A DNA stretch of 64,000 nt from Streptomyces venezuelae (GTDB taxonomy: Bacteria; Actinomycetota; Actinomycetes; Streptomycetales; Streptomycetaceae): NCBI RefSeq assembly GCF_008642315.1, contig NZ_CP029192.1, positions 2,666,001-2,730,000 on the forward strand. The letters are read 5' to 3'. Shown here piece by piece: positions 1 to 64,000 of the stretch (its first letter is position 1; each line of letters starts with the position of its first letter). The notes beneath the pieces are model-generated. The model did not search any database. It was not told where the DNA came from and saw nothing but the letters and a program-made list of their open reading frames with translations. The position numbers were made by a program, and so were the translations under genes.

Positions 1-1
1 C

Positions 2-646
2 CCCACCGAGGTGGACACCCAGGGCGGCAAGAGCGCCGACGCGGGTCGCGGCGAGCCGTCGCCGAGCCGCGGCACCGGCCGCTCCGAAGCGCCGAAGCCC
101 GCTCCCTCCAAGGCCGACCCGAAGCCGTCGAAGACGCCGTCCGAGAAGCCGTCGTCCCAGGCGCCGAAGCGGGACGCCGACAACGGCGGCAAGCCGAAGC
201 CCGCTCCGTCCCGTACGCCCGAGGAGAAGCCGAAGGCTCCCCCGGCGCGCTCCGAGTCGTCCTCCGACGAGAGCACGGCGGAGGCCGCGGTCCTCACCCT
301 GGTCAACCAGGAGCGGGCCAAGGTGGGCTGCCGGCCGGTGCGGGCCGACGACCGGCTCGCCGCGCTGGCGGGCGACTTCAGCTCGGACATGGCCGAGCGC
401 GACTTCTTCGACCACACCGACCCGGACGGCGCGACGCCGTGGGACCGCGCCGAGAAGGCCGGGATATCGGATCTGGGCGGCGAGAACATCGCCCGCGGCC
501 AGGCCGACGCGCAGTCGGTCATGGACGCCTGGATGAACAGCACGGGCCACCGCGCCAACATCCTCAACTGCGACTACAAGACCCTCGGCGTCGGAGCGCA
601 CTTCGCGCCGGGCGGCCCGTGGTGGACGCAGGACTTCGGCTTCTGA
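2..646 (+). CDS. CAP/SCP-domain (YkwD-like) secreted protein, 5' end outside window
   Basis: The reading frame is open from the first bases, so the true start lies upstream. The visible 214 residues begin with a long Pro/Ser/Lys-rich linker (about residues 1-95), as in exported or wall-associated actinobacterial proteins. A CAP domain follows (about 95-214) with the family marks HTDPDGATPWDR, GGENIARG, a W-x-x-S-x-GHRANIL block and a C-terminal WWTQDFGF. Two cysteines (in VGCRP and LNCDY) could form the disulfide common in this family. CAP proteins of bacteria are extracellular and mostly of unknown activity. The signal peptide cannot be seen. I am sure of the family and do not know its function. 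Confidence 0.85.
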   Translation, partial: PTEVDTQGGKSADAGRGEPSPSRGTGRSEAPKPAPSKADPKPSKTPSEKPSSQAPKRDADNGGKPKPAPSRTPEEKPKAPPARSESSSDESTAEAAVLTLVNQERAKVGCRPVRADDRLAALAGDFSSDMAERDFFDHTDPDGATPWDRAEKAGISDLGGENIARGQADAQSVMDAWMNSTGHRANILNCDYKTLGVGAHFAPGGPWWTQDFGF

Positions 647-699
647 GCCGGTCCCTCCACCCAGGGGCGCACTAACTATTCGAAAGCGCTGTGCGCGAG

Positions 700-705
700 T
701 AGGCT
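700..705 (+). promoter_or_regulatory. Putative -10 box of a leaderless promoter
   Basis: TAGGCT fits the actinobacterial TANNNT -10 consensus and ends 6 bases before the ATG at 712. No ribosome binding site lies between them, so transcription probably starts at the initiation codon. No convincing -35 box is visible. Confidence 0.4.
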
Positions 706-711
706 GCCCTC

Positions 712-1110
712 ATGCAACCGACCGTCGGCATGGATCCGAACGACCTGGCGTACGACGTGTTCTCCCGCCAGTGCCCCTCGCGGGGCACCCTGGAGCACAT
801 CACCGGTCGCTGGGGCGGGCTCACGCTGGGAGCGCTGCACGAGGGCACGTTCCGCTTCAACGAACTGCGCCGCCGGGTCGACGGCGTGAGCGAGAAGATG
901 CTCTCCCAGACCTTGCACGCGCTGGAGCGCGACGGTCTGGTGCACCGCGACGCGCAGCCCACCAACCCGCCGCGCGTGGACTACGCGCTCACCCCGCTGG
1001 GGCGGGAGGTCGCCGAACGCCTGCTGGCCCTCATCCGTTTCGTGGAGAGCCGGCAGGACGACGTGGTGCGCGCCCAGGAGTGTTACGACGCGACGCGCGG
1101 CGGCCGCTGA
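712..1110 (+). CDS. HxlR-family winged-helix transcriptional regulator
   Basis: A 132-aa protein with the single HxlR domain: a Cys-Pro near residue 23 ([15 protein letters not shown]), the helix-turn-helix [26 protein letters not shown] and the wing ending [10 protein letters not shown]. HxlR proteins are MarR-like regulators that often sense redox or electrophiles through the N-terminal cysteine. No target gene is evident: the upstream neighbour is a CAP protein and the downstream gene converges. Its 3' end overlaps mutM on the other strand by 28 bases. The start looks leaderless, with no Shine-Dalgarno sequence and TAGGCT just upstream. Confidence 0.9.
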
Positions 1111-1943
1111 CAGCGCGGACAGAAGTAGCTGGACCTGTTCATCCAGGGGCGTCGGCGGATCGCGGCGCCGCAGCGGCGGCACGGTTCGTTCTCCCTGCCG
1201 TACGCGTCGAGGGACCGGTCGAAGTAGCCCGACTCGCCGTTCACGTTGACGTAGAGACTGTCGAAGCTGGTGCCGCCGACGGCGAGGGCCGCGTTCATCA
1301 CGTCCCGTACGTGCCCGAGGAGTTCGGCCGTGCGCGGGCGCGTGAACGTGCCGGTGGGCCGTTCGTAGTGCAGCTTCGAGCGCCACAGCGCCTCGTCCGC
1401 GTAGATGTTGCCGACCCCGCTGATCAGCGACTGGTCGAGCAGCGCCCGCTTGATCGTCGTACGCCTGCGGCGCAGCGCGCGATGGAAGGCGTCGTCGTCG
1501 AACGCGGTGTCCAGCGGGTCGCGCGCGATGTGCGCGATGACGTCCGGCAGCCCGTCGGGGGTGTTGTCGTGGAGCGAGAGCCCGCCGAAGGTGCGCTGGT
1601 CGACGAAGCGGAGCTCGGTGCCCTGGTCGTCCGCGAAGCGCACCCGGATCCGCAGGTGCTTCTCGTCCGGCGCCTCGTGGGGCTGCACGAGCAACTGCCC
1701 GCTCATGCCCAGATGGGCCAGGACGGACTGCGCGGAGTCGGCGAGCGGCAGCCACAGATACTTGCCGCGCCGCTGCGCGAGACCGATCCGGTGCCCCATC
1801 AGCCGGTCGCCGAAGTCCTCGCCTCCCGCCACGTGCCGCCGCACCGCACGCGGGTGCAGCACCTGCACGTCGGCGACGACGCGCCCGCTGACCCAGCGCT
1901 CCAGACCGCGCCGGACCACTTCGACTTCGGGCAACTCGGGCAT
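1083..1943 (-). CDS. mutM: Formamidopyrimidine-DNA glycosylase
   Basis: This enzyme excises oxidised purines (8-oxoguanine, Fapy) and nicks the abasic site in base-excision repair. The 286-aa product begins [10 protein letters not shown], where Pro2 is the catalytic Schiff-base residue and Glu3/Glu6 complete the active site. It has the helix-two-turn-helix region [13 protein letters not shown] and ends with a four-cysteine zinc finger (CRRCGAA...YFCPRCQ). The open frame extends 55 codons upstream, but the enzyme needs Pro2 to become the N-terminus, so the ATG at 1943 is the start. It is the last gene of the minus-strand run behind rnc and converges with the HxlR gene. Confidence 0.96.
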
Positions 1944-2013
1944 GGCTCTCCTTCGGCAGCACGATGCCGGCCGCCCCCAGTGGGGACGACCGGCATCAAA
2001 GGATAGGCGGCGG

Positions 2014-2820
2014 TCAGGCCGAGGGGGCGTCGGCGGTCCCCTCGGACCGGGCGGCAGCGGCGGCCTCGGCCGCCTTGATCCGCTCGTCCGCGGCGGCGCG
2101 AATGGCACGCCACGCGGACTCGGCGGCCTGCTGCTCCGCTTCCTTCTTGCTGCGGCCGGTGCCGGTGCCGTACGAGACGCCTCCGACGCGGGCGGCAGCA
2201 GTGAAAGTCTTCTCGTGGTCGGGGCCGCTCTCCGTGACGAGATACTCGGGCACGCCGAGGCTCTCCGTCGCGGTGAGCTCCTGGAGACTGGTCTTCCAGT
2301 CCAGGCCCGCGCCCAGGTTCGAGGACTTTTCGATCAACGGGTCGAAGAGCCGGTGGACGAGCTCACCCGCGGCGTCCAGACCCTGGTCCAGATAGACCGC
2401 GCCGATCACCGCTTCCAGGGTGTCGGCGAGGATGGATGCCTTGTCCCGGCCACCCGTGCCCTCTTCGCCCCGGCCGAGCCGGATGAAGGAGCCGAGTTCG
2501 AGGCCACGGCTGACCTCCGCCAGCGCACGCGAATTGACCACCGCGGCCCGCAACTTGGCCAGCTGGCCTTCGGGCAGGTCGGGGTGGGTGCGGTACAGCG
2601 TGTCCGTGACGACGAGGCCGAGCACCGAGTCCCCGAGGAACTCCAGACGCTCGTTCGTCGGCAGGCCGCCGTTCTCGTACGCGTACGAACGGTGGGTCAG
2701 CGCACGCACCAGAAGGGCGGACTCGAGCTTGTACCCGAGCCGCCCTTCCAGAAGCGTGTGGGACGAGGCCGTTGTCTCCGCCAGTTTCTTGGCGTCTTCC
2801 GCCTTCTTGGGGCTAGACAC
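2014..2820 (-). CDS. rnc: Ribonuclease III
   Basis: This enzyme cleaves double-stranded RNA for rRNA processing and mRNA decay. In Streptomyces the gene is also known as absB because of its effect on antibiotic production. The 268-aa product from GTG 2820 has the nuclease domain (about 25-155) with the signature [16 protein letters not shown], and a C-terminal dsRNA-binding domain (about 180-250) with [17 protein letters not shown]. An upstream frame extension of 35 codons is low-complexity and runs into rpmF, so I chose the GTG. The gene lies 19 bases after rpmF, in the common actinobacterial order yceD-rpmF-rnc-mutM. Confidence 0.96.
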
Positions 2821-2839
2821 GGTGCCTCTCACCAGCCGC

Positions 2840-3013
2840 TCAGACCTCGAGGACCTGGCGCTTGTTGTAGGTGCCGCAGCTCGGGCACGCGATGTGCTGC
2901 TGCTTGGGCTCCTGGCAACGCTCACACGAAACCAGGGTGGGGACCGCAGCCTTCCACTGCGACCGGCGGTGGCGCGTGTTGCTGCGCGACATCTTCCGCT
3001 TCGGAACAGCCAC
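2840..3013 (-). CDS. rpmF: 50S ribosomal protein L32
   Basis: A 57-aa basic ribosomal protein beginning (M)[20 protein letters not shown], followed by a zinc-ribbon [18 protein letters not shown] with two Cys pairs. This is therefore the zinc-binding (C+) form of L32. The start is GTG at 3013, 2 bases after the yceD stop codon, so the two are probably translationally coupled. The family length is 55-60 aa. Confidence 0.97.
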
Positions 3014-3015
3014 GG

Positions 3016-3633
3016 CTACTTCTCCTGCTTCTCGTCGACGCCCGCTTCCGCTTCGGCGCCGCTCATCTCGTCCTTCTCGCCGTCCTGGATGGTGCCAGCG
3101 AGTCCCTGCAAAGCCGCCCAACGGATGTCGACGGCGTCATGGTGGTGGTCCGGGTCGTCCGCGAGCCGCACTCCGCACTGGGAGCACAGGCCCGGACAGT
3201 CGTCCTGGCACACCGGCTGCATCGGCAGTGCGAGCACCACCGCATCGCGCAGCACGGGTTCGAGGTCGAACATGCCGTCCTCGAGGTAGAGCCTGTTCTC
3301 GTCTTCCTCGGCGTCGTCGGCCGGCTCCGCGGTGCGGCCCCGGTCGTCGGCGTCAGGGTACGAGAACATCTCCTGGAAGTCCGCGTCGAGCTCCAGCTCG
3401 AGCGGCTCCAGACACCTTACGCACTCCCCCTCGGCCGATGCACGGGCGGTGCCTGTGACAAGCACCCCTTCCATGACCGACTCAAGGCGGATCTCCAGCT
3501 CGACCGGGGCGCCCTGCGGCACTCCGACGACTCCTTCGATGCCGAAGGCGGCCGGCGGACCGGGCGCCTCGATCTCGCGGGTCAGCCGCTGCATGGCACC
3601 AGGACGCCGACCCAGCTCGTGTGTGTCGAACAC
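3016..3633 (-). CDS. yceD: YceD/DUF177 protein (large-subunit rRNA accumulation)
   Basis: A 205-aa DUF177 protein, acidic in the middle, with two Cys groups: ECVRCLEPL and [13 protein letters not shown]. The family is almost always next to rpmF and is implicated in 23S rRNA accumulation or ribosome assembly; the mechanism is unclear. The start is uncertain. The GTG at 3633 has no ribosome binding site, while the frame continues upstream with [13 protein letters not shown], which resembles the N-terminus I recall for other Streptomyces homologues. A CTG at 3666 is preceded by AGGAAAAGCC at ideal spacing, so the true protein may be 216 aa with a CTG start. Confidence 0.9.
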
Positions 3634-3820
3634 GAGGGGGTTCCGGTGGTCGAGGCGCGTGCTCAGGGCTTTTCCTGCTTTCGAATACTGGGGTTCCGTG
3701 GGAGGGGCCGCCGCACTGGGGCCTCGGAGGTGAGGCTTGGCGGGCAGCCGAAGTCGCGGACGTATGCGCGACCGAAGAGCCAGGATACTTGACCTTTCGC
3801 TCTCGGCCCAATCCGGTCCG

Positions 3821-4909
3821 TCAGGGCTGCTGACGTCCCTGTTCGTACTGGCGCAGCTGCTCGGCGCTGATCATGGTCGTGTCGAAGAGGCTGGCCTCTT
3901 CGAGCGTCGCGGCAGGCGTCGCGGTCGGCGTCTCGTACTGCGGCTGCTCGTAGCCCTGCTGCTGGTAGCCGTACTGATCGTGCTGCTGGTGCTGGTACGC
4001 GTACGGATCCTGCTGGCCATAGGCCTGCTGGTACGCGTACTGGTCCTGCTGCTGGTACCCGTCGTGCTGCGGGTAGCCGTACGGATCGGGCTGCTGCTGC
4101 GGCGGCGCGTAGGGCTGCTGGGCCGGGATCGGCGGGGCCTGGGCGGGCTGCGGCGGGGCGGGCTCGGCGGCGGGGGCGGGCCTCGCCGCGGGCGAGGGTC
4201 CCGCGAGGTCCGCCAGGTACTCGGCGTCGGTGGTGTGGCCCTGGGAGGCGGCGCCCTCGCCGAGGGTGCCGAGCTCGTCGGCGGGGGCCCGGCCGTGCAG
4301 GGTCTGGCGGCCGCGGCCGACGGCTTCGAGGGTCTTGGCGAGGACCGCCTCGAAGGCGCCGAGCTTCGCGTCCACGTACGCGTCGGCGTTGCGGCGCAGC
4401 GTCTCGGGGTCGTGGCTGCGCTCGGGGGCGTCCTCGTCCTCGTACCCCTGCTCGTCGAGGCCGGGTCCGGTGCCGAGGAGCTTCTCGCGGCCGCGGCCGA
4501 CCGAGCCCAGGGTCTTGGTGAGGACGACCTCGAAGTTGGCGAGCTTGCTGTCCACGTAGTCGTCGGCCTCGACGCGGACCTCGTCGGCGGCCTGGCGGGC
4601 CTCCGCGAGGATGCGGTCGGCCTCGCTCTGCGAGTTGCGGGCGACCTCGGTGTCGGAGATCAGGGAGCCGCGCTCGGCGTGGGCGGACTCGATGATCCGC
4701 TCGGCCTCCTGGCGGGCCTGCTCGACGAGCTGCTCGCGGCCGCCGATGAGCTCCTGGGCCTGCGCGAGGGAGCCCGGCAGGGCCTGGCGCACCTCTTCGA
4801 GCATCGAGAGCAGATCGGCGCGGTTGACCACGCACGAGGCCGACATGGGCATGGACCGGGCGCTGCCGACCGCCTGGACGATCTCGTCGATCTTCTTCTG
4901 CACGTCCAC
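3821..4909 (-). CDS. Coiled-coil, cell-division-initiation-type protein with Gln/Tyr-rich tail
   Basis: A 362-aa protein. Residues about 1-190 are highly charged and predicted coiled coil (LAQAQELIGGREQLVEQARQ; ERIIESAHAE), resembling DivIVA-type or ATP-synthase b-subunit-like helices, which is why homologues carry those names. Two similar segments, YVDSKLANFEVVLTKTLGSV and YVDAKLGAFEAVLAKTLEAV, look like an internal duplication. The tail (about 220-362) is Pro/Ala-rich, then Gln/Tyr-rich with repeated QDQYAYQQ and QDPYAYQH-like units. There is no membrane segment and no catalytic motif. Its place between coaD and yceD is, as I recall, conserved in Streptomyces. Its function is unknown; polar growth or scaffolding is an inference. 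Confidence 0.8.
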   Translation of the reverse strand: MDVQKKIDEIVQAVGSARSMPMSASCVVNRADLLSMLEEVRQALPGSLAQAQELIGGREQLVEQARQEAERIIESAHAERGSLISDTEVARNSQSEADRILAEARQAADEVRVEADDYVDSKLANFEVVLTKTLGSVGRGREKLLGTGPGLDEQGYEDEDAPERSHDPETLRRNADAYVDAKLGAFEAVLAKTLEAVGRGRQTLHGRAPADELGTLGEGAASQGHTTDAEYLADLAGPSPAARPAPAAEPAPPQPAQAPPIPAQQPYAPPQQQPDPYGYPQHDGYQQQDQYAYQQAYGQQDPYAYQHQQHDQYGYQQQGYEQPQYETPTATPAATLEEASLFDTTMISAEQLRQYEQGRQQP

Positions 4910-5020
4910 CGTGTGCTCGCCACTCTCTACAGCTGGTTGTGAGACGGACGGGACGACTGTAAGGCCAGTGGCCGCCCGCCCGACACCGGGTGACGAACTG
5001 TCAGCGATCCTGCCGACGGG

Positions 5021-5500
5021 TCACTTCTTACCCAGGCGTTCGACCAGGGCCTCGTGGACCAGCGGCGGCAGCAGGTGCGCGACGTCACCGCCCCAAGCCG
5101 CGACCTCCTTGACCAGCGAGGAGGAGAGGAAGCTGTACGTGGGGTTCGTCGGCACGAACAGGGTCTCGACGCCCGAGAGGCCGTTGTTCATCTGGGCCAT
5201 CTGGAGTTCGTAGTCGAAGTCGCTGACCGCGCGCAGGCCCTTGACGATGGCCGGGATGTCGCGCTGCTTGCAGAAGTCGACGAGGAGGCCGTGGAAGGAC
5301 TCCACCTCGACGTTGCCGAAGTCGGCGGTGACCTGGCGGATCATCTCGATCCGCTCCTCGATCTCGAACAGGCCCTTCTTCGACTGATTGATCATCACCG
5401 CGACGTGCACCACGTCGTACAGCTTGGAGGCGCGGGCGATGATGTCGAGGTGTCCATTGGTGATGGGGTCGAAAGACCCCGGACAGACGGCGCGGCGCAA
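5021..5500 (-). CDS. coaD: Phosphopantetheine adenylyltransferase
   Basis: Transfers AMP from ATP to 4'-phosphopantetheine, the penultimate step of coenzyme A synthesis. The nucleotidyltransferase motif [16 protein letters not shown] carries the T/HxGH-type site, and [13 protein letters not shown] matches the C-terminal ATP-binding signature. A TTG at 5500 gives a 159-aa product beginning [10 protein letters not shown], the usual length, and has GAGGGA six bases upstream. An in-frame ATG at 5530 overlaps the rsmD stop codon but lacks a ribosome binding site. The gene follows rsmD, an arrangement common in many bacteria. Confidence 0.95.
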
Positions 5501-5526
5501 CGTGAGTCCCTCGCTCTCCGGTCCGG

Positions 5527-6120
5527 TCATGGCGCGATCACTGAGTCGTCGCACGTAGAGGCGGCGCGACCGTACCAAAACGTCCCTTCGCCGTAGCGAC
5601 GGGACCTGAGGGCCTCGAAACCCTCCGGCCAGCCGAAGACACCGCCTCTTGTACTGCGTTCAACGGTGACGAGCGCGTCGTCGGTGAGCCAGCCCTCCGA
5701 GCGGAGTGTGAGGAGGATCTCCCGAAGATCGTCATCGGTGACGGCGTACGGAGGATCGAGGAAGACCAGGTCGTACGGGCTGGTGGGAGCCCCTGCCTGG
5801 ACGATCTGGGCGGCTTTGCCCGCCCGCACGTCGGCGCCGGGCAGGCCGACCGCCTTCACGTTCTCGCGGATGGTGCGCGCGGCCCTGGCGTCGGCCTCGA
5901 CGAGCAGGGTGTGCGCGGCGCCGCGGGACAGCGCCTCCAGGCCGACGGCTCCGGAGCCCGCGTACAGGTCGAGGACGCGGGCCCCGTCGAGCGTGCCCTG
6001 GAGGGCCTGCCAGGTGGAGAAGAGGCCTTCGCGCGCGCGGTCGGACGTGGGGCGGGTGCCGTTGCCCGGCGGTACGGCCAGGCGGCGTCCGCCGGCCGTG
6101 CCGGCGATCACGCGGGTCAT
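5527..6120 (-). CDS. rsmD: 16S rRNA (guanine-N2)-methyltransferase RsmD
   Basis: Methylates G966 (E. coli numbering) of 16S rRNA with S-adenosylmethionine. The 197-aa product starts [19 protein letters not shown] and contains the Rossmann SAM-binding motif [20 protein letters not shown] and the catalytic [10 protein letters not shown]. Length and motifs are normal for the family. It is 53 bases downstream of recG and ends where coaD begins, so recG-rsmD-coaD probably form one transcript. Confidence 0.95.
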
Positions 6121-6173
6121 CTGATTCCTTCTGGCTGGACGGTGGTGATCCCACGATATGGCGTACGGCGGTA

Positions 6174-8375
6174 TCAGCCCTTGTCGAGGTACTGCTCGCG
6201 CTCCGCGTCGAGGAGGGCGTCCAGCGCGGTGCGCAGCGCGGGCAGCCGCTCGAGCTCCGGGTCGTCGGCGACCACGGCGACCGCTTCCTCGCGGGCGGCG
6301 GCGATGATCTCCTCGTCGTCGATGACGGCGAGCATGCGCAGGCTGGAGCGGACGCCGGACTGGGCCTGGCCGAGGACGTCGCCCTCGCGGCGCTGCTCCA
6401 GGTCGATGCGGGACAGCTCGAATCCGTCGAGGGTGGAGGCGACCGCTCCGAGGCGGCCGCGGGCGGGGCTGGCCTCGGGCATGTCGGTGACCAGGAGGCA
6501 GAGGCCGGGGGCGGAGCCTCGGCCGACGCGGCCGCGGAGCTGGTGCAGCTGGGAGACGCCGAAGCGGTCCGCGTCCATGATCACCATGGCGGTGGCGTTC
6601 GGTACGTTCACGCCGACCTCGATGACCGTCGTCGCGACGAGGACCTGCGTCTCGCCCGCGGCGAAGCGGCGCATCACGGCGTCCTTGTCGTCGGGCTGCA
6701 TGCGGCCGTGCAGGACCTCGACCTTCAGACCGCTCAACGGGCCGCGGGCGAGCTGTTCGGCGACCTCGACGACCGCGAGCGGGGGCCGCTTCTCGGCGGT
6801 GGCCTCCTCCTCGGCCTTCTTCTTGGCCTTCTTCGGATCCTCTTCCTCATCACCGATGCGGGGGCACACCACGTACGCCTGGTGGCCGTTCTCGACCTCC
6901 TCGCGCACGCGCTCCCAGGCGCGGGCCAGGAAGTGCGGCTTGTCCTCGGCGGGGACGACGTGGCTGGCGATCGGCGAGCGCCCGGCGGGGAGCTGGTCCA
7001 GGACGGACGTCTCCAGGTCGCCGAAGACGGTCATCGCCACGGTCCGCGGGATGGGGGTGGCCGTCATGACCAGGAGGTGCGGGGGCTGCTTGCCCTTGCC
7101 GCGCAGGGCGTCGCGCTGCTCCACACCGAAGCGGTGCTGCTCGTCGACGACGACGAGGCCCAGGTCGTGGAACTGGACCTTGTCCTCGATCAGCGCGTGG
7201 GTGCCGATGACGATCCCGGCGTCACCGGTGACCAGGTCGAGCAGGGCCTGGCGGCGGGAGGCCGCGCCCATGGAGCCGGTGAGCAGCGTGACCTTCGTGG
7301 CGTGCTCGGCGCCGCCCAGCATGCCGCCCTCGGCCAGCTCGCCCATCATCTCGACGATGGAGCGGTGGTGCTGCTGCGCGAGGACTTCGGTGGGCGCCAG
7401 CATCGCGGCCTGGCCGCCCGCGTCCACGACGGCGAGCATGGCGCGCAGCGCGACCATGGTCTTCCCCGATCCGACCTCTCCCTGGAGGAGGCGGTGCATG
7501 GGGTGTTCGGTCGCGAGGTCGTCGAAGATCTCCTTGGAGACCTTCTCCTGGCCGTCCGTGAGGGTGAAGGGCAGCTTGGCGTCGAACGCGTCGAGGAGGC
7601 CGCCGGGCTTGCGCCTGCGGGCGACGGCGGGGAGTTGGGCGTCCGCGTACCTCCGCCGGGCCAGGGCGACCTGGAGGACGAAGGCCTCGTCCCACTTGAG
7701 GCGGTCGCGGGCGGCGGCGATGTCCGCCTTGGAGTGCGGCCGGTGGATCTTCAGGAGGGCTTCGGGGAGCGGGATCAGGCCGCGTCCGTCGCGCAGGGAG
7801 GGCGGCAGCGGGTCCTGGGCCTCCTGGGCGCTGGGCAGGACCATGTCGACCGACTTGGCGATCTTCCAGGACTCCAGCTTGGCGGTGGCCGGGTAGATCG
7901 GCAGCTGGGCGCCGGCCCAGGAGCCGACGGTCTCGCCCGCCTCGTCGCCGTCGCCCCGCAGCAGTTCGTACGCCGGGTGGGCCAGCTGCATCTTGCGGTT
8001 GAAGACCGACACCTTGCCCGCGAACATCGCGCGGGTGCCGGGCAGCAGGTCCTTGTGCGGCTTGTGGATGCCGCGGCCGAAGAAGACGAGCTGGACCTGG
8101 CCGCTTCCGTCGGTGATGGTGACTTCGAGGCGCTGGCCGCGACCTCCGTTGAACTTCAGGATGCGCGCGGTCGCGACCTGGGCGACCACCGTGACGTGCT
8201 CGTCCAGGGGGAGGTCGGCGAGGCGGGTGAGCTCACCGCGCTCGGCGTACCGCCGGGGGTAGTGGTGCAGGAGGTCACCGACCGTGTGCAGGTCGAGGTG
8301 CTCGGCCATCACCTTCGCTGTGGCGGGGCCGACCACTTTCTTCAGGGGTTCTTCGAGCGCGGGCACGAGATCCAT
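6174..8375 (-). CDS. recG: ATP-dependent DNA helicase RecG
   Basis: RecG remodels stalled forks and branch-migrates Holliday junctions. The 733-aa product has an N-terminal wedge/OB domain (about 50-180), helicase motif I GEVGSGKT, motif II DEQHRFG, motif III TATPIPRT and the C-terminal motif QLRGRVGRG. A Lys/Glu-rich insertion (DEEEDPKKAKKKAEEEA) sits in the helicase domain, as I recall for actinobacterial forms. The ATG at 8375 (MDLVPALEEPL) is chosen over a TTG seven codons upstream; neither has a strong ribosome binding site. It follows the DAK2 gene by 61 bases. Confidence 0.96.
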   Translation of the reverse strand: MDLVPALEEPLKKVVGPATAKVMAEHLDLHTVGDLLHHYPRRYAERGELTRLADLPLDEHVTVVAQVATARILKFNGGRGQRLEVTITDGSGQVQLVFFGRGIHKPHKDLLPGTRAMFAGKVSVFNRKMQLAHPAYELLRGDGDEAGETVGSWAGAQLPIYPATAKLESWKIAKSVDMVLPSAQEAQDPLPPSLRDGRGLIPLPEALLKIHRPHSKADIAAARDRLKWDEAFVLQVALARRRYADAQLPAVARRRKPGGLLDAFDAKLPFTLTDGQEKVSKEIFDDLATEHPMHRLLQGEVGSGKTMVALRAMLAVVDAGGQAAMLAPTEVLAQQHHRSIVEMMGELAEGGMLGGAEHATKVTLLTGSMGAASRRQALLDLVTGDAGIVIGTHALIEDKVQFHDLGLVVVDEQHRFGVEQRDALRGKGKQPPHLLVMTATPIPRTVAMTVFGDLETSVLDQLPAGRSPIASHVVPAEDKPHFLARAWERVREEVENGHQAYVVCPRIGDEEEDPKKAKKKAEEEATAEKRPPLAVVEVAEQLARGPLSGLKVEVLHGRMQPDDKDAVMRRFAAGETQVLVATTVIEVGVNVPNATAMVIMDADRFGVSQLHQLRGRVGRGSAPGLCLLVTDMPEASPARGRLGAVASTLDGFELSRIDLEQRREGDVLGQAQSGVRSSLRMLAVIDDEEIIAAAREEAVAVVADDPELERLPALRTALDALLDAEREQYLDKG

Positions 8376-8436
8376 TGCACACCACGGCACTGACAATGCG
8401 GTGCAGGTCCCCCGGATCGGCCGCCCTGCTGCTCCG

Positions 8437-10113
8437 CTACTCCACGCCGATGAGCATGAGCGCCGACTGACGGCCGCCTCGGTAGACGACGGTGTCGACG
8501 GCCAGGTACGCCTCGCGCACGTGCTTCTCCAGGTGCTCGGCGACGGTGTCGGGCACGGACTCGCCGAGTACGAGCGTGACCATCTCGCCGCCCGCCGACA
8601 GCATGCGGTCGAGGACCGAGACGGCGGTGCGGGCCACCTCGGCGCCGATCACGGCCACGTCGCCGTCGATCAGGCCGAGCACGTCGCCGGTCTGGCAGAT
8701 GCCCGCCATGGTCCAGGACTGCCGCTCGGCGACGGCCAGTTCGCCGTAGCGGGTCGCGCCGGCCGCCGAGGTCATGGCGACGACGTCCTCGTCGAAGCGG
8801 CGGTCCGGCTCGTGCACGGCGAGCGCCGCGATGCCTTGGACGGCGGAGCGGGTGGGGATGAGCGCGACGCGTACGCCTTCGGTGCGGGCCTGTTCCGCGG
8901 CGGCGGCCGCGGTATGCCGCAACTCGGCGTCGTTCGGCAGGAGCACCACCTCACGGGCGTGGGCCCGCCGGATCGCGTCGACGAGCTCACCGCTGGCGGG
9001 CGGCTCCCCCACGCGCGTGGGCACGGTGGTCGCCCCGGCCTCCGCGTACAGTCCGGCGAGTCCCTCGCCGGGCACGACGGCGACGACGGCCCGCTGTGCG
9101 CGTTCCCTGGGCGGCTGGGCGGTGGTGTGCGGGGTGGTGGTGTGTGCGTCGTCCGCTCCGAAGTGGGTGATCCGGATGCGGTGGGGGCGGCCCGCCTCCA
9201 CGCCGGCCTCGACGGCGGCGCCCGCGTCGTCGACGTGGACGTGGACGTTCCAGAGCCCGTCGCCGCCGACCACGACGAGCGAGTCGCCGAGCCGGTCGAG
9301 GCGGGCCCGCAGCCGCGTGACGGCGGCGTCGTCCGCCTCCAGGAGGTAGATCACCTCGAAGGCGGGGCCGCTCTCGTCGCCGGGCACGTCCTCGCACTCG
9401 ACGGCCTCCACGCGTGCGTGGCCGTGGACCGAGCCCTTGCCGTGTGCCGCGCCCCTCGCCGTCAGGGGCTCGCCCGAGAGGGCGCCCGTCAGCGCCCCCA
9501 GGACCGCCACGAGCCCCCGGCCCCCGGCGTCCACGACCCCCGCGCGGCCGAGTACCGCGAGCTGTCCGGGCGTCGCCTCCAGCGCCGCACGGGCCCCTTC
9601 GTACGCCGCCCTGGCCACTGCCCCGCAGTCGCCGCCGGTGCCGGTCGCCGCGTCGGCGGCCGCGGTGGCCACCGTCAGGACGGTGCCTTCGACGGGGTGG
9701 GCGACCGCCTGGTACGCGGATTCGGCGGCCTGCCGCAGCGCGCGCTCCAGGACCGGCCCCTCGACGTGATCTGCCTCACCGCGGGGCACCCCATCGGCGC
9801 CGATGACCTGCGCCATCCCCCGCAGCAGCTGCGACAGGATCGTGCCCGAGTTCCCGCGGGCGCCGATGAGCGCTCCGTGCGCCATCGCGCGCACCGTCTC
9901 GGTCAGCGAGGGGAGGGCGGGTTCGTGGCCCGTGAACGCCGCGTCCACCGCCTGCGAGGCGGATTCCACGGTCAGGTAGAGGTTCGTCCCGGTGTCCCCG
10001 TCCGCGACCGGATAGACGTTGATCGAGTCGATCTCCTCGCGGGCCCTGCCGAGGGCGTCCAGAGCCAGTCGGCACCAGGCGCGCACCGCGACCGCGTCGA
10101 GGTTCTGCGGCAC
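8437..10113 (-). CDS. DAK2-domain protein, FakA-like (YloV family)
   Basis: A 558-aa protein whose N-terminal DAK2 domain (about 1-200) carries the nucleotide and Mg site: VYPVADGDTGTNLYLT near residue 40 and GARGNSGTILSQLLRG near 115. The C-terminal half (about 280-558) is the DegV-like/DAK1_2 domain. In Firmicutes the homologue FakA phosphorylates fatty acids bound to FakB. In actinomycetes the role is not established, and I see no fakB gene here. The GTG start at 10113 has AAGGAGG upstream. It is the first gene of the long minus-strand run and is divergent from rpmB. Confidence 0.88.
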   Translation of the reverse strand: MPQNLDAVAVRAWCRLALDALGRAREEIDSINVYPVADGDTGTNLYLTVESASQAVDAAFTGHEPALPSLTETVRAMAHGALIGARGNSGTILSQLLRGMAQVIGADGVPRGEADHVEGPVLERALRQAAESAYQAVAHPVEGTVLTVATAAADAATGTGGDCGAVARAAYEGARAALEATPGQLAVLGRAGVVDAGGRGLVAVLGALTGALSGEPLTARGAAHGKGSVHGHARVEAVECEDVPGDESGPAFEVIYLLEADDAAVTRLRARLDRLGDSLVVVGGDGLWNVHVHVDDAGAAVEAGVEAGRPHRIRITHFGADDAHTTTPHTTAQPPRERAQRAVVAVVPGEGLAGLYAEAGATTVPTRVGEPPASGELVDAIRRAHAREVVLLPNDAELRHTAAAAAEQARTEGVRVALIPTRSAVQGIAALAVHEPDRRFDEDVVAMTSAAGATRYGELAVAERQSWTMAGICQTGDVLGLIDGDVAVIGAEVARTAVSVLDRMLSAGGEMVTLVLGESVPDTVAEHLEKHVREAYLAVDTVVYRGGRQSALMLIGVE

Positions 10114-10212
10114 CTGTTCGCCTCCTTGACCATCCGGAATGGACGCAGCGTAGACCCAGCGTGAACGGAGGGCCCGGGGCGGGGGCCGGGCCGTCCGTGG
10201 TAGTTTCGTTGT

Positions 10213-10260
10213 ACCGAAGCAGTCGTTGTATGCTGCTTCGGTTGCCCGATACGCATCGGG
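10213..10260 (+). promoter_or_regulatory. Two adjacent perfect inverted repeats upstream of rpmB
   Basis: ACCGAAGCAG (10213-10222) pairs exactly with CTGCTTCGGT (10233-10242), with a 10-base loop. CCCGAT/ATCGGG (10245-10260) then forms a second hairpin. They lie in the 239-base gap between the divergent DAK2 and rpmB genes, about 90-140 bases before the rpmB start. They could be RNA leader hairpins or operator sites for either gene. There is no U-tract, so a simple terminator is unlikely. Confidence 0.55.
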
Positions 10261-10352
10261 CCATTCCTCCTGGCAACGCCACTTCGATCATTGCACTGAT
10301 CCCGGCATGCCGGGTTTAACCGTAAGTGCATCTGAAGTCTTTGGAGTGACCC

Positions 10353-10538
10353 GTGGCTGCCAACTGCGACGTCTGTGGCAAGGGGCCGGGCTTCGGCAAC
10401 AACATCTCGCACTCGCACCGCCGTACGCCCCGTCGCTGGAACCCGAACATCCAGCGTGTGCGTGCCGTGGTGAGCGGGACGCCGAAGCGCCTCAACGCTT
10501 GCACCTCGTGCATCAAGGCCGGCAAGGTCTCGCGCTGA
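10353..10538 (+). CDS. rpmB: 50S ribosomal protein L28
   Basis: A 61-aa basic protein, (M)AANCDVCGKGPGFGNNISHS, with Cys pairs CDVC and CTSC, so this is the zinc-containing (C+) form of L28. Streptomyces often carry a second, zinc-free rpmB elsewhere. The GTG start has GGAG seven bases upstream. It is a single-gene unit flanked by a hairpin-rich leader and a strong terminator. Confidence 0.97.
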   Translation: MAANCDVCGKGPGFGNNISHSHRRTPRRWNPNIQRVRAVVSGTPKRLNACTSCIKAGKVSR

Positions 10539-10567
10539 CGTCAGCGCGGCCACCTAGCTGGTTGCTG

Positions 10568-10604
10568 AAAGAGCCGGTCCTCCTTCGGGGGGACCGGCTC
10601 TTTC
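10568..10604. terminator. Bidirectional terminator between rpmB and thiD
   Basis: A 13-base GC-rich stem (GAGCCGGTCCTCC with GGGGGACCGGCTC) closed by a TTCG tetraloop and flanked by AAA and TTT. It lies between convergent genes and can serve both. Confidence 0.9.
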
Positions 10605-10627
10605 GTCTGTTCACGCGCTGATCACGC

Positions 10628-11416
10628 CTACTTGGACCGCCAGCCGTGGTCCACCGGGCCGATCCCGCCGCCGAGCGCGAACCCCTCGGCGATCGCCCCG
10701 GTCACGTACTCCTTGGCCGCCGCCACCGCCTCGGGCACGCCCTGCCCCTTCGCGAGCTGCGACGCGATCGCGCTGGCCAGGGTGCAGCCCGTGCCGTGCG
10801 TGTGGCGGTTGTCGTGCCGGGGGGCGCGCAGGACGTGCTCCTCCGAGCCATCAGTGAGCAGGTCCACGGCGTCGCCACGGAGGTGGCCGCCCTTGATGAG
10901 GACCCACTTCGGCCCGTACGCGAGGACGGCGTCCGCCGCGCGCCGCAGGCCGTCCTCGGAGTCCACCTCGACGCCGGTGAGCTGGGCGACCTCGTCGAGG
11001 TTGGGGGTCGCGACCGTGGCGGCCGGCAGCAGCTTCGTGCGGACCGAGTCCAGGGCGGACGCGGCGAGCAGCGAGTCGCCGTGCTTGGAGACCCCGACCG
11101 GATCGACGACCGCGGGCGCGTCCGTGCCCGCGATCAGCTCGGCGACCGTCTCGACCAGCGCTGCCGAGGCGAGCATGCCGGTCTTCACGGCCTGTACGCC
11201 GATGTCGTCGACGACGCTGCGGTACTGGGCCCGCACCGCCTCCACCGGCAGCTCCCAGAAGCCCTGCACGCCCAGGGAGTTCTGCGCGGTGACGGCCGTG
11301 ACGACGCTCATGCCGTGCGTGCCGAGGGCGAGCATCGTCTTCAGGTCGGCCTGGATGCCCGCGCCGCCGCCGGAGTCGGATCCGGCGACGGTCAGGACAC
11401 GCGGCGGGGCGGTCAT
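10628..11416 (-). CDS. thiD: Hydroxymethylpyrimidine/phosphomethylpyrimidine kinase
   Basis: Phosphorylates HMP and HMP-P in thiamine pyrophosphate synthesis. The 262-aa ribokinase-fold product begins [20 protein letters not shown] (substrate loop) and has [13 protein letters not shown] and the C-terminal anion-hole motif [12 protein letters not shown]. The ATG at 11416 overlaps the thiL stop by 4 bases, so thiL-thiD are coupled. A long upstream open frame is only the shadow of thiL. No TPP riboswitch is visible before this pair. Confidence 0.95.
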
Positions 11417-12381
11417 TCGGTGTCCCCGTTGTCCCCGAAGTGGTCCCAGCCCTTGCTGGTCCACGGGGCGCCGTCCACGGTCACCTGGGGCAGCGCGGAG
11501 GGGTTGAGGACCTCGCCGATGACCTTCCAGCGGGCGGGCAGCTTCACGTCCGGCGGGAAGGTCGCCACGATGGCGTGGTCCTCTCCCCCGTTGAGCACCC
11601 ACTGGAGGGGGTCGACACCGACGGCCTGCCCGATGTCGTTCATCTGGGAGGGTACGTCGACGTCCCCGGAACGGATGTCGATCCGCACCTTGCTGGCCTC
11701 GGCGATGTGCCCGAGGTCGGCGATCAGGCCGTCGCTGACGTCCGTCATGGAGGTGGCGCCGAGGCCTGCGGCCGCGGGGCCCGCGTGGTACGGCGGTTCG
11801 GGCCTGCGGTGGGCCTCCACGAAGGCGCGCGGGGAGCGGAAGCCGCGGGAGAGCACGGCGTGCCCGGCCGCGGACCAGCCGAGCCAGCCCGTCACGGCGA
11901 CGACGTCGCCGGTCTGGGCGCCCGCGCGCGTGACGGGCTCGTGGTTGCGCAGGTCGCCGAGTGCGGTGATGGCCACGGTGATCGTGTCGCCGCGCACCAC
12001 GTCGCCGCCCACGACGGCCGCGCCCGCGACCTGGCACTCGTCCCTGAGGCCGTCCATCAGCTCGGTGGGCCAGCTCGCGGGGAGTTCGGCGGGCACGACC
12101 AGGCCGAGCAGCAGCGCGGTCGGCACGGCGCCCATGGCCGCGATGTCGGCGAGGTTCTGCGCCGCGGCCTTGCGGCCCACGTCGTACGCGGTCGACCAGT
12201 CGCGGCGGAAGTGCCGCCCCTCGAGGAGGATGTCGGTGCTCGCCACGACCCTGCGGTCCGGGGCGGTCACGACCGCCGCGTCGTCGCCCGGGCCGAGCCG
12301 TACGGCCGGCGTGGAGGTGAGCCGTGAAGTGAGCTCTCTGATGAGCCCGAACTCCCCCAACTCGCCCACGGATCCCTTCAC
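11413..12381 (-). CDS. thiL: Thiamine-monophosphate kinase
   Basis: Converts thiamine phosphate to thiamine pyrophosphate with ATP. The 322-aa AIR-synthase-like protein starts (GTG) with [14 protein letters not shown] and has the family signatures [35 protein letters not shown] and ALGDL. Motifs and length are complete. It is the first gene of a two-gene operon with thiD and is divergent from the Lrp-domain gene. Confidence 0.95.
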
Positions 12382-12593
12382 CGAGTCTCACCATGCCCTT
12401 TCAAGCTGCCCGGCCCCCGGTCGCGAGCCGTCTCTGTCGTCGGTACGGTCGACGTGACCGTCAACTTCTGTTGTCCGTCCACCGCGATGTGCGCGCCACA
12501 GGTCGCCCGGGTCTCCCCGCGGCGAGCGGCGACGCGGTACCGTGGCGTCCCTTTCTCCCCCCACATGATCCTCGTGGCCGCCCTGGAGGTTCC

Positions 12594-12827
12594 GTGGTAC
12601 AGGCGTACATCCTGATCCAAACAGAGGTCGGCAAGGCGTCGACCGTCGCCGAGCTGATCGGCAAGATCCCGGGAGTGATCCAGGCCGAGGACGTGACCGG
12701 TCCCTACGATGTCATCGTGCGCGCCCAGGCGGACACGGTGGACGAACTCGGTCGCATGGTGGTCGCCAAGGTCCAGCAGGTGGATGGCATCACCAGAACC
12801 CTGACCTGCCCGGTCGTGCACTTGTAG
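12594..12827 (+). CDS. Lrp/AsnC ligand-binding (RAM) domain protein
   Basis: A 77-aa stand-alone RAM domain (VVQAYILIQTEVGKASTVAE ... DVIVRAQADTVDELG) without a helix-turn-helix. Such proteins may bind amino acids or modulate full-length Lrp proteins; their role in Streptomyces is not settled. The frame is open further upstream, but GGAGGT lies just before GTG 12594, which fixes the start. Confidence 0.88.
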   Translation: MVQAYILIQTEVGKASTVAELIGKIPGVIQAEDVTGPYDVIVRAQADTVDELGRMVVAKVQQVDGITRTLTCPVVHL

Positions 12828-12847
12828 CCCCCGTCTACCCTGGCCCG

Positions 12848-13345
12848 GTGAACATCCCCCACCTCCGGCGCCGCTGCCTCACAGGAATGTCCGCCCTCGC
12901 CCTGTCGATCACGACAGCTGCCTGTTCAGGTACGGACGACGAGGCGTCAGTGGTGGTTCCGTCCCCGGACGCGAAGGCCGCGAGTCTCTGCCGGGACCTG
13001 CACGAACAGCTGCCGGAAAAGGTCGACGGGCTGGGGCGCACCGACCCCGGGCCGAAGTCCGACCTGACCGCGGGGTGGGGAGACCCGGCGATCATACTGC
13101 GCTGCGGCGTGCCGCGGCCCCCCAAGATGATCGACCTCTCCTACGCACCGAAGAACGGCGTGAAGGTGAACGGCGTAGCCTGGCTCCTGGAGAAGCGTGA
13201 CGACGGTTCGTACACCTTCACGACCGGTGCGCGCCTCGCCTACGTGGAGGTGACACTGCCGAAGGAGCGTACTGGGGGCGGCCTGGGTCCGCTCACGGAC
13301 TTCGCCGCCCCCATCAAGAAGACCGTCCCCAAGGGGATCGCCTGA
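12848..13345 (+). CDS. DUF3515 lipoprotein
   Basis: A 165-aa protein with a lipoprotein signal peptide: basic N-terminus (NIPHLRRR), hydrophobic core and lipobox TAAC, with Cys at about residue 26. The rest matches DUF3515, a family I know only from actinomycetes and of unknown function. TACCCT lies 6 bases before GTG 12848 and there is no ribosome binding site, so the mRNA is probably leaderless. It converges with ddlA. Confidence 0.82.
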   Translation: MNIPHLRRRCLTGMSALALSITTAACSGTDDEASVVVPSPDAKAASLCRDLHEQLPEKVDGLGRTDPGPKSDLTAGWGDPAIILRCGVPRPPKMIDLSYAPKNGVKVNGVAWLLEKRDDGSYTFTTGARLAYVEVTLPKERTGGGLGPLTDFAAPIKKTVPKGIA

Positions 13346-13368
13346 GCCTCGAAGACAGGCTCTGAGCG

Positions 13369-14526
13369 CTAGCGCAGGCCCGTGGAGCGGTTCAGGGCCG
13401 CCTGGATGAGCCGGTCCACCAGCTCGGGGTAGCTGACGCCGCTCTTCTCCCACATCTGCGGGTACATCGAGATGGGCGTGAAGCCCGGCATCGTGTTGAT
13501 CTCGTTGATCACGAACCGGCCGTCCTCGGTGAGGAAGAAGTCCGCGCGCACCAGGCCCTCGCAGGACGCCGCCTCGAACGCCTCGACGGCGAGCCGCTGG
13601 ATCTCCGCGGTCTCGTCGGGCGTCAGCGGGGCGGGCACGATCCCGGGCGCCGAGTCGATGTACTTCGCCTCGAAGTCGTAGTAGTCGTGCGCCTGTACGG
13701 GCGGGATCTCGGCGGGGACGCTCGCGCGCGGGCCGTCCTCGAACTCCAGGACGCCGCACTCGATCTCGCGGCCGCGCAGCAGCGCCTCGACGAGGATCTT
13801 CGGGTCGTGGTGCTGGGCCTCGGCGATGGCCTCGTCGAGGCCTTCGAAGGAGTCGACCTTCGTGATGCCGATCGAGGAGCCCGCGCGCGCGGGCTTGATG
13901 AACAGCGGGAAGCCGTGCTCGCCCGCGAAGTCCGCGATGCGCCGGCGGGCGCCCTCTTCGTCCTGCTGCCACTCGCGCGGGCGGATCACCAGGTACGGGC
14001 CGACGTTCAGCCCGAAGGAGGAGAACACCCGCTTCATGTAGTCCTTGTCCTGGCCGACGGCCGAGGCGAGGACTCCGGAGCCGACGTAGGGCACTCCGGA
14101 GAGTTCGAGCAGGCCCTGGAGGGTGCCGTCCTCTCCGTAGGGACCGTGCAGCATCGGGAAGACGACGTCGACCTCGCCGAGCGCCTTGGGCACGGAGCCG
14201 GGCTCGCTGTAGACGACCTCGCGGTTGCCGGGGTCCAGGGGCAGCACCACGCCGCCCTCCACGGAGTCGGCGAGGTCGGAGACGTTCGGCATCGTGCGGT
14301 CGGCGATGGCCATCCGCTCGGGCTCGTCGGCGGTGAGCGCCCACCGGCCGTCCGTGGTGATGCCGATCGGCAGGACGTCGTACTTGGTGCGGTCGATGGC
14401 GCGCAGCACGGCACCGGCCGTGACGACGGAGATGCCGTGCTCCGAGCTGCGGCCGCCGAACACGACGGCCACGCGCGGCTTGCGGAGCGGCTGCTCAGGG
14501 CTCTGGGGGAGGTTCTCGCTGCTCAT
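13369..14526 (-). CDS. ddlA: D-alanine--D-alanine ligase
   Basis: Joins two D-Ala to make the peptidoglycan precursor dipeptide. The 385-aa ATP-grasp protein has FGGRSSEHGISVVTAGAVL, LHGPYGEDGTLQGLLE, PARAGSSIGITKV and the metal-binding INEINTMPGFTPISMYP. The omega-loop has the normal D-Ala type and nothing indicates a D-lactate or D-Ser ligase. It is probably a single unit, 45 bases downstream of gpsA. Confidence 0.95.
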   Translation of the reverse strand: MSSENLPQSPEQPLRKPRVAVVFGGRSSEHGISVVTAGAVLRAIDRTKYDVLPIGITTDGRWALTADEPERMAIADRTMPNVSDLADSVEGGVVLPLDPGNREVVYSEPGSVPKALGEVDVVFPMLHGPYGEDGTLQGLLELSGVPYVGSGVLASAVGQDKDYMKRVFSSFGLNVGPYLVIRPREWQQDEEGARRRIADFAGEHGFPLFIKPARAGSSIGITKVDSFEGLDEAIAEAQHHDPKILVEALLRGREIECGVLEFEDGPRASVPAEIPPVQAHDYYDFEAKYIDSAPGIVPAPLTPDETAEIQRLAVEAFEAASCEGLVRADFFLTEDGRFVINEINTMPGFTPISMYPQMWEKSGVSYPELVDRLIQAALNRSTGLR

Positions 14527-14571
14527 ATCGCGTTGAGAGTACCCGTTGGTCCCGAAGTAGTCAGGCGTGCC

Positions 14572-15600
14572 TCAGCGGCGCTCGGGCTTGGCACTGCGCG
14601 ACATGAGGTCCTTGAGGGCGACCATCGGGGGTGTGCCCTCGTGCACGATGCCCACGACGGTCTCCGTGATCGGCATGTCGACGCCGTGCCTGCGGGCCAG
14701 ATCGAGCACGGACTCGCAGGACTTGACGCCCTCGGCGGTCTGCTTGGTGACCGCGATGGTCTCCTCCAGGGTCATGCCCTTGCCGAGGTTGGTGCCGAAG
14801 GTGTGGTTGCGCGACAGCGGCGAGGAGCAGGTGGCCACCAGGTCGCCCAGGCCCGCGAGTCCGGAGAACGTCAGCGGGTCGGCGCCCATGGCGAGGCCGA
14901 GCCGGGTGGTCTCGGCGAGGCCGCGCGTGATGAGCGATCCCTTGGCGTTGTCCCCGAGGCCCATGCCGTCCGCGATGCCCACGGCGAGGCCGATGACGTT
15001 CTTGACGGCGCCGCCGAGTTCGCAGCCGACGACGTCGGTGTTCGTGTACGGGCGGAAGTACGGCGTGTGGCAGGCCGTCTGGAGACGCTGCGCGACGGCT
15101 TCGTCCCGGCAGGCGACCACGGCGGCGGCGGGCTGCCGCGCGGCGATCTCACGGGCCAGGTTGGGTCCGGTGACGACGGCGACGCGGTCCGAGGGGACCT
15201 TCGTGACGTCCTCGATCACCTCGCTCATCCGCATGGCGGAGCCCAGTTCGACGCCCTTCATGAGGGAGACGAGGACGGTCTCGGGGGCCAGCAGCGGCGC
15301 CCACTCGGCGAGGTTGCCGCGCAGCGTCTGCGAGGGCACGGCGAGGACCGTGAAGTCGGCGTCGGCCGCGGCCTCCGCGGGGTCGGAGGTCGCCCGGAGG
15401 TTCTCGGGGAGCCGCACGCCGGGGAGGTAGTCCGGGTTGGTCCGCGTGGAGTTGACGGCGTCGGCGAGTTCGGTGCGGCGGCCCCACAGGGTGACGTCGC
15501 AGCCCGCGTCGGCGAGCACCATGCCGAAGGCCGTACCCCAGGAGCCCGTTCCGAAGACGGCGGCCTTCACGGGGCGCGCCGAGTTCACGGGGTTCGTCAC
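14572..15600 (-). CDS. gpsA: Glycerol-3-phosphate dehydrogenase [NAD(P)+]
   Basis: Reduces dihydroxyacetone phosphate to sn-glycerol 3-phosphate for phospholipid synthesis. The 342-aa product has the NAD site VFGTGSWGTAFG near residue 14, the GPN/L-A-R-E-I motif (VTGPNLAREIA) and the catalytic-domain motif ELGGAVKNVIGLAVG. GTG 15600 overlaps the plsC stop by 4 bases, so acyltransferase and dehydrogenase are co-translated, a sensible pairing in early phospholipid synthesis. Confidence 0.95.
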   Translation of the reverse strand: MTNPVNSARPVKAAVFGTGSWGTAFGMVLADAGCDVTLWGRRTELADAVNSTRTNPDYLPGVRLPENLRATSDPAEAAADADFTVLAVPSQTLRGNLAEWAPLLAPETVLVSLMKGVELGSAMRMSEVIEDVTKVPSDRVAVVTGPNLAREIAARQPAAAVVACRDEAVAQRLQTACHTPYFRPYTNTDVVGCELGGAVKNVIGLAVGIADGMGLGDNAKGSLITRGLAETTRLGLAMGADPLTFSGLAGLGDLVATCSSPLSRNHTFGTNLGKGMTLEETIAVTKQTAEGVKSCESVLDLARRHGVDMPITETVVGIVHEGTPPMVALKDLMSRSAKPERR

Positions 15601-16376
15601 TTGCTGTCCTCCGAGGTGCTCTCCGCGGAGCCACGAGCGGTTCCGCGGTCTGCCTTGCGTCGTTGTTCCAGCCGTGCCCTGCGCGGGTCGTACGGCGTAT
15701 CGGGGGCCTTCTCGCCCCTGACCTCCTCCAGGAGTTCGGTGATCGCGGCCATGATGGTCTCGGTCACCTCGCGCAGCACGTCGGGCGTCGGCTCCTTGTC
15801 GTAGAAGCGCGACAGGTCGACCGGTGCTCCCGCCTTCACCTGGAGGGTCTTGCGCGGGAAGAAGGCGGGCTTCTTGCTGTACGGCGGCAGGGCGAGGTTG
15901 GCGCCCCACTGGGCGACGGGGATCACCGGGCACTTGGTCTTGAGGGCGACCCGCGCGGCACCGGACTTGGCCGTCATCGGCCACATGTCGGGGTCCCTGG
16001 TGAGGGTGCCCTCGGGGTAGAAGGCGACGCACTCGCCGCGCTCGATGGCGTCGACGGCGGCACGGAAGGCGTCGAGGGCGTTCGTCGTCTCGCGGTAGAC
16101 CGGGATCTGGCCCGTGCCCTTCATGACCTTGGCGACGAAGCCGCCCTTGAAAAGACCGTCCTTCGCCAGGAAACGCGGCACCCGTCCGGTGTTGTACTGG
16201 TAGTGCGCGTAGGAGAACGGGTCGATATGCGAGTTGTGATTCACCGCCGTGATGAATCCTCCGTCGGCCGGAATGTGTTCCATTCCACGCCAGTCCCGCT
16301 TGAACAGAACCACGAGCGGCGGTTTAGCGATGACCGCCGCCAGGCGGTACCAGAAGCCGATTCTGCGGCGGGACAC
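15597..16376 (-). CDS. plsC: 1-acyl-sn-glycerol-3-phosphate acyltransferase
   Basis: Acylates lysophosphatidate to phosphatidate at the membrane. The 259-aa product contains the acyltransferase motif NHNSHIDPF (NHxxxxD), the FYPEGTLTRD block (EGTR-type) and a hydrophobic N-terminal segment. The C-terminus is basic and Arg-rich. GTG 16376 has GGAGGAAGG 7 bases upstream, deciding the start over longer open frames. It is coupled to gpsA. Confidence 0.92.
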   Translation of the reverse strand: MSRRRIGFWYRLAAVIAKPPLVVLFKRDWRGMEHIPADGGFITAVNHNSHIDPFSYAHYQYNTGRVPRFLAKDGLFKGGFVAKVMKGTGQIPVYRETTNALDAFRAAVDAIERGECVAFYPEGTLTRDPDMWPMTAKSGAARVALKTKCPVIPVAQWGANLALPPYSKKPAFFPRKTLQVKAGAPVDLSRFYDKEPTPDVLREVTETIMAAITELLEEVRGEKAPDTPYDPRRARLEQRRKADRGTARGSAESTSEDSK

Positions 16377-16531
16377 TCGGACACCTTCCTCCATGAACCT
16401 GGTCGGCCGCACAAGTGTCGCCCCAGGCTGCCTGTCTGTCGAGAACACCGTACGCCCACCCCTTCCCGGCCACCCCGTGCACCGGCCCTCCAGCAGGTCA
16501 CAATGGGCGCGAGGCGAAGGACGGAGCGCGC

Positions 16532-17167
16532 GTGCAGTGGACCCTGGTGATACCCCTGAAGCCGCTGGCGCGCGCCAAGAGCAGGCTCGCCGCCGCCTCC
16601 GGGGACGGTCTCCGGCCCGGCCTGGCCCTGGCGTTCGCGCAGGACACCGTGGCCGCCGCGGCGGCCTGCCGGGCGGTACGGGATGTGGTGGTCGTCACGG
16701 ACGACGCCCTGGCGGGTCGTGAGCTCGCCGCGCTGGGCGCCCGGATCGTGCCGGACGAGCCGGGAGAGGGCCTGAACGCCGCTCTGGCGCACGGAGCGGC
16801 GTTCGTGCGTGCCGCGTGGCCGAAAGCGCCCGTGGCGGCCCTGAACGCCGATCTGCCGGCGCTGCGCCCGGTGGAATTGGCGCGGGCCCTTGACGGTGCC
16901 GTCCCATTTCCCCGCGCATTCCTTCCTGATGCCGAAGGAATCGGCACGACGTTGCTGTGCGCGGGGCCGGGTGCGGAATTGCGTCCCGCATTCGGAACGG
17001 ACTCGCGGGCCCGGCACGCGGCGTCGGGCGCCCTGGAACTCTCGCTCGACGGCGTGGATTCCGTACGCCGGGACGTGGACACCGGAGAGGACCTGCGCGC
17101 CGCTCTCGTGCTCGGTGTGGGGCCCCGCACCGCCGAGACCGCGGCGGGCCTGCTCATTGCCGACTGA
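16532..17167 (+). CDS. cofC: 2-phospho-L-lactate / phosphoenolpyruvate guanylyltransferase (F420 synthesis)
   Basis: The family activates 2-phospho-L-lactate (archaea) or phosphoenolpyruvate (mycobacterial FbiD) with GTP, the first step in building the coenzyme F420 side chain. The 211-aa product starts (GTG) VQWTLVIPLKPLARAKSRLA, the NTP-transferase signature. VVVVTDD and ALNADLPALRP follow, with the metal-binding Asp. The fbiA/fbiB genes are not in this window. GGACGGAG lies before the start. The Streptomyces substrate cannot be told from sequence alone. Confidence 0.9.
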   Translation: MQWTLVIPLKPLARAKSRLAAASGDGLRPGLALAFAQDTVAAAAACRAVRDVVVVTDDALAGRELAALGARIVPDEPGEGLNAALAHGAAFVRAAWPKAPVAALNADLPALRPVELARALDGAVPFPRAFLPDAEGIGTTLLCAGPGAELRPAFGTDSRARHAASGALELSLDGVDSVRRDVDTGEDLRAALVLGVGPRTAETAAGLLIAD

Positions 17168-17195
17168 GTACGCCGAACTGAGTACGCTGCCTTCC

Positions 17196-17399
17196 ATGCA
17201 GGCGACCGCGTACACGTATGACTCCGAGACCCGCAGCGGCAGTGTGCTGCTCGACGACGGGACTCCGGTGCCCTTCGAGGCCCCCGCGTTCGACGCGGGC
17301 GGGCTGCGGCTGCTGCGGCCGGGGCAGCGGGTGCGTATCGAGGCCGAGGGCGAGGGCGAGGCGCGCCGCATCACCCTGGTGACCCTGCAGACGTTCTGA
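17196..17399 (+). CDS. Small conserved protein, CspA/OB-like fold
   Basis: A 67-aa acidic protein (MQATAYTYDSETRSGSVLLD ... LLRPGQRVRIEAEGEGEARR) resembling a shortened cold-shock or OB beta-barrel; the RNA-binding RNP motifs are not clear. TACGCT lies 7 bases before the ATG and no ribosome binding site is seen, so it is likely leaderless. A 10-base direct repeat CTGAGTACGC (17164-17173, 17178-17187) covers this promoter. Its function is unknown. Confidence 0.75.
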   Translation: MQATAYTYDSETRSGSVLLDDGTPVPFEAPAFDAGGLRLLRPGQRVRIEAEGEGEARRITLVTLQTF

Positions 17400-17432
17400 G
17401 ACGTCCGGGGACAGCGGGCCGGGCACACGACG

Positions 17433-17464
17433 CGGGCCGGGCTCCCCCGTGGGAGTCCGGCCCG
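17433..17464. terminator. Terminator hairpin downstream of hupS
   Basis: A 14-base stem, CGGGCCGGGCTCCC against GGGAGTCCGGCCCG with one mismatch and a CCGT loop. It lies between the convergent 67-aa gene and hupS. There is no clear U-tract, as is common in Streptomyces. Confidence 0.75.
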
Positions 17465-17486
17465 GCGCGTGAGTGCCCTCGTGCCC

Positions 17487-18185
17487 CTACTTCTTGCGGG
17501 CCGTGGTCTTCTTGGCGGTCGTCTTGCGCGCCGTGGACTTCTTGGCGGGCGCCTTCTTGGCGGTGGCCTTCTTCGCCGGGGCGGTCTTCTTGGCCGTGGC
17601 CTTCTTCGCCGCCGGGGTGGCCTTCTTGGCGGTGGTCTTCTTCGCCGCCGGGGTCGCCTTCTTGGCCGTGGCCTTGGTGGCGGTCTTCTTGGCGGTGGCC
17701 TTCTTCGCCGCTGCCTTCTTCGCCGTCGCCGTGGTCTTCTTGGCGGTGGCGGTGGTCTTCTTGGCCGTGGTCTTCTTCGCCGTGGCCTTCGTGGCGGTCT
17801 TCTTGGCGGTGGCCTTCTTCGCCGCTGCCTTCTTGACCGTCGCCGAAGCGCCGCCGGACAGGCTGCCCTTGGGCGCCTTCTTGACCGCGACGTCGTTCTT
17901 GGGGAGCTTCTTCGAGCCGCTCACCAGGTCCTTGAAGCCCTGTCCGGCACGGAAGCGCGGAACGGAGGTCTTCTTGACCCGGACGCGCTCCCCGGTCTGC
18001 GGGTTGCGGGCGTAACGGGCCGGGCGGTCGACCTTCTCGAACGAGCCGAAACCGGTGACCGAAACCCGGTCACCGCTGACCACGGCACGGACGACGGCGT
18101 CCAGGACCGCGTCGACGGCGTCGGCGGCCTGCTGGCGGCCGCCCACCTTGTCGGCAATCGCTTCTACGAGCTGCGCCTTGTTCAC
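17487..18185 (-). CDS. hupS: HU-family nucleoid protein with Lys/Ala-rich tail
   Basis: A 232-aa protein. Residues 1-95 are a typical HU fold (MNKAQLVEAIADKVGG; VSVTGFGSFEKVDRPARYAR). Residues about 105-232 are a histone H1-like tail built from repeated AKKA/TAKK units such as KKATAKKTATKATAKKT. This two-part form is the sporulation-associated HupS of Streptomyces, which compacts spore chromosomes. Codon use in the tail is strongly repetitive. A possible -10 TATATC lies in the upstream gap. Confidence 0.95.
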   Translation of the reverse strand: MNKAQLVEAIADKVGGRQQAADAVDAVLDAVVRAVVSGDRVSVTGFGSFEKVDRPARYARNPQTGERVRVKKTSVPRFRAGQGFKDLVSGSKKLPKNDVAVKKAPKGSLSGGASATVKKAAAKKATAKKTATKATAKKTTAKKTTATAKKTTATAKKAAAKKATAKKTATKATAKKATPAAKKTTAKKATPAAKKATAKKTAPAKKATAKKAPAKKSTARKTTAKKTTARKK

Positions 18186-18346
18186 GTCTTCCCCTTCGGA
18201 GACATTGCCGGGAGCGAAATACTCCGGCTTTTTCGCACGTTAGGCAGATATATACCGCAAATCAAACACGAAACGGGCTAATCACCCTTGTGCCGCAACG
18301 AAGTGGCCCATCTCGGAGTTCCTCGAAGGTCCGTTGAGGCTGCGAC

Positions 18347-18583
18347 TCAGCCGTCTTGGGGGAATCGGCCCTCGTCTGCTTCGTCGAGGGACGCCATCAA
18401 TCGCTCCAGACGCCTTGCCGCATCGGCGAGATCGTGTTTGGCCGCGGCCGTAATGACCAGCAGCTTCCGGGTCAGCGCCATCCGTACGCCCTCCGGGACT
18501 TGCAGTGCGCGCACTCGTGAGTGCGCTTCCTTCAGTTGGTCCGCGACGAGCCCGTAGAGCTCGAGTTGGCTGTCACGTCCCAT
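18347..18583 (-). CDS. Small conserved protein of unknown function (78 aa)
   Basis: A 78-aa helical protein starting MGRDSQLELYGLVADQLKEA, with a charged amphipathic middle and an acidic end (DEADEGRFPQDG). No motif is recognised. The longer open frame upstream is low-complexity, so the ATG at 18583 was chosen. It lies between leuD and hupS, transcribed with both but separated from leuD by a strong hairpin, so it has its own promoter or relies on read-through. Confidence 0.7.
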   Translation of the reverse strand: MGRDSQLELYGLVADQLKEAHSRVRALQVPEGVRMALTRKLLVITAAAKHDLADAARRLERLMASLDEADEGRFPQDG

Positions 18584-18768
18584 GCACCGATTGTGCCATC
18601 TGGGGCGAGTTGTCGCCTCCGCAGGGGGTAACTGCCGCCGTCCGCCGCCTTCCTGAGGGTACCCCGTCGCGCCGAGTACAAGGGGATTTCCAGCCTCTTC
18701 TTCCTTCCCGGGTACGGGAGTTGAGACCACCCGTTCAGGTCAGCCGGTACCCGGCAGGGCCGCACACA

Positions 18769-18804
18769 GACGTACCCCCAACCGTTCACGATTGGGGGTA
18801 CGTC
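18769..18804. terminator. Terminator downstream of leuCD
   Basis: A perfect 13-base stem, GACGTACCCCCAA with TTGGGGGTACGTC, with a 10-base loop. It lies 17 bases past the leuD stop. Confidence 0.85.
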
Positions 18805-18820
18805 GGGGTGTTGCGAGGTG

Positions 18821-19414
18821 TCAGACCTGCACGGTCCGCGGCTTGTAAGAGGGCCGTCCGGACTCGTACGCGGCGATGTCCGGCTCGTTCTGCAGGGTGA
18901 TGCTGATGTCGTCCAGGCCGTTCAGCAGGCGCCAGCGGGCGTTCTCGTCGAGCTCGAAGTCGGCGGTGATGCCCTCCGCGCGGACCTGGCGGTCCTCCAG
19001 GTCGACCGTGATCTCGGCCTGCGGGTCCCGCTCCGTCAGCTCCCAGAGCGCGTCCACGACCTTCTGGTCGAGCACCACGGTGAGCAGGCCGTTCTTCAGC
19101 GAGTTGCCCCGGAAGATGTCGGCGAAGCGGGAGCTGATGACGGCCTTGAAGCCGAAGTTCTGCAGCGCCCAGACGGCGTGCTCACGGGAGGAGCCGGTGC
19201 CGAAGTCGGGTCCCGCGACCAGGACGGTGGAGCCCTGTCGCTCCGGACGGTTGAGGACGAACTCGGAGTCCTTGCGCCAGGCCTCGAAGAGCCCGTCCTC
19301 GAACCCGTCCCTGGTGACCTTCTTGAGCCAGTGAGCAGGGATGATCTGGTCGGTGTCGACGTTGCTGCGGCGCAGCGGAACGGCCCGGCCGGTGTGCTTG
19401 GTGAATGCTTCCAT
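18821..19414 (-). CDS. leuD: 3-isopropylmalate dehydratase small subunit
   Basis: Forms the active isomerase with LeuC in leucine synthesis. The 197-aa product starts [20 protein letters not shown] and shows the conserved [22 protein letters not shown] and [13 protein letters not shown]. It lies 5 bases after leuC, so both are translated from one mRNA. Length is normal. Confidence 0.97.
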
Positions 19415-19419
19415 GGTTC

Positions 19420-20844
19420 TCAGACTCCGGCGGTCACGGGGGCGTCGGACAGGTCGGCGGGCGAGGCGAGGTGGCCGGTGACCGCGGTGGCCGCGGCGAC
19501 CTGCGGGGAGACCAGGTGGGTGCGCCCGCCCTTGCCCTGCCTGCCCTCGAAGTTGCGGTTCGATGTGGACGCCGAGCGCTCGCCGGGAGCCAGTTGGTCG
19601 GGGTTCATGCCCAGGCACATCGAGCAGCCCGCGTGCCGCCATTCGGCGCCGGCGCCGGTGAAGACCTTGTCCAGGCCCTCCTCCACGGCCTGCAGGGCGA
19701 CCCGGACCGAGCCGGGGACGACCAGCATCCGTACGCCGTCGGCGACTTTGCGGCCCTCGACGATGGAGGCGGCCGCGCGCAGGTCCTCGATACGGCCATT
19801 GGTGCACGAGCCTACGAAGACGGTGTCGACCTTGATGTCGCGCAGCGGCTGCCCGGCGGTCAACCCCATGTACTCCAGGGCCTTTTCGGCGGCGTACCGC
19901 TCCGAAGCGTCTTCGTACGAAGCCGGGTCGGGGACGCTCGCCGAAAGCGGCGCTCCCTGGCCGGGGTTGGTGCCCCAGGTGACGAACGGCGCCAGCGAGG
20001 CGGCGTCGATGTAGACCTCGGCGTCGAAAACGGCGTCGTCGTCGGTCTTCAGGGTCTTCCAGTACGCCACCGCGGCGTCCCAGTCCTCGCCCCGCGGGGC
20101 GTGGGCACGGCCCTCGATGTAGTCGAAGGTCGTCTGGTCGGGGGCGATCATCCCGGCGCGGGCGCCGGCCTCGATGGACATGTTGCAGATGGTCATCCGC
20201 GCCTCCATCGAGAGCTTCTCGACGGCGGAGCCGCGGTACTCCAGGACGTACCCCTGGCCGCCGCCGGTGCCGATCTTCGCGATGATGGCGAGGATCAGGT
20301 CCTTGGCCGTGACGCCGTCGGGCAGTTCGCCGTCGACGGTGATGGCCATGGTCTTGGGGCGGGCCATCGGCAGCGTCTGGGTGGCCAGGACGTGCTCGAC
20401 CTGGGAGGTGCCGATGCCGAACGCCAGCGCGCCGAAGGCGCCGTGGGTGGAGGTGTGCGAGTCGCCGCAGACCACCGTGGTGCCGGGCTGCGTCAGTCCC
20501 AGCTGCGGTCCCACCACGTGGACGACGCCCTGCTCGACGTCGCCCAGCGGGTGCAGGCGTACGCCGAATTCGGCGCAGTTCTTGCGCAGCGTCTCCAGCT
20601 GGGCCCGCGAGACCGGGTCGGCGATCGGCTTGTCGATGTCGAGGGTCGGGGTGTTGTGATCCTCGGTGGCGATGGTGAGGTCGAGCCGCCGCACCGGCCG
20701 GCCGGCCTGACGGAGGCCGTCGAAGGCCTGGGGGCTGGTCACCTCGTGCAGCAGGTGCAGATCGATGAAGAGGAGGTCGGGCTCGCCCTCGGCGCGCCGG
20801 ACGACGTGGTCGTCCCAGACCTTCTCCGCGAGTGTCCTACCCAT
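19420..20844 (-). CDS. leuC: 3-isopropylmalate dehydratase large subunit
   Basis: An aconitase-family subunit that carries the [4Fe-4S] cluster. The 474-aa product starts [15 protein letters not shown] and has [15 protein letters not shown] plus the cluster cysteines in [15 protein letters not shown] and GCSMCLGMN. It is divergent from ndgR, whose product is known in Streptomyces as an activator of leuCD. The 180-base gap holds the control sites. Confidence 0.97.
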
Positions 20845-21024
20845 CGCTTTCCCTCCGACCGGCCGCTTCGCCGGCCCAACTAGAGAATCCGTTCGCCGAC
20901 GCGCGTACCCCTCGTGCCGCGCCTCGGCCGCCGATCCGTTGGTCCGCGGATCGCTCGTACAGAGTGGCGCGTCTCGCAGAAAATTGAACTTGCGTTTCAC
21001 AGAGTGAGACGGGAGTATCGACGC
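20845..21024. promoter_or_regulatory. Divergent leuC / ndgR control region
   Basis: This 180-base gap separates leuC (minus) from ndgR (plus). It contains AT-richer DNA at 20979-21001 (AGAAAATTGAACTTGCG) and the half-sites GTCTCGC (20971) and GTGAGAC (21004-21010), inverted to each other with one mismatch. IclR proteins such as NdgR/AreB are known to bind here. Which bases they contact is my inference. Confidence 0.5.
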
Positions 21025-21744
21025 ATGGACAACTCTAGCGGCGTAGGCGTCCTCGACAAGGCGGCCCTTGTCTTGAGCGCTCTGGAGTCCGGTCCGGCCA
21101 CCCTCGCGGGCTTGGTCGCGGCCACCGGGCTCGCACGACCCACGGCCCACCGGCTGGCCGTGGCACTGGAACACCACCGGATGGTGGCTCGGGACATGCA
21201 GGGCCGTTTCATTCTCGGCCCCCGCCTCTCGGAGCTCGCGGCGGCGGCGGGCGAGGACCGTCTGCTCGCCACGGCGGGCCCGGTCCTGACCCACCTGCGC
21301 GACGTCACGGGCGAGAGCGCGCAGCTCTACCGCCGCCAGGGCGACATGCGCATCTGCGTGGCCGCGGCCGAGCGCCTCTCGGGCCTCAGGGACACCGTCC
21401 CGGTCGGCTCGACGCTCACGATGAAGGCGGGCTCGTCGGCCCAGATCCTGATGGCGTGGGAGGAGCCGGAGCGTCTGCACCGCGGCCTCCAGGGCGCCCG
21501 CTTCACCGCCACGGCCCTTTCGGGTGTACGCCGCCGGGGCTGGGCCCAGTCGATCGGCGAGCGCGAGCCGGGCGTCGCGTCCGTCTCCGCGCCGGTGCGG
21601 GGCCCTTCGAACCGCGTGGTCGCCGCCGTCTCGGTCTCCGGGCCGATCGAGCGCCTGACCCGCCACCCCGGCCGCATGCACGCCCAGGCGGTCATCGACG
21701 CCGCCGGACGCCTCTCGGAGGCCCTGCGCCGCTCCGGCGGCTGA
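21025..21744 (+). CDS. ndgR: IclR-family regulator of amino acid metabolism
   Basis: A 239-aa protein with an N-terminal winged helix (about 10-65; [20 protein letters not shown]) and the C-terminal IclR effector domain. Known as NdgR or AreB in Streptomyces, it controls leucine and other amino acid genes and affects antibiotic production. Length and position, divergent from leuCD, match that orthologue. The frame is open upstream but the ATG at 21025 follows a GGGAG sequence. Confidence 0.93.
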
Positions 21745-21778
21745 CACCCTGGCGCGCCGGGAGCGCCCACTCGTACAC

Positions 21779-21830
21779 AGCGCCGGAAGAAGCCGCCTCA
21801 ACGCCGCGGCAGCCTCTTCCGGCGCTTTTC
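21779..21830. terminator. Terminator downstream of ndgR
   Basis: AGCGCCGGAAGA pairs with TCTTCCGGCGCT, with inner GCCGC/GCGGC pairing, followed by TTTT. It lies between the convergent ndgR and DUF4188 genes. Confidence 0.85.
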
Positions 21831-21859
21831 TGTGCCCCGGCCGACCTCGGCCGGTGGAG

Positions 21860-22345
21860 TCAGACCGCCGTCAGACGGTCGGCGGCCCGCTCCCCGCGAC
21901 GGCCGACCGGGATGACACCGGTGGCCGCGCCCAGGCCGAACGGCGGCATGTTCACGTACACCTGCTCATGGGCACCGGCCGGCACCACGAACGTCTCGTG
22001 CCAGAAGCCGACCTTGCCCCGGCCCTCCCTGATGCGCCGGTTGAAGGCCGCCCACGCGGGCCGATGCGCCTTGTCCTGTGCGGTCGAATACGCCAGGAGC
22101 TTCTCCTGCGACTCCCAGTACTGGACCACGTACACCACGCGCGTCCCACCGAACAGGAGCCGGTAGCCCAGCATTCCGCTCTCCCGGTCCCGCGACAGCT
22201 CCTTCAGCATGCGCGGCATCGCCCTGAAGACGGGCCACCAGCTGCGGACGGCGCGGAAGGCATTGATGCGCATCCCGATGTGGAAGACGACCACGTCGCC
22301 TTCCGCCTCGGCGGTCATGCGCCCTTCGATCGGCTTGCTGCTCAT
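21860..22345 (-). CDS. DUF4188 / monooxygenase-like protein
   Basis: A 161-aa protein matching DUF4188, a ferredoxin-like (dimeric alpha-beta barrel) family with residues [20 protein letters not shown] and [15 protein letters not shown]. It is distantly like phenylacetaldoxime dehydratase and antibiotic-biosynthesis monooxygenase folds. Substrate and reaction are unknown. It is divergent from a MerR gene with two dyads in the 106-base gap, so the MerR protein very probably controls it. The ATG at 22345 was chosen because the upstream extension would cross the operators. Confidence 0.8.
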
Positions 22346-22380
22346 GACGGTTCCCCCTTGACGGAGCTCGGGCCGAACGT

Positions 22381-22424
22381 TGGATAGTTCCGCTATCCAT
22401 GTTTGGATAGTGGCACTCTCCAAA
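22381..22424. promoter_or_regulatory. Two dyad operators in the DUF4188/merR gap
   Basis: TGGATAG-TTCCG-CTATCCA (22381-22399) is a perfect 7-base dyad. TTTGGATAGTG-G-CACTCTCCAAA (22402-22424) is a second dyad with 10 of 11 positions matching. Both share TGGATAG. MerR proteins bind such dyads between stretched -35 and -10 boxes, so these are likely MerR sites controlling both genes. Confidence 0.7.
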
Positions 22425-22451
22425 GAGGAGCGCAAGAGGAGGCACGAACCG

Positions 22452-23108
22452 ATGAGACTGGCGGAACTGAGCCGGCGCAGCGGGGTCCCCACGGCCACGA
22501 TCAAGTACTACCTGCGCGAGGGGCTGCTCCCGCCGGGCCACCGCGTAACGGCGACGCAGGCCGAGTACGACGACGCCCACTTGCAGCGGCTCCGGCTCGT
22601 GCGGGCACTGGTCCAGGTGGGCCGGGTGCCGATCGCGTCGGCGCGCGAGGTGCTCACGGCCCTTGAGGACGACTCGCTGGACCACAACTCCCGCCTGGGA
22701 ACGGCGGTATGGGCCCTGCCGCACGGTCCGGAGTCCGCCGCGGCCGACCCGGCCGAGGACGCGGCGCGCCACACGGTGGACGCGCTGCTGGAGCGCCTCG
22801 GCTGGCGGAACGCCCAGGGATACGGGGCCAAGTCGCCGGCCTACCGGATGCTGGTGACCGCCGTGGGCACCCTGGCCCGGCTCGGATACCCGTGCGACGT
22901 GGCGGACTTGGCGCCGTACGCGCGCGCGGGGCGGCAACTGGCCGACGCGGACCTCGACTTGATCGAGCGGTACGAGTCGCCGGACGAGCAGTTGGAGGCG
23001 GCGGTCGCACTCACGGTGCTCTACGAGCCGGTCCTGCTGAGCCTGCGCCGCATGGCCCAGGCCGAGGAGTCCAACCGGCGCTACGGGCAGAAGGAACCGC
23101 GGGAATGA
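22452..23108 (+). CDS. MerR-family transcriptional regulator
   Basis: A 218-aa protein with the MerR winged helix at the N-terminus (MRLAELSRRSGVPTATIKYYLREGLLPPG) and a dimerisation helix (about 50-80). A C-terminal domain of about 130 residues lacks the cysteines of metal sensors, suggesting an organic ligand. The ATG at 22452 follows GAGGAGG-type sequence. It is divergent from and probably controls the DUF4188 gene and itself. Confidence 0.9.
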   Translation: MRLAELSRRSGVPTATIKYYLREGLLPPGHRVTATQAEYDDAHLQRLRLVRALVQVGRVPIASAREVLTALEDDSLDHNSRLGTAVWALPHGPESAAADPAEDAARHTVDALLERLGWRNAQGYGAKSPAYRMLVTAVGTLARLGYPCDVADLAPYARAGRQLADADLDLIERYESPDEQLEAAVALTVLYEPVLLSLRRMAQAEESNRRYGQKEPRE

Positions 23109-23110
23109 CG

Positions 23111-23140
23111 AGAGGGCCCTCCCTGACGGGAAGGCCCTCT
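23111..23140. terminator. Bidirectional terminator, merR / tRNA cluster
   Basis: AGAGGGCC (23111-23118) pairs with GGCCCTCT (23133-23140), with a further CCC/GGG inside. It lies between the merR stop and the last tRNA-Glu. Confidence 0.8.
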
Positions 23141-23150
23141 GCCGTACTTG

Positions 23151-23223
23151 TACCCCCGACCGGATTCGAACCGGCGCTACCGCCTTGAGAGGGCGGCGTG
23201 CTAGGCCGCTACACAACGGGGGC
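23151..23223 (-). tRNA. tRNA-Glu (CUC), copy 1
   Basis: A 73-base cloverleaf read on the minus strand: acceptor GCCCCCG/CGGGGGT, anticodon stem CCGCC/GGCGG with loop CTCTCAA (anticodon CUC), T-arm GGTTCGAATCC and discriminator A. CCA is not encoded. It appears identical in sequence to the copies at 23355 and 23490. Confidence 0.97.
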
Positions 23224-23251
23224 AAGGATCTTGTGTTGCCACACTATCCAG

Positions 23252-23323
23252 CTGGGCTACCAGGACTCGAACCTAAACTAACGGAACCAGAAACCGTCGT
23301 GCTGCCAATTACACCATAGCCCA
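23252..23323 (-). tRNA. tRNA-Gln (CUG), copy 1
   Basis: A 72-base cloverleaf on the minus strand: acceptor TGGGCTA/TAGCCCA, loop TTCTGGT with anticodon CUG, T-arm GGTTCGAGTCC, discriminator G. CCA is not encoded. Confidence 0.96.
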
Positions 23324-23354
23324 ATGTGGTCTAGACCAAGTCTAGGACCTACAG

Positions 23355-23427
23355 TACCCCCGACCGGATTCGAACCGGCGCTACCGCCTTGAGAGGGCGG
23401 CGTGCTAGGCCGCTACACAACGGGGGC
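23355..23427 (-). tRNA. tRNA-Glu (CUC), copy 2
   Basis: The same 73-base tRNA as the copy at 23151, with acceptor GCCCCCG and anticodon CUC. CCA is not encoded. It is separated from the tRNA-Gln gene by 31 bases. Confidence 0.97.
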
Positions 23428-23489
23428 CCTAGCGATCCTGCATCAGTGACAGTGGGTGCGACCCGATCTGTCCCCGCGGGAAGGATCTG

Positions 23490-23562
23490 TACCCCCGACC
23501 GGATTCGAACCGGCGCTACCGCCTTGAGAGGGCGGCGTGCTAGGCCGCTACACAACGGGGGC
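23490..23562 (-). tRNA. tRNA-Glu (CUC), copy 3
   Basis: The third identical 73-base tRNA-Glu, anticodon CUC. It is second in transcription order, after the tRNA-Gln at 23623. Confidence 0.97.
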
Positions 23563-23622
23563 ATTGTGGATGTGCTCCACAGGTTGCGGATGAGATCCGC
23601 AGGTGCAGATGAGCTCTGCGAG

Positions 23623-23694
23623 CTGGCCTACCAGGACTCGAACCTAGACTAACGGAACCAGAAACCGTCGTGCTGCCAATTACACCATAGGCCA
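23623..23694 (-). tRNA. tRNA-Gln (CUG), copy 2
   Basis: A 72-base tRNA, first of the cluster in transcription order. The acceptor is TGGCCTA/TAGGCCA, so it differs from the other tRNA-Gln by a compensated G-C to C-G acceptor pair and one base in the variable region. The anticodon is CUG and the discriminator G. Confidence 0.96.
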
Positions 23695-23781
23695 TCAAAG
23701 CGCCACCCCTTGACGGGGTTTTGTTTGACTTGCGCTTCCCGGCCGGACCTTTCGGCCCTCTCGGGCGGCGCAGGAAGAACA

Positions 23782-24510
23782 TTACCCGAAGGTGGACGGC
23801 GCTCCAAAACGGGTATCCGCCCGCAGCAGCGCGGGGAGCTCGGAGAGCGCCCTGATGCGGTGCACGCCCGTCGGGCCGTCCCCCGTCGAGCCGTTGCGGT
23901 CGAGCCAGATCCCGAGCAGGCCGGCGTCCCTGGCGCCCCTCGCGTCGATCTCCGGCTGGTCGCCGACGTAGGCGATCTCGGCGGGCGCGAGGCCGAGGTG
24001 GGCGCAGACGGCGAGGAACGCCTCGGCGGCGGGCTTGGAGACGCCCAGGTCGGCGGCGCACAGCACGGCCTCGAAGCGGTCGCGCACGCCGAGGACGGTC
24101 AGCTTGCGGTCCTGGACGACCAGCGCGGAGTTGGAGAGCACCGCGTGGCGGTACTCACCGGCGAGCTCGTCCAGGGTGGGGAGGGTGTCGGGGAAGAGGG
24201 ACCAGGCTGATTCGTAGTGACCGACGTAACGCTCGAACCAGGCGTCGGCGTCGTCGTCGGAGAGGGCCGGGGCGTCCATGAAGTCGCGCACGCGGTCGCG
24301 GCGCTGCTCCTGGAAGGTCACTCCCCCGGCGCCGAAGCGGGCCCAGTGGCGCTCGGTGAGCTCCCGCCACCGGTCGAGCGCACGCTCCGCCGACTCGTAC
24401 CGCTCCAGGAGCCCCTCCGCCGTGAGGTGCGCGTGCATACCGGTGCTGTCGGCACGCGCGTAGTCGAAGATCGTGTCATCGATGTCCCAGACCACGGCTT
24501 TGATCGGCAT
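23782..24510 (-). CDS. HAD-family hydrolase
   Basis: A 242-aa HAD-superfamily phosphatase-like protein. Motif I is WDIDDTIFD (nucleophile Asp9, acid/base Asp11), motif II VLSNSA, motif III around VSKPAAEAF, and motif IV VGDQPEIDARGARDAG. The helical cap lies at about 20-95, placing it with class I (haloacid dehalogenase/YjjG-like) proteins. The substrate is unknown. It lies between gltX and the tRNA cluster on the same strand. A copy of its first 12 codons sits about 100 bases upstream (24581-24616). Confidence 0.88.
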   Translation of the reverse strand: MPIKAVVWDIDDTIFDYARADSTGMHAHLTAEGLLERYESAERALDRWRELTERHWARFGAGGVTFQEQRRDRVRDFMDAPALSDDDADAWFERYVGHYESAWSLFPDTLPTLDELAGEYRHAVLSNSALVVQDRKLTVLGVRDRFEAVLCAADLGVSKPAAEAFLAVCAHLGLAPAEIAYVGDQPEIDARGARDAGLLGIWLDRNGSTGDGPTGVHRIRALSELPALLRADTRFGAPSTFG

Positions 24511-24559
24511 GTCTCCGACGGTAACCGCAGGCACGGCTCCCGGCTGGGGGTTCGGGGGT

Positions 24560-24616
24560 TATCCCCCGATGAATGCAGTGTCGATGTCCCAGACCACGGC
24601 TTTGATCGGCATGTCT
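24560..24616 (-). pseudogene. Duplicated 5' fragment of the HAD gene
   Basis: Bases 24581-24616 repeat 24479-24514 exactly (36 bases), covering the ATG and first codons of the HAD gene. Read on the minus strand the copy codes MPIKAVVWDID, then diverges (TAFIGG) and stops at 24560. The bases just upstream of both ATGs are also similar. It looks like the remnant of a tandem duplication or a slipped recombination. Confidence 0.65.
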
Positions 24617-24620
24617 TGAC

Positions 24621-24671
24621 CGTAAACGAAGGACCCGGGAGCCGTGGAGGCTTCCGGGTCCTTCGTTTACG
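24621..24671. terminator. Terminator downstream of gltX
   Basis: A perfect 18-base stem, CGTAAACGAAGGACCCGG at 24621-24638 with its complement at 24654-24671, plus inner GAGCC/GGCTT pairing. It is one of the longest perfect hairpins in the window and separates gltX from the HAD gene. Confidence 0.9.
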
Positions 24672-24697
24672 TACGCCCTGCTCGCGCGGTTACGCGC

Positions 24698-26176
24698 TTA
24701 CGCGGTCAGCTTCGCCAGGGCCGCGTCGATGCGGGTGAGCGCCTTCTCCTTGCCCAGGATCTCCAGGGACTCGAAGAGGGGCAGGCCGATGGTGCGGCCG
24801 GTGACGGCGACGCGGACCGGGGCCTGCGCCTTGCCGAGCTTGAGGCCGTGCTCCTCGCCGGCGGCCAGGACGGCCTCCTTGAGGGACTCGGGGGAGGTCC
24901 AGTCGGCCGCGTCCAGCTTGGCGCGGGCCGTACGCAGGAGCGCGTCGGAGCCCTCCTTCATCGCCTTCGTCCAGGACGGCTCGTCGAAGACCGGCTCCGC
25001 GCGGAACAGGAAGTCGACGTTGTCCGTGATCTCGGAGAGGACCTTGAGGCGGGTCTGCGCGTGGGGCGCGATGGCCTGCCAGGCCGCCTCGTCGAACTCC
25101 TCGGGCGCCCAGTTGGCGTGCGGGGCCTTCAGCCAGGGCTCGCACGCCTCGGCGAAGGTCTTCACGTCCAGCATGCGGATGTGGTCGGCGTTGATCGCCT
25201 CGGCCTTCTTCAGGTCGAAGCGGGCCGGGTTCGCGTTCACGTCCGCGAGGTCGAACTTCGCGACCATGTCGGGGATCGAGAAGACGTCCTGGTCCGCCGA
25301 GAACGACCAGCCCAGGAGGGACAGGTAGTTCAGGAGGCCCTCGGGGAGGAAGCCGCGCTCGCGGTAGAGGTTGAGCGACGCCTGGGGGTCGCGCTTGCTC
25401 AGCTTCTTGTTGCCCTCGCCCATGACGTACGGGAGGTGGCCGAACTCGGGGATCGCCTTGGCGATGCCGAGCTCGATCAGCGCCTTGTAGAGGGCGATCT
25501 GGCGGGGGGTGGAGGAGAGGAGGTCCTCGCCGCGCAGGACGTGGGTGATCTCCATCAGCGCGTCGTCGACCGGGTTGACCAGCGTGTACAGCGGGGCGCC
25601 GTTCGCCCGGACGATGCCGTAGTCCGTCACGTTCTCGGCCTGGACGGTGATCTCGCCGCGGACCAGGTCGGTGAAGGTGGTGGCCTCGTCGGGCATCCGG
25701 AAGCGGATGATGTGCTTGCGGCCCTCGGCCTCGTACGCCTGGATCTGCTCGGCGGTGAGGTCGCGGCAGTGGCCGTCGTACCCGGACGGCTTGCCGGCGG
25801 CGCGGGCGGCCTCGCGGCGGGCGTCCAGCTCCTCGGTGGTGCAGTAGCAGGGGTACGCGTACCCGCCGTCGATCAGCTTGGCGGCGACGTCCTTGTAGAT
25901 CTCCATGCGCTGCGACTGGCGGTACGGCGCGTGCGGGCCGCCGACCTCGGGGCCCTCGTCCCAGTCGAAGCCCAGCCAGCGCATCGAGTCGAGCAGCTGC
26001 TCGTACGACTCCTCGGAGTCGCGGGCCGCGTCGGTGTCCTCGATGCGGAAGACCAGGGTGCCCTCGTTGTGCCGGGCGTAGGCCCAGTTGAAGAGAGCGG
26101 TGCGGACCAGACCCACGTGGGGGTTGCCGGTCGGCGAGGGACAGAACCGTACGCGTACGGGGGTCGCGTTAGCCAC
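24698..26176 (-). CDS. gltX: Glutamyl-tRNA synthetase
   Basis: A class I synthetase of 492 aa. The HIGH-type signature is FCPSPTGNPHVGLVRTALFN, the KMSKS-type loop is KKLSKRDPQAS, and a Cys-containing zinc-like region is YPCYCTTEE. Actinomycetes generally lack GlnRS, so this enzyme is expected to charge both tRNA-Glu and tRNA-Gln, the latter corrected by GatCAB. GTG 26176 overlaps the FAH-family stop by 8 bases, so they are co-transcribed. The tRNA-Glu/Gln genes lie just downstream. Confidence 0.97.
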   Translation of the reverse strand: MANATPVRVRFCPSPTGNPHVGLVRTALFNWAYARHNEGTLVFRIEDTDAARDSEESYEQLLDSMRWLGFDWDEGPEVGGPHAPYRQSQRMEIYKDVAAKLIDGGYAYPCYCTTEELDARREAARAAGKPSGYDGHCRDLTAEQIQAYEAEGRKHIIRFRMPDEATTFTDLVRGEITVQAENVTDYGIVRANGAPLYTLVNPVDDALMEITHVLRGEDLLSSTPRQIALYKALIELGIAKAIPEFGHLPYVMGEGNKKLSKRDPQASLNLYRERGFLPEGLLNYLSLLGWSFSADQDVFSIPDMVAKFDLADVNANPARFDLKKAEAINADHIRMLDVKTFAEACEPWLKAPHANWAPEEFDEAAWQAIAPHAQTRLKVLSEITDNVDFLFRAEPVFDEPSWTKAMKEGSDALLRTARAKLDAADWTSPESLKEAVLAAGEEHGLKLGKAQAPVRVAVTGRTIGLPLFESLEILGKEKALTRIDAALAKLTA

Positions 26177-26957
26177 GCTTGATCACCCTGTTGGTGAGAG
26201 TGCCGATGCCTTCGATGGTGACGGCGACCTCGTCGCCGACGTTGAGCGGGCCGACCCCTGCCGGGGTGCCCGTGAGGATGACGTCGCCGGGGAGCAGCGT
26301 CATGGCCTCGGAGATGTGCACGATCAGGTCCTCGACGGAGCGGACCATCTCGGTCGTACGTCCCAGCTGGCGCTGTTCGCCGTTGACCGTGCACTGGATG
26401 GTGAGGTCGGAGGGGTCGAGGTCGGTCTCCACCCAGGGGCCGAGCGGGCAGGACGTGTCGAAGCCCTTGGCCCTGGCCCACTGGTTCTCGCGCTTCTGCA
26501 CGTCACGCGCGGTGACGTCGTTCGCGCAGGTGTAGCCGAGGATGACGTCACGGGCGCGCTCGCGCGGGACCTCGCGGCACATGCGGCCGATGACGACGGC
26601 GAGCTCGGCCTCGTGGTGCACCTCCTGCGAGAAGGAGGGATACACGATGGCGTCGCCGGGGCCCGCCACGGAGGTGGACGGCTTGAAGAAGGCGACCGGG
26701 ATGTCGGGGACCTCGTTGCCGAGCTCCGCCGCGTGCTCCGCGTAGTTGCGGCCGATGGCCACGACCTTGTTGGGGAGCACCGGCGGCAGCAGCCTGACCT
26801 TGCTCAGCGGGACCTTCGTGCCGGAGAGCTCGAAGTCCGCGAACGGGATGCCCTTGATGATGTCGAGGACAAGACCGTCGGTCGTTCCCGGGGGGCTTTC
26901 GCCCTCGACCGCGCCGAAGGCGACGTTGCCGTCGATGGAGAACCTGGCGATGCGCAC
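26169..26957 (-). CDS. Fumarylacetoacetate hydrolase (FAH) family protein
   Basis: A 262-aa protein with the FAH catalytic core: KVVAIGRNYAEHAAELG, EAELAVVIGR (metal-binding Glu) and GDVILTGTPAGVGPLNVGD. The family includes 2-hydroxyhepta-2,4-diene-1,7-dioate isomerases and oxaloacetate decarboxylases/tautomerases. The exact substrate is unknown and no aromatic catabolic genes are nearby. It starts with GTG at 26957 and is coupled to gltX. Confidence 0.92.
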   Translation of the reverse strand: MRIARFSIDGNVAFGAVEGESPPGTTDGLVLDIIKGIPFADFELSGTKVPLSKVRLLPPVLPNKVVAIGRNYAEHAAELGNEVPDIPVAFFKPSTSVAGPGDAIVYPSFSQEVHHEAELAVVIGRMCREVPRERARDVILGYTCANDVTARDVQKRENQWARAKGFDTSCPLGPWVETDLDPSDLTIQCTVNGEQRQLGRTTEMVRSVEDLIVHISEAMTLLPGDVILTGTPAGVGPLNVGDEVAVTIEGIGTLTNRVIKRG

Positions 26958-27036
26958 GTGTGCCTCGGCCCCTTGCTGGAATGGATGAGTCTGACGCTCC
27001 AGGCTAACGCGGCAAGGGGTGCCGACCTCGCGTGAT

Positions 27037-27300
27037 TCAGCCCGCCACGGGGGTGGCCTGCTCCGGGGCGTCCATCAGGATCGTGCGCTTGGGGTTGGCG
27101 GTCTGCGTCGGCAGTTCGACGGCGTGCTCCGGGCGCTCGGCCGCGGCCTGGACCTCGTCCGCGTCCGTGAGGTGCGCGAGAGTGGTGCGGCGCGGGTTGG
27201 CTATGTTGCGGAACATCGTCGACTTCACAGTCTTCATCTGCTGTTCGGACCTTGTCGGTTGTGCGTCGCGCGAACGGACGCGGCTTGTCGGATTCGCCAT
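27037..27300 (-). CDS. Small protein with repeated ANPxRTxL motif
   Basis: An 87-aa protein of no recognised family. It has two similar segments, ANPRRTTLAHL (about 34-44) and ANPKRTILMDA (about 69-79), joined by an acidic, helical stretch. There is no signal peptide, membrane segment or cysteine. The ATG at 27300 has only a weak CAGGG before it; an inner ATG at 27237 would give 66 aa and keeps both repeats. It lies between the gltX operon and the first conservon, read away from the conservon. Confidence 0.6.
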   Translation of the reverse strand: MANPTSRVRSRDAQPTRSEQQMKTVKSTMFRNIANPRRTTLAHLTDADEVQAAAERPEHAVELPTQTANPKRTILMDAPEQATPVAG

Positions 27301-27811
27301 CCCTGTAAAGCGTCAGGCTAAACATCCAATTCCCGGCCAAAGTCCGGAAGACGCCATGATCTTCGTGTGAGTTTGCTCACGAGGGAGCGGACAAAAGGGT
27401 CAATTCAGGCCCAGAGTCGACCAGTTGGAAACGGACATTGCGCCACTGAAGGCACCATTCCGCTCCTGATCATGAAGACTGGGACACCCCCCACCCGTAG
27501 AAGCTTTGTGGGGATGAGTCCGTTTTTTACTAGATCACTTTCTACGTCTCGTGACTCCGCACTCACAACGCGTCACGTAGCTCGCGGCGCGACACACGGG
27601 CCTTGTTGGAGATCCTGCACTGTGCTGGAATTCCCGGGACCGCCGCGGGATCGAACCGGCGCGCAGGGGCGCAACGCAGCGCCGAGTGGCGGCGGGGAGG
27701 GGGAGCAAGCGCCGGTCACTCACGACCACCCATGGGGCGCTGCCGCCCCACGACGCCGACACCGTCCCGCCGTTACCCGGCAGGACGCCTGGTCCAGAGG
27801 TTGCGACGCTA
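27301..27811. other. 511-base upstream region of the first conservon
   Basis: No convincing gene is seen. The region is AT-richer near 27480-27560 (TTTTTTACTAG), fitting promoter DNA. GTGAG-TTTG-CTCAC at 27367-27380 is a perfect 5-base dyad that could be an operator. Confidence 0.4.
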
Positions 27812-30800
27812 GTGCAGGGACGTTTCAAGAGGGATGGCAAGGGGTCTCCCCAGGCCGACCGCGGCCGAGGGGATGCTCCGGCGGAGCCGGAGCGTGGCTC
27901 CTCGCCCCAGCACGCCCAGAACCCCGGCCCGGGCTCGCCCGGCGACAGCGGCCCCGGCGCCGCGCGCCAAGGTGCCGTCGGCAGCGGCTCGACGGCCGCC
28001 CCGGCCAAGGGCAAGAGCAAGGGCAAGAGCGCGTCCGGAGCCGCGACACCCCCCGGCCCCGGCTCGCGAATAGCCCTGCGCAACTGGCGCATCTCCACCC
28101 GACTGGTCTCGCTGCTCGCGCTCCCCGTGATCACCGCGACCTCGCTCGGCGCGCTCCGCATCAACTCGTCCCTGGACGAGATCGAGCAGCTCGACAACAT
28201 GAAGCTGCTCACCGAGATGACCAAGCAGGCCACGGAGCTGGCCGCCGCGCTCCAGGAGGAGCGCGACAAGTCCGCGGGCCCCCTCGCGCACGGCGCGACC
28301 GCCTCGGACTACACGGTCAAGGGCGCGCGGGACAAGACCGACCGCGTCTACCGCAACTTCCTCCAGGGCACCCAGGACCTCAACGACACCGACGGCGAGA
28401 AGGGCCTCCTCGGCGTCCGGCACAGCGCGGTCCAGATCACCCAGCAGCTCCAGGGCATCAACGACGTCCGCAAGAAGGCCTTCCAGGACGAGAAGTCCAC
28501 CTCGCAGACCGTCGAGGCCTACAGCCAGCTCGTCGAGCAGCTCCTGAAGCTCTCTCAGGACATGGCGCAGGCGACGAGCAACCCGGACATGATCCAGCGC
28601 ACGCGTTCGCTGGCCGCGTTCTCCTCCGCCAAGGAGTACGCGTCCGTCCAGCGCGCGATCATCGCCGCGGCCCTGCCGGCCAACGACAGCGACTACGGCA
28701 AGATCTCCGAGACCGACCGCACCTTCGGCCTCAGCGCCAACGAAAAGGAGCGCTCGGAGCTCCAGACGTTCAGCAAGATCTACGCGGGCAACGCCGGTGA
28801 GCTGACCAAGCCCATCGACGGCGGCAACCCCGCGGTCAAGGCCGCCAACGAGTACGCCAAGCGCGTCCTCGAGCAGGAGGGCGGCATCAAGCTCCAGGAC
28901 AAGCGGTCCTACAAGGACTGGATCGACAACGACACGACCAAGATCGACGCGATGGCGAAGATCGAGCTGACGCTCCTCGGCGAGATGGAGCAGAAGGCTC
29001 GCGAGCTGCGCAACGAGTCGGAGCAGTCGGCCATCCTCAACGGTGCGCTGATCCTGCTCGTGCTCGGCGTCTCGCTCATCGGCGCGTTCGTCGTGGCCCG
29101 GTCCATGATCCGCTCGCTGCGCCGCCTCCAGGACACCGCGACCAAGGTCGCCCAGGACCGCCTGCCCGAGCTGGTCAAGCAGCTCTCGGAGTCGGACCCG
29201 CAGGACGTGGACACGTCGGTGGAGTCCGTGGGTGTGCACTCGCGCGACGAGATCGGCCAGGTGGCCGCGGCCTTCGACGACGTGCACCGCGAGGCCGTCC
29301 GCCTCGCCGCCGAGCAGGCCCTCCTGCGGGGCAACGTCAACGCGATGTTCACCAACCTCTCGCGCCGTTCGCAGGGCCTCATCCAGCGCCAGCTCTCGCT
29401 CATCTCCGAGCTGGAGTCGCGCGAGGCCGACCCGGACCAGCTGTCCTCGCTCTTCAAGCTCGACCACCTCGCGACCCGCATGCGCCGTAACGGTGAGAAC
29501 CTGCTGGTTCTGGCCGGTGAAGAGCCCGGCCGCCGGTGGACCCGACCCGTTCCGCTCGTGGACGTGCTGCGTGCCGCCGCGTCCGAGGTGGAGCAGTACG
29601 AGCGCATCGAACTCTCCTCGGTCCCCGCGACCGAGGTCGCCGGACGCGTCGTCAACGACCTCGTGCACCTCCTCGCCGAGCTGCTCGAGAACGCGACCTC
29701 GTTCTCCTCGCCGCAGACCAAGGTCAAGGTCACCGGTCACGCGCTGCCCGACGGCCGCGTGCTGATCGAGATCCACGACACCGGCATCGGCCTCTCGCCC
29801 GAGGACCTCGCGGCGATCAACGAGCGGCTCGCGTCGCCGCCCACTGTGGACGTCTCGGTCTCGCGCCGCATGGGTCTGTTCGTGGTCGGCCGTCTGTCGC
29901 AGCGCCACGGCATCCGCATCCAGCTCCGCCCGTCCGACTCCGGCGGCACGACCGCGCTGGTCATGCTTCCCGTCGACGTCGCCCAGGGCAAGAAGATGCC
30001 GGGCAAGCCCGGTGCGCCCGGTGCGACCGGCGGTCCCGCCGCGGCTCAGGCCGCCGCGGGTGCCGCGGCCGCGCGACGCGGTGTCGGTCCCGGCGGCAAC
30101 GGTGGTCCCGGCCAGGGCGGTGGCCCCGGCCGCGGTGGTCCCGCGCTCGGCGGCGGGCCCGGCGGTGGCCAGGGCGGTCCCGGACTGCTCGGTGCCGGTG
30201 CGCCGCGCCAGCAGGTCGCGGGCTCGGGTCCGCGCGCCGCGCTGCCCTCTCGTGACACCGGTCAGCAGCGTCAGCCCGGTGGTCCGCAGGCCGGTGGTCC
30301 CCAGGCCGGTGGCCCGCAGAGCGGTCAGCCGGTGGCTCCGCAGGGCAACCAGCCGGTGCGCGGGCAGGGCGGACAGGGCAACCAGTCGCAGGGCGGTCAG
30401 CCCGGTCAGCCCCAGGGCGGCCGTGGCGGCAACGCGCCGCAGCCTCCGGTGCCCCAGCAGCGTACGAACGCCATGAACCCGCCGTCGGACGCCGGTGACC
30501 AGGGCCGCAGGCCCCAGCTGCCGCCCCGCGGCGGGCCGCGCGCCGAGCTGCCCGGGGGCAACCCGCAGCCGCGCGTGCCCAGCTGGAGCGACGAGAACGC
30601 GCAGCCGCAGGTGTCGCGCGAGCCCTTCGACACCCCCCGGGGACACGAGGAGCACGAGACCAGCGGTCAGTTCCCGCAGCCCACGGCCGCGCCGTACGAC
30701 CGGCAGGGCCCCGGCTCCACCGCGGAGTTCGCCCGCCCGGACTTCGACGGTCCGCCGCCCGGCACCGCCGCGCCGCAGGACGCGGGCTCGACCGGCCAGT

Positions 30801-31774
30801 TCGTCCGCTCGGACGTCTTCGGCGGAACGGGCGCGCCCCGGCGCGGCCAGCAGCCAGGCCGTCCGGCCGCGCCGCAGAACCAGAACCAGAACCAGCAGCA
30901 ACAGCAGAACCAGCAGCAGAACCCGGGCAACGGCTTCGCGCAGCAGGGCGGTCGGGAGAACCCCGACTACACCGTGCCGCGTCCGCCGGCCCCCCGCCGC
31001 GGCCAGCACGACCCCAACCAGGGCTTCCCGCAGCAGCAGGGCCAGGGCATGGGTCAGGCGCCGCAGCAGGACCGGCAGCACCAGCCGAACCCGCAGCAGG
31101 ACCCGCTGAACCAGCAGCACGACGCGCTGAACCAGCAGCAGGACCCGCTGAACGCGCAGCTGCCGCTGCCGCCGGGCGGCCCCGACGACGGTCGTACCCC
31201 GCTGTTCGACACACTGGAGACCAACTGGTTCCAGCAGCAGAACCAGCAGAACCAGCAGAACCAGCACGCGGCGCAGCAGCAGCCCGCACAGCAGGAGCGC
31301 CAGGAGCCGCAGAACCGGCAGCCCGCGCGGCAGGACCAGCAGCAGGGTGCCCCGGCCCCCGAGGCCGGTCCGCGCCACGCCCCCGAGCCGCCGCAGCGTC
31401 CGCTCCCCTCGCGCCCCCAGCGCCAGGAACCGGCCGCCGCTCCCGCGGAGCCGGGCGGCACCAACGGCGCGGGCATGCCGAGCGGCTGGCGCTCCTCCCC
31501 CAACGACGAGCTGGGCCGGCAGGCCGAGCGCGTCCGGCAGCCCTCCGCGGGCGGCGTCACCACATCCGGACTGCCGCGTCGCGTCCCGCGGGCCAACCTG
31601 GTCGCGGGCACGGCACAGCAGCAGCAGGACAGCACAGGTCCGCAGGTTTCGCGTGCACCCGAAGAAGTACGCGGCCGGCTGACGAATCTCCGTCGGGGCA
31701 TCCAGCAGGGTCGCCAGGCCGGCACCGGCCAGACCGGTAGTTTCCCTCGCCCCACTCACCAGCAGGAGCGTTAG
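27812..31774 (+). CDS. cvnA1: Conservon sensor kinase-like protein CvnA (first set)
   Basis: A 1320-aa membrane protein. TM1 is at about 95-115 (LVSLLALPVITATSLGAL), then an extracytoplasmic nitrate/nitrite-sensing-like domain (EERDKSAGPLAHG), TM2 at about 407-430, HAMP-like linker, and HATPase_c at about 610-720 (LAELLENATSFSS N-box; DTGIGLSPED; GLFVVGRLS). The usual phospho-accepting His box is replaced by an unusual helix region. A very long disordered tail (about 735-1320) is rich in Pro, Gly, Gln and Asn, with runs like QNQNQNQQQQQNQQQN. CvnA proteins form a membrane complex with CvnB, C and D. The GTG at 27812 was chosen by homology to other CvnA starts. Confidence 0.9.
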   Translation: MQGRFKRDGKGSPQADRGRGDAPAEPERGSSPQHAQNPGPGSPGDSGPGAARQGAVGSGSTAAPAKGKSKGKSASGAATPPGPGSRIALRNWRISTRLVSLLALPVITATSLGALRINSSLDEIEQLDNMKLLTEMTKQATELAAALQEERDKSAGPLAHGATASDYTVKGARDKTDRVYRNFLQGTQDLNDTDGEKGLLGVRHSAVQITQQLQGINDVRKKAFQDEKSTSQTVEAYSQLVEQLLKLSQDMAQATSNPDMIQRTRSLAAFSSAKEYASVQRAIIAAALPANDSDYGKISETDRTFGLSANEKERSELQTFSKIYAGNAGELTKPIDGGNPAVKAANEYAKRVLEQEGGIKLQDKRSYKDWIDNDTTKIDAMAKIELTLLGEMEQKARELRNESEQSAILNGALILLVLGVSLIGAFVVARSMIRSLRRLQDTATKVAQDRLPELVKQLSESDPQDVDTSVESVGVHSRDEIGQVAAAFDDVHREAVRLAAEQALLRGNVNAMFTNLSRRSQGLIQRQLSLISELESREADPDQLSSLFKLDHLATRMRRNGENLLVLAGEEPGRRWTRPVPLVDVLRAAASEVEQYERIELSSVPATEVAGRVVNDLVHLLAELLENATSFSSPQTKVKVTGHALPDGRVLIEIHDTGIGLSPEDLAAINERLASPPTVDVSVSRRMGLFVVGRLSQRHGIRIQLRPSDSGGTTALVMLPVDVAQGKKMPGKPGAPGATGGPAAAQAAAGAAAARRGVGPGGNGGPGQGGGPGRGGPALGGGPGGGQGGPGLLGAGAPRQQVAGSGPRAALPSRDTGQQRQPGGPQAGGPQAGGPQSGQPVAPQGNQPVRGQGGQGNQSQGGQPGQPQGGRGGNAPQPPVPQQRTNAMNPPSDAGDQGRRPQLPPRGGPRAELPGGNPQPRVPSWSDENAQPQVSREPFDTPRGHEEHETSGQFPQPTAAPYDRQGPGSTAEFARPDFDGPPPGTAAPQDAGSTGQFVRSDVFGGTGAPRRGQQPGRPAAPQNQNQNQQQQQNQQQNPGNGFAQQGGRENPDYTVPRPPAPRRGQHDPNQGFPQQQGQGMGQAPQQDRQHQPNPQQDPLNQQHDALNQQQDPLNAQLPLPPGGPDDGRTPLFDTLETNWFQQQNQQNQQNQHAAQQQPAQQERQEPQNRQPARQDQQQGAPAPEAGPRHAPEPPQRPLPSRPQRQEPAAAPAEPGGTNGAGMPSGWRSSPNDELGRQAERVRQPSAGGVTTSGLPRRVPRANLVAGTAQQQQDSTGPQVSRAPEEVRGRLTNLRRGIQQGRQAGTGQTGSFPRPTHQQER

Positions 31775-32197
31775 TTGAGTCCGATGAGCCAGGCGGCACA
31801 GAATCTGAACTGGTTGATCACCAACTTCGTGGACAACACCCCCGGGGTGTCCCACACGGTCGTGGTCTCCGCCGACGGCCTCCTTCTGGCCATGTCCGAG
31901 GGGTTCCCGCGTGACCGCGCCGACCAGCTCGCCGCGGTCGCCTCGGGGCTGACCTCGCTGACCGCGGGCGCCTCCCGGATCTTCGAGGGCGGCACCGTCA
32001 CGCAGACGGTGGTGGAGATGGAGCGGGGGTTCCTCTTCATCATGTCCGTCTCGGACGGTTCGTCCCTGGCCGTGCTGGCGCACCCCGAGTGCGACATCGG
32101 CCTCGTCGGGTACGAGATGGCCCTCCTCGTCGACCGCGCGGGTGCCGTCCTCACCCCGGACCTCCGCGCCGAACTGCAGGGCAGCCTGCTCCACTAG
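31775..32197 (+). CDS. cvnB1: Roadblock/LC7-domain protein CvnB (first set)
   Basis: A 140-aa roadblock/LC7 fold (MSPMSQAAQNLNWLITNFVD; GVSHTVVVSADGLLLAMSEG) that likely regulates the partner GTPase CvnD. The start is TTG at 31775, directly after the cvnA1 stop, with AGGAG at suitable spacing. The second conservon has GTG at the equivalent place, which supports this choice over the inner ATG at 31784. Confidence 0.92.
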   Translation: MSPMSQAAQNLNWLITNFVDNTPGVSHTVVVSADGLLLAMSEGFPRDRADQLAAVASGLTSLTAGASRIFEGGTVTQTVVEMERGFLFIMSVSDGSSLAVLAHPECDIGLVGYEMALLVDRAGAVLTPDLRAELQGSLLH

Positions 32198-32337
32198 CCC
32201 GGAGCACGCTCCGAAGCCTCACCCTTCGGCCGCCCCACCGACCGAACGTACTGACCAACCGTCCGGCCGCCACACTGCCCCCACCGGCTCTGTCAGACGG
32301 CACACGCAGATGACCTGCTGTCCCGCCCGGAGGATCC

Positions 32338-32739
32338 ATGACCCCGCCCACCGCCTCTCACAACCCGTACGGCGATGCCTCGTACGGAATGGAGGGCGAC
32401 CAGCCGCTGGTGCGTCCTTACGCGATGACCGGCGGCCGGACACGGCCCCGCTACCAGCTCGCGATCGAGGCGCTGGTGAGCACCACGGCCGACCCGGCCC
32501 AGCTGATGGGTCTGCTCCCCGAGCACCAGCGGATCTGCCACCTGTGCCGTGAGGTCAAGTCGGTGGCCGAGGTCTCGGCCCTGCTCGCGATGCCGCTCGG
32601 CGTGGCCCGGATCCTCGTGGCGGACCTGGCCGAGGCCGGGCTCGTCGCCATCCATCAGCCCGGCGGCGACGAGAACGCCGGTGGCCAGCCTGACGTGACA
32701 CTGCTCGAAAGGGTGCTCAGTGGACTTCGCAAGCTCTAG
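32338..32739 (+). CDS. cvnC1: DUF742 protein CvnC (first set)
   Basis: A 133-aa DUF742 protein with a winged-helix-like core: PLVRPYAMTGGRTRP, LAIEALV, EHQRICHLCREVKSVAEVSA (two Cys) and VARILVADLAEAGLVAIHQP. It follows cvnB1 by 140 bases and overlaps cvnD1 by 20 bases, so the two are translationally coupled. GGAGG lies before the ATG. Confidence 0.92.
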   Translation: MTPPTASHNPYGDASYGMEGDQPLVRPYAMTGGRTRPRYQLAIEALVSTTADPAQLMGLLPEHQRICHLCREVKSVAEVSALLAMPLGVARILVADLAEAGLVAIHQPGGDENAGGQPDVTLLERVLSGLRKL

Positions 32740-33310
32740 CGGTTCGGGCACGGACGCGGCCCGTTCCACCACCTCCGCGAAGATCGTGGTGGCGGGCGGC
32801 TTCGGCGTGGGCAAGACCACGTTCGTCGGGGCGGTCTCCGAGATCAACCCGCTGCGCACCGAGGCCGTCATGACGTCCGCGTCCGCGGGCATCGACGACC
32901 TGACCCACACCGGAGACAAGACCACCACGACGGTGGCCATGGACTTCGGCCGCATCACCCTGGACCAGGACCTGATCCTGTACCTCTTCGGCACGCCCGG
33001 ACAGGACCGCTTCTGGTTCATGTGGGACGACCTCGTCCGTGGCGCGATCGGAGCGGTCGTCCTCGTGGACACGCGCCGCCTCGCCGACTGCTTCCCCGCG
33101 GTCGACTACTTCGAGAACTCCGGGCTCCCCTTCGTCATCGCCCTCAACGGCTTCGACGGCCACCAGCCCTACACCCCCGACGAAGTCCGCGAAGCACTCC
33201 AGATCGGACCCGGTACGCCGATCATCACGACGGACGCGCGACACCGTGCGGACGCAAAGAGTGGCTTGATCACGCTGGTCGAGCACGCACTTATGGCACG
33301 TCTCAAGTAG
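32720..33310 (+). CDS. cvnD1: Ras-like GTPase CvnD (first set)
   Basis: A 196-aa small GTPase of the MglA/Rab-like type. The P-loop is GGFGVGKTTFVG (about 26-37), switch II is LFGTPGQDRFWFMW, and the base-specificity region is ALNGFDG, where the usual NKxD is altered. It should cycle between GDP and GTP under CvnB and CvnA. Bases 32783-33210 match the other cvnD gene at all but 4 positions. Confidence 0.93.
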   Translation: MDFASSSGSGTDAARSTTSAKIVVAGGFGVGKTTFVGAVSEINPLRTEAVMTSASAGIDDLTHTGDKTTTTVAMDFGRITLDQDLILYLFGTPGQDRFWFMWDDLVRGAIGAVVLVDTRRLADCFPAVDYFENSGLPFVIALNGFDGHQPYTPDEVREALQIGPGTPIITTDARHRADAKSGLITLVEHALMARLK

Positions 33311-33455
33311 GCAGGTCCATACGGCAGTTGCCGTAGTCCATCTGGAGCGATCTGTGTCCTTTGACACGGCCCGTAACGGTGTTCATAACGTTTCGACAGA
33401 GAATTGCCCGGTGACAGACACGCGTCGCGGTCACCTGGTGTCGCTGTGCTCACAA

Positions 33456-33485
33456 GAGCCCCGCCTTTTGGCGGGGCTCGCTCTT
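33456..33485 (+). terminator. Terminator of the first conservon
   Basis: GAGCCCCGCC-TTTT-GGCGGGGCTC, a perfect 10-base stem, followed by GCTCTTT. It closes cvnA1-B1-C1-D1 and leaves cvnA2 to start its own transcript. Confidence 0.9.
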
Positions 33486-33649
33486 TATGACCGTTTTATC
33501 TGAGGCTTACACCACTCGGGGGCCGCGCTTTCCACTGTTTGGAAGAGCAGCCCCTGACGTGCTGGAATGCGCTGAACTGCCCAGTAGCACGGGCCTTGGA
33601 GACGACAGCGGCACGACGTGAGTGCCGCCGCCGAGAGGTTGTTGGTCGA

Positions 33650-36600
33650 GTGAGGCGAAGCAAGCCGAGCCCCGCGGCATCCCCCACCGGGGACACGCGG
33701 GGCAACTTCACCCCGCCGCCGCGCACAGCGGCGTCCCCCGTCGACGTGGCCGCAGGGCCGGGCAACGAGCCCCCCGCGTCTTCCGGCGGACGGATGTCCC
33801 CCCGCAACTGGCGCGTGCCGACCCGCCTGAACGCGATCCTGCTCATACCCGTGCTCGTGGGCCTGGTCATGGGCGGTTTCCAGGTCAAGGGCTCCATCGA
33901 CACCTGGAGCGAGGCCCAGGACGCCGAGAACACCGCCCGCCTCGTGCGGGCGTCGCTGAACTACGGCAACCGTCTCATCGAGGAGCGCGACATCACCGCC
34001 GCTCCGCTGCTGAGCGGCAAGCGCAACGACGCCACGGTCATCAAGGCGCGCAAGGCCACCGACAAGGCAGCCGCCGAGTTCAAGTCCGCGACGGAGAGCA
34101 TGCCGGACAAGGAGGGCCTCAACCGTCGTCTCGACGCCTTCCACAAGGTCGAGCCGAAGCTCGGCCCGCTGCGTCAGGCCGCGTACACCACCAAGCTTCC
34201 CGGTGTGAAGACCGAAGAGGGCTACGTCGCCATCCAGCACCCGCTGATGGAGTTCGCCAACGAGCTCGGTCTGGGCACCGGCAACATCACCAGCTACGGC
34301 CGCACCGTCTACGCGATCTCCCTCTCCAAGGCAGCGCTCTCCCTGCAGCGGTCCATCGGCACGCACCTCCTGGTGGAGCCGGGCCCCGGCACCGGTTCGT
34401 TCACGCTCCAGCGCACCTCGTTCTCCTCGTACGCCTACCTGGAGCGCATCGCCATCGAGGAGTACACCGGCGGCGGCACCCCCGAGGACGTCGCCAAGCT
34501 GGAGGCGGCCAAGAAGGAGCTGGCGGCCGCCGCCAAGAAGCAGGGCGGCCCGGCCCTCTCGCAGGACAAGATGGTCGCGGCCATCGCCACCATGCCGAGC
34601 ACCCAGCCGAGCGCCCGCGTCGAGCTGGCCGGCAAGGGCATCACGCGTGAGGCCTGGTGGGCCACCACCACCGCCAAGTTCGACGCGTACCGCACCATCG
34701 AGTCGGACCTCGCCGACAAGGCCGTGGACGAGGCGTCCGACATCGCCGCCAACGCCCAGCGCAACGCCTACATCACCGGCGCCATCGTCGTCCTCGCGCT
34801 GCTCGCCGCGTTCATCCTGGCCGGGCTCATGGCCCGCCAGATGTCGAAGTCGATGCGCCGGCTGCGCACCGCCGCCTTCGGCATCGCCGAGCAGCGTCTG
34901 CCGATGCTGGTCGACCAGCTGTCGCGCACCGACCCGGGCCGCGTCGACACCCGCGTGCAGCCCATCCCGATCAACTCCACGGACGAGATCGGCGAGGTCG
35001 CCCGCGCCTTCGACCAGGTGCACCGCGAGGCCGTGCGGCTCGCCGCCGAGCAGGCGCTGCTCCGCGGCAACATCAACGCGATCTTCACCAACCTGTCGCG
35101 CCGCAACCAGTCGCTGATCGAGGGCCAGCTGACCCTCATCACCGACCTGGAGAACAACGAGGCCGACCCGGACCAGCTGGAGAACCTCTTCCGCCTGGAC
35201 CACCTGGCGACCCGTATGCGCCGCAACGGCGAGAACCTCCTCGTCCTCTCCGGCGAGGAGCCGGGCCGCCGCTGGGACCAGCCGGTCCCGCTGGTCGACG
35301 TGTTGCGCGCCGCCTCCTCCGAGGTGGAGCAGTACGAGCGCATCGAGCTGGAGGGCGTGCCGGAGGCCGAGATCCACGGCCTCGCCGTGACCGACCTCGT
35401 GCACCTGCTCGCCGAGCTCCTGGAGAACGCGACGACGTTCTCCTCGCCGCAGACCAAGGTGCGGGTCACCGCGACCCGGCTGCCCGACGGCCGCGTCATG
35501 GTCGAGATCCACGACAAGGGCATCGGCCTCACCGCCGAGGACTTCGCGGACATCAACCACAAGCTGGCCAACCCGCCGACCGTGGACGCCGCGATCTCGC
35601 AGCGCATGGGCCTGTTCGTGGTCGGCCGCCTCTCCGACCGGCACGGCATCCGCGTGCAGCTGCGCCCCTCGGGCGAGCAGGCGGGCACGACGTCGCTGGT
35701 CATGCTGCCGGACGCGATCACGCACGGTGGCGGTGGCGAGCACGCCTCGCAGGACCCCGAGTTCACGGTCTCCTCGATCATCCCGGAGCAGCAGGCGCTG
35801 GCGCCCGAGCCGATGCGCACCGCCGCCGAGCTGGGCTTCGACGACAGCCGCTACCACGGTGACGGCTCCGAGGGGCAGCACGAGCTGGACCCGGTCGGCC
35901 GCTCGCTCATGCGTGAGGAGCGCCGCGCGGCCCTGGAGGCGCAGGCCCAGCAGCCCGGCGCTCACCGTCCGCTCTTCCGCGACGAGGTCGAGCCGCAGCA
36001 GAGCGGCTACGAGCAGCAGGCCCCGGCCTACGACGACCAGCAGCAGGTCGCGTACGACCAGGGCGTGCGGTACGACAACGAGCAGTACGCCACCGGTCAG
36101 TACCCGGCCCCGCAGTACGCCGAGGACGGTTACCGCGAGGAGCAGTACAGGACCGAGCAGTACCCGGCGGATCAGCAGTACTACCAGGACCAGCAGATCG
36201 CCTATCCGGAGCGCTCCGGTCAGGACGACTGGCCCTCCGCCGACGGCTATCAGCCGGAGTACGGCCAGGAAGCGGAATCTGCGCAGGCGGACCACACGGC
36301 CGACGCCGAGCGCGTAGGCTTCGACCGGCCGGGTCCGGCGCCGTCCGTCGTCCACGACATGACCGACGCGGGCCTCCCCCGCAGGGGTTCCTCCGGCGCG
36401 AACGGCAACGGAAGCGGCCACGGCGGTTCGCCCGCCGCGAGCGAGGGCCAGGACGACTGGCGCTCGTCCAACGACGAGCGCTGGCAGCGAGCCGAGCGCC
36501 TCAAGGAGCCGAAGGCGGGCGGGGTCACCTCGTCGGGGCTCCCGCGGCGGGTGCCCAAGGCCAATCTGGTCGAGGGCACCGCGGAACAGACCCCACAGGG

Positions 36601-36745
36601 CGGCCCCCAGGTCTCCCGCGACCCCGAGGACGTGCGGGGCAGGCTGAGCAACCTACGCCGCGGCGTCCAGCGGGGCCGCAGCGCAGGAAGTGACACGAAT
36701 GGCCAGGGCTTCAGCCCTGATAGCACCTACAACCAGGAGCGTTAG
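33650..36745 (+). CDS. cvnA2: Conservon sensor kinase-like protein CvnA (second set)
   Basis: A 1031-aa protein with the same plan as cvnA1: TM1 about 58-78 (AILLIPVLVGLVMGGF), a sensing domain with LIEERDITAAPLLSG, TM2 about 374-395, HAMP-like linker, HATPase_c about 580-690 (LAELLENATTFSS; DKGIGLTAED). The disordered tail is shorter, rich in Gln and Tyr (SGYEQQAPAYDDQQQVAYDQ). GTG 33650 begins VRRSKPSPAASPTG, as I recall for Streptomyces orthologues. The longer open frame upstream lacks support. Confidence 0.9.
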   Translation: MRRSKPSPAASPTGDTRGNFTPPPRTAASPVDVAAGPGNEPPASSGGRMSPRNWRVPTRLNAILLIPVLVGLVMGGFQVKGSIDTWSEAQDAENTARLVRASLNYGNRLIEERDITAAPLLSGKRNDATVIKARKATDKAAAEFKSATESMPDKEGLNRRLDAFHKVEPKLGPLRQAAYTTKLPGVKTEEGYVAIQHPLMEFANELGLGTGNITSYGRTVYAISLSKAALSLQRSIGTHLLVEPGPGTGSFTLQRTSFSSYAYLERIAIEEYTGGGTPEDVAKLEAAKKELAAAAKKQGGPALSQDKMVAAIATMPSTQPSARVELAGKGITREAWWATTTAKFDAYRTIESDLADKAVDEASDIAANAQRNAYITGAIVVLALLAAFILAGLMARQMSKSMRRLRTAAFGIAEQRLPMLVDQLSRTDPGRVDTRVQPIPINSTDEIGEVARAFDQVHREAVRLAAEQALLRGNINAIFTNLSRRNQSLIEGQLTLITDLENNEADPDQLENLFRLDHLATRMRRNGENLLVLSGEEPGRRWDQPVPLVDVLRAASSEVEQYERIELEGVPEAEIHGLAVTDLVHLLAELLENATTFSSPQTKVRVTATRLPDGRVMVEIHDKGIGLTAEDFADINHKLANPPTVDAAISQRMGLFVVGRLSDRHGIRVQLRPSGEQAGTTSLVMLPDAITHGGGGEHASQDPEFTVSSIIPEQQALAPEPMRTAAELGFDDSRYHGDGSEGQHELDPVGRSLMREERRAALEAQAQQPGAHRPLFRDEVEPQQSGYEQQAPAYDDQQQVAYDQGVRYDNEQYATGQYPAPQYAEDGYREEQYRTEQYPADQQYYQDQQIAYPERSGQDDWPSADGYQPEYGQEAESAQADHTADAERVGFDRPGPAPSVVHDMTDAGLPRRGSSGANGNGSGHGGSPAASEGQDDWRSSNDERWQRAERLKEPKAGGVTSSGLPRRVPKANLVEGTAEQTPQGGPQVSRDPEDVRGRLSNLRRGVQRGRSAGSDTNGQGFSPDSTYNQER

Positions 36746-36746
36746 T

Positions 36747-37169
36747 GTGAGCCCGATGAGCCAGGCGGCGCAGAACCTCAACTGGTTGATCACCAACTTC
36801 GTGGACAACACCCCCGGGGTGTCCCACACGGTGGTGGTCTCCGCCGACGGACTCCTCCTCGCGATGTCCGAGGGCTTCCCCCGCGACCGCGCGGACCAGC
36901 TCGCGGCCGTCGCCTCGGGTCTGACCTCGCTGACCGCGGGGGCGTCCCGGATCTTCGAGGGCGGCTCCGTGACCCAGACCGTTGTGGAGATGGAGCGAGG
37001 ATTTCTCTTCATCATGTCCATCTCCGACGGCTCCTCGCTCGCCGTTCTCGCCCACCCGGATGCGGACATCGGTCTCGTTGGGTACGAAATGGCACTTCTT
37101 GTCGATCGTGCGGGCACGGTACTCACTCCGGACCTCCGCGCGGAGCTCCAGGGGAGCCTTCTCAACTAA
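36747..37169 (+). CDS. cvnB2: Roadblock/LC7-domain protein CvnB (second set)
   Basis: A 140-aa paralogue of cvnB1, almost identical in protein sequence. GTG 36747 follows the cvnA2 stop by one base with AGGAG upstream. It probably acts on the CvnD GTPase of this set, though cross-talk with the first set is plausible given the similarity. Confidence 0.93.
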   Translation: MSPMSQAAQNLNWLITNFVDNTPGVSHTVVVSADGLLLAMSEGFPRDRADQLAAVASGLTSLTAGASRIFEGGSVTQTVVEMERGFLFIMSISDGSSLAVLAHPDADIGLVGYEMALLVDRAGTVLTPDLRAELQGSLLN

Positions 37170-37263
37170 CAGACAGACGGTGCGTTTTCGCGCCTCGTGG
37201 CCGTAAGGTTCGGGACGCGGCTCCACAGTGATGGTGCCCGGCACAGTTGGAGGAGGAAGCAAC

Positions 37264-37854
37264 GTGGCAACACCCCCAGACGGTTCGTCATCGGCGAACT
37301 GGTCCCCTGGCCACGGCCAGGGCGGCCAGCACGACGGCGGCCCGAACAGGTACAACTTCCCCTCCGCTCCGAGCCACCGCCGCCAGCCGTACGCGCAGCC
37401 CCAGCAGCCCGGGCCGCGTCCGTACGACCAGGGCACCCCGGCGCGTGCGCCCCGTATCCAGCCCGTACAACCCCAGCGGCGCGCCCCCGAACCGGCGCCC
37501 GCGGGGTCGGCGAACAACCCCCTGGTGCGCCCGTACGCCATGACGGGCGGCCGCACCAGGCCCCGTTACCAGCTCGCCATCGAGGCACTGGTGCACACCA
37601 CGGCACAACCGCATCAGTTGCAGGGCCAGTTGCCCGAGCATCAGCGCATCTGCAACCTGTGCCGGGAGATCAAGTCGGTCGCCGAGATCTCGGCGCTGCT
37701 CTCCATCCCCCTCGGCGTCGCCCGGATCCTCGTAGCCGACCTGGCGGAGGCCGGGCTCGTCGCCATCCATCAGCCCGGCGGCGACGAGACCGCCGGCGGC
37801 CAGCCAGACGTGACACTGCTCGAAAGGGTGCTCAGTGGACTTCGCAAGCTCTAG
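37264..37854 (+). CDS. cvnC2: DUF742 protein CvnC with extended N-terminus (second set)
   Basis: A 196-aa protein: a disordered Pro/Gln-rich N-terminal extension of about 80 residues, absent from cvnC1, then the DUF742 core (NPLVRPYAMTGGRTRPRYQL; EHQRICNLCREIKSVAEISA). GTG 37264 has a strong GGAGGAGGA upstream. It overlaps cvnD2 by 20 bases, exactly as in the first set. Confidence 0.93.
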   Translation: MATPPDGSSSANWSPGHGQGGQHDGGPNRYNFPSAPSHRRQPYAQPQQPGPRPYDQGTPARAPRIQPVQPQRRAPEPAPAGSANNPLVRPYAMTGGRTRPRYQLAIEALVHTTAQPHQLQGQLPEHQRICNLCREIKSVAEISALLSIPLGVARILVADLAEAGLVAIHQPGGDETAGGQPDVTLLERVLSGLRKL

Positions 37855-38419
37855 CGGCGGAGCAACAGCCCGCTCCACCACCAGCGCGAAAATCGTGGTG
37901 GCGGGCGGCTTCGGCGTGGGCAAGACCACGTTCGTCGGGGCGGTCTCTGAGATCAACCCGCTGCGCACCGAGGCCGTCATGACGTCCGCGTCCGCGGGCA
38001 TCGACGACCTGACCCACACCGGAGACAAGACCACCACGACGGTGGCCATGGACTTCGGCCGCATCACCCTGGACCAGGACCTGATCCTGTACCTCTTCGG
38101 CACGCCCGGACAGGACCGCTTCTGGTTCATGTGGGACGACCTCGTCCGTGGCGCGATCGGAGCGGTCGTCCTGGTCGACACCCGCCGCCTCGCCGACTGC
38201 TTCCCCGCGGTCGACTACTTCGAGAACTCCGGGCTCCCCTTCGTCATCGCCCTCAACGGCTTCGACGGCCACCAGCCCTACACCCCCGACGAAGTCCGCG
38301 AAGCACTCCAGATCGGACCGGACACCCCGATCATCACGACCGACGCGCGACACCGCGCGGACGCGAAGAGCGCGCTGATCACGCTGGTCGAGCACGCGCT
38401 GATGGCGCGGCTCCGATAG
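37835..38419 (+). CDS. cvnD2: Ras-like GTPase CvnD (second set)
   Basis: A 194-aa GTPase. From the P-loop (GGFGVGKTTFVG) to near the C-terminus its protein is identical to CvnD1; only the Ser-rich N-terminus and a few C-terminal residues differ. Such identity, greater than in the cvnA genes, suggests recent sequence exchange. Confidence 0.93.
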   Translation: MDFASSSGGATARSTTSAKIVVAGGFGVGKTTFVGAVSEINPLRTEAVMTSASAGIDDLTHTGDKTTTTVAMDFGRITLDQDLILYLFGTPGQDRFWFMWDDLVRGAIGAVVLVDTRRLADCFPAVDYFENSGLPFVIALNGFDGHQPYTPDEVREALQIGPDTPIITTDARHRADAKSALITLVEHALMARLR

Positions 38420-38452
38420 CGCTCCGTCCCACCTTTTCCCGTACGCGGATGA

Positions 38453-38480
38453 GGGCCCGCACGCTTCGGCGTGCGGGCCC
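38453..38480. terminator. Terminator between cvnD2 and the tautomerase gene
   Basis: GGGCCCGCACGC-TTCG-GCGTGCGGGCCC: a perfect 12-base stem with a stable tetraloop, between convergent genes. Confidence 0.9.
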
Positions 38481-38483
38481 CTG

Positions 38484-38873
38484 TCAGTTCTGGCGGTAGT
38501 GCTCGAACTGGGTGACCCCTTGGTAGCCGTAGCTCTCGGGGTGGAGCTCGTGGAGGGCGACGCCGCCGCGGGCGAGCGGGCCGAGGAGTTCCGACAGGAA
38601 CGCGGCGGCTCCGGAGACGAAGGCCGCCTTCTCCGCCGCGCTGTTGGTGCCCGCGGTGATGCTGACCTCCAGATGCACGTCGCGGGCGCCGTCGGCCAGG
38701 GGTTTTCCGGCCACGTAGTAGCGGTCGGCGGGGACGGGGTCGAGGTGGACGATGGTGCGTCCGGCGGACTTGCCGAGCGCGGTGACGGCGAGTCCCGTCA
38801 GCCCTTCCGCGAGGCCGCGGGCGACGTCGGCGGGCAGGTCGGGGCCGGTGACGGTGGCTCTGATGTGGGGCAT
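38484..38873 (-). CDS. Tautomerase-family (4-oxalocrotonate tautomerase-like) protein
   Basis: A 129-aa protein beginning MPHIRATVTGPDLPADVARG, with Pro2 as the expected catalytic base. Family residues follow (KSAGRTIVHLDPVPADRYYV). A second half resembles the beta-alpha-beta repeat. The substrate is unknown. GAGGAG lies before the ATG. It is divergent from a LysR gene, which probably regulates it. Confidence 0.83.
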   Translation of the reverse strand: MPHIRATVTGPDLPADVARGLAEGLTGLAVTALGKSAGRTIVHLDPVPADRYYVAGKPLADGARDVHLEVSITAGTNSAAEKAAFVSGAAAFLSELLGPLARGGVALHELHPESYGYQGVTQFEHYRQN

Positions 38874-38988
38874 GGCTCTCCTCGGGTTCGCTGCCTGTTC
38901 CGCCGGGTGGGACGGCACCGGGCCACCCTCGCCCTGCCTGGCACGATGGGGCCAACGCAGCCCGCTCACCGCCCTATGAGGCCGCCTC

Positions 38989-39873
38989 ATGACCGTGAAC
39001 TTCCCGCAGCTCAGGGCCTTCGTCGCCGTGGTCGACGCGGGCGGCTTCGGCGCGGCCGCCGACGAGCTGGGTCTGAGCCAGTCGGCGGTCTCGCACGCGG
39101 TGGCGTCCCTGGAGCGGGAGTTGTCCGGGCCGCTGCTCGTCCGCGCCGGTCAGGTCCGCACGACGGCGCTCGGGGAGCGTGTCCTGCCGTACGCCCGTAG
39201 TGCGCTGTCGGCCGTGCGGGGCGTCGAGGAGGTGGCGGCGGACGCGGCGGGCACCCTGACCGGCACGGTGCGGCTCGCCGCGACGCCCACGGTCTGCCAG
39301 GGCCTGCTGCCGGACCTGACGGCACACTGGCGGGAGAGCTGTCCGCGCGTCACGGTACGGGTCTTCGAGGGGGACAGCGCCGAGATCGCGGGGTGGCTGG
39401 AGAACGGCACGGCGGACGCCGCCGTCCTGGTCGACCCGCCGCCGGGCCCCGGCGTCCGGCTCGCCGTCGACGGCTACCGCGCCCTGCTCCCCCGCGACCA
39501 CCCGCTCGCGGCCGAGCCGGTCGTCGACGTGCGCGACCTGGAGGACGACGACTTCCTCATCTCGCCGGGCGGCTGCGAGGAGCGCGTGCGGGCGCTCCAC
39601 GACCTGGCGGGGTTGCGGTTCGCCCCGGCGCAGCGGGTCCGCGACCTGGCGACCCTCATCAGCATGGTGCAGGCGGGCATCGGGGTGACGGTCCTGTCGG
39701 AGGTGTCACGGCCGCTGCTCCCGCCGGACCTGGTGCTGGTTCCGGTGGTGCCGCGGGCTGCGCGGCGGCTGGTTCTGAGCGGGCCTCGGGGGCGGGCCTG
39801 GCACCCCGCCGTGCGTGCGTTGGCGGAGTCCGCCGTTGGGCTCCTGGCGGAGGGCGCCCCTGCGGGGCGGTGA
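38989..39873 (+). CDS. LysR-family transcriptional regulator
   Basis: A 294-aa protein with the N-terminal helix-turn-helix (FPQLRAFVAVVDAGGFGAAADELGLSQSAV) and the LysR substrate-binding domain (about 90-290). It is divergent from the tautomerase gene across a 115-base gap, the classic LysR arrangement. The effector is unknown. Confidence 0.92.
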   Translation: MTVNFPQLRAFVAVVDAGGFGAAADELGLSQSAVSHAVASLERELSGPLLVRAGQVRTTALGERVLPYARSALSAVRGVEEVAADAAGTLTGTVRLAATPTVCQGLLPDLTAHWRESCPRVTVRVFEGDSAEIAGWLENGTADAAVLVDPPPGPGVRLAVDGYRALLPRDHPLAAEPVVDVRDLEDDDFLISPGGCEERVRALHDLAGLRFAPAQRVRDLATLISMVQAGIGVTVLSEVSRPLLPPDLVLVPVVPRAARRLVLSGPRGRAWHPAVRALAESAVGLLAEGAPAGR

Positions 39874-39890
39874 GCTGTCTGGTGATCCGC

Positions 39891-39935
39891 CTGCGGGCCG
39901 TAGGGGGCTGGTCGCGCGGTTCCCCGCGCCCCTGA
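39891..39935 (+). repeat. Streptomyces intergenic REP-like element
   Basis: Contains the common Streptomyces motif GCGCGGTTCCCCGCGCCCCT preceded by CTGCGGGCCGT. It is the same element as the pair at 59107-59236. It lies between the convergent LysR and accE genes. Confidence 0.75.
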
Positions 39936-39957
39936 CGGGGCACTCCTGCGACGCGGC

Positions 39958-39993
39958 GAGGCCCCCGCCCTCCCGAGGGAGAGCAGGGGCCTC
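39958..39993. terminator. Terminator downstream of accE
   Basis: GAGGCCCC pairs with GGGGCCTC, with an inner CTCCC-GA-GGGAG. It lies 17 bases past the accE stop. Confidence 0.85.
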
Positions 39994-40009
39994 GACCGAA
40001 CCGTGTGCG

Positions 40010-40201
40010 TCAGCCCTGCCAGCTGTGCGGGGCGCGGAAGCCCGGGGTGCGCTCCAGGCGGCGCCAGCCGGCCTTGTCGCGGCCGCGGCGGGCGGGAGCG
40101 GCGGGCTGGGCGGCGGCGCGGGCCAGCAGGATCGCGGTGATGGCCGCGACCTCCTCGGGCTCGGCGTGGCCCTTCTCGACGCGAATGTCGGGGGTAGTCA
40201 T
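40010..40201 (-). CDS. accE: Acyl-CoA carboxylase epsilon subunit
   Basis: A 63-aa protein of the actinobacterial epsilon family (DIRVEKGHAEPEEVAAITAI ... WRRLERTPGFRAPHSWQ). It stabilises the beta subunit and raises carboxylase activity. It lies 21 bases after accB, in the order described for S. coelicolor accB-accE. Confidence 0.93.
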   Translation of the reverse strand: MTTPDIRVEKGHAEPEEVAAITAILLARAAAQPAAPARRGRDKAGWRRLERTPGFRAPHSWQG

Positions 40202-40222
40202 CTGCAGCGTTCTCCTTGTGGG

Positions 40223-41815
40223 CTACTGCGGGGGGTTGCCGTGCTTGCGCGAGGGCAGGTCGGCGTGCTTGTTCCGGAGCATGGCGAGGGACTTGATGAG
40301 GACCTCGCGGGTCTCGGCCGGGTCGATGACGTCGTCGACCAGACCGCGCTCCGCGGCGTAGTAGGGGTGCATCAGCTCGGCCTTGTACTCCTTGACCATG
40401 CGCGCGCGCATCGCCTCGGGGTCCTCGGCGGCCGCGATCTGACGCCGGAAGATCACGTTCGCGGCGCCCTCGGCGCCCATGACCGCGATCTCGTTGGTCG
40501 GCCAGGCGTAGGTGAGGTCGGCGCCGATCGACTGGCTGTCCATGACGATGTACGCGCCGCCGTACGCCTTGCGCAGGATCAGCGAGATCCGCGGGACGGT
40601 GGCGTTGCAGTACGCGTACAGGAGCTTGGCGCCGTGGCGGATGATGCCGCCGTGCTCCTGGTCGACGCCGGGCAGGAAGCCGGGGACGTCGAGCAGGGTG
40701 AGGATCGGGATGTTGAAGGCGTCGCACATCTGCACGAAGCGCGCGGCCTTCTCCGAGGCCTCGATGTCGAGGACACCGGCCAGGGCCTGCGGCTGGTTGG
40801 CGACGATGCCGACGACCTGGCCGTCGAGGCGGGCCAGGGCACAGATGATGTTGCGCGCCCAGCGCTCGTGGACCTCCAGGTAGTCGCCGTCGTCGACGAG
40901 CTCCTCGATGACCTTCGCCATGTCGTACGGCCGGTTGCCGTCCGCGGGGACCAGGTCGAGGAGGACGTCCGAGCGGCGCTCGACCGGGTCCTCCGACTCG
41001 TGGACCGGCGGGTTCTCCCGGTTGTTGGAGGGGAGCATCGAGATCAGGTAGCGGACCTCGGCCAGGCAGGTCTCTTCGTCGTCGTACGCGAAGTGGCAGA
41101 CGCCGGAGGTCTCGGCGTGCACGTCCGCGCCGCCGAGGCCGTTCTGCGTGATCTCCTCGCCGGTCACCGCGCGGACGACGTCCGGCCCGGTGATGAACAT
41201 CTGCGAGGTCTCACGGACCATGAAGACGAAGTCGGTGAGGGCGGGCGAGTACGCCGCGCCACCGGCGCACGGGCCGAGCATCACGCTGATCTGCGGGATG
41301 ACGCCGGAGGCCTTGGTGTTGCGCTGGAAGATGCCGCCGTAGCCGGCGAGCGCCGAGACGCCCTCCTGGATACGGGCGCCCGCGCCGTCGTTCAGCGAGA
41401 CCAGCGGGGCACCGGCCGCGATGGCCATGTCCATGATCTTGTGGATCTTCGTGGCGTGCGCCTCGCCGAGCGCGCCGCCGAAGATGCGGAAGTCGTGGGC
41501 GTAGACGAAGACCGTGCGGCCCTCCACCGTGCCCCAGCCGGTGATGACACCGTCCGTGTACGGCTTCTTGGCCTCCAGACCGAAGCCCGTGGCCCGGTGC
41601 CGGCGCAGCTGCTCGACCTCGTTGAACGAGTCCGGGTCGAGGAGCAGCTCGATCCGCTCGCGGGCGGTCAGCTTGCCCTTGGCGTGCTGGGCCTCGGTCG
41701 CCTTCTCGCTGGGCCCGCGCAGTGCCTCCGCACGGATCTCGTGCAGCTCGGCCACGCGGCCGCGCGAGTCGGTGGGCTCGCCCCCAGAGGAAGCGGTCTC
41801 GTCCAAAACGGTCAT
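40223..41815 (-). CDS. accB: Acyl-CoA carboxylase beta (carboxyltransferase) subunit
   Basis: A 530-aa carboxyltransferase that moves CO2 from biotin to acetyl- and/or propionyl-CoA, giving malonyl- and methylmalonyl-CoA for fatty acids and polyketides. The two crotonase-like halves show GAGARIQEGVSALAGYG and PGFLPGVDQEHGGIIRHGAK. The biotinylated alpha subunit is not in the window. The ATG at 41815 fits the family. S. coelicolor accB is at this locus, pccB elsewhere, so I use accB. Confidence 0.95.
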   Translation of the reverse strand: MTVLDETASSGGEPTDSRGRVAELHEIRAEALRGPSEKATEAQHAKGKLTARERIELLLDPDSFNEVEQLRRHRATGFGLEAKKPYTDGVITGWGTVEGRTVFVYAHDFRIFGGALGEAHATKIHKIMDMAIAAGAPLVSLNDGAGARIQEGVSALAGYGGIFQRNTKASGVIPQISVMLGPCAGGAAYSPALTDFVFMVRETSQMFITGPDVVRAVTGEEITQNGLGGADVHAETSGVCHFAYDDEETCLAEVRYLISMLPSNNRENPPVHESEDPVERRSDVLLDLVPADGNRPYDMAKVIEELVDDGDYLEVHERWARNIICALARLDGQVVGIVANQPQALAGVLDIEASEKAARFVQMCDAFNIPILTLLDVPGFLPGVDQEHGGIIRHGAKLLYAYCNATVPRISLILRKAYGGAYIVMDSQSIGADLTYAWPTNEIAVMGAEGAANVIFRRQIAAAEDPEAMRARMVKEYKAELMHPYYAAERGLVDDVIDPAETREVLIKSLAMLRNKHADLPSRKHGNPPQ

Positions 41816-41999
41816 GTAGCGACCTTACGGAGGGCCCCCGGGTAAACGGACCGTCGACTATGAACAGTCTCCGGGCCGTTTTCCTGGCACCCCCGGACAG
41901 AAGCGGGCCGCGCCCATGAAGAAGTGACGGCTCAGACCCTCTGGAGTTGTGGGGTTTCCACAACGCAGCACACGGATCGCGGCTCGGCGACGCCCTCCG

Positions 42000-44366
42000 T
42001 CAGCTGAGAGTCACCTCACATCGGTGACTCGCGCAGGCCTTGCCCGGCGTGATCCGCAGCCGCAGCGAGCGGCCCGTGGCGAGCACCTCGACCGACGGGT
42101 CCTTGGAGACCACCCGGGACACGGGCCGGTTCCAGGTGAATTCAAGGGATTCTCCGGTGCGCGGCGGCTCGCTCAGATGCACCGTAGCGCCTCTCCCCCG
42201 CTGCCGTACCAGCACACTGGCCGGTGCGGTCACGGCAAGCCGCCCCGCCTCGCCCGCCTGCCAGAAGTTGGCGGCCGTCAGACCGAGTGCGTCCACGGCC
42301 ACGGCCTGCGCCTTCGCCGAGTTGGCGAGGACCGACAACCAGCGGCGGTCGGCCGCGCGGGCCCGCAGGGTGCGGCGGGAGGCGCCGGGCATGAGGACAT
42401 AGGCGTACGTAGCGTCCGCGGGGTCGGTTCCGTGGTCCAGCCAGAGCGTCTGCCAGCGCCTGGTCCGCCGCTCGGTGGAGCTGCCGGTGTTGATGTCGGA
42501 CCAGGCTCCGGTGCGGTCCTCGCGGAGCGTCCTGAGCCGGGACGTGCCGTCGGGGAAGAGCCATCCGCCGTGCCCGTCGAGGTGGGCCCAGTGCGGGCGC
42601 GGACGGTCGTCGACGGTGAGGGCGGCGGTGCCGGACTCGCCCAGGTTGCGGTTGTCGACGACCGTCTCGACGGGGGTGCCGTCGGTGGCGGTGATCCCGG
42701 CGCCCAGGCAGATCACGGCGTCCGCGGCGCAGAACCACGACTTGCGGGCGTCGAGCGTGGAGCCGAGCCCCTTCAGGTGCTGGCCGACGGCGGCGAACTC
42801 ACCGTCGGTCGCGCCACCCACCCACTTCACCGCGGGCCTGGCGGCGCCCCACTCGCCCCCGGCCCTGTCGGGGAGGCGCTTGGCGGACACGGTCGTGCCG
42901 GGCAGCCGGTACGGGTCGACGGTCGGCCAGAACCAGTCGGTGTACTGGTCGCCGTGCGCCCCGGCGCCCCACCAATAGACCATCCCTGCGCCCGTGTGCC
43001 AGCCGCGCGGATGCTCGCCGTTGCCGCATTCGTAGTACGCGATCCGGTCCGACGCCATCGAGAGGTTCACCGCGAACCCGGGGCGCCGGTGCACGGCACG
43101 GTCCATGGCCGGGAACAGCCGGTGCCCGACCGGTTCGGGCGCCGCCCGCACACCGGAGTCCGCCACGGCGTGCAGCCGCGCGAGGTCGGCGACGCCCAGT
43201 TGCCGGGCGGTGAGCAGCGGGGTGACGGTGTCCCGCTCGATCCACCCCTTGATCCGCGCGTGCCACCGCTCCCGCTCGGCGGCGCTCGCGCCGCCCGCGA
43301 GCATCGCCATGGCGGCGATCAGACCCTGCCCATGGAAGTGGTCGCTCCGCATGATCTTCCGGTCGTCGCCCTTCAGGTAACCCCGGCTGACGGCACGCCC
43401 GTTGACGCTGTCCATCATGAGCCCGTCGTAGATCAAGGGTGCGTACGCCCGCTCGACGCTGTCCAGGATGATCTGCTTCTTGGGGTCGGTGACGGCCCAG
43501 GTCGACCCGGCGAGCAGCGCGAAGAGCCGGCCGAGACCGTCGAGCATGACCTGCCCGTACGTACCCGAGTAGGCGACCCAGGTGTGCTGCACGAACGAGC
43601 CGTCCTCGTAGAGGCCGTCGCCCTTGGTGACGTAGGGGAAGACCGGTGAGAGCGCGTCGCGGGCGAGGGCGACCTTGGCCGGGTTCCCGCCGAGGATGCC
43701 GCGCAGGGCGACGGAGCGGCACAGGTCGACGCGGTTGGCGCCGGTGGAGGTGCCGGTGTAGTCGGCGAGCGCGGAGTCGGGAACGAAGTGGTCGACGGCG
43801 GCGAAGGCCTTGTCCCTGCGGGCGGCGCCGAGTTCGTCGTGGAGCGCGGCCACGATGTCCATGAGCAGCCGGGGGCTGCCTATCTGCCACTCCCACCAGT
43901 TGCCGTAGCGGGTGGTGGAGGCGTTGTAGACGGTGGCGGCGACGTGGTCGAGGCCACGCAGGATGTCGGTGAGGAGCCCGGCGTCGCCGGTGGATCCCGT
44001 GCCTTCACAGACGTACGCCTGGGTCATCGTCCAGAGCCTGCTGTGGCTGAGGGTGATGCCTGCGGGTGGGTCGAACGGGGCGTCGGGCCAGAGGGACTTG
44101 GCGGCCGGGGCCATGGCGGCGCGGAAGGTGCGGGCCAGGTCGCCGGTCTCCTTCAGGCGGGAGGCGTACGGCTCGGTGGCGGGGTCGTAGCCGGTGCCTA
44201 GGGAGATCTCCAGCCAGCGGGCGCGGAGGGCGGCGAACTCGTCATCGGCGGCGGAGATCGCGGCGCTGGAGGTCGCGGCGGCGGACGGTGTCGTCGCCGT
44301 TGAGGTGGCTGCCGCTGCGGCACTGAAAGCGGTTGCGGCGAGGAAGGTTCGGCGGGTGGGCGTCAT
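42000..44366 (-). CDS. Polysaccharide lyase family 8 (hyaluronate/chondroitin/xanthan lyase-like)
   Basis: A 788-aa secreted lyase. The N-terminus (MTPTRRTFLAATAFSAAAAA) is a Tat-like signal. The alpha-toroid catalytic domain (about 40-400) has the aromatic patch GNWWEWQIGSPRLL (W157, W158) and candidate catalytic Asn211 (GANRVDLC), His261 and Tyr270 (FVQHTWVAYSGTYG). The spacings (50 and 9) equal those of pneumococcal hyaluronate lyase. Beta-sandwich domains follow to the C-terminus. It cleaves uronic-acid polysaccharides by beta-elimination; the exact polymer cannot be told. A palindrome 20 bases upstream is a likely operator. Confidence 0.92.
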   Translation of the reverse strand: MTPTRRTFLAATAFSAAAAATSTATTPSAAATSSAAISAADDEFAALRARWLEISLGTGYDPATEPYASRLKETGDLARTFRAAMAPAAKSLWPDAPFDPPAGITLSHSRLWTMTQAYVCEGTGSTGDAGLLTDILRGLDHVAATVYNASTTRYGNWWEWQIGSPRLLMDIVAALHDELGAARRDKAFAAVDHFVPDSALADYTGTSTGANRVDLCRSVALRGILGGNPAKVALARDALSPVFPYVTKGDGLYEDGSFVQHTWVAYSGTYGQVMLDGLGRLFALLAGSTWAVTDPKKQIILDSVERAYAPLIYDGLMMDSVNGRAVSRGYLKGDDRKIMRSDHFHGQGLIAAMAMLAGGASAAERERWHARIKGWIERDTVTPLLTARQLGVADLARLHAVADSGVRAAPEPVGHRLFPAMDRAVHRRPGFAVNLSMASDRIAYYECGNGEHPRGWHTGAGMVYWWGAGAHGDQYTDWFWPTVDPYRLPGTTVSAKRLPDRAGGEWGAARPAVKWVGGATDGEFAAVGQHLKGLGSTLDARKSWFCAADAVICLGAGITATDGTPVETVVDNRNLGESGTAALTVDDRPRPHWAHLDGHGGWLFPDGTSRLRTLREDRTGAWSDINTGSSTERRTRRWQTLWLDHGTDPADATYAYVLMPGASRRTLRARAADRRWLSVLANSAKAQAVAVDALGLTAANFWQAGEAGRLAVTAPASVLVRQRGRGATVHLSEPPRTGESLEFTWNRPVSRVVSKDPSVEVLATGRSLRLRITPGKACASHRCEVTLS

Positions 44367-44385
44367 GCGACAGGGGTGTATCAGC

Positions 44386-44407
44386 GTACAGAAAGCGCTG
44401 TCTATAC
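44386..44407. promoter_or_regulatory. LacI-type operator-like palindrome before the PL8 lyase
   Basis: A 22-base near-palindrome, GTACAGAAAGCGCTGTCTATAC, centred on AGCGCT with 18 of 22 positions symmetric. LacI-family sugar regulators bind such CG-centred sites. No lacI gene lies nearby, so the regulator would be elsewhere. Confidence 0.6.
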
Positions 44408-44438
44408 CTCTGGCAGAGATGGCCGCACACCGCGGAAG

Positions 44439-44464
44439 GCCGCGCGACGTCTCCGTCGCGCGGC
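44439..44464. terminator. Terminator hairpin between PL8 and the ABC operon
   Basis: GCCGCGCGACG-TCTC-CGTCGCGCGGC, a perfect 11-base stem, 74 bases past the permease stop on the minus strand. Confidence 0.75.
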
Positions 44465-44537
44465 CCGTCCCGCGAGACACCCCCGTGGCTCCGCGGGGTC
44501 TATGGGGTGTGGGGTGTGAGGTGTGGGGTCGGTCAGC

Positions 44538-45383
44538 TCATCGCTTCGCGTCCCGCTTGAACAGCGAGCGCGCCCAGAAGAAGCCGAGCAGGGCGATGGC
44601 GATGCCCCAACCCACCGCGAGCGGACCGAACTTGCCGATCTCGGTACCGGTCAGCAGCCCGCGCAGGGTCTCGGTGAAGGCGGTGTAGGGCTGCCATTCG
44701 GCGAAGTGGCGCAGCCAGCCCGGCATCGAGTCGAGCGGCACGAACACGCTGCTGAGGAACGGCAGCAGGAAGGAGAACGGCAGAGCGACACTGCTGGCTG
44801 CCTCCGGTGCCTTGACGAGCTGGCCGAGTGCGACGGCGAGCCAGGTGAGGGCGGTGCTCATGAGGGTGAGCAGAGCGGCGGCCGCCAGCCACTCGACGGG
44901 CTCGGCGCCGGAGCGGAAGCCGATGAGGAGGGCGACCCCGGTGACGAAGACGATGGTGATCATCGTCTGGATGACGGCGCCGACGGCCCGTCCCGTGAGG
45001 ATCGACGAGCCGTTGATCGGCATGGTCCTGAACCGGGCCACGATGCCCTCGGTCATGTCGGTGCAGACGCCGACCGTGGTGGGCAGGACACCGGAGCCGA
45101 CGGCCATGAGCAGGATGCCGGGGACGAGGTAGTCGATGTAGTCACCGGAGCCTTCGGCGCCCATGCCGGCGGACATCGTGCCGCCGAAGACGTAGTTGAA
45201 CAGCAGCAGCATGGCGATGGGCATGCTGACCAGGCTGATCGTCATCGCCGGGTAGCGGCGGGCGTGCCGGAGGTTGCGGCGCAGCATGGTGAGGGAGTTC
45301 TGCAGCGCGGAGGTGGGGGCGGGGACGTGGGTCCGCGTGACCGCCGAGGCGGTCCTGGGGGCGGGGGTGGTGACGGTGCTCAT
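44538..45383 (-). CDS. ABC transporter permease, DrrB/ABC-2 type
   Basis: A 281-aa membrane protein with six hydrophobic segments (for example ISLVSMPIAMLLLFNYVFGG, TMITIVFVTGVALLIGF, LPFSFLLPFLSSVFVPLDSM) and the ABC-2 pattern. It pairs with the ATPase, whose stop it overlaps by 4 bases. Daunorubicin-resistance-type exporters share this plan; the substrate is unknown. Confidence 0.9.
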   Translation of the reverse strand: MSTVTTPAPRTASAVTRTHVPAPTSALQNSLTMLRRNLRHARRYPAMTISLVSMPIAMLLLFNYVFGGTMSAGMGAEGSGDYIDYLVPGILLMAVGSGVLPTTVGVCTDMTEGIVARFRTMPINGSSILTGRAVGAVIQTMITIVFVTGVALLIGFRSGAEPVEWLAAAALLTLMSTALTWLAVALGQLVKAPEAASSVALPFSFLLPFLSSVFVPLDSMPGWLRHFAEWQPYTAFTETLRGLLTGTEIGKFGPLAVGWGIAIALLGFFWARSLFKRDAKR

Positions 45384-46399
45384 CGGGTCGTCGCTTTCTC
45401 GTGGTCGGGGCGGCCGGTCACGGCGAAGAAGACGTCGTCCAGGTCGGGGGTGTCGATCGTGAGCCCCTCGACCTCGATGCCGGTGGCGTCGACGCGGTCG
45501 AGCACCGCCTTGACGGACTTCAGGCTGCCGTCGCTGGGAATGTGCAGGGTCAGGTCGTCCTCGCCCCGGCTGCCGAGACCGAGCAGCCGCACGGCGTCGT
45601 CGAGACCGCCGGGATCGGCGAAGCGGAGCTGGACGTGCCCGCCGGGGACGAGGCGCTTCAGCTCGCCGGGGGTGCCCTCGGCGACGAGCTTGCCGCCGCT
45701 CAACACGGCGATGCGGTCGGCGAGTTGGTCGGCCTCCTCCAGGTACTGCGTGGTGAGGAAGATGGTCACGCCGTCGGCCACGAGCTGACGGACGATCTCC
45801 CACATGCCGTGGCGGCTGCGCGGGTCGAGACCGGTGGTCGGCTCGTCCAGGAAGATCACGCGTGGGCTGCCGACGAGGGTCATCGCGATGTCGAGCCGGC
45901 GCCGCATGCCGCCGGAGTACGTCGCGGCGGGCCGCCGCGCGGCCTCGACGAGGTCGAACCGCTCGACGAGTTCGGCGGCCAGGTGCCGTCCCTGCCGCCG
46001 GCCGAAGCCGTACAGGTCCGCCATGAGCGTCAGGTTCTCCTCGCCGGTGAGGAGGTTGTCGACGGCGGAGAACTGTCCGGTGACACCGATCGCGGCACGC
46101 ACGGCGTCGGGTTCCCGCGCCAGGTCGTGCCCTGCGACGCGGGCTTCGCCGGAGTCGGCGGAGATGAGCGTGGAGAGGATCTGCACGGCGGTCGTCTTGC
46201 CCGCACCGTTGGGCCCGAGCAGGGAGAAGATCGTGCCTTGCGGAATGTCGAGGTCGATGCCGTCCAGCACGGTTTTCTGGCCGTAGGCCTTGTGGAGGTT
46301 GGTGGCGGTGATGGCGGAGGGGCGGGAGGTGTGGGTGTCGGTGCCGGTGTGGTTGTGACGGGGGTGATGGGGGTGATGGGTGTCGCGGGGCGTTGGCAT
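45380..46399 (-). CDS. ABC transporter ATP-binding protein, DrrA type
   Basis: A 339-aa ATPase. Walker A is GPNGAGKTT, the signature YSGGMRRRLDIAM, Walker B VIFLDEPTTGLD, H-loop TTQYLEEAD. The C-terminal domain (about 240-339) is typical of DrrA-like proteins. The N-terminal 25 residues are unusually His-rich (HHPHHPRHNHTGTDTHTS), encoded by a GT-repeat-like stretch. The ATG at 46399 has AAGGA upstream. It forms an export operon with the permease. Confidence 0.92.
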   Translation of the reverse strand: MPTPRDTHHPHHPRHNHTGTDTHTSRPSAITATNLHKAYGQKTVLDGIDLDIPQGTIFSLLGPNGAGKTTAVQILSTLISADSGEARVAGHDLAREPDAVRAAIGVTGQFSAVDNLLTGEENLTLMADLYGFGRRQGRHLAAELVERFDLVEAARRPAATYSGGMRRRLDIAMTLVGSPRVIFLDEPTTGLDPRSRHGMWEIVRQLVADGVTIFLTTQYLEEADQLADRIAVLSGGKLVAEGTPGELKRLVPGGHVQLRFADPGGLDDAVRLLGLGSRGEDDLTLHIPSDGSLKSVKAVLDRVDATGIEVEGLTIDTPDLDDVFFAVTGRPDHEKATTR

Positions 46400-46921
46400 G
46401 TCCGGTCCTTTTCGGGCGAGGGCGGGGATGCGATGGGCGGATGTGGGGTGCGCTCGGGCACGGGCCGATGGCACCGGGACGCACGGGTTTTGGGTATGGC
46501 GGGGGGGGCGACGGGTCTTTCAGGCAGGGCGGCGCCCCGGAAGGCTTCCGGTGAGGTTCGTCCGGGGACGGGGGCGCGGCCTGGGCCGCGGGGCATCCGC
46601 GGGGCCGTGAGGCGAGGCGGGGAGAGGCGGCTCGAGGGGCCGGAGAGGTTCGCACCGGAGGGCGTCGCGAGCGGACGTCCACTCCGGGGGCGGGGCAGGA
46701 CCAGATGGGCCGGGGCAGGACCCAGTAAGCAGGAGTCGCCCTGACAAGTAAGTCAGTATCGGCAGGCCGAGGTCAGTCCCGGTGGGCCGGAGTCGGGCGC
46801 AGTAGGCCTGGGTTCAGCGCAGGGGGCGGGTGGGCCACATGGGCCACAGCAGCAGCCGGAAGGGCCTGGCCGCACCCGTGGGCCCGCAGGGCGGATCAGG
46901 CCCCTTGGCTTGCCGCGCGCG
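46400..46921. other. 522-base gap without a convincing gene
   Basis: G-rich DNA between the ABC operon start and the DUF4097 stop. Open frames here are low-complexity. CTGAC-AAGTAA-GTCAG at 46741-46756 is a perfect dyad of TetR type, about 340 bases from the ABC start. It may mark a lost tetR gene or a distant promoter. Confidence 0.4.
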
Positions 46922-47767
46922 TCACGCTCGGTGGATCTTGATGTCGCCGATTCCCGTGCGGGCGTGGACCTTTACCGTGTCGGCCGGCTCGTCGGGCGCC
47001 GACGGTCCCGACTCCTCCAGCGCCTGGCTGACCGTTCCCGCCTTGGTCCGTACGTCGAGCCACGCCGCCGTGCCCTCGCGGATACCGATCTCGATCTTGC
47101 CCGCGGCCGCCTCGACGACGGTCTCGCCGCGGGCCACCTCGCCCAACCGCACCGCCCCGTTGGCCGTCTTGACGCTGACGTCGGCGGCCGCGCGGTCGAC
47201 GGTGACGGAGCCGTTGGACGCCTTCACCTTGATGTTGCCCTCGACGTCGCCCAACACCGTGATGCCGTTGGAGTTCTTGATGTCGACCGTCCCCCTGACC
47301 TCACCGACGCGGACCTCACCCGAGGAGGTGGAGACGTCGACCTGCCCGTCCGCGCGGCCCAGGGAGACGTCGCCGTACCCCGTGGTCAGCTTCGCGGACG
47401 CGGTCCGCTCCAGCTGGATGTCGCCCGCCGAGACCTTGACCTCGCAGTCGCCGAGCCCGCCCTGGGCGGAGACGTGCGCCATGACGGTCGTGGCGTGCAC
47501 CCCGGAACCCGTCGGCAGCACGATGTCCACGTCGACGGACGGGCCCTTGCCGAACATGGGGCGGTCCTTGGGACCCTTGACCAGCAGCTTGCCGTTGGCG
47601 AACTCGACGCGGGTGCGCTCGGCCGCCTTGACGTCCGCTTCCTGCGTCGCGCTGCTGGGCCGTACGTCGACGACCGTGTCCTCACGGTCCCCTGCGGTGA
47701 TCCGGAGCGTCCCGACCCGGAGGGTGACGGTGGCGCTGATGGGCTTCGGGCTGTCGAAAGAAGGCAT
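46922..47767 (-). CDS. DUF4097-family beta-repeat protein
   Basis: A 281-aa protein built of repeating beta strands with GxVxV-type turns (DVSLGRADGQVDVSTSSGEV; DIKNSNGITVLGDVEGNIKV), the right-handed beta-helix of DUF4097/putative adhesin proteins. There is no signal peptide or membrane segment. Its function is unknown. It is followed by the ABC operon but separated by 522 bases. It lies 183 bases after the HicB-like gene. Confidence 0.8.
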   Translation of the reverse strand: MPSFDSPKPISATVTLRVGTLRITAGDREDTVVDVRPSSATQEADVKAAERTRVEFANGKLLVKGPKDRPMFGKGPSVDVDIVLPTGSGVHATTVMAHVSAQGGLGDCEVKVSAGDIQLERTASAKLTTGYGDVSLGRADGQVDVSTSSGEVRVGEVRGTVDIKNSNGITVLGDVEGNIKVKASNGSVTVDRAAADVSVKTANGAVRLGEVARGETVVEAAAGKIEIGIREGTAAWLDVRTKAGTVSQALEESGPSAPDEPADTVKVHARTGIGDIKIHRA

Positions 47768-47828
47768 GGCTGTCCCGTCCTAAGGGCTCGCCGAGCCTCA
47801 AGGGCTCGGTCGGCGAAGGCTGTTGGGG

Positions 47829-47883
47829 AGTTCTGGTACGAGTACTGGCGCGAGTTCCAGTACGAGTACGGGAGCGAGTACGG
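47829..47883. repeat. Short imperfect repeats of (G/C)GAGTACG
   Basis: The 55 bases contain four or five close copies of GAGTAC/GAGTTC with TACGAGTACGGG units. They lie in the gap before the DUF4097 gene. A shadow frame reads Tyr/Glu repeats, but no gene is supported. Confidence 0.5.
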
Positions 47884-47950
47884 ATGGGCAGTGCCCGGAG
47901 GGGCGTGGGGATCGGCGGGTCGGGCGGCGCGTACTGAACGCGCGTCCGCG

Positions 47951-48511
47951 CTACCGCACCCAGCCCGTGAACCCCGTCCCGGAGTTCCACGATTCGCGGC
48001 GGCCGCCCCCCGCACCCGCCCGGCCACCCCGGCCGTCGGGCTGGTCCAACGCGCCGGACACCGCGCGGACGAGCCACGCGTTGACCGAGAGGCCGTCCCG
48101 GCTCGCCGCCTCCTCCACACGCGACTTGACGTGGGCGGGAAGGCGGAGGTTCACCCGGGCGGTGCCCCCGTCGTCCACCGCGTCGGACGCCGCCGGCGGC
48201 GGGGCCGGCGCCGGCTGGGCCGCCATCAGCGCCGCGTACTCGGCCTGGGCGTCGAACGGCTCGCCCGCGGGCGGCGGCGTCACCACGAACTCCGGGTCGA
48301 CGCCACGCAGTCGTACGTCCACCGAGCCGGGCGCGAGGTCGACGGTGATCTCGTCCGCGGCGGCGGAGAGCGCGTTCAGCAGGGTGAGCCGGGCGGCCGA
48401 CTCCAGCGGGGCGGTGAGGCGCTCGGCCAGGGCCCGCGCCTCGTCCCCGCCCGCTTCGGCGGCCACGGCGAGTTCCTGCCGGAGCTGATCGACGTACTGC
48501 GTGAGGTTCAT
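47951..48511 (-). CDS. HicB-like / ribbon-helix-helix protein
   Basis: A 186-aa protein. The N-terminal part (MNLTQYVDQLRQELAVAAEA ... VDVRLRGVDPEFVV) resembles a HicB-like fold. The end holds a ribbon-helix-helix (TARVNLRLPAHVKSRVEEAASRDGLSVNAWL), a DNA-binding motif found in antitoxins. No hicA toxin is visible on either side, so it is probably a solo regulator. TGGCGCCA-type dyads in its promoter region fit autoregulation. Confidence 0.8.
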   Translation of the reverse strand: MNLTQYVDQLRQELAVAAEAGGDEARALAERLTAPLESAARLTLLNALSAAADEITVDLAPGSVDVRLRGVDPEFVVTPPPAGEPFDAQAEYAALMAAQPAPAPPPAASDAVDDGGTARVNLRLPAHVKSRVEEAASRDGLSVNAWLVRAVSGALDQPDGRGGRAGAGGGRRESWNSGTGFTGWVR

Positions 48512-48520
48512 GACGCCATC

Positions 48521-48655
48521 ATGGCACCATGGTGGCGCCATTGCAAGCACCTTTGGCGCTGCCGCCGCGCCGACCATGCCCTCGAAAGCACATTTGCGCA
48601 GGTCAACCCTGACACACATGCGCGTGACGCCATCCCTGCGCCACCTTGGCGCCAG
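48521..48655. promoter_or_regulatory. Dyads upstream of the HicB-like gene
   Basis: ATGGCACCA/TGGCGCCAT (48521-48541) is a 9-base dyad with one mismatch, 9 bases upstream of the start codon. GCGCCA-CCT-TGGCGC (48638-48652) is a perfect 6-base dyad. A further TTGGCGCT is at 48553. They look like ribbon-helix-helix binding sites. Confidence 0.55.
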
Positions 48656-48718
48656 ACCGCACCCCCGTAGAGCCACACCCCCACCATCCCGCCACACCGA
48701 GAACGGCCCGTTCTAGAG

Positions 48719-48769
48719 GTTGAAAGTTGAACAGAATCGCGCTACCTTCGATCTCGTTGAACATTCAAC
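48719..48769. promoter_or_regulatory. GTTGAA boxes upstream of the YceI gene
   Basis: GTTGAA occurs at 48719-48724 and 48726-48731, and GTTGAA-CA-TTCAAC (48756-48769) is a perfect dyad. MarR-type regulators bind such TTGAA...TTCAA sites. AGAACGG-C-CCGTTCT (48700-48714) is another perfect dyad just upstream. No regulator gene is adjacent. Confidence 0.6.
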
Positions 48770-48828
48770 AGCAGCTTACGCAAGCAAGCAGCAGCTCCCC
48801 ACCGGAGCTCGTCCTCAAGGAGCACGTC

Positions 48829-49452
48829 ATGGGTCTCTTCGGCCGCAAGAACGACACCGACACCGTCACCACCCCCGCTGCCGCCGCCCCCGCCGCGGTC
48901 AGCCCCGATCTCGCCGCGCTGACCGGCGAGTACACGATCGACCCGTCGCACACGACGATCGGTTTCGTCGCCCGCCACGCCATGGTCACGAACGTCAAGG
49001 GCTCCTTCCTCGACTTCACGGGCTCCCTGCACCTGGACGGCTCGGAACCGTCCCGTTCGACGGCCTCCCTCGACATCAAGATGGAGAGCATCGACACGGG
49101 CAACGCCGACCGCGACGGCCACCTGAAGAGCGCGGACTTCTTCAAGACCGACGAGTTCCCCGAGATGACCTTCCGTTCCACCAAGACGGAGGCGCTGGGC
49201 GGCGACGACTACCGCGTCACCGGTGACCTGACGATCCTGGGCACCACGAAGCCGGTCACGATCGACCTGGAGTTCAACGGTTCGGCCAAGGACCCGTTCG
49301 GCAACGAACGCGTCGGCTTCGAGGGCAAGGCGGAGATCCTGCGTTCGGAGTGGGGCCTCACCTGGAACGCCGCGCTGGAGACCGGCGGCATGCTCGTCTC
49401 CGACAAGATCAAGCTGAGCTTCGACATCTCGGCGATCAAGGCCGGTTCCTGA
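48829..49452 (+). CDS. YceI-family lipocalin-like protein
   Basis: A 207-aa protein with the YceI beta-barrel (about 35-205): GEYTIDPSHTTIGFVARHAM, LDIKMESIDTGNADRDGHLK, SADFFKTDEFPEMTF. YceI proteins bind isoprenoid-type lipids such as polyisoprenoids; a few respond to stress. The N-terminus (MGLFGRKNDTDT) has no signal peptide, so it is probably cytoplasmic. AAGGAG lies before ATG 48829. Confidence 0.9.
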   Translation: MGLFGRKNDTDTVTTPAAAAPAAVSPDLAALTGEYTIDPSHTTIGFVARHAMVTNVKGSFLDFTGSLHLDGSEPSRSTASLDIKMESIDTGNADRDGHLKSADFFKTDEFPEMTFRSTKTEALGGDDYRVTGDLTILGTTKPVTIDLEFNGSAKDPFGNERVGFEGKAEILRSEWGLTWNAALETGGMLVSDKIKLSFDISAIKAGS

Positions 49453-49527
49453 ACCGGTCCCCGAAGCGGTCCCGCACCGCCTCCCCGACCGCCCCCCGGC
49501 CGACCCGCGCGCGCTACCGTTCCGCCT

Positions 49528-50076
49528 GTGCCCGAGTTCATACAGCAACTGCCCGCACTGCTCGGCGTGATCATCGGCGCGCTCGGGTCCTACGTCGCGA
49601 TCACGCGGGGGGACCGGATCCGGTTCCGGCGGGAGCAGGCCGCGCGCTGGGAGGAACGGCGGCTCGCCGTCTACACCGAGTACGCCAGGGTCCTGAAGCT
49701 GACCGTCAGCCTCACCTACCGGGTCGCCGCCCACCTCGGCAACGACCCGCACCCGCACCCCCTTTCGCCCGAAGAGGCCGTGCCCCACTTCACCCATGCC
49801 GCCGAGGCGCGGGATCCCGCCGGGGAGTCGCTGCTGATGCTCGGCTCGCCGGAGGTCGTGGACGCGGCCCGGGACTGGGTGCTCCTGGTGATCCGGATGG
49901 AGCGGTTCCTGCGGGAGGACACACACGACCCCGAGGCGTGGGCCACGCTCCTCGAACGGCAACGGACCGCACGCGGGGCCTACTACGCGGCGGTTCGAAG
50001 GGACTTGGCGCTGCCGCCCGGCCATCCGGGGCAGTGGTCGGTGACCGCTCCCCCGGCCGGCCCGCACACGCGATGA
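49528..50076 (+). CDS. Membrane-anchored protein of unknown function (182 aa)
   Basis: One N-terminal transmembrane segment (LPALLGVIIGALGSYVAIT, about 7-27) is followed by a charged helical cytoplasmic region (RFRREQAARWEERRLAVYTE) and helices to residue 170. No known domain is recognised. It converges with the alpha/beta hydrolase gene with one base between the stops. Confidence 0.75.
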   Translation: MPEFIQQLPALLGVIIGALGSYVAITRGDRIRFRREQAARWEERRLAVYTEYARVLKLTVSLTYRVAAHLGNDPHPHPLSPEEAVPHFTHAAEARDPAGESLLMLGSPEVVDAARDWVLLVIRMERFLREDTHDPEAWATLLERQRTARGAYYAAVRRDLALPPGHPGQWSVTAPPAGPHTR

Positions 50077-50077
50077 G

Positions 50078-50983
50078 TCATCGGGCGCCCGTCTCGGGGA
50101 TGGCCCCGACCGTGTGCTCGACGATCGCCTTCTCCAACGGCCCGTGCACCGCGGGCGGCAGCGCGTGGCCCATGCCCGGGATCTCCACCAGCCGCGCCCC
50201 CGCGACGACCTGCGCGATGTGCTGCGGGTGCGGGACCGGGAAAACGGGTTCCGCCGTGGCGGAGACGACGAGCACCGGCACCCGGTTCGCCGCGAGTTCG
50301 GCGGTGCGGACCATGCCTGAACTGTCGGCGCGAGCGTGCGCCGACGACTCCAGATATCCGCCCGCGTGGTCGATGACGCCCCGTTCCAGCTCCCTGAAGT
50401 AGGCGGCGTCGAAGGGCAGCTGGTCACCGCTCAGCAGACGCCAGTGCTCCACCCGCCGGTCCAGCTCGGCCTCCGGACCGTGGTCCTCCACGGGCCGCGA
50501 CCACATCTCCAGGATCTCCGGCGCGATGCCGGGCAGCTCGGCGACGGGGACGCGGACACCGTCCGGCCGCATGTACGGGGTCTCGCTCAGCGCGCACGTT
50601 CCCAGCAGGGTCGCGCTCAGCACCCGCTCGGGGTGGTCGGCGAGCACCAGCTGGCAGAGCATGCCGCCCAGCGACAGCCCCACGATGTGGGCCCGCTCGA
50701 CGCCGAGGCCGTCGAGGACCGCGATCGCGTCGCGCGCCAAGTCGGTGACGGGATACGGGTTCTCGTCGAAGGGTCGGTCGGAGCGGCCCGTGTCTCGGTG
50801 GTCGTAGCGGATGACGTGATGGTGCGCCGCCAGGGCCTCGACGAGCGGCTCGGGCCAGCCGAGCGCGGAGGCCTGGGCGCCCATGACCAGCAGCAGCGCG
50901 GGGGCGTCGGGCGCGCCGCGCCGCTCGGTCCACACCCGGACCCCCGGCGCGACCTCGACGTACTGCTCATGGACCTGACTCAT
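50078..50983 (-). CDS. Alpha/beta-hydrolase
   Basis: A 301-aa alpha/beta-hydrolase fold. The oxyanion region is LLLVMGAQASALGW, YDHRDTGRSDRP, the nucleophile elbow GLSLGGMLCQ (Ser) and the catalytic His in IPGMGHALPP. It resembles esterases and cofactor-free hydrolases; substrate unknown. The ATG at 50983 is chosen by homology. A TetR-like palindrome lies 48 bases upstream (51031-51048), but no tetR gene is adjacent. Confidence 0.88.
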   Translation of the reverse strand: MSQVHEQYVEVAPGVRVWTERRGAPDAPALLLVMGAQASALGWPEPLVEALAAHHHVIRYDHRDTGRSDRPFDENPYPVTDLARDAIAVLDGLGVERAHIVGLSLGGMLCQLVLADHPERVLSATLLGTCALSETPYMRPDGVRVPVAELPGIAPEILEMWSRPVEDHGPEAELDRRVEHWRLLSGDQLPFDAAYFRELERGVIDHAGGYLESSAHARADSSGMVRTAELAANRVPVLVVSATAEPVFPVPHPQHIAQVVAGARLVEIPGMGHALPPAVHGPLEKAIVEHTVGAIPETGAR

Positions 50984-51030
50984 GACGGCCTCCCCGCGTT
51001 CGAACGACGAACAATGCACGACCAACAACA

Positions 51031-51048
51031 AGACGAACCGTATCGTCT
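51031..51048. promoter_or_regulatory. TetR-like dyad upstream of the hydrolase
   Basis: AGACGA-ACCGTA-TCGTCT: perfect 6-base arms with a 6-base centre, typical of TetR-family operators. Confidence 0.5.
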
Positions 51049-51091
51049 CGCAGAGCGGGTCGTCAACCGTCGTACCTCAGGACCTCATGCC

Positions 51092-52465
51092 TCAGAACCC
51101 GCCCCCGCCACCGAAGTCCCCACCGCCACCAAAGTCCCCGCCCCCGCCGCCACCGAAGTCCCCGCCCCCGAAGTCCGAGGCGTCGAAGTCCGCTCCCGAG
51201 TAGTCGCCGCCCTCGTAGCCGCCGCCGAAGTCCCCGTATCCGGAGCCGTGGTCCGCCGCGTACGCGGGGCTCGACATCATGCCGCCGAGCATCGTGCCGA
51301 CGAGGAGCCCCGGCAGGATGCCGCCGCCGAAGTACCCGCCCGCCCACGGCCCGTACGCGGGTCCCGCCTCCCAGTAGGGGCGCCGCTCCCCGGACTCCGT
51401 GGCCACGGTCCGCACCATCGGGTCCTCGCCGTCAGCGAGGCGGGCCGCGTCCGCCGCGCACACCGGCACCGAACGCTCCGCGCCGTTCGCGGGCGCCCAC
51501 GTCGCGTCCTCGACCGAGGGGCCGTGCCGCGGGTCGAAGAAACAGGGAGCCCGCCGCTCGGGCAGCTCGCGCCCCTCGCGTCGCGCGGCGAGCAGGGCCA
51601 GCGAGAAGCGGCCGTCCTCCAGGGCCTGGGTGACGCCCTTCACGTCCTCGGGACGCGTCGCGGCCGCCATGTACGACTTCGCCTTCTCGTACGAGTCCAG
51701 CGCGCGCTCGTAGTCCGCGCGCATCGCGTCGTCCGCGCCGGCCTCCGCGGGGTGGAAGTCGAGCCGGTCCAGCTCCTCGCCGAACGCGGTGATGTCCTCG
51801 TCGACGACGACGGACAGTTTGCGCAGCGACTCCCGCTGCATCTCCTCGTGACGGCGCTTCTTGCGCCGGACGATCGCGTACGCGCCCCCGGCGCCCGCCA
51901 CGACGACCACGCCGACCCCGATGAGGGCGCCCGGCGAGACACCGTTGTCCGTGCCGCCGCCCCAGGACTCCGGGGCCTTGCCGTTGGCCTGCACGAGGGC
52001 CTGGCCGACGAAGCGGTCGAGCTGCTCGGGGGCACTGTCGCCCTGGACCAGCGAGACGAGGTTGCCGACGGCGTTGCCGGTCAGCACCGAACGGTCGGCC
52101 TTCGCGTCGAAGCCCTCGCCGAGCCGGACCGCGTACAGGCCGGTCACGCCGGTCTCCGTGCGCAGCTGCCGGAAGAGGGCCTGCTGCGGGAAGTCGTCCG
52201 GCAGCACGGCCACGAAGACCGGTTTGTCGGCCTTCTTGATCTTCTGGGCGAGGGCGTCGGCCTGCTCGCCGGAGAGCTGGTCCGACGCCGCGGGATCGAC
52301 GTAGACCGGGCTCTTCTTCCAGGCGTCCGCCACCACCGACACGCTGGAGGCGTCCTGCGTACCGGATGCCGCCAGGGCCCCGGGCGCCGCCGTGACCGAC
52401 ACGGCACCCAGGACGAGCAGCAGTCCGGAGAGTCCCACCGAGATCCGCTTCGTCCGATTCCTCAT
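51092..52465 (-). CDS. TPM-domain membrane protein with Gly/Phe-Asp-rich tail
   Basis: A 457-aa protein: signal or membrane segment at the N-terminus (RISVGLSGLLLVLGAVSV), an extracytoplasmic TPM-phosphatase-like region (about 40-160), TM segment (GVSPGALIGVGVVVVAGAGGAYAI, about 182-205), cytoplasmic coiled region and a C-terminal low-complexity tail of repeated DFGGG. The pattern resembles the yjcQ/YgcG families with Gly-rich ends. Function unknown. The ATG at 52465 was chosen. Confidence 0.75.
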   Translation of the reverse strand: MRNRTKRISVGLSGLLLVLGAVSVTAAPGALAASGTQDASSVSVVADAWKKSPVYVDPAASDQLSGEQADALAQKIKKADKPVFVAVLPDDFPQQALFRQLRTETGVTGLYAVRLGEGFDAKADRSVLTGNAVGNLVSLVQGDSAPEQLDRFVGQALVQANGKAPESWGGGTDNGVSPGALIGVGVVVVAGAGGAYAIVRRKKRRHEEMQRESLRKLSVVVDEDITAFGEELDRLDFHPAEAGADDAMRADYERALDSYEKAKSYMAAATRPEDVKGVTQALEDGRFSLALLAARREGRELPERRAPCFFDPRHGPSVEDATWAPANGAERSVPVCAADAARLADGEDPMVRTVATESGERRPYWEAGPAYGPWAGGYFGGGILPGLLVGTMLGGMMSSPAYAADHGSGYGDFGGGYEGGDYSGADFDASDFGGGDFGGGGGGDFGGGGDFGGGGGF

Positions 52466-52524
52466 ACTTCGAACGTAACCCAGACGAGCCCCGGAGCGGG
52501 TGTGGGGGACCACTCCAGCGGCGA

Positions 52525-54129
52525 CTACTCCACCGGCTCGACCCCGGCACGCAGCAGTCCGTAGGTGTAGGCGTCCTCCAGCGCGCCCCACGACGCGGCG
52601 ATGACGTTCTCGGCGACGCCGACGGTCGACCACTCGCCGACGCCGTCCGTGGTGGAGATCAGGACGCGCGTGGTGGAGGACGTGCCGTGCTTGCCCTCCA
52701 GGATGCGGACCTTGTAGTCGACGAGCTCCAGCTTGGCGAGCTGCGGGTAGATGCGTTCGAGGCCGACCCGCAGCGCCCGGTCGAGGGCGTTGACCGGGCC
52801 GTTGCCCTCCGCGGTGGCGACGATGCGCTCACCCTTGGCCCACAGCTTCACGGTGGCTTCGTTGGCGTGCGTGCCGTCGGGGCGGTCCTCGACGATGGCC
52901 CGCCAGGACTCGACGCGGAAGTAGCGGCGGGCGCGGCCCTCGGCCTCCTCGCGGAGCAGCAGTTCGAAAGAGGCGTCGGCGGCCTCGTACGTGTAGCCCT
53001 GGAGTTCGCGCTCCTTGACGCGGTCCACGACGCGGCCGATGAGCTCGCGGTCGTCGCCGAGGTCGACGCCGAGCTCCTTGCCCTTGAGCTCGATGGAGGC
53101 GCGGCCCGCCATGTCGGATACCAGCATGCGGATGCGGTTGCCGACGAGGTCCGGGTCGATGTGCTGGTAGAGGTCCGGGTCGACCTTGATCGCGGAGGCG
53201 TGCAGTCCGGCCTTGTGCGCGAACGCGGAGACGCCGACGTAGGGCTGGTGGGTCGACGGGGTCAGGTTCACGACCTCGGCGATGGCGTGCGAGACGCGGG
53301 TCATCTCGCGCAGCGAGCCCTCGGGCAGGACCTGCTTGCCGTACTTGAGCTCCAGGGCGGCGACGACGGGGAAGAGGTTGGCGTTGCCGACGCGCTCGCC
53401 GTAGCCGTTGGCGGTGCACTGGACGTGGGTGGCGCCCGCGTCGACGGCGGCGAGGGTGTTGGCGACGGCGCAGCCGGTGTCGTCCTGGGCGTGGATGCCG
53501 AGGCGGGCGCCGGTGTCCGCGACGACGGTGGAGACGACGGCCTGGACCTGGGCGGGCAGCATGCCGCCGTTGGTGTCGCACAGGATGACGACGTCGGCGC
53601 CGGCCTCGGACGCGGCGCGCACGACGGCCTTCGCGTACTCGGGGTTGGCGCGGTAGCCGTCGAAGAAGTGCTCGCAGTCGACGAAGACCCTGCGGCCCTG
53701 CGAGACGAGGTAGGAGACGGTGTCGCGGACCATCTCCACGTTCTCGTCGAGGGTGGTGCGCAGGGCGAGCTCGACGTGCCGGTCGTGGGCCTTGGCGACG
53801 AGCGTGATGACGGGCGCACCGGACGCGAGGAGCGCGTTGACCTGCGGGTCGTCGGCGGCCTTGGCACCCGCCCGGCGGGTGGCGCCGAAGGCGACGAGCT
53901 GGGCGTGCCGGAAGGTGATCTCTTCCTTGGCCCGCGCGAAGAACTCGGTGTCGCGCGGGTTGGCGCCCGGCCAGCCGCCCTCGATGAAGCCGACGCCGAA
54001 GTCGTCCAGGTGCCGAGCGATGGTCAGCTTGTCCGCGACGGTGAGGTTGATGCCTTCGCGCTGCGCGCCGTCGCGCAGCGTCGTGTCGAAGACGTGGAAG
54101 GAATCGTCGGGTGTGCTGGTTTCCGTCAT
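52525..54129 (-). CDS. cimA: Citramalate synthase
   Basis: Condenses pyruvate and acetyl-CoA to (R)-citramalate, supplying 2-oxobutyrate for isoleucine. The 534-aa HMGL-like TIM barrel starts with FHVFDTTLRDGAQREGINLT; metal and substrate residues include GIHAQDDTGCAVANTL. The C-terminal LeuA-type regulatory domain (about 400-534) should bind isoleucine. It is one of a scattered set of branched-chain genes here (leuCD, ilvE, leuB). The leader carries a terminator-like hairpin. Confidence 0.93.
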   Translation of the reverse strand: MTETSTPDDSFHVFDTTLRDGAQREGINLTVADKLTIARHLDDFGVGFIEGGWPGANPRDTEFFARAKEEITFRHAQLVAFGATRRAGAKAADDPQVNALLASGAPVITLVAKAHDRHVELALRTTLDENVEMVRDTVSYLVSQGRRVFVDCEHFFDGYRANPEYAKAVVRAASEAGADVVILCDTNGGMLPAQVQAVVSTVVADTGARLGIHAQDDTGCAVANTLAAVDAGATHVQCTANGYGERVGNANLFPVVAALELKYGKQVLPEGSLREMTRVSHAIAEVVNLTPSTHQPYVGVSAFAHKAGLHASAIKVDPDLYQHIDPDLVGNRIRMLVSDMAGRASIELKGKELGVDLGDDRELIGRVVDRVKERELQGYTYEAADASFELLLREEAEGRARRYFRVESWRAIVEDRPDGTHANEATVKLWAKGERIVATAEGNGPVNALDRALRVGLERIYPQLAKLELVDYKVRILEGKHGTSSTTRVLISTTDGVGEWSTVGVAENVIAASWGALEDAYTYGLLRAGVEPVE

Positions 54130-54233
54130 GCTGATCTGGCTCCTGTGTCGGATCTCGGTCTACCGGAATGACCGGCTCCACCACCCCCCATGATCCCTCG
54201 CGCTCCGTGTCCGGCTGCAGTTGGGCCGGGAAA

Positions 54234-54262
54234 CGAAAAAACCCCTCGCGGGTGCGAGAGGT
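54234..54262 (-). terminator. Intrinsic terminator in the cimA leader (possible attenuator)
   Basis: On the minus strand ACCTCTCGC-ACCC-GCGAGGGGT (one mismatch) is followed by TTTTTTT, one of the few U-tracts in the window. It lies 105 bases before the cimA ATG and faces in the cimA direction. Confidence 0.75.
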
Positions 54263-54316
54263 CTGCGCGCGGGTCGAGGCGACGGTGTCCGCCCGTACGT
54301 GATGGATACGAGGCGG

Positions 54317-54352
54317 TCACTGCGGACCGGCGCGCCTGCTGCCAATAATCAT
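54317..54352 (-). CDS. Candidate leader peptide MIIGSRRAGPQ upstream of cimA
   Basis: An 11-codon frame with two adjacent Ile codons just after the start, placed 55 bases before the terminator hairpin. A ribosome stalled at Ile codons could change folding downstream. There is no clear ribosome binding site, so this is weak. Confidence 0.25.
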   Translation of the reverse strand: MIIGSRRAGPQ

Positions 54353-54413
54353 GGCGAACGAGAGCACGGAGGCAGCTTGCCACGCTTCGCCGCGCCGCGG
54401 GGCTGCTGTCTCA

Positions 54414-54449
54414 CGATGCGGGCGGAGCATGGACGCACCGCCCGCATCG
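54414..54449. terminator. Terminator of the beta-propeller gene
   Basis: CGATGCGGGCGG with CCGCCCGCATCG, a perfect 12-base stem with a 12-base loop, 22 bases past the stop at 54471. Confidence 0.85.
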
Positions 54450-54470
54450 CGGACCCGCACGGCGGGGCCG

Positions 54471-55733
54471 TCAGCGCAGGTGGCGCACGAAGACGTCGGG
54501 CCCCTCGTTCGTGTCACCCGGAAGGAGTGTCGCGTCCGACGACGTGAAGGTGACGCGGGCACCGTTCCGCGCGATGCCGCCCGGCAGGACGTCCGCGGTC
54601 GCGGCGCCGCCGCCGGTGTCCGGGGAGACGAGCGTGGTGGTGCCCTTCCTCAGGTCCCGGAGGTAGGTCGGCCACTCCTTGCCGTACTCGCTGCCCGGCT
54701 CGTCGAGCTCCGACATGTACGTCAGATACCGGCCGTCGGCGCTGATCGCGGGCGAGCGGGTGTACACCTCGCCGGGGCCGCCCTGCGTGCCGTGGACGCG
54801 CTGGTTGCGGCCGGAGGCCACGTCGTGCACGAACACGTTCCAGGAGACGTCGTCGTCGCCGGGCACGAGGTGGGTGTCCCGTGACTCGAAGACGACGGTG
54901 CGGCCGTCGCCGCTGATGGACGGGGTCAGGGACTCCTTCTCGGTCTCGGCGCCGTCGTGGGAGCGGTCGACCTGGGTGAGGCCGCCCGTCGCGCGGTCGC
55001 GCAGCCACAGGTCGCTCCAGTCGTCGCCGCGCGGGCCGTTGACGAAGGAGTTGGCGTAGACGACGTACCGTCCGTCGTCGCTGACGGTCGGCGAGTGGGC
55101 GTCGCGCTCGCCGTCGCCGCCCGTGTACGGGTGGCTGACCTTCTCGGTGGTGCCGGTCCTCCGGTCGCGCAGGAAGACGGCCGTGCCGTCGAACCGCGGC
55201 CCGTCCGTGTCGAAGACGGCGTAGCGCGCGTTCGCGCTGAGGGAGACGCTGCCCGCGCTGTCGCCCGGGTAGCCGTCGGGCAGCTCGACGTCGAGGCGCT
55301 CGGTCCGCCCCGTCCTGCGGTCGTGGATGCGCACGTCGCGGTCCGAGTAGGAGCCCGCGGGGCTGGAGACGAACGCGACGTAGCGGCCGTCGGCGCTCAG
55401 GGACGGGCCGCTGACCTGGCGCCCGGCGAGGGAGATGCGTTCCGTCCGCCCCGCGCGCAGATCGCGTACGAAGATGTCGCGCGCCCCGTTCGTGTCGCCG
55501 GCCACCAGGTCGGTCGCCTCGGAGTCGAAGGCCGCGTACCTGCCGTCGCGGCTGAGCACGGCCCCTTCGGACCGGTCGTTCGCGGCCCGGCCGCCCGCGG
55601 TGACGCTCACGCCTTCGGTGCGGGGCGCCACGGCCGCGTCGGCGGCGAAGGCGGCCGGCAGGGCGGTGACGGTGGCCGCGACGACGCCCGCGGCGGCGGC
55701 CAGGACGATGCGCTTGCGCTGGGTGCAGTACAT
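54471..55733 (-). CDS. Secreted TolB/PD40-type beta-propeller protein
   Basis: A 420-aa exported protein with a signal peptide (MYCTQRKRIVLAAAAGVVAA). It has six or seven WD40-like PD40 repeats with the pattern LSxDGRYxAFxS and RDLRxGxTxxVS: LSRDGRYAAFDSEA, LSADGRYVAFVSSP, SDDGRYVVYANS, SADGRYLTYMSEL. It is probably an extracellular binding scaffold; no catalytic motif is visible. GGGGGA lies before the ATG. Confidence 0.88.
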   Translation of the reverse strand: MYCTQRKRIVLAAAAGVVAATVTALPAAFAADAAVAPRTEGVSVTAGGRAANDRSEGAVLSRDGRYAAFDSEATDLVAGDTNGARDIFVRDLRAGRTERISLAGRQVSGPSLSADGRYVAFVSSPAGSYSDRDVRIHDRRTGRTERLDVELPDGYPGDSAGSVSLSANARYAVFDTDGPRFDGTAVFLRDRRTGTTEKVSHPYTGGDGERDAHSPTVSDDGRYVVYANSFVNGPRGDDWSDLWLRDRATGGLTQVDRSHDGAETEKESLTPSISGDGRTVVFESRDTHLVPGDDDVSWNVFVHDVASGRNQRVHGTQGGPGEVYTRSPAISADGRYLTYMSELDEPGSEYGKEWPTYLRDLRKGTTTLVSPDTGGGAATADVLPGGIARNGARVTFTSSDATLLPGDTNEGPDVFVRHLR

Positions 55734-55846
55734 GATCGAGTCCCCCGTGTTTCCTTCGCTCGCCGTTGAGCGATACCCACCGGGATAGAAGCGCACGGGA
55801 AGGGCGGCGGGCAATCAGCCGGAGTACGTACAACCTTGACGGGGGA

Positions 55847-56455
55847 CTAGGAGTCCAGGGCGAGCCCGGTGTCCAGGAACTCCCTTACGTGTACGAGCAC
55901 TTGGTCCCGGCCCGTCCCCCGCAGCCCGATCGCCACATGGATGGAGAACCCGTCGAGCAGTGCCCGCAGCCGGGACGCGAAGCGGTCGGGGTCGACCGCA
56001 CGGAACTCGCCGCGCGACACCCCCTCGGCGAGCAGCGCCACCAGGTCGCGGTGCCAGGCGCCCTCGATCGCGGCCTGCCGGTCGCGGCCCTCCTCGTCGG
56101 CGTTGAGGGAGCGGTTCCAGACCTCCAGCCAGAGCGTCCAGTGCGGATCGCCGACGGCGTCGGGGACGTACAGGTCGACGTACGCGTCGAGGCGGTCGCG
56201 CGCCGTGCCCTGCCGCGCGAGGAGCCGGCCGCGCTCGGCCCCGAGGCGGCCCTCGCTCCACTCCAGGGTGCGCAGGAGCAGTTCGTCCTTGGTGCGGAAG
56301 TAGTAGAGGAGATGGCCTGAGCTCATGCCGACCGCACGGCCGAGCGCGGCCATGGTCAGCTTCTCCAGGCCGCGCTCGGCGATCATCTCCATGGCGGCCG
56401 CCAACACGTCCTCACGCGGCGGGGCGTTCTTCCGCGCGCGGGCCTGACCGGCCAT
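55847..56455 (-). CDS. TetR-family transcriptional regulator
   Basis: A 202-aa regulator with the TetR helix-turn-helix (MEMIAERGLEKLTMAALGRAVGMSSGHLLYYF) and a ligand domain with C-terminal helices as in BetI-like repressors (RLRALLDGFSIHVAIG). The ATG at 56455 follows AAGGAGT and lies 14 bases after the agmatine deiminase stop, so the genes are co-transcribed. It probably regulates the deiminase and the divergent permease through the dyads at 57540 and 57610. Confidence 0.92.
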   Translation of the reverse strand: MAGQARARKNAPPREDVLAAAMEMIAERGLEKLTMAALGRAVGMSSGHLLYYFRTKDELLLRTLEWSEGRLGAERGRLLARQGTARDRLDAYVDLYVPDAVGDPHWTLWLEVWNRSLNADEEGRDRQAAIEGAWHRDLVALLAEGVSRGEFRAVDPDRFASRLRALLDGFSIHVAIGLRGTGRDQVLVHVREFLDTGLALDS

Positions 56456-56469
56456 CCCGTACTCCTTGA

Positions 56470-57507
56470 TCACACCTTCGGCTGCTGCTGGGTGATGCAG
56501 TGGATGCCACCGCCCCCCGCGAAGATCGTACGGGCGTCGACGAGCGTCACGGTCCGGTCGGGGAAGAGAGCGCGGAAGATGCCCGCCGCGATCTCGTCGT
56601 TCGGGTCGCCGAAGGCGCACAGGACGACGCCGCCGTTGCAGAGGTAGTGGTTGATGTACGAGTAGTCGACCCAGCCCTCGTCGTCCTTCAGGACGGTCGG
56701 CGCGGGCACCTCGACGATCCGCAGGGTGCGGCCGCGGGCGTCCGTCTGCCCGGTCAGGGCCGCCACGACCTCCTTGCTGACCTCGAAGTCGGGGTGGGCG
56801 GGGTCGCGCTGGGAGTGCACGACGACGACGCCGGGCGCGGCGAAGGCGGCGACGATGTCGACGTGGCCGAGGGTGCCGAAGCCGTGGCCCGGGTAGTCGG
56901 CGGTGAGGCCGCGCGGCAGCCAGATCGCCTTGGTGGTGCCGAGGTGGGCGTGGACCTCCGCCTCCACCTGCTCCTTCGTCCAGCCGGGGTTGCGCTCGGG
57001 GCCGAGCTGCACGGTCTCGGTGAGCAGCACGGTGCCCTCGCCGTCGACGTGCAGGCCGCCGCCCTCGTTGACCAGCTTCGAGGCGTACGTGCGCGCTCCG
57101 GCGAGGTCGGCGACGTACGCCCCGACCTTGGAGTCGTGGTCCCAGCGGGCCCACTCCTGGGCGCCCCAGCCGTTGAACGTCCAGTCGACGGCGGCGAGGC
57201 CGCCCTTGCCGTCGGTGAGGAACGTGGGCCCGATGTCCCGCATCCAGGCGTCGTCGAGCTCGCGCTCGGTCACCTCGATGTCCGGGCCGAGGAGCTCCGC
57301 CGCGTACGTGGACTGCGCGGGCCCGCACACGACGGTGACGGGCTCGAAGCGGCGTACGGCACGGGCGACGTTGGCCCACGCGAGACGTGACGCGTCGAGT
57401 CCCTCCGGGTCGTCGAACGTGGGGTTGGGGCACGGCCACGCCATCCAGGTGCGCTCGTGCGGGGCCCACTCGGCGGGCATGCGGAAGCCGTCGGCGGCAG
57501 CGGTCAT
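56470..57507 (-). CDS. aguA: Agmatine deiminase
   Basis: Hydrolyses agmatine to N-carbamoylputrescine and ammonia. The 345-aa guanidino-modifying enzyme shows WPCPNPTFDDPEGL, DAWMRDIGPTF, NEGGGLHVDGEG, GHVDIVAAFA and the active-site Cys in GGGGIHCITQQQP. The ATG at 57507 has GAAGGTG upstream. No aguB is next to it. It is upstream of the tetR gene in the same operon. Confidence 0.92.
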   Translation of the reverse strand: MTAAADGFRMPAEWAPHERTWMAWPCPNPTFDDPEGLDASRLAWANVARAVRRFEPVTVVCGPAQSTYAAELLGPDIEVTERELDDAWMRDIGPTFLTDGKGGLAAVDWTFNGWGAQEWARWDHDSKVGAYVADLAGARTYASKLVNEGGGLHVDGEGTVLLTETVQLGPERNPGWTKEQVEAEVHAHLGTTKAIWLPRGLTADYPGHGFGTLGHVDIVAAFAAPGVVVVHSQRDPAHPDFEVSKEVVAALTGQTDARGRTLRIVEVPAPTVLKDDEGWVDYSYINHYLCNGGVVLCAFGDPNDEIAAGIFRALFPDRTVTLVDARTIFAGGGGIHCITQQQPKV

Positions 57508-57539
57508 GGCGTACACCTTCACCAGAGGGAGACAATGCT

Positions 57540-57624
57540 TTAGAGCATCACTCTAACTGCGAAATCCGCACACAGGAAGGATTGACGGCAAGGGGTCGGA
57601 CGGGTCACATTGAGCGCTGCTCAA
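57540..57624. promoter_or_regulatory. Two dyads between aguA and the permease
   Basis: TTAGAG-CATCA-CTCTAA (57540-57556) and TTGAGC-GCT-GCTCAA (57610-57624) are both perfect 6-base dyads and share TNAGNGC-like arms. They lie in the 173-base divergent gap and suit control by the TetR-family protein. Confidence 0.6.
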
Positions 57625-57680
57625 ACGTGGAAGCGTGGGCAGCCAATCGGGACCAGCGAGCGTCAGTCAGGGGCACCCTC

Positions 57681-59096
57681 ATGCCGATAGAACAGCGCGG
57701 AGTCGACACCATCCCGGACGGGGAGCGCACCAGCGGCCCCCGCGATCTCGTATCGATCCTCGTCGGCTCGAACCTCTGCCTCGGGGTGATCGTCTTCGGC
57801 TGGCTGCCGGTGTCGTTCGGCCTCGGCTGGTGGGAGTCGGTGAGCGCGGTCGTGGCCGGCACGGTGCTCGGCACGGCGCTGACCGCGCCGCTCGCCCTGG
57901 TCTCGCTGCGCACCGGCACGAACCTCTCCACGTCGTCCGGCGCCCAGTTCGGGGTGCGCGGACGCCTGGTCGGCTCGGTCGTCGGCCTGCTCCTGTCCCT
58001 CGGCTACACCGCGCTGACCATCTGGATCGGCGGCGACGTGATGGTCGGCACGCTGCACCGACTGCTCGGCCTGCCGGCCGGCGGACTCTCGTACTCCCTG
58101 GTCTACGCCCTGCTCGCGGCGGCCACCGTGACCGGCGCGGTCTACGGCTACCGCGTCCTGCTGCGCCTCTCCCGCGTCCTCGCCGTCGGCATGACGGCGC
58201 TGCTCGCCCTCGGCGTCATCGCCTACGCCCCCGACTTCACGACCGCCGCGCTGCCCGGCGCCGGGGGCTACGCGCTCGGCTCGTTCTGGCCCACATGGCT
58301 GCTCGCCCTGGTCGCCGCGGGGCTCTCCGGCCCGATCGCCTTCATCACCCTCCTCGGCGACTACACCCGCTACATCTCGCCGGCCCGGCACAGCTCCCGC
58401 GCGGTCCTGGGCGCGGCCTGGGCGGGCCTGCTCGCGGGGCTGCTGATCCCTCAGCTCTTCGGCACGTTCACGGCATACGCGGCGCGCGCGGCCCTCGACT
58501 ACGCGGGCGGGCTCGTCGACGCGTCCCCCGGCTGGTACCTGGTCCCGCTCCTCCTCGCCGCGTCCGCGGGATCGGTGGGCAACGCGGGTCTGATGCTCTA
58601 CTCCATGGGCCTCGACCTGGACGCGATCCTGCCCCGCGCGTCCCGTGCCCGCGCCACGTACACGGTCGCCGGTGTCGCCACGGCCTGCGTCTTCGTGGGC
58701 CACTACGCGTGGGAGGCGCAGGACGCGATGACGTCCTTCGTGCTGCTCCTCACGGCGATCGGCACGCCGTGGGCCGTGATCACCCTCATCGGCTTCGCGC
58801 GCTGCCGCGGGCAGTACGACGCGGACGCCCTCCAGGTCTTCAACCGGCGCGCCCGGGGCGGCGTCTACTGGTTCCGCTCCGGCTGGAACGCGCGGGCGAC
58901 GGTGGCGTGGGCGCTCGGCGCGACGACCGGCGTCCTGGCGGTCGCCCTCCCCTCGTACGAGGGCCCACTGCTCCCCCTGACCGGGGGAGTCGACTGCAGC
59001 TTCCTGCTCTCGGGAGCGGTGGGCGCCGTGAGCTACCTGGCCCTGACGCCCCGCACCGCCCGAACCCCCACGACGGCGACCGACCCCGCGACCTGA
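57681..59096 (+). CDS. NCS1-family purine/cytosine permease
   Basis: A 471-aa protein with about twelve transmembrane segments, for example SNLCLGVIVFGWLPVSFGLG and SVVGLLLSLGYTALTIWIGG. It belongs to the cytosine/purine/uracil/thiamine/allantoin permease family. The substrate is unclear; its pairing with agmatine deiminase could suggest a nitrogen-rich solute. The ATG at 57681 follows AGGGGC. No codA deaminase is adjacent. Confidence 0.9.
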   Translation: MPIEQRGVDTIPDGERTSGPRDLVSILVGSNLCLGVIVFGWLPVSFGLGWWESVSAVVAGTVLGTALTAPLALVSLRTGTNLSTSSGAQFGVRGRLVGSVVGLLLSLGYTALTIWIGGDVMVGTLHRLLGLPAGGLSYSLVYALLAAATVTGAVYGYRVLLRLSRVLAVGMTALLALGVIAYAPDFTTAALPGAGGYALGSFWPTWLLALVAAGLSGPIAFITLLGDYTRYISPARHSSRAVLGAAWAGLLAGLLIPQLFGTFTAYAARAALDYAGGLVDASPGWYLVPLLLAASAGSVGNAGLMLYSMGLDLDAILPRASRARATYTVAGVATACVFVGHYAWEAQDAMTSFVLLLTAIGTPWAVITLIGFARCRGQYDADALQVFNRRARGGVYWFRSGWNARATVAWALGATTGVLAVALPSYEGPLLPLTGGVDCSFLLSGAVGAVSYLALTPRTARTPTTATDPAT

Positions 59097-59106
59097 CCCC
59101 CTTTAC

Positions 59107-59236
59107 CTGCGGCCCGGCGGGGGCTGATCGCGCAGTTCCCCGCGCCCCTGAAGCGGCCTCGCAACTCAGGTGACCCGGGCGGGGGACGACCCAGGGGCGC
59201 GGGGAACTGCGCGAGCAACCCCCCACGGGCCCGCAG
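59107..59236. repeat. Inverted pair of REP-like elements (bidirectional terminator)
   Basis: Two inverted copies of the Streptomyces element: forward 59107-59151 and reverse 59193-59236. The 21-base core arms (59129-59149 and 59193-59213) are perfectly complementary, 43 bases apart. A long hairpin between convergent genes would stop both transcripts. The same element occurs at 39891. Confidence 0.8.
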
Positions 59237-59278
59237 GCGGAAGCGGGCGCGGCAGGTGGGGGGGACCGCCGAAGACGG

Positions 59279-60373
59279 TTACGCGCCGAGTCCGTGCATC
59301 CAGCCGTGCTGGTCCGCCGCCGTACCCCGCTGAATGTCCAGCAGCGCCTCACGCAGCTTCAGCGTGACCGCCCCCGGCTCGCCCCCGCTCTGCTGCCACT
59401 CCCCCGCGTTGCACTTGACCGTGCCGACGGGCGTGATGACCGCCGCCGTGCCGCAGGCGAAGACCTCGGTGAGGGTGCCGTTCTCGGAGTCGGTCTTCCA
59501 CTGGTCGATGGAGACGCGCGCCTCCTCCGACTCGTAGCCGAGGTCACGGGCGACGGACAGGAGGGAGTCGCGGGTGACGCCCGCGAGCAGCGAGCCCGTC
59601 AGGGTGGGAGTGACGATCTTGTTGCCGTACACGAAGTACAGGTTCATGCCGCCCAGTTCCTCGACCCACTTGTGCTCGACGGCGTCGAGGTAGGCGACCT
59701 GGTCGCAGCCCTTCGCCGCCGCCTCCGCCTGCGCGAGCAGCGACGCGGCGTAGTTGCCGCCGGTCTTGGCGTCGCCCATGCCGCCGGGCACGGCCCGCAC
59801 GCGGTCCTCTGAGAGCCAGATGGAGACGGGCTTCACGCCGCCGGGGAAGTACGCTCCGGCGGGCGAGGCGATGACGACGAAGAGGTACTCGTTGGCGGGC
59901 TTCACGCCCAGGCCGACCTCCGTCGCGATCATGAAGGGGCGCAGGTAGAGGGACTCCTCGCCGCCGTGCCCCGGAACCCAGTCGATGTCCTGCTTCACCA
60001 GCAGGTCGCACGCCTCGATGAACGTCTCGACGGGCAGCTCGGGCATGCCGAGGCGCCGCGCGGAGGACTGGAAGCGCCGGGCGTTGGCGTCCGGACGGAA
60101 CGTGGCCACCGTGCCGTCGGGCTGCCGGTAGGCCTTCAGACCCTCGAAGATCTCCTGGGCGTAGTGCAGGACGTTCGTCGCCGGGTCCAGGGAGAGCGGG
60201 CCGTACGGCACGAGCTGACCGTCGTGCCAGCCGCGGCCCTCCGTCCACTTGATCGTCACCATGTGATCGGTGAAGTGGCGGCCGAACCCGGGGTTCGCCA
60301 GGATCGCCTCGCGCTCGGCGGTGGCCAGCGGCGTCGATGAGGGCTTGAGCTCGATGCTCGGCGTCGTCGTCAT
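59279..60373 (-). CDS. ilvE: Branched-chain amino acid aminotransferase
   Basis: A 364-aa PLP enzyme of fold type [31 protein letters not shown], the PLP-binding Lys in [13 protein letters not shown] region, and [15 protein letters not shown]. It performs the last step of Ile, Leu and Val synthesis. The ATG at 60373 has GAAGGAC upstream. It is preceded by a 247-base leader and leuB in the same direction. Confidence 0.95.
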
Positions 60374-60559
60374 GAGTACTTCGTCCTTCACGTGTGATGG
60401 TGACGGACCGCGCTCACATCCGTACGCCCAGTACTAGGACGTCCGAGTTTCCCTGCTGCTTTCACGGCCCCTCGTTCGATTATCGCCCGTGGGGTCCCGA
60501 GGGAGAAACGGCATGATTGCGGCCCGGGGGTCGATGGTGACACCCGGGGGCCGCATACG

Positions 60560-60598
60560 AGAAGCCGCCGGGGTGTCCTGCGTGGCCCGGCGGCTTCT
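60560..60598. terminator. Terminator downstream of leuB
   Basis: AGAAGCCGCCGGG with CCCGGCGGCTTCT, a perfect 13-base stem, 22 bases past the leuB stop, so ilvE needs its own promoter. Confidence 0.88.
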
Positions 60599-60620
60599 GC
60601 GTGATCTCTGCGCTACCGGG

Positions 60621-61670
60621 TCAGCGCGCCACCCGTACCGCGAGCGCGTCGCCGATCTGCTCGGTGGTACGGACCGTCTCGCCGCGCTCGGCGAGGTCGA
60701 CGGAGACCGCCTCCTCGATGCGCGCGGCCTCGGCCTCGTACCCGAGGTGGCGGAGGAGGAGGCCGACGGAGAGGACCGTGGCGGACGGGTCCGCCTTGCC
60801 CTGGCCCGCGATGTCCGGGGCCGAGCCGTGCACCGGCTCGAACATGGACGGGAACTCGCGGCTCGGGTTGATGTTGCCGGAGGCGGCGACGCCGATGCCG
60901 CCGGAGACGGCCGCGGCGAGGTCGGTGATGATGTCGCCGAAGAGGTTGTCGGTGACGATCACGTCGAAGCGGCCGGGGTCGGTGACGAGGTAGATCGTCG
61001 CGGCGTCGACGTGGATGTAGTCGGTGGTGACCTCGGGGAACTCCTTGGCCACCTGGTTGAAGACGTTGGTCCAGAGGTGACCGGCGTACGCGAGGACGTT
61101 GTTCTTGTGGACCAGCGTCAGCTTCTTGCGCGGGCGGGCCTGCGCACGGGCGAAGGCGTCACGGACCACGCGCTCCACACCGAAGGCGGTGTTGACGGAG
61201 ACCTCGGTTGCCACCTCGTGCGGCGTGCCGGTGCGGATCGAGCCGCCGTTGCCCGTGTACGGGCCTTCGGTGCCCTCGCGCACGACGATGAAGTCGATCT
61301 CGGGCTGACCCTTGAGGGGGGTCGAGACGCCCGGGAGCAGCTTCGAGGGCCGCAGGTTGACGTGGTGGTCGAAGAGGAAGCGGAGCTTCAGCAGGAAGCC
61401 GCGCTCCAGGACGCCGGACGGGACCGAGGGGTCGCCGATCGCGCCGAGCAGGATCGCGTCGTGCTGCTTGAGCTCTTCGACGTCGGCGTCGGTGAGGGTC
61501 TCACCGGTCGCGTGGTACCGCTTGGCACCGAAGTCGAATTCCCTCGTCTCGAGCTTCACATCCTGCGGAAGCACGGCGTTGAGGACCTTGAGCCCCTGGG
61601 CCACGACCTCTTGGCCGATGCCGTCTCCGGGGATGACTGCGAGATTGATGCTGCGAGAACTGGCCGACAT
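60621..61670 (-). CDS. leuB: 3-isopropylmalate dehydrogenase
   Basis: Oxidises 3-isopropylmalate to 2-oxo-isocaproate precursor in leucine synthesis. The 349-aa product starts [20 protein letters not shown]; key sites are [24 protein letters not shown] and [19 protein letters not shown]. The ATG at 61670 is chosen; further upstream extension is low-quality. It is divergent from the phosphatase gene. Confidence 0.96.
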
Positions 61671-61798
61671 GCAAGCACCGTACTCTTCGTCCCACGGGAT
61701 GACATGACGTGTCCGGCATGCGGACAGCCGCATCATGGACGGTTTCTGTTCACCCGGATGTGGGGCGGGAGTTGGGCCCCGCTGGGAAGTTCCCTGCC

Positions 61799-63412
61799 AT
61801 GCACACACCCGATGTCGGCATTCCGGAACGGCTCGCGGCCCGGCTGAGCATGCCCGAGCAGCACGCGTACCTGCGCGCGAGGTTCTCCCGCCGCAAGGTG
61901 CTCGCCAGTTCGTTCGCGACGGCGGGGGCGGTGGGCGGGGCGGGCCTGCTGGCCGGCTGCGCGGGCGGTTCCGGTACCGCGGGCGGTTCCGGCGGCACGA
62001 ACGGCTCGGGTGCCGCCGTCATCGGCACCAGCGGCAATGCACCGGTACGCGTCGACGGCAAGTACGTGGCCCCCTTCGGCCGGCACCTCGCCTTCGGCGC
62101 CGACCCGAAGACGCAGATGCGGATCTCCTGGCAGGTGCCGCTCGCCGTCAAGTCCCCTTACGTACGCGTGGGAACGAAGCCCTGGGAGCTCGACCGGAAG
62201 ATCGAGGCGGAGGTGCGCGACCTGCACACCCCGGCACTGTCGAAGAAGCTGCCCCCGGTCGAGCAGTACTACCTGCACGCGGCGCTCGACGGCCTGCGCC
62301 CCGGCACGACGTACTACTACGGCGTCGGCCACGACGGCTTCGACCCCGCTTCGCCCGAGCGGCTGGCGACGATCGGCTCGTTCAGGACCGCCCCCGCGCA
62401 CCCGGAGAAGTTCGTCTTCACGGCCTTCGGCGACCAGGGCGTCAGCTATCACGCGCTCGCCAACGACCAGGTGATCCTGGGCCAGAACCCGTCGTTCCAT
62501 CTGCACGCGGGCGACATCTGCTACGCGGACACGACCGGGCACGGCAAGGAGTCGGACACCTACGACGCGCGCGTGTGGGACACCTTCCTCGCCCAGACGG
62601 AGTCCGTCGCGAAGTCGGTGCCGTGGATGGTGACCACCGGCAACCACGACATGGAGGCGTGGTACTCCCCGAACGGGTACGGCGGGCAGCGCGCCCGCTG
62701 GTCGCTCCCCGAGAACGGCTTCGACCCCGAGGAGGCGCCGGGCGTCTACTCCTTCCGGTACGGGAACGTCGGCGTCGTCGCCCTGGACGCCAACGACGTC
62801 TCGTACGAGATCCCCGCCAACAAGGGCTACACGGACGGAAAGCAGACCGCCTGGCTCGACCGGCGCCTGCGCGCACTGCGCGCGGACGACACCGTCGACT
62901 TCATCGTCGTCTTCTTCCACCACTGCATGTACTCGACGTCGACGCACGCCTCCGACGGCGGGGTGCGCGACGCGTGGCTGGAACTGTTCGTGGAGCACCA
63001 GGTGGACCTGGTCGTCAACGGCCACAACCACGTCTACGAACGCACGGACGCCATCAAGGGCGGCGAGGTCGGCAAGCCCGTGCCGGTCGGCGCGTCGACC
63101 GATCCGACGCGCGACGGCATCGTGTATGTCACCGCGGGCGGCGCGGGCAAGGACCTGTACGGCTTCGGTCCCGGAGTGAAGGACAGCTACGAGGGCAACG
63201 TCCACGATCACGAGAGCATCGCGACCTTCCGCTGGACGAAGTCACGCCGCCCCGATCCGGAGACCGTGGGGTGGTCCCGGGTGCGCTACACCGGCTTCTC
63301 GTTCCTCGCGGTCGAGGTCACGGCCGGGGCGCGTCCCGGTCTCTCGGTCTCCGCGCTCGCCGAGAACGGCGAACGCGTCGACCACTTCGAGGTCGTACGC
63401 GGGTCTCGGTGA
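61799..63412 (+). CDS. Secreted purple acid phosphatase-like metallophosphoesterase
   Basis: A 537-aa protein. A twin-arginine signal ([20 protein letters not shown]) runs into a lipobox LAGC, so it is a Tat-exported lipoprotein. An N-terminal fibronectin-like domain (about 95-215) is followed by the metallophosphoesterase domain: [36 protein letters not shown] and [11 protein letters not shown]. All metal ligands are present. It probably releases phosphate outside the cell. A longer frame exists upstream but the ATG at 61799 follows GGGAAG. Confidence 0.93.
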
Positions 63413-63434
63413 CCCACGCCCTGCGGACCGCTGA

Positions 63435-63563
63435 CTAGTGCCCCGTCTCGCCGCCGTTGTCCCGGCGGTCGAGGGCTCGCTGGAGGGCGGCGGCGGCGTT
63501 CCTGCGCTCGGCGTCGCTGGTGCGGGAGGTGTGACGGACTCGGCGGGCGGTCGTCTCGGCCAT
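63435..63563 (-). CDS. Conserved 42-aa Arg/Ala-rich small protein
   Basis: A 42-aa helical, basic protein, MAETTARRVRHTSRTSDAER, then a run of Ala and Leu-Gln-Arg-Ala-Leu. AAGGAG lies 10 bases before the ATG at 63563, which supports translation. I recall similar small proteins in many Streptomyces, but no function. It converges with the phosphatase gene, 22 bases apart. Confidence 0.7.
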   Translation of the reverse strand: MAETTARRVRHTSRTSDAERRNAAAALQRALDRRDNGGETGH

Positions 63564-63769
63564 GGGGGATCCACTCCTTGAGGGAAGGGTGTGTTCATTC
63601 GAGACGCCGGGGCGGGGAGCGGCGGAGCGGCAGGGTTCGCCTGCGTGCGGCTCCGGCTCACGACCGCCATTCGCTTGATCGAGCGAGACGTTCGGCTTCT
63701 TCCAAGCTAAGGGAGGACGGAGCGTCTGTCTCCACGATTACTCGGACTTCCTACTATCTGAGACGGGCT

Positions 63770-64000
63770 TCACGCGCGTGCCGCTCTGAGCTCGCGGATC
63801 AGGGCGCGGACGGCTACCGAAAAGGCCAGCTCAGGTGTGGTGACGTAGCCCACGGATCGGGTCGGGCGCGCTGTTCCGAGATCGGTGATCTCGACGGTGT
63901 CCGGCGCTCCGGTGAGGGAGAGCGCGGGCATGATCGCCATGCCGTGACCGCTGCTCACCATCGAGAGCACCGCTCCGTCGTCCTCGGTCAGGACGGTCGC
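63770..64000 (-). CDS. LysR-type regulator, C-terminal part (5' end outside window)
   Basis: The frame is open to the window end. The visible 76 residues (TEDDGAVLSMVSSGHGMAIM ... PALSLTGAPDTVEITDLG) match the end of a LysR substrate-binding domain. The DNA-binding domain is not in view. The target is unknown. Confidence 0.8.
   Translation of the reverse strand, partial: ATVLTEDDGAVLSMVSSGHGMAIMPALSLTGAPDTVEITDLGTARPTRSVGYVTTPELAFSVAVRALIRELRAARA

What the first reader, a model, noticed from the sequence alone, without database searches (positions are those of the whole stretch)
32783..38319. 428-base near-identical tract between the two cvnD genes: likely gene conversion
Bases 32783-33210 (cvnD1) and 37892-38319 (cvnD2) differ at only 4 positions by my count, all silent, while their flanks (Ser-rich N-terminus and last codons) differ freely and the cvnA pair is clearly diverged. 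Identity at third-codon positions is more than selection on protein would give, so recent gene conversion is the likely cause. The GTPase and perhaps CvnC/B are then kept interchangeable between two membrane complexes with different sensors.
Basis: partly seen in the sequence, partly recalled or inferred. Interest (0 to 1): 0.7.

Follow-up and report, generated by a model that had tools for sequence, protein, structure and literature searches.

The report
Switch gene repeatedly copied between twins
In this soil bacterium two neighbouring signalling operons carry a nearly letter-for-letter identical switch gene because one copy has probably overwritten the other recently, and related bacteria show that this has happened many times to the switch gene but not to the sensor gene beside it.

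Summary
In detail: 32783-33210 and 37892-38319 differ at 4 of 428 bases, all silent third positions. Silent divergence (pS) of the pair is 0.037 in the cvnD core against 0.40 (kinase), 0.47 (cvnB) and 0.42 (cvnC). The gene is a mosaic: its ends group by locus with a related species, the tract groups cvnD1 with cvnD2 of its own genome. It recurs: the two cvnD copies are sisters on the tree in 39 of 116 Streptomyces pairs, cvnC in 0 of 114, the kinase in 0 of 103, cvnB in 6 of 114. In 34 near-complete genomes the 426-base core differs by 10 bases or fewer in 11 and by none in 5. It reaches other genera, where cvnB is converted too. Gene conversion is well supported, here probably cvnD2 to cvnD1. 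The functional claim is not shown: every Streptomyces pair keeps 93% or more of its GTPase residues, and cvnD has most exact-match seeds, so a by-product explains most of it. It is a new member of a known kind, recurrent concerted evolution, absent from a published table of 26 such genes.

The parts
32783..33210 (+). Converted tract in cvnD1, outer bounds (codons 22-164 of D1; from the P-loop to about 17 residues past the NGFDG motif)
   Evidence: 4 of 428 differences to 37892-38319, all silent
37892..38319 (+). Converted tract in cvnD2, outer bounds; the more likely donor copy
   Evidence: direction
32840..33063 (+). Longest exact run in cvnD1 (224 nt); safest minimal tract
37949..38172 (+). 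Longest exact run in cvnD2 (224 nt), partner of 32840-33063
33074..33210 (+). Second exact run in cvnD1 (137 nt), separated from the first by three silent differences within 10 nt
38183..38319 (+). Second exact run in cvnD2, partner of 33074-33210
27686..31774 (+). cvnA1, sensor kinase-like protein (NIT, HAMP, HATPase_c); start codon not verified
31784..32197 (+). cvnB1, Roadblock/LC7 (MglB-like) protein
32338..32739 (+). cvnC1, DUF742 protein; overlaps the start of cvnD1 by 20 nt
32720..33310 (+). cvnD1, Ras-like (MglA-type) GTPase, probable recipient
   Evidence: PF03029; Ras/MglA type from the conservon literature
33539..36745 (+). cvnA2, sensor kinase-like protein (NIT, HATPase_c; HAMP below cutoff); start codon not verified
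36756..37169 (+). cvnB2, Roadblock/LC7 protein, 131 of 137 residues as cvnB1 but silent divergence 0.47
37228..37854 (+). cvnC2, DUF742 protein with a longer N-terminus; overlaps cvnD2 by 20 nt; start codon not verified
37835..38419 (+). cvnD2, Ras-like (MglA-type) GTPase, probable donor
   Evidence: PF03029; Ras/MglA type from the conservon literature

Best explanation
Two old tandem conservons (probably the cvn1 and cvn2 of S. coelicolor) have diverged at their sensor kinase and cvnC genes, but their GTPase genes are repeatedly overwritten by one another through intrachromosomal gene conversion. In this genome a tract of at most 428 bp (224 bp exact at least) was copied between cvnD2 and cvnD1, probably from D2 into D1, after the split from the nearest relative in the sample (S. 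atriruber, L011). Shown: near-identity, silent-site drop, mosaic ends, recurrence in many species, restriction to cvnD and, mainly outside Streptomyces, cvnB. Inferred: a RecA-type homologous repair event using the 5.1 kb-distant copy as template; ends set by loss of homology at the linker and the 3' end; the cause being mainly the long exact matches that protein constraint leaves in cvnD, so that conversion is largely a by-product of the same constraint that keeps the proteins alike.
For: pS of the window pair: D core 0.037; kinase 0.399, B 0.470, C codons 1-75 0.422. Against L011 the ends of cvnD group by locus (5': D1-D1 0.098, D2-D2 0.000; 3': 0.080 and 0.037; crosswise 0.39-0.56), while in the tract the window's two copies are 0.033 apart and 0.19-0.26 from L011's. 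Trees (FastTree, midpoint root) of Streptomyces pairs: D core 39 own-genome sister pairs of 116 (22 with support 0.9 or more, 6 with no value because the copies are identical) and 52 copy-label changes; C 0 of 114 and 1 change; kinase 0 of 103 and 1; B 6 of 114 and 13. Near-complete genomes, 34 pairs: D 18 and 24, B 4 and 9, C and kinase 0 and 1; 11 of 34 cores differ by 10 nt or fewer, 5 by none. The ratio of within-genome to between-genome D1-D2 silent divergence falls to 0.20-0.30 at D codons 73-111 and stays 0.88-1.05 in the kinase. Permutation test: p at most 0.002 in 50 of 101 genomes, 49 of the 50 with the longest run in cvnD or spanning C-D, 1 in B. Wider family: D 50 sister pairs in 132, B 22 in 142, C 2 in 140, kinase 0 in 131. 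Direction: 10 of 15 callable converted genomes D2-like, 2 D1-like, 3 mixed.
Against: Not all sister pairs on a 426-nt tree are well supported (11 of 39 have support under 0.9), and 52 label changes are probably inflated by near-saturated silent sites. Three differences within 10 nt inside the tract mean it may be two tracts. Direction is inferred from distances; 2 of 12 unconverted mates of the window disagree, and D2 was slightly less diverged between species than D1 in the first sample (0.291 and 0.318), which leans calls toward D2. The by-product cause does not explain everything: in Streptomyces cvnB and the kinase have the same seed density (2.4 and 2.6 per kb), yet B has 6 sister pairs of 114 and the kinase 0 of 103. 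The recombination mechanism itself is inferred.
Confidence: 0.93

Rival explanations
1. Selection for a shared or interchangeable G-protein: conversion events in cvnD (and cvnB) are favoured because both sensors must feed the same GTPase switch, while conversions of the kinase are selected against. (A rival for the cause; the conversion itself is the same.)
For: The module split is sharp: D and B, the switch and its roadblock partner, are homogenised; the kinase has pS below 0.10 in 0 of 131 pairs, although some kinase pairs outside Streptomyces have exact runs of 59-91 nt and up to 7.9 runs of 25 nt or more per kb. In Streptomyces B and kinase have equal seed density but B converts in some genomes and the kinase in none. 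No D core residue tells D1 from D2 (no core site with mutual information above 0.5) against 52 of 211 kinase, 10 of 111 C and 3 of 137 B sites.
Against: Seed density gives nearly the observed ranking without selection: runs of 25 nt or more per kb in the more diverged half of Streptomyces pairs are D 8.2, kinase 2.6, B 2.4, C 0.7; cvnB in other genera, where it converts, has 4.9-12.2 per kb in the 8 pairs with pS above 0.19. All 116 Streptomyces pairs share 93% or more of D residues, so conversion is not needed for interchangeability.
Confidence: 0.3
2. Recent duplication of the whole conservon or of cvnD.
For: Tandem head-to-tail arrangement.
Against: cvnA, B and C of the pair are diverged, and kinase and cvnC cluster by locus with a single label change among Streptomyces; the kinase does so in the family sample too, cvnC with 4 changes. 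So the duplication predates the genus and, by the kinase, the sampled family.
Confidence: 0.02
3. Selection on codons or RNA structure keeps both copies identical at silent sites without recombination.
For: cvnD protein is strongly conserved and the P-loop part has low silent divergence even between species (0.17 at codons 17-31).
Against: The same silent sites differ between species: median between-species pS of the D core is 0.318 (D1) and 0.291 (D2) in 60 genomes against 0.037 within the window genome, and several pairs within single genomes reach 0.30-0.40.
Confidence: 0.02
4. Assembly artefact: reads of a collapsed repeat were placed in both copies.
For: Contig ends of the named loci pile up in cvnD: 13 of 27 left ends and 13 of 35 right ends that lie within 9 kb. 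Unresolved bases sit inside cvnD1 in L144 and L090, and L111 has a doubled segment with an unresolved codon; the tools also mask some stretches as N, so these need not all be scaffold gaps.
Against: The window is in a single 8.94 Mb contig and the copies differ at 4 tract sites and on both sides, so they are resolved. The pattern holds in 34 near-complete genomes. Contig breaks at cvnD are themselves what true near-identity produces.
Confidence: 0.03
5. Both copies received the same tract from another species by transfer.
For: The tract is further from L011 (0.19-0.26) than most of its flanks are.
Against: Needs two events, or transfer followed by conversion anyway. In same-locus comparisons with 59 other genomes the nearest D core is 0.131 away, and on the tree of 232 copies the window's two are sisters. 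Opposite direction of conversion in the two lineages would also give the larger distance.
Confidence: 0.04

Closest known systems
Long-lasting recurrent concerted evolution in prokaryotes (Wang and Chen 2018, PMC6053082; 26 genes, among them tuf, psbA/psbD, amoCAB)
   Same: Paralogues in one genome closer than orthologues, at silent sites too, in many species, with an old duplication; most of the 26 encode members of complexes (abstract, passages and section 6 with Tables 1-2 read).
   Different: cvnD and cvnB are not in Tables 1 or 2, and the only GTPase there is EF-Tu. Here only some genes of a tandem operon pair are homogenised, often over part of the gene.
tufA/tufB gene conversion in Salmonella (PMC5485169)
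   Different: tuf copies are 762 kb apart and inverted and differ at 12 positions; cvnD copies are 5.1 kb apart in tandem, in different operons, about 10% diverged (mean 0.900 nt identity in the more diverged half of pairs).
Conservons of Streptomyces (cvn1, SCO5544; cvn2, SCO5540), MglA/MglB-like systems
   Same: Same four genes in order; CvnA1 and CvnA2 are listed four locus numbers apart in S. coelicolor, as expected of this tandem (PMC9739842, passages).
   Different: No paper in the held library has both 'conservon' and 'gene conversion'. The closest statement seen is that adjacent duplicated conservons exist, one having lost its mglA (PMC4316618, passages).
Large tandem modules elsewhere in the same chromosome (megasynthase-like; label recalled from the layout, not tested)
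   Same: Long exact runs inside diverged tandem repeats (293 nt at 2191577-2203542).
   Different: Repeats of kilobase modules rather than one gene of a signalling operon.

Membership tests
Conservon (cvnABCD) | Sensor kinase-like CvnA with sensor, HAMP and HATPase | tested here: met
   NIT and HATPase_c in both, HAMP above cutoff in cvnA1 only (22.5 bits against a cutoff of 25 in cvnA2)
Conservon (cvnABCD) | Roadblock CvnB, DUF742 CvnC and GTPase CvnD following in order | tested here: met
   Robl_LC7, DUF742 and PF03029 in both operons, in order
Conservon (cvnABCD) | Identity with cvn1/cvn2 of S. coelicolor by sequence | not tested
   Inferred from tandem arrangement and locus numbers SCO5544 and SCO5540; the sequences were not compared
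Intragenomic gene conversion tract | Local drop of silent divergence between paralogues | tested here: met
   0.037 against 0.40-0.47 in the neighbouring genes; permutation p = 5e-5
Intragenomic gene conversion tract | Mosaic: ends group by locus, tract by genome | tested here: met
   Distances; tree
Intragenomic gene conversion tract | Non-reciprocal, with an identifiable donor | tested here: inconclusive
   Closer to D2 in 10 of 12 unconverted mates; cvnD1 closer to D2 in 10 of 13 clade mates, to D1 in 2, 1 tie
Recurrent concerted evolution | Seen in at least five species with duplication older than the species | tested here: met
   D copies sisters in 39 of 116 Streptomyces pairs; kinase and C one label change each
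Recurrent concerted evolution | Demonstrated recombination between the copies | not testable with these tools
   Needs a marked-copy assay
Recent tandem duplication | All genes of the repeat equally similar | tested here: not met

The most novel reading that the evidence does not exclude
Conservons 1 and 2 of the Streptomyces family work as two different receptors on one common G-protein: selection favours each conversion that keeps CvnD (and CvnB) the same in both complexes and rejects conversions of the sensor, so gene conversion is the maintenance mechanism of a many-receptors, one-switch circuit.
Probability: 0.25. Interest if true: 0.75.

Novelty: new member of a known kind. Interest (0 to 1): 0.5.

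Why it matters
It adds a signalling GTPase to a short list of bacterial genes kept alike by recurrent gene conversion, in an operon pair whose kinase and cvnC genes diverge, so the same locus carries its own internal controls. It makes two things directly testable: whether the Cvn1 and Cvn2 sensors share one pool of GTPase, and how actinomycete recombination (which, from recall, lacks MutS/MutL repair) acts on copies about 10% diverged. It also has practical consequences: contigs often end at cvnD in draft assemblies, cvnD is unsafe for phylogeny or qPCR, and a cvnD1 knockout might be masked by cvnD2 or repaired from it (inference).

Tried and rejected
Rejected: whole-operon duplication (locus-wise kinase and cvnC trees); silent constraint (silent sites differ between species); collapse of reads as the sole cause (single contig, 4 differences, near-complete genomes); conversion with the other eight cvnD-like matches of the chromosome (50-75% residue identity; not aligned further).

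Mistake found and mended: the cvnC query began one base late, so the cvnC figures are out of frame and are not used; cvnC was redone in frame.

Rows dropped: of 140 loci (139 fetched and the window) 24 lacked a clean pair of D genes (contig ends, frameshifts, unresolved bases, low identity), leaving 116; 15 of these lacked another gene and were not (101 tested). Of 36 near-complete genomes 2 (L097, L103) dropped out. Of 20 loci from other genera L157, L158, L162 and L169 gave no D pair under my thresholds. Since near-identical pairs break short-read contigs, the dropped drafts are probably enriched in converted pairs.

Led nowhere: no sequence match of CvnD to a solved structure, so motif positions rest on recalled G-motif patterns; the genome search with cvnA2 gave machine errors. 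NCBIfam gave only kinase-general hits far below cutoff for CvnA and none for B, C, D. No structure prediction, protein-database search or RNA search was run.
Full report
WHAT IS THERE. The window lies in a single 8,942,078-base contig (G000:C1:2666001-2730000). It holds two head-to-tail conservons: a NIT/HATPase sensor kinase-like gene (HAMP above cutoff only in the first), a Roadblock/LC7 gene, a DUF742 gene and a GTPase gene, twice (27686-33310 and 33539-38419). Each cvnD coding region overlaps the end of its cvnC by 20 bases. The chromosome has ten cvnD-like matches; apart from this pair they are 50-75% identical in residues to cvnD2.

CHECK OF THE OBSERVATION. Bases 32783-33210 and 37892-38319 differ at 4 of 428 positions, all third positions, with identical residues. 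Outside the tract, as aligned, cvnD differs at 12 positions in nt 1-57 and at 18 in nt 486-582 of the cvnD2 CDS, apart from an insertion in the linker. Nei-Gojobori pS for whole genes of this pair is A 0.444, B 0.470, C 0.356, D 0.164; over the D core (cvnD2 codons 20-161) it is 0.037, against kinase 0.399, B 0.470 and C codons 1-75 0.422. A permutation test on 331 silent informative codons over kinase, B, C and D puts the longest concordant run (41 codons) at cvnD codons 41-112, p = 5e-5 with 20000 permutations. The longest exact run is 224 nt; a second of 137 nt follows after three silent differences in 10 nt, so one tract with later changes and two tracts are both possible.

MOSAIC ANCESTRY. 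I fetched 80 named loci around relatives of cvnA2. Against the closest, Streptomyces atriruber (L011), the ends of cvnD follow the locus: 5' end D1-D1 0.098 and D2-D2 0.000, 3' end 0.080 and 0.037, crosswise 0.39-0.56. Inside the tract the order breaks: the window's two copies are 0.033 apart, while they are 0.188-0.255 from L011's copies. cvnB orthologues of the two species are 0.176 and 0.084 apart, so I infer that the event is younger than that split. The window's cvnD1 tract is nearer to the mates' D2 in 10 of 13 clade mates, nearer to D1 in 2, tie in 1, hence D2 to D1 as the likelier direction. Of 30 genomes with tract pS under 0.10, 15 had at least four unconverted relatives to compare: 10 D2-like, 2 D1-like, 3 mixed.

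RECURRENCE. Trees: D core, 39 genomes with sister copies and 52 label changes; cvnC 0 and 1 (114 pairs); kinase 0 and 1 (103 pairs); cvnB 6 and 13 (114 pairs). Of the 39, 22 have support of 0.9 or more and 6 carry no value because the copies are identical. In the 34 near-complete genomes (5 contigs or fewer) with a pair, of 36, medians of pS are D core 0.136, B 0.380, C 0.388, kinase 0.326; 11 cores differ by 10 nt or fewer and 5 by none, while 23 of 34 differ by more than 10 and up to 47. So conversion is episodic, not constant. Some tracts are longer than the window's: 699 nt exact in L096, reaching back into cvnC, 588 in L137, 537 in L099. The last codon still differs in L096, L099 and L102, whose cores are identical, as expected if homology ends there. 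In L137 cvnB is homogenised too (pS 0.009).

PROFILE. In near-complete genomes the silent divergence of copy 1 against copy 2 within a genome, divided by that between genomes, is 0.88-1.05 along the kinase, 0.69-0.92 in B, 0.69-1.05 in C and 0.20-0.64 from D codon 17 on, lowest at codons 73-111, which hold the TPGQ motif (G3, name recalled).

BEYOND THE GENUS. In a family search 34 of 51 genomes of other genera had at least two cvnB matches. I took 20 loci with two cvnB matches some 5-7 kb apart; 16 gave a D pair. D copies are sisters in 10 of these 16, B copies in 16 of 20, C copies in 2 (L152, L153), kinase copies in none; the joint trees with Streptomyces give D 50 sister pairs in 132, B 22 in 142, C 2 in 140, kinase 0 in 131, and label changes of 63, 30, 4 and 1. 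So by the kinase the duplication is older than the sampled family, and B joins D as a converted gene there, including identity over all 411 bases in L153.

CONTEXT. In 1.2 Mb of the same chromosome (2.0-3.2 Mb, 13% of it) 120 homologous pairs of 200 nt or more were found, 74 of them within 15 kb; 3 have an exact run of 100 nt or more, this one being third. The first is a 906-nt identical direct repeat, the second lies in large repeated modules; neither was studied. So such a tract is unusual in the part seen.

ASSEMBLIES. Among same-genus genomes (counted by hand, G000 and G013 once), all 37 listed with 10 contigs or fewer gave at least two cvnD matches at E of 1e-80 or less, while of 57 with more contigs 15 gave none and 5 gave one; 2 of the 15 are under 90% complete. 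Contig ends of the named loci pile up in cvnD: 13 of 27 left ends and 13 of 35 right ends within 9 kb. This is what a near-identical repeat does to short reads, and suggests that draft sets under-report converted pairs.

WHY cvnD. Two causes compete. Seeds: in the more diverged half of Streptomyces pairs, exact runs of 25 nt or more per kb are D 8.2, kinase 2.6, B 2.4, C 0.7, and cvnB in other genera has 4.9-12.2 per kb in the 8 pairs with pS above 0.19. That puts D first without selection for sameness. Selection: no core D residue distinguishes the copies, against 52 of 211 kinase sites; B and kinase have equal seed density in Streptomyces, yet only B shows sister pairs; and kinase pairs in other genera never convert although some have runs of 59-91 nt. 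But all 116 Streptomyces pairs share 93% or more of D residues, so purifying selection alone keeps the proteins nearly the same. I put by-product first, selection second; selection against kinase conversion, rather than for cvnD conversion, would fit both sets of facts.

LITERATURE. CvnA1 is SCO5544 and CvnA2 SCO5540 in S. coelicolor (PMC9739842, passages), which fits this tandem; [quoted passage not shown] No held paper has both 'conservon' and 'gene conversion'; six have 'conservon' and 'recombination', seen as a listing only. The published list of 26 recurrently converted prokaryote genes does not hold cvnD or cvnB (PMC6053082, Tables 1-2). Most subscription papers are not in the library, so this is not proof of novelty.

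VERDICT. The functional reading remains open.

Noticed in passing
L219 15368-16273 and 19074-19979 (own chromosome 2995368-2996273 and 2999074-2999979, outside the window): A 906-nt direct repeat identical in every base, 3.7 kb apart, just after a gene that looks like a WD40-repeat protein (label recalled).
   Followed up: no
own chromosome 2191577-2203542, outside the window: Large tandem modules about 75-82% identical with an exact run of 293 nt, another conversion-like patch.
   Followed up: no
window 23149-23323 and 23488-23694: A short direct repeat with a 76-nt exact run (2689149 and 2689488 on the chromosome).
   Followed up: no
G148:C1:3047186, 3048367 and 3053694: A genome of another genus with three cvnB matches, two only 1.2 kb apart, a possible rearrangement of the tandem.
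   Followed up: no
L153, L160, L161, L163, L168: Outside Streptomyces cvnB can be fully or nearly identical between the conservons while cvnD is not, the reverse of the window.
   Followed up: partly
L152: A genome where cvnB, cvnC and cvnD are all homogenised (pS 0.009, 0.062, 0.009) while the kinase is not (0.198).
   Followed up: no
L103 (G027), cvnD2; L097 (G012), cvnD1: Two near-complete genomes in which one cvnD copy cannot be read in a single frame; real or sequencing error not decided.
   Followed up: partly
PMC3123327, expression table: An array study lists cvn2 with 3 genes and cvn1 with 4; one cvn2 gene may have lacked a unique probe because of the cvnD identity. This is a guess.
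   Followed up: no
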